Positions 1-8,033 of a stretch of DNA of 8,033 bases are shown here, in pieces. The stretch lies in NCBI GenBank assembly GCA_022564935.1, contig JADFKM010000073.1:1-8033 (forward strand). Reading direction: 5' to 3'. The position numbers and the translations under genes are program-made. The notes under the pieces were generated by a model. The model did not search any database. It was not told the origin of the DNA and worked only from the letters and a program-made list of their open reading frames with translations. Within the stretch, counting starts at the first letter, position 1. Each line of letters starts with the position of its first letter. Source of the stretch: Candidatus Dadabacteria bacterium (lineage in GTDB: Bacteria > Desulfobacterota_D > UBA1144 > Nemesobacterales > JADFKM01).

Positions 1-513
1 TTGCCATTTCGGCACTGAAAAGATTTCTGCCCTTTTTAGGTTATCGTTTAAAACGGTAGCCTTGTCGGTATCCCAATTAGATATTCCGACCTTCTCAGCT
101 TGGTCTCGGAGCCACCTCTCTATTACAATACGTCCTAAGACTGCCGCCGGGATTTTGTGTCTGGAAGCCAATAGGCCATCTGCTTGCTCTACGATAGAGT
201 CGAACATTTCTGCATGAAGCAAGGACCTTATGTTTCCTACGAAACCATGTTGTAGCGAATCTCGGGCGCTTTCCAAAAGGCCAGTGATTTCAGCAATTTC
301 GTAAACACAAACATAGGATACATTGTTTGTCAATTTTCTAAATTCTTCCAAGTACTTATCTAAGGTGGCGTATTTGAGCACATCTTCACAACTATGTAAT
401 AACCAAGTCCTCTTTTGCAGGTACTTTCTACTTATGTCGTTCTTGTCGCCGAGCAATTGGATTTTTTCTGATTGTTTAATAAGTTCTTCGATTCGTTCGA
501 TGATTTTCTTCAT
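1..513 (-). CDS. HEPN/DUF4145-like protein of unknown function, C-terminus off the left edge
   Basis: An uninterrupted minus-strand frame of 171 codons starts at the ATG at 513-511 and is still open at position 1. An in-frame TGA lies about a dozen codons upstream with no other start between, so the N-terminus is fixed. Only weak Shine-Dalgarno sequence precedes it. The first 60 residues are charged and helical (MKKIIERIEELIKQ at the start). Residues 100-170 are the most recognisable part: a helix around AEMFDSIVEQADGLL (101-115), then IPAAVLGRIVIERWLRDQAE (121-140), then NDNLKRAEIFSVPKW (156-170). From memory, this order matches a common family in which a 'PAAV-(L/A)-G-x-x-(L/I)E' helix precedes 'LN-x-x-L-x-x-A-x-(V/I)-(Y/F)' and a C-terminal 'RN-x-x-xH' segment. 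That last segment would lie just outside the window, so the diagnostic residues cannot be seen. Such proteins often sit near restriction or abortive-infection genes. The function here is unknown. Confidence 0.8.
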   Translation of the reverse strand, partial: MKKIIERIEELIKQSEKIQLLGDKNDISRKYLQKRTWLLHSCEDVLKYATLDKYLEEFRKLTNNVSYVCVYEIAEITGLLESARDSLQHGFVGNIRSLLHAEMFDSIVEQADGLLASRHKIPAAVLGRIVIERWLRDQAEKVGISNWDTDKATVLNDNLKRAEIFSVPKWQ

Positions 514-529
514 GACAAGCTCGTTTGTA

Positions 530-535
530 AGTATA
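530..535 (-). promoter_or_regulatory. Possible -10 element for the left-edge gene
   Basis: Read on the minus strand this is TATACT, ending 16 bases before the ATG at 513, which would give a leader of roughly 10 nt. I find no good -35 hexamer at 16-18 bp spacing, so this is a weak call. Confidence 0.2.
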
Positions 536-576
536 ACGTATCATATCCTTTGCATGTTTGGAGGAGCCATCGTGGC

Positions 577-598
577 CCTTAATCTGATTTAATTAAGG
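577..598. repeat. Inverted repeat, 7-bp arms with 8-nt loop
   Basis: CCTTAAT (577-583) and ATTAAGG (592-598) are perfectly complementary around the 8-nt spacer 584-591. The element lies 64 bases upstream of the left-edge gene start. It could be an operator or a weak hairpin; no T-tract follows on the plus strand, so a terminator is unlikely. Confidence 0.3.
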
Positions 599-734
599 TT
601 GGCAAAAACCGCAACCAGGCGAGGGAGACCATGACAAAGAACATTCTACCTCAAAAGGCGGCAATATCATCCAGATAGATGTCAACCCTCCATATATAGG
701 CCCACCTTTAGAGTTAGAGTTCCGGTACCACTGA
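597..734 (+). pseudogene. Possible 3' remnant of a degraded gene
   Basis: Directly after an in-frame TAA (594-596) there is a 45-codon open stretch ending at TGA 732-734. It has no ATG, GTG or TTG start. The translation looks protein-like rather than random: it begins GWQKPQPGEGDHDKEHS and ends NIIQIDVNPPYIGPPLELEF followed by RYH, with alternating hydrophobic residues and sensible codons. The opposite strand is also open over 778-593, but that translation is rich in Pro, Ser, Trp and Cys and looks like a shadow. I recognise no family. It may be the tail of a gene lost by deletion or frameshift, or chance. Confidence 0.25.
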
Positions 735-861
735 CCCAGAGGCAGCGTGGTTCTGTTCAAGTACGTTTTTGTTTTCAATGAGAATCTGTATCGGCATCGC
801 TTGCACTCAGTTTCTCCCGTCTCCTAGGCGTAAAACGGCTCTATTTTTGCGCCTCAAACAG

Positions 862-896
862 TGCCTTCTGGTGGGCATTTTTTCGTGCCAAAAAAT
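862..896. repeat. Alternating short hairpin arms around a T6/A6 palindrome
   Basis: TGCC (862-865), GGCA (874-877) and TGCC (886-889) alternate at an exact 12-base period, so the middle arm can pair with either neighbour. Overlapping this, ATTTTTT (877-883) and AAAAAAT (890-896) form a perfect 7-bp arm pair around a 6-nt loop. The elements are short and AT-rich, and no gene directly adjoins them. Confidence 0.25.
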
Positions 897-1018
897 ACGC
901 TCAATTTTTGACACGCTAATCCCGACGCAAGACCTCTTGTTCATTAGACATTTCTAGTATACTCTACTCCACGAAACGTCTGATGCCCTAATTTATGTAT
1001 AAAAGGCTTATGGGTTTT

Positions 1019-1024
1019 TATAAT
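1019..1024 (+). promoter_or_regulatory. Perfect TATAAT -10 box upstream of the lipoprotein gene
   Basis: TATAAT occurs 13 bases before the first candidate ATG (1038). No convincing -35 hexamer is seen at 16-18 bp spacing. Transcription would start near 1031, leaving a leader of only about 7 nt for the ATG at 1038 or about 22 nt for the ATG at 1053. Confidence 0.4.
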
Positions 1025-1037
1025 TCGTTTTTTTGCA

Positions 1038-1844
1038 ATGGTTATGTATAAAATGAGCAGGAGAGTACTTTTAACTGCCGTTGCGTCGTTTTTATTCCTA
1101 AACTCATGCGTGAGTTCCATAAGTACGAGCTCTTTTTTCAACTCAATTTGGAATAAACCAATAGGTGTGTTTAAAGTCACCGTCAGTGAAGCAAACATCC
1201 GCTCCGGCCCGGGCAGGAATTATAATATTGTCGGTAAGCTCTATCAAGACAGTAATCACCCGATACTTGAGATAAAAAAAACTGCTGGAGATGAATATGG
1301 GTGGTACAAAATAGCCCAATACAAAGAAAGCGAGCAATGGGTTAACGGAGCCGTAGGAGTTATTGTTGATATAAAAGACAAATCCTTTGGTGTATTCAAT
1401 GCTTCACCCGAAAATGCCTGGCTAGCGGTTCTTTCAGCCCTTAGATGGATGAGATGGGAGATTGCCGTACTGGATGAAAAGAATTCCCAGATAAAACTGA
1501 GGGAAGCCTACGTTTACAGAAAATCGGGTAAATTTCTGAGGATTTACTTTTGGCCTAAACAAGAGGATTTGCGACATTCCGATATTAAACAGTACTTAGG
1601 CAACATATCCAAGAGGGTCGTACCGGTACCTGTAGGTAAGACTCCAAATTTTTCACAAGAGCAGATGCTCGTCTCTTTATTCAAATTATCGAAATCTGAA
1701 GTTGGGGTTCAAATCAATTATGAATTCATAACCTATTATGATTTGGGAAACTCTTTTGTAGATCTAGTAGAGTCGAGCGGGCACATCGAATCAAAGCTGC
1801 TTGAGAAGATAGAAGAATTTCTAACCGGAAAGCCGGTGCTTTAG
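1038..1844 (+). CDS. SH3b-domain lipoprotein, 268 residues
   Basis: The N-terminus is a lipoprotein signal: Arg8-Arg9, a hydrophobic stretch at 10-21 and a lipobox-like LNSC with Cys24 as the lipidated residue. Asn at -2 is unusual but tolerable. Val25 at +2 would favour export to the outer membrane. Residues about 45-112 form a bacterial SH3 domain, with the signature VSEANIRSGPG (49-59), then IVGKLY, GWYKI (88-92) and WVNGAVG (101-107). Residues about 118-265 are a second domain (SPENAWLAVLSAL at 123-135; SSGHIESKLLEKIEEFL at 246-262). Its helix/strand pattern recalls BamC-like helix-grip lipoprotein domains; that comparison is inference. Candidate starts are ATG 1038, 1044 and 1053, and none has a clear ribosome binding site. 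The 1053 start would give a more typical short signal peptide. The likely role is an envelope protein binding cell-wall or protein ligands; substrate unknown. Confidence 0.85.
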   Translation: MVMYKMSRRVLLTAVASFLFLNSCVSSISTSSFFNSIWNKPIGVFKVTVSEANIRSGPGRNYNIVGKLYQDSNHPILEIKKTAGDEYGWYKIAQYKESEQWVNGAVGVIVDIKDKSFGVFNASPENAWLAVLSALRWMRWEIAVLDEKNSQIKLREAYVYRKSGKFLRIYFWPKQEDLRHSDIKQYLGNISKRVVPVPVGKTPNFSQEQMLVSLFKLSKSEVGVQINYEFITYYDLGNSFVDLVESSGHIESKLLEKIEEFLTGKPVL

Positions 1845-1914
1845 GTATCTGAACAACAATATTGCGCGACTTTGGGCGACGATAGGACGTGAAATCGCAC
1901 TGTTGTAAGATACC
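1844..1914. repeat. Long imperfect inverted repeat between two envelope-protein genes
   Basis: GGTATCT (1844-1850) pairs with AGATACC (1908-1914), and ACAACA (1853-1858) pairs with TGTTGT (1901-1906), separated by a small 2x1 internal loop. Inside, GCGCGA (1864-1869) can pair with TCGCAC (1895-1900) with one mismatch, and TTT (1871-1873) with AAA (1892-1894). The first arm overlaps the last base of the lipoprotein stop codon. The second arm ends 15 bases before the AAGGAG of the next gene. No T-tract follows, so a simple intrinsic terminator is unlikely. A transcript structure affecting coupling or stability, or a dispersed genomic repeat, are the alternatives. Confidence 0.5.
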
Positions 1915-1929
1915 GGCAGATACGAGTTT

Positions 1930-1935
1930 AAGGAG
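1930..1935 (+). promoter_or_regulatory. Ribosome binding site deciding the start at 1946
   Basis: AAGGAG lies 10 bases before the ATG at 1946. This supports that start over the in-frame GTG at 1889, which falls inside the inverted repeat and would prepend 19 unlikely residues. Confidence 0.7.
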
Positions 1936-1945
1936 TCATTTAGCC

Positions 1946-2485
1946 ATGAATTACGTATTACTGGCCTGTCTAGTCGCTATTGCAATTTATGTTGTTTTCT
2001 GGATTGATAGAAAAAACAAGATCGAGCGGGCACAGGCAGACAGCATGTACGAATTTTTATTTGATATATTCGACGGCGTTCATTGGGATATGTCTGTTCA
2101 GGACGTGCGAGAGAAGTTTTCAGACAGGGAAATCGTGACTGCCGAAGACTTCGGAGATGTAATGGGTTTCGGTTATCTCGACGTCCATGACGAAATTGAA
2201 GTGTTTGTAAGCTTCTTTTTCCCGAACGACGGCGAGGGGAGACTTATAAGAACAGATATTTATCTCCACTCTACCCCGCCCGAGAAGTACAACTTGCTGT
2301 TCTCAAAGCTTATGAATGTCCACGGCTCACCCCTTATAGAGAACGGCGAGAACGCCGGAGTGGCCGTTTGGGAGCTTGGCGATGCAATACTTACATTCTT
2401 ATCAACGGGACGGAACGAAGTGCAGCTTCAGTTCTGGAACAAGGACTGCTACGGTAATCTCACCCAACCCAAAGCGCATCTGTGA
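1946..2485 (+). CDS. Single-pass membrane-anchored protein of unknown function, 179 residues
   Basis: The start is set by AAGGAG at 1930-1935; the longer GTG start at 1889 is rejected. Residues 2-20 (NYVLLACLVAIAIYVVFWI) form one uncleaved membrane segment followed by the basic stretch DRKNK. The C-terminal domain's side of the membrane is uncertain, because the positive charge after the helix would favour a cytoplasmic C-terminus. The soluble part contains FDGVHWDMSVQDVREKF (42-58), FFFPNDGEGRLIRTDIYL (90-107), then HGSPL (126-130), VWELGDAILTFL (141-152) and VQLQFW (159-164). This pattern (a short W-x-M-S-x-x-x-V motif, then FFxxxGxL, then GxP and W strands) recalls small envelope proteins whose domain tracks a 'W-G-x-s-x-x-e-V' repeat; I cannot name the family. 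It is co-oriented with the upstream lipoprotein after a 101-base gap holding the inverted repeat, so co-transcription is possible but unproven. Confidence 0.8.
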   Translation: MNYVLLACLVAIAIYVVFWIDRKNKIERAQADSMYEFLFDIFDGVHWDMSVQDVREKFSDREIVTAEDFGDVMGFGYLDVHDEIEVFVSFFFPNDGEGRLIRTDIYLHSTPPEKYNLLFSKLMNVHGSPLIENGENAGVAVWELGDAILTFLSTGRNEVQLQFWNKDCYGNLTQPKAHL

Positions 2486-2497
2486 AACTTGTGGACT

Positions 2498-2519
2498 GAA
2501 CCGTGTTAAAGGACGGTTT
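2498..2519. terminator. Weak hairpin between convergent genes
   Basis: AACCGT (2499-2504) pairs with ACGGTT (2513-2518) around an 8-nt loop, extendable by a G-T pair. It lies between the stop at 2485 and the ccr stop at 2537, where a shared bidirectional terminator would be expected. There is no T-tract on either strand, so intrinsic activity is doubtful. Confidence 0.3.
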
Positions 2520-2536
2520 CCATAAGCATTTGCGTG

Positions 2537-3943
2537 TTAAGCCTTTATGCGTTTTGCATCTTGGGAATTTATCAAACCCTTTTTGTGCGCCTGTACGAGC
2601 ACGGCCATTTTGCCCGAGTGTTTGTTCTCATACATGTCCTGATGGGCCCTCGGAATGTCCTGGTATGAATAGGTATGGGAAAGGACGGGTTTTATGATGC
2701 CTTTGGAAATGAGCTCGTTGGCGCGCAGACACTCGAGGGCATTGGCGAAATGGGAGCCTATAATTCTCTTCTGATGCATCCATAAGTGACGAATATCGAA
2801 CTGAAGGTCATAGCCGGTGGTTCCTGCACAGATCACAATCCTTCCGAAACGGCTGCAAATAAATGTGCTGGTTGGAAATGTTGCCTCTCCAACATGCTCA
2901 AACACAACGTTCGGATTTCTCCTTTCACCCAGAATGTCCCAAATCGCCCGTCCGAATTTCTTCATATCGGTGAATCTGGCTTTCGACTCTTCGGGAGTTT
3001 CGCCGTGCTTGAACATGAGATTCTTAAAGTCATTTCTGTTTATAACACCCTTGGCCCCGAGCTCCATACACAGGTCTGCCTTGTCTTGAGAAGAGACAAC
3101 GGCTATTGCGTCTGCCCCGATCATTTTACAAATCTGGAGGGCAAAAACCCCGAGTCCTCCGGCACCTCCCCAGACAAGCACAATTTCGCTCGGCTGAAGC
3201 TGTGCCTGCGTCATAAGCATCCTGTAAGCCGTGAAGTAACAGAGGCCGTAAGATGCGGATTCTTCCCATGTGAGGTGCGTGGGTTTGTGAAGAAGCTGCT
3301 GGGCCTGCACTGTGGTGAATTGAGCAAAGGAGCCGTCGGGGGTTTCATAACCCCAAATCATCTGTCCCCTGCTTGCCATAGGGTCGTAGCTGATGAAGTC
3401 GTAGGGGGTCTCGGTCCTGCTTGAGTGAGTCTCGGATTCAACATTGCAGTGCAGGACGACTTCGTCCCCTGGCTTCCAGCTCTTTACGTTAGAGCCAACC
3501 CGCCACACGATGCCTGAGGCATCGCTTCCGGCGATGTGGTAGTCCTGTCCGTGTATGTCGAATACCGAGATCGGCTCGCCAAGACCCACCCATACGCCGT
3601 TGTAGTTTACTCCGGCGGCCATAACAAGGACCAGTACTTTATTAGGGCCTGGGTCGGGTACGGGAACTACCTCTTCTTTGAATGCTTTCATCGGCTCTCC
3701 GTACTGTCCCTTCCTTATAACCCATGCTTTCATAGTTTTGGGAAGAACGCTTAGGTCGGGAAGAACTCCAAGAGGTATCGGCCTATCGACCGTAACTTTT
3801 CTAGCATCATAGGCTATGTCTTCCATATCGATCGTTTCTTTTACGGCCACTCCGGGAGCTTCATCCATTATTTCATCTTTTGAGCTTGCTTTTTCTTTGC
3901 CCGAAAATTTATTTTCGTCGTTCCGCTCTTTGGTTTTTGACAT
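2537..3943 (-). CDS. ccr: Crotonyl-CoA carboxylase/reductase, 468 residues
   Basis: A zinc-independent MDR-superfamily enoyl-CoA carboxylase/reductase. It reduces crotonyl-CoA with NADPH and fixes CO2 to give ethylmalonyl-CoA, in the cytoplasm. Numbering is from the ATG at 3943. Visible family features are AAGVNYNGVWVGLG (109-122), YHIAGSDASGIVWRVG (135-150), IWGYETPDGSFAQF (196-209), the Rossmann glycine motif WGGAGGLG (258-265), FEHVGEATFP (348-357), CAGTTG and RIIGSHFAN (393-401). In studied enzymes the CO2 pocket is built from an Asn of the NYN motif, an aromatic-Glu pair and a His. Here these are Asn113/115, Tyr199-Glu200 and His398, so the protein looks active. It carries about 35 extra charged N-terminal residues (Lys, Glu, Asp, Ser) compared with the Rhodobacter enzyme as I remember it. 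The start at 3943 is preferred over 3958 because GGGGAGA lies at ideal spacing. The gene stands alone: ethylmalonyl-CoA mutase and epimerase genes are not in the window. Confidence 0.95.
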   Translation of the reverse strand: MSKTKERNDENKFSGKEKASSKDEIMDEAPGVAVKETIDMEDIAYDARKVTVDRPIPLGVLPDLSVLPKTMKAWVIRKGQYGEPMKAFKEEVVPVPDPGPNKVLVLVMAAGVNYNGVWVGLGEPISVFDIHGQDYHIAGSDASGIVWRVGSNVKSWKPGDEVVLHCNVESETHSSRTETPYDFISYDPMASRGQMIWGYETPDGSFAQFTTVQAQQLLHKPTHLTWEESASYGLCYFTAYRMLMTQAQLQPSEIVLVWGGAGGLGVFALQICKMIGADAIAVVSSQDKADLCMELGAKGVINRNDFKNLMFKHGETPEESKARFTDMKKFGRAIWDILGERRNPNVVFEHVGEATFPTSTFICSRFGRIVICAGTTGYDLQFDIRHLWMHQKRIIGSHFANALECLRANELISKGIIKPVLSHTYSYQDIPRAHQDMYENKHSGKMAVLVQAHKKGLINSQDAKRIKA

Positions 3944-3949
3944 TTGATC

Positions 3950-3956
3950 TCTCCCC
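3950..3956 (-). promoter_or_regulatory. Ribosome binding site of ccr
   Basis: Read on the minus strand this is GGGGAGA, 6 bases before the ATG at 3943. It overlaps the upstream ATG at 3958 and so decides for the shorter protein beginning MSKTKER. Confidence 0.75.
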
Positions 3957-3975
3957 ATGAATTTAAGTGGGGGTA

Positions 3976-4004
3976 ATTCTAACCATACAAATCAATTATT
4001 TCAA
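3976..4004 (-). promoter_or_regulatory. Sigma-70-type promoter of ccr
   Basis: On the minus strand, TTGAAA (3999-4004) and TAGAAT (3976-3981) are separated by exactly 17 bases. Predicted initiation near 3969 would leave a leader of about 26 nt, which just accommodates the GGGGAGA ribosome binding site. Confidence 0.6.
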
Positions 4005-4030
4005 GCATTCAACGGGCTTATATGGGATTT

Positions 4031-4077
4031 GGCTCAAAACGAGATGAGGAAAGCACTCATAAATACGTGGCTCAAAA
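4031..4077. repeat. Direct repeat pair GGCTCAAAA
   Basis: The 9-mer occurs at 4031-4039 and 4069-4077, 38 bases apart, upstream of both divergent promoters (ccr and the uppS unit). It could be a regulator site pair or chance. Confidence 0.2.
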
Positions 4078-4109
4078 ATCGTCGATATTAATAGCACACT
4101 AGGTTCTAC

Positions 4110-4138
4110 TTGAACCCAACCCCTATATCTGATATGTT
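4110..4138 (+). promoter_or_regulatory. Candidate promoter of the small membrane protein / uppS unit
   Basis: TTGAAC (4110-4115) and TATGTT (4133-4138) are separated by 17 bases. Initiation near 4145 would lie only about 6 bases before the ATG at 4151. A GGTTC/GAACC hairpin (4103-4107 with 4113-4117) overlaps the -35 box and could be an operator. Confidence 0.45.
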
Positions 4139-4150
4139 ATTCATTCCGAT

Positions 4151-4390
4151 ATGGGCGATATCAATAAGATGGTGATCGGGGTTTTAAATCGCCTCCTGCA
4201 GAGTTATAAAACCCTCATCCGAGAAAAAACCAGGAACTGGCCGTTTATGTTCAAAATCCTATTAACAGCCTTTGCCGTTTTATGTTACCCATTAGTGTCT
4301 CTAATACTGATTGTTATTCTGCTGCTGGTGATTTGTGTGGTAGTCCCAATCTCCCTAACTATTAAATTTAATTCCAAGACAATTTTTTAG
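4151..4390 (+). CDS. Small membrane protein of unknown function, 79 residues
   Basis: The first 32 residues are hydrophilic and basic (QSYKTLIREKTRNW at 17-30). They are followed by about 40 strongly hydrophobic residues (about 33-72), broken by Tyr-Pro near 46-47 and wide enough for two short helices or one long and one re-entrant segment. The end is Lys-rich, with TAG immediately followed by a frame-independent TGA. No clear ribosome binding site precedes the ATG at 4151; an alternative ATG at 4169 has none either, and the predicted transcript start near 4145 would make 4151 almost leaderless. The protein is co-oriented with uppS, 76 bases upstream of it. I recognise no family. The basic N-terminus and membrane anchor suggest an envelope-associated accessory protein, but the function is unknown, and a non-coding leader cannot be excluded. 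Confidence 0.55.
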   Translation: MGDINKMVIGVLNRLLQSYKTLIREKTRNWPFMFKILLTAFAVLCYPLVSLILIVILLLVICVVVPISLTIKFNSKTIF

Positions 4391-4395
4391 TGACT

Positions 4396-4416
4396 AATAC
4401 CCTTGTATTTGGTATT
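4396..4416. repeat. AT-rich hairpin between small ORF and uppS
   Basis: AATACC (4396-4401) pairs with GGTATT (4411-4416) around a 9-nt loop and is followed by TTAT. It is too weak for a confident terminator, but could attenuate read-through from the small membrane-protein gene. Confidence 0.25.
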
Positions 4417-4419
4417 TTA

Positions 4420-4449
4420 TTGTGATATCTGCTTCCACGACAATATTCT
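4420..4449 (+). promoter_or_regulatory. Weak candidate promoter directly before uppS
   Basis: TTGTGA (4420-4425) and TATTCT (4444-4449) lie 18 bases apart, with initiation expected near 4456, about 11 bases before the uppS ATG. The match is modest and may be chance. Confidence 0.2.
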
Positions 4450-4466
4450 ATTACCGCTAGAGTGTT

Positions 4467-5219
4467 ATGAAAAGCAAACTCGAGAAATTGCTTATTAAAA
4501 GCCAGGTTCCCAACCATGTAGCCATCATCATGGACGGCAACGGCAGATGGGCGAGCAAGAGGGGTCTTAGCCGCATCAGGGGGCATCAGGAGGGAATGGA
4601 ATCGGTTAAATCCGTTGTGAAATCGGCTCGTGAGCTTGGAATTAAGGCCATAACCCTCTACGCCTTCAGCGTGCAGAACTGGATGAGGCCCAAGGCTGAA
4701 GTAAAAGCACTGATGAAGCTGCTTAAAGACTATCTCATTAAGGAAGGGGACAAACTCTCCGAGAAGGGCATCAGACTGAATGCGATAGGAAGACTCGATG
4801 ACCTGCCCGAAGACGTATGCGTGGTACTCGACGACATAATGGAGGAAACCCTGCACAATAGGGATATGGTGCTTACACTCGCCCTCAGCTACGGCGGCAG
4901 GGAGGAAATAGTCGATGCCGCACGCAGTATTATCTCAAGAGGCGATATAACTGCGGAGAGCATTAATGAGCTCGACATATCAAATTACCTCTACACCAAA
5001 GACCTTCCTGAGCTCGACCTGTTGATACGGACGAGCGGAGAAATGAGGATCTCAAACTTCCTTCTCTGGCAAATTGCCTATTCTGAGATTTACGTCACCT
5101 CAACACTGTGGCCTGACTTTCGTAAGAGGCATCTTATAAAAGCCCTTCTCCATTACCAGAACACAGAGAGAAGGTTCGGGCTGACCAGCGACCAAATAAG
5201 GAAAAGGGAAGTTTTGTGA
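4467..5219 (+). CDS. uppS: Polyprenyl diphosphate synthase (undecaprenyl-type, cis-prenyltransferase), 250 residues
   Basis: Adds isopentenyl diphosphate units in cis to farnesyl diphosphate, giving the C55-type carrier lipid used for peptidoglycan and other envelope polymers. It acts at the inner face of the cytoplasmic membrane. All cis-prenyltransferase regions are present in order: HVAIIMDGNGRWA (17-29) with the catalytic Asp23, GH (39-40), YAFSVQNWMRP (65-75), SYGGREE (141-147), RTSGEMRISNF (188-198) and the WQIAYSE block ending in Glu207. One deviation is SVQN instead of the usual S-x-EN, so the Glu is Gln70; the neighbouring Asn71 and Arg74 are kept. The length is normal. An in-frame TAG at 4458-4460 makes 4467 the first possible start, but its ribosome binding site is poor. 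The gene ends in a GTGA overlap with dxr. Confidence 0.96.
   Translation: MKSKLEKLLIKSQVPNHVAIIMDGNGRWASKRGLSRIRGHQEGMESVKSVVKSARELGIKAITLYAFSVQNWMRPKAEVKALMKLLKDYLIKEGDKLSEKGIRLNAIGRLDDLPEDVCVVLDDIMEETLHNRDMVLTLALSYGGREEIVDAARSIISRGDITAESINELDISNYLYTKDLPELDLLIRTSGEMRISNFLLWQIAYSEIYVTSTLWPDFRKRHLIKALLHYQNTERRFGLTSDQIRKREVL
5198..5211 (+). promoter_or_regulatory. Purine-rich ribosome binding site of dxr inside uppS
   Basis: This A/G-only stretch at the end of uppS contains AAGGA and AGGGAA at 5-13 bases from the GTG at 5216. It supports the unusual GTG start and translational coupling. Confidence 0.6.
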
Positions 5220-6379
5220 AAGGGATTTCAATTCTTGGCTCCACAGGCTCAATCGGCTCTCAAACTTTAGATGTGATATCGAGTTTTCCCGAAGACTACA
5301 GGGTCATAGGTCTTGCGGCGGGGAAAAACGTCTCTCGTTTGAGGGAACAGATATTAAAGTTCAAGCCGAAAATTGTTTCCCTAAGAGATACTGGAGATGC
5401 CCGAGAGCTGAGAGAGAGCCTGGGGAATTCTCAAACCGTCGTTCTGGCAGGAGACCGGGGTGCTAACGCCGTAGCCACTGACACTGAAACGGAGCTTGTG
5501 GTTTCCGCCATGGTAGGAGCGGTAGGGCTCGAGCCGACCTTCAACGCCATCAGGGCAGGCAAGGACGTGGCGCTTGCGAACAAGGAAGTTATGGTCATGG
5601 CAGGCTCTATCATTACCTCTGAAGCAACTCGGATGGGAGTACGCATTATACCGGTTGACAGCGAGCACAGCGCGCTGCTCCAGACTTTGCGCTGCGGGCC
5701 GAGCGAATCGGTAAAGAGAGTCATTCTCACCGCTTCGGGCGGGCCGTTCAGGAACTTGCGAAAATCAGAAATTCCCCATGTCACCGTTGAGGAAGCACTT
5801 CAGCACCCTACGTGGAATATGGGTGATAAAATAACGATCGATTCGGCAACTCTTATGAATAAGGGCTTCGAGATAATAGAGGCGAGATGGTTTTTCGGTC
5901 TTTCCCCTGAGCAAATATCCGTGTGGATTCATCCGCAGAGCATAGTACACTCTCTGGTGGAGTACGTAGACGGCTCGTTCATAGCCCAGATGAGCCTGCC
6001 TGACATGAAAATCCCGATTGCGTATGCACTCTCCTGTCCGGCAAGAGCCGAATTAAACGGGACTAAAATCAACCCATGGGATTTTACGAATTTAACGTTC
6101 GAGGAGCCTGACCTCGATAGGTTCCCTGCCCTGGGCCTCGCATACCGAGCGCTTGAGCGAGGAGGCACAATGCCTGCTGTCATGAATGCCGCAAACGAAG
6201 TTGCCGTAGACGCGTTCATGAAAGCGCAAATCAAATTCAATCAGTTGTCCGAGCTCATTGAGCGGGTCATGGAACACCATACCGCTACCCTCGGAGAAGA
6301 GCTGGAAGAAATTTTTGAATGCGACTCCTGGGCCAGGGACAAGGCTAAATCAATCATTGAAGAGGAGATGCAAAATTAG
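5216..6379 (+). CDS. dxr: 1-deoxy-D-xylulose-5-phosphate reductoisomerase, 387 residues
   Basis: Converts 1-deoxy-D-xylulose 5-phosphate to 2-C-methyl-D-erythritol 4-phosphate using NADPH and a divalent metal; this is the committed MEP-pathway step and the fosmidomycin target. The N-terminal nucleotide motif GSTGSIGSQTLDV is at 8-20. The metal ligands are Asp148 and Glu150 in VDSEH (147-151) and Glu219 in NKGFEIIEA. Substrate-binding elements are ANKE (121-124), TASGGPFR (172-179), the flexible-loop His197 and Trp200 (HPTW), MGDKITIDSATLMNKG (202-217) and HPQSIVHSLVEY. The C-terminal helical domain with MNAANEVAV (323-331) is complete. The usual NKES/T is NKEV here, a minor change. The GTG start overlaps the uppS stop as GTGA, implying coupled translation. 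The usual intervening gene cdsA is absent. Confidence 0.97.
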   Translation: MKGISILGSTGSIGSQTLDVISSFPEDYRVIGLAAGKNVSRLREQILKFKPKIVSLRDTGDARELRESLGNSQTVVLAGDRGANAVATDTETELVVSAMVGAVGLEPTFNAIRAGKDVALANKEVMVMAGSIITSEATRMGVRIIPVDSEHSALLQTLRCGPSESVKRVILTASGGPFRNLRKSEIPHVTVEEALQHPTWNMGDKITIDSATLMNKGFEIIEARWFFGLSPEQISVWIHPQSIVHSLVEYVDGSFIAQMSLPDMKIPIAYALSCPARAELNGTKINPWDFTNLTFEEPDLDRFPALGLAYRALERGGTMPAVMNAANEVAVDAFMKAQIKFNQLSELIERVMEHHTATLGEELEEIFECDSWARDKAKSIIEEEMQN

Positions 6380-7963
6380 ATGTCGATTGTAGTAGGTTTT
6401 GTTTTTGTTATAGGAATTCTTGTTTTTATTCACGAGCTGGGACACTTTATTTTTGCCAAGAAGTCCGGGGTAAGGGTGGAGAAATTTTCTCTCGGCTTCG
6501 GGAAAAAGCTGTTTGGCTTCAGACGCGGAGAGACAGAATACCTGATTTCCGCCCTTCCTCTTGGTGGGTATGTAAAGATGTTTGGTGAGGGTGGTGAAGG
6601 CGTTTTTATCGTAGAAGATGTTGGAGTAGACTCAGCGGCCCACAAAGCAGGTTTCCTGAGCGGAGATAAAATCACCGGAATTGAGGGCTACGACTTAAGC
6701 TCCATCACTTCGTGGAAGGAGCTTGAAGCTAGGCTTAGAAAGAAGCCGGGGGCGGTATATACGTTTTTCGTAGAGCGCGAAGACAAGCTGCTGGAAATCA
6801 AGGCCGGCCCGGACGGATTTGAAGGCTCATCCGTTTATTCCGAGAAAGAATACCCCAGGAGCTTTTCTAAACAGTCAATCCTGAGCAGGCTCAAGATAAT
6901 TGTCGCAGGGCCTTTGATGAACCTTATTTTCCCTTTCGTGATTATGCCCATAGTGTTCATGATTGGGATATCGGTTCCCGCCTACCTTGAGATGTCCCCG
7001 ACCATTGAGTACGTTGCCAAGGACTCTCCTGCAGAAATTGCCGGATTTATGCCCGGTGATGCCATTTCGGAAATTAATAATAAACCCGTGGCAAACTGGA
7101 GAGACGTCAGGTTTGCTTTCGCCGAGAGTCTAGGCTCTCAAGTTGTGGTTAAAGTGAAAAGGGACGACGCTACGAAATCGCTTACAATAATTGCCCCGGC
7201 CACCCCCGGAGGGATCGAAGACGCCGGAATCGCCCTACCCCTCGAGGCCGTAGTAGGGAGACTGATGCCGGGCGCTCCGGCGGAGAAATCGGGGATCAAA
7301 GTGGGCGACCGGATAGTAAAGATTGATGGGCAGCCTGTTGTAAACTGGTATGAGATGGCCTCTCTGATTGGAGTGAGAGCCGATGCGGAAATTAGTTTGC
7401 TCATCGAAAGAGATACCGAGAAGATTTCGATCAGCGTTAAGCCCCGGCCGATGGGTGAATCCGGTCGTGGAATAATTGGTATAGAGCCGCTTATGGGTAC
7501 TACGCTTAAAAAGTACGGTTTTTTTAAATCTATTACCGAGGGGATTAAGGCGGCGGCAAAGCTTGTTGTAGACATAACCAATCTGCTTCTTTTGTTCGTC
7601 TACAAGATGGTCACGGGACAGCTATCTCTAAGCGCCGCAAAGAATGTCATAGGCGGTCCAATTGCAATCGCACAGCTTTCAGGCACAGCGGTGCAAGGCG
7701 GTATCGCTACACTCCTTCACTTCACCGCATTTATCAGTGTGAGCCTCGGCTTGATCAATCTTTTTCCTATCCCGGTGCTCGATGGCGGACACATCGTTTA
7801 TCTCACCGTTGAAGCGATAAGAAGACGCCCCCTGAGTATGAAGACCCTCGAGATTACACAGCGCATCGGGTTTGTGTTTTTGATATTGCTGATGTTTTTG
7901 GCCGTATACAACGATATAAATAGGCTGGACGTGTTTGAGAAGTTAAAGGAGCTTTTTAACTAG
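6380..7963 (+). CDS. rseP: RseP-type site-2 zinc metalloprotease with three PDZ domains, 527 residues
   Basis: An M50 intramembrane protease that cuts transmembrane segments, classically the anti-sigma factor in envelope-stress signalling, and remnant signal peptides. TM1 carries HELGH (18-22), in which His18, Glu19 and His22 form the zinc/catalytic motif. The third ligand region is PIPVLDGGH (463-471), with Asp468. TM2 spans about 173-200 (IVAGPLMNLIF), with further helices at about 441-465 and 493-512. Three PDZ-like units are visible: about 75-142 (SAAHKAGFLSGDKI), 207-271 (SPAEIAGFMPGDAI) and 288-353 (APAEKSGIKVGDRI). The last two match the usual tandem between TM2 and TM3. The first is an extra domain in the TM1-TM2 loop and explains the length above the E. 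coli-like 450 residues. The ATG immediately follows the dxr stop; AGAGGAG at 6361-6367 serves as ribosome binding site. Confidence 0.95.
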   Translation: MSIVVGFVFVIGILVFIHELGHFIFAKKSGVRVEKFSLGFGKKLFGFRRGETEYLISALPLGGYVKMFGEGGEGVFIVEDVGVDSAAHKAGFLSGDKITGIEGYDLSSITSWKELEARLRKKPGAVYTFFVEREDKLLEIKAGPDGFEGSSVYSEKEYPRSFSKQSILSRLKIIVAGPLMNLIFPFVIMPIVFMIGISVPAYLEMSPTIEYVAKDSPAEIAGFMPGDAISEINNKPVANWRDVRFAFAESLGSQVVVKVKRDDATKSLTIIAPATPGGIEDAGIALPLEAVVGRLMPGAPAEKSGIKVGDRIVKIDGQPVVNWYEMASLIGVRADAEISLLIERDTEKISISVKPRPMGESGRGIIGIEPLMGTTLKKYGFFKSITEGIKAAAKLVVDITNLLLLFVYKMVTGQLSLSAAKNVIGGPIAIAQLSGTAVQGGIATLLHFTAFISVSLGLINLFPIPVLDGGHIVYLTVEAIRRRPLSMKTLEITQRIGFVFLILLMFLAVYNDINRLDVFEKLKELFN

Positions 7964-8033
7964 ACGTTTTCCGGTTCAGGGTAACCGTTTCGGGCAATGG
8001 CGATAAAGTGCTTTCGGCTTGGGAAGGACAACT
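7964..8033. other. Unassigned right edge
   Basis: These 70 bases follow rseP. A short repeat CGGTT/AACCG (7972-7976 with 7983-7987) followed by TTT could be a very weak terminator. An ATG at 7997 opens a 12-codon plus-strand frame (MAIKCFRLGKDN) without a ribosome binding site. On the minus strand two frames run in from the edge and stop before rseP, one ending FIAIARNGYPEPENV and one ending ETVTLNRKTSS. Either could be the tail of a convergent gene. The sequence is too short to decide. Confidence 0.3.

Follow-up and report, generated by a model that had tools for sequence, protein, structure and literature searches.

Group III site-2 proteases (S2Ps), such as SpoIVFB and the S2P of M. jannaschii, have a regulatory domain on the cytoplasmic side of the membrane. 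A CBS domain occurs in S2Ps of this group (PMC10202637). Work on group I S2Ps has so far treated their PDZ domains as periplasmic filters: the periplasmic PDZ tandem of E. coli RseP was proposed to act by size exclusion, and it is a known property of the group that the number of PDZ domains varies among its members (PMC10202637). Y69 and K71 of the membrane-reentrant (MRE) β-loop of E. coli RseP contact the substrate (PMC4597795). We found no description, in the open-licence literature, of a PDZ domain in the loop between the first two transmembrane segments (TM1 and TM2), or of a cytoplasmic or third PDZ domain in S2Ps. The gene described here encodes an RseP that shares with its counterparts from E. 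coli (structure 7w6x) and A. aeolicus (9j82/9j83) the HExxH motif in TM1, the MRE β-loop, TM2, the PDZ-N/PDZ-C pair, TM3 and the LDGG motif. Unlike it, neither of these two proteins has anything matching its residues 72-157.

The rseP gene and its surroundings

The window, i.e. the whole stretch of DNA that was analysed, is 8,033 nucleotides long and contains the genes uppS (4467-5219), dxr (5216-6379) and rseP (6380-7963) in this order. They form a contiguous run (5210-6380), the start of dxr lying 4 bases within the end of uppS; cdsA, which is often sited between uppS and dxr, is missing from it. On the other strand, at 2537-3958 (-), there is a 473-aa alcohol dehydrogenase-like ORF which, by reading only, resembles crotonyl-CoA carboxylase/reductase. 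The features of rseP are as follows.

6380..7963, + strand: rseP, site-2 intramembrane metalloprotease of 527 aa (TIGR00054, 356 bits for a cut-off of 147.55; Peptidase_M50, 216.5 bits)
6383..6463, + strand: TM1, residues 2-28, with HELGH at 18-22 (6431-6445) (AlphaFold2 helix 2-28; hydropathy peak 3-21)
6545..6589, + strand: MRE β-loop, residues 56-70, ISALPLGGYVKMFGE (alignment; equivalent to E. coli 61-75)
6593..6850, + strand: inserted third PDZ domain, residues 72-157 (Pfam PDZ_2, AlphaFold2 and fold matches; missing from E. coli and Aquifex RseP)
6878..6964, + strand: TM2, residues 167-195, with AGPLMN at 176-181 (AlphaFold2 helix 167-195; hydropathy peak)
6992..7228, + strand: PDZ-N of the periplasmic tandem, residues 205-283 (PDZ_6 at 209-261; match to 2zpl, 3id1 and 7xfs)
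7229..7495, + strand: PDZ-C of the periplasmic tandem, residues 284-372 (PDZ at 289-342; match to 7w70, 3id2 and 7xft)
7520..7960, + strand: TM3, LDGG motif (467-470) and C-terminal helices, residues 381-527 (AlphaFold2, hydropathy and conservation)

The ORF is a complete RseP orthologue of group I (M50B), with HELGH and LDGG intact. The Peptidase_M50 match covers residues 7-504, and the profile search reports three PDZ stretches in addition. Invariant residues are H18, E19 and H22, belonging to the HExxH motif in TM1, and D468 and G469 of the LDGG motif near the C-terminus. The structural model of the whole protein aligns with 7w6x and 9j82/9j83 over 422-424 residues, at 34-36% identity and with Z-scores of 25.5-29. 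The protein is predicted to be a protease of type II membrane substrates. Its closest named relatives are found in genomes of Candidatus Dadabacteria, e.g. CSP1-2 (57% identity).

A third PDZ domain between TM1 and TM2

Relative to the RsePs of E. coli and Aquifex, residues ∼72-157 (6593-6850) constitute an insertion between TM1 and TM2: alignments with both proteins run over residues 5-71/75, leave 72-157 unmatched, and resume at 158/160 to continue to 517. The original prediction had proposed, for the region 6590-6820 (residues 71-147, including SAAHKAGFLSGDKI at residues 85-98), an extra PDZ domain in a loop next to the active site, and both parts of this proposal hold. As to the position, it can now be given more exactly. 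The insertion point is the exact end of the MRE β-loop, of which Y64 and K66 align with E. coli Y69 and K71, and the first PDZ strand of the insert (76-79) comes ten residues past K66. Since the last aligned stretch (56-70) is the MRE β-loop itself, the extra segment begins directly behind the substrate-presenting strand. An assembly or frame artefact was considered as the source of the insert and ruled out by the single open frame and by the occurrence of the same insert in 41 genomes; the segment is neither a chance product nor an assembly artefact, for it recurs in dozens of independent genomes.

As to the nature of the insert, profile, model and fold comparison agree. Translated alone (6581-6850), it scores 31.1 bits against Pfam PDZ_2 (E = 2.8e-7; cut-off 27), and the inserts of families f2, f4 and f7 reach 32-36 bits, also above the cut-off. 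The AlphaFold2 model of the whole protein, computed from a 48-row alignment, has a mean pLDDT of 88.6, with values of 84-93 across residues 81-160 and of 80 for residues 71-80; its residues 72-157 form strands and helices in the bacterial-type (permuted) PDZ order rather than an ordinary β-hairpin loop, and the insert modelled alone, from six sequences, is a PDZ domain with the same elements as in the whole protein. In searches with Foldseek and VIA, the top rows for the insert are all PDZ domains, including those of GRASP, Nas2 and RseP PDZ2. Superposition gave a Z-score of 8.3 with RseP PDZ2 (3id4; rmsd 2.8, 81 aligned residues) and of 9.7 with 4o06, among the GRASP/Nas2 PDZs (rmsd 3.0, 85 residues); in the whole-protein model, residues 73-155 also align with 4o06 (Z-score 9.6, rmsd 2.3, 82 residues). 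A PDZ domain had been placed at residues ∼75-142 and there is one there, but it is longer than was thought, ∼72-157, because a last strand at 151-154 completes the fold. Before this strand most members have an L-E-G-I consensus, which reads FEGS in the protein studied here. The insert is a putative binder of C-terminal peptides. Its origin by recent duplication of PDZ-N or PDZ-C is unsupported: in hhalign comparisons these two score 111 with each other versus 88 and 93 with the insert. Against the insert, HtrA-type PDZ domains from this order reach scores comparable to those of PDZ-N and PDZ-C.

The remaining two PDZ domains occupy, as foreseen, the usual place between TM2 and TM3, by both profile and fold matches, and the tandem they form (205-372) aligns with the solved periplasmic tandem of RseP. 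The insert is flanked by TM1 (2-28) and TM2 (167-195), its own hydropathy maximum being 0.89. Because TM2 separates it from a tandem homologous to solved periplasmic PDZ domains, the insert should be cytoplasmic, on the membrane side opposite to the periplasmic filter, which is where it had been expected; by homology with solved RseP structures, it would lie beside the active-site cleft. That residues 72-157 are instead periplasmic, or not a PDZ domain at all, is extremely improbable given the intervening TM2 and the concordance of profile and fold. Taken as a description of anatomy and topology, a cytoplasmic PDZ domain in the TM1-TM2 loop of RseP is, in our view, close to certain.

Enlarged RseP homologues with other architectures were encountered as well. 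The RseP of a Bdellovibrio (L046:3001-4632) also has three PDZ domains and a similar length, but it carries all of them between TM2 and TM3, and its TM1-TM2 spacing is an ordinary 39 aa. Across the Bdellovibrionota loci (L043-L068), the PLGGY-to-AGPxxN distance is 39 and the distance from AGPxxN to DGG is ∼390 versus ∼290; here RseP has grown independently, in its periplasmic part. Group III S2Ps differ in another way: their domain is CBS rather than PDZ and is not placed after the MRE loop. Two M50 matches of the Acidobacteriota survey (G264:C48:46291 and G294:C88:16002) are located in open frames of ∼900 aa and are possibly fused S2Ps.

Distribution among lineages

It had been suggested that the enlargement might be a lineage trait, and this is what the survey reveals. 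The class was represented by 57 genomes, 43 from the order of the genome studied here and 14 from a single further family, f8. All 41 genomes of the order whose RseP covers the site carry the insert. It is missing from all 14 genomes of f8 (G043-G056), whose RseP is an orthologue from the same class and in which TM1 to TM2 is one stretch of ∼120 residues. In all readable Dadabacteria loci, the PLGGY-to-AGPxxN spacing is 112-116 aa, versus 38-64 aa in every locus fetched from other lineages. A TM1-TM2 profile was also run on genomes sampled from three further phyla, those to which a Desulfobacteraceae, a Porticoccaceae and an Acidobacteriota record belong. The insert was not found in the 269 genomes with a match (93, 99 and 77, respectively), since every main match spans TM1 through TM2 in at most ∼430 bases; this part of the survey comprised these three phyla only. 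The cytoplasmic PDZ domain of RseP is therefore a trait of one whole order of uncultured Candidatus Dadabacteria and occurs in no other lineage searched. One genome (G007) seemed to have lost a periplasmic PDZ domain, but its sequence at that place consists of masked or unknown bases.

In a tree of RseP computed without the insert columns, the inserted RsePs fall in two parts around the long-branched f8, and a single clade of inserted RsePs is not rejected (p-AU 0.195). As it stands, the tree requires the state to change twice, which may reflect one gain followed by a loss in f8, or long-branch attraction. The f8 RsePs (L120-L127, from genomes of ∼1 Mb) have an odd amino-acid make-up besides their long branch, and in the one tested (L120) Pfam recognises PDZ-C only, PDZ-N being degenerate.

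Conservation of the insert

Within the order, the mean pairwise identity of the insert is 0.45; the corresponding values are 0.48 (PDZ-N), 0.44 (PDZ-C) and 0.68-0.81 (membrane core). Over close pairs, the summed dN/dS ratio of the insert amounts to 0.17, well below 1; PDZ-N has 0.10, PDZ-C 0.155 and the core 0.04. The insert is under purifying selection and evolves at a rate like that of PDZ-C; it is maintained but drifting. The conserved positions belong mainly to the core of the domain (G95, D96, W112, R133) and to the linker to TM2 (Y158, R160, F162). Many members, but not all, have the GLGF-like L-E-G-I preceding the last strand (L147 in 76%, G149 in 68%). In two families, f5 (L118, L119) and f6 (L027, L029-L036), helix α-1 (A..AGF) is lost, and in f6 the glycine of the carboxylate-loop equivalent is missing as well; the inserts of both families score 19.5-24.4 bits against PDZ_2, below the cut-off of 27. 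There, the cytoplasmic PDZ domain seems to erode while still being kept. Because f5 and f6 do without helix α-1 and at least one family lacks the glycine, a peptide-binding role is probably not universal across the order; the same pattern speaks against one universal peptide ligand.

These data bear on the idea that the insertion is structural or near-neutral, steadying the TM1-TM2 loop without selecting substrates. The sister family f8 does without the insert, and in f5 and f6 the domain shows partial degradation, as this idea would have it. But all testable genomes from seven families retain the insert, with a dN/dS of ∼0.17 and an identity equal to that of the periplasmic PDZ domains, and we regard a purely structural role as improbable.

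Possible roles of the cytoplasmic PDZ domain

What function could such a domain have? The RseP orthologue of this order has acquired, in its cytoplasmic TM1-TM2 loop right after the MRE β-loop, a PDZ domain of the bacterial, circularly permuted type, and this domain could serve as a second gate or dock at the catalytic cleft. It would limit how easily type II substrates bring their cytoplasmic flank to the MRE strand, mirroring, on the opposite face, the size exclusion proposed for the periplasmic tandem. Of the roles considered, a gate or dock may fit best, because the domain would lie at the cytoplasmic opening of the cleft and its ligand groove is not uniformly conserved. Our preference for it over the other roles is tentative and falls a little short of even; for the statement as a whole, an RseP with a cytoplasmic PDZ domain that acts as a gate or dock, we would put the chances at about even.

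A different possibility is that the domain acts after cleavage, by binding the new C-terminus of the released cytoplasmic fragment and either retaining the fragment or delivering it to a protease of the cytoplasm. C-termini are the classical ligands of PDZ domains, this new one is exposed to the cytoplasm only once site-2 cleavage has occurred, and the domain would be located at the exit of the scissile site; the GLGF-like motif, moreover, is kept in most members. Profile searches with RseA_N, FecR and SspB gave no match in this genome, which is 88.6% complete, and the lack of the SspB adaptor could mean that another hand-off is needed. SspB, however, is missing from most control genomes too, and the loss of the glycine in f6 and of helix α-1 in both f5 and f6 makes a ligand site conserved order-wide unlikely. 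We hold capture of the product to be unlikely, though it is the rival role of greatest interest. Much the same weight goes to the broader proposition that the domain grips, at the scissile site, either the fresh C-terminus that the enzyme has itself produced or the substrate's flank on the cytoplasmic side. If this were true, substrate selection or product release would be controlled from both membrane faces; no description of such a both-face checkpoint was found for any RseP in the open-licence literature.

The domain could also bring RseP into a complex, by recruiting either a partner from the cytoplasm or another membrane protein through its C-terminal tail. Recruitment of partners is the commonest use of PDZ domains in general, and cytoplasmic partners would have access to the insert on its side of the membrane. 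But no candidate partner was found and the neighbours of rseP are the conserved housekeeping genes uppS and dxr, so that a tethering role appears rather unlikely.

For the gate or dock that we favour, as for the other readings, the order offers a natural experiment: a cytoplasmic PDZ domain present order-wide at the end of the substrate-presenting strand raises the question of whether the PDZ domains of S2Ps are filters, docks or product binders, and of whether access can be controlled from the side on which the transcription factor is released. With regard to substrates, none of the known classes was recognised in this genome; a zf-HC2 search found two anti-sigma ORFs in this genome (L130:1489-1746 and L131:1378-1665), with no TM segment evident on reading, which suggests that they are soluble anti-sigma factors and not RseP substrates of the classical kind. 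They are 85-95 aa long, and that of L130 lies directly behind a sigma-factor-like ORF.
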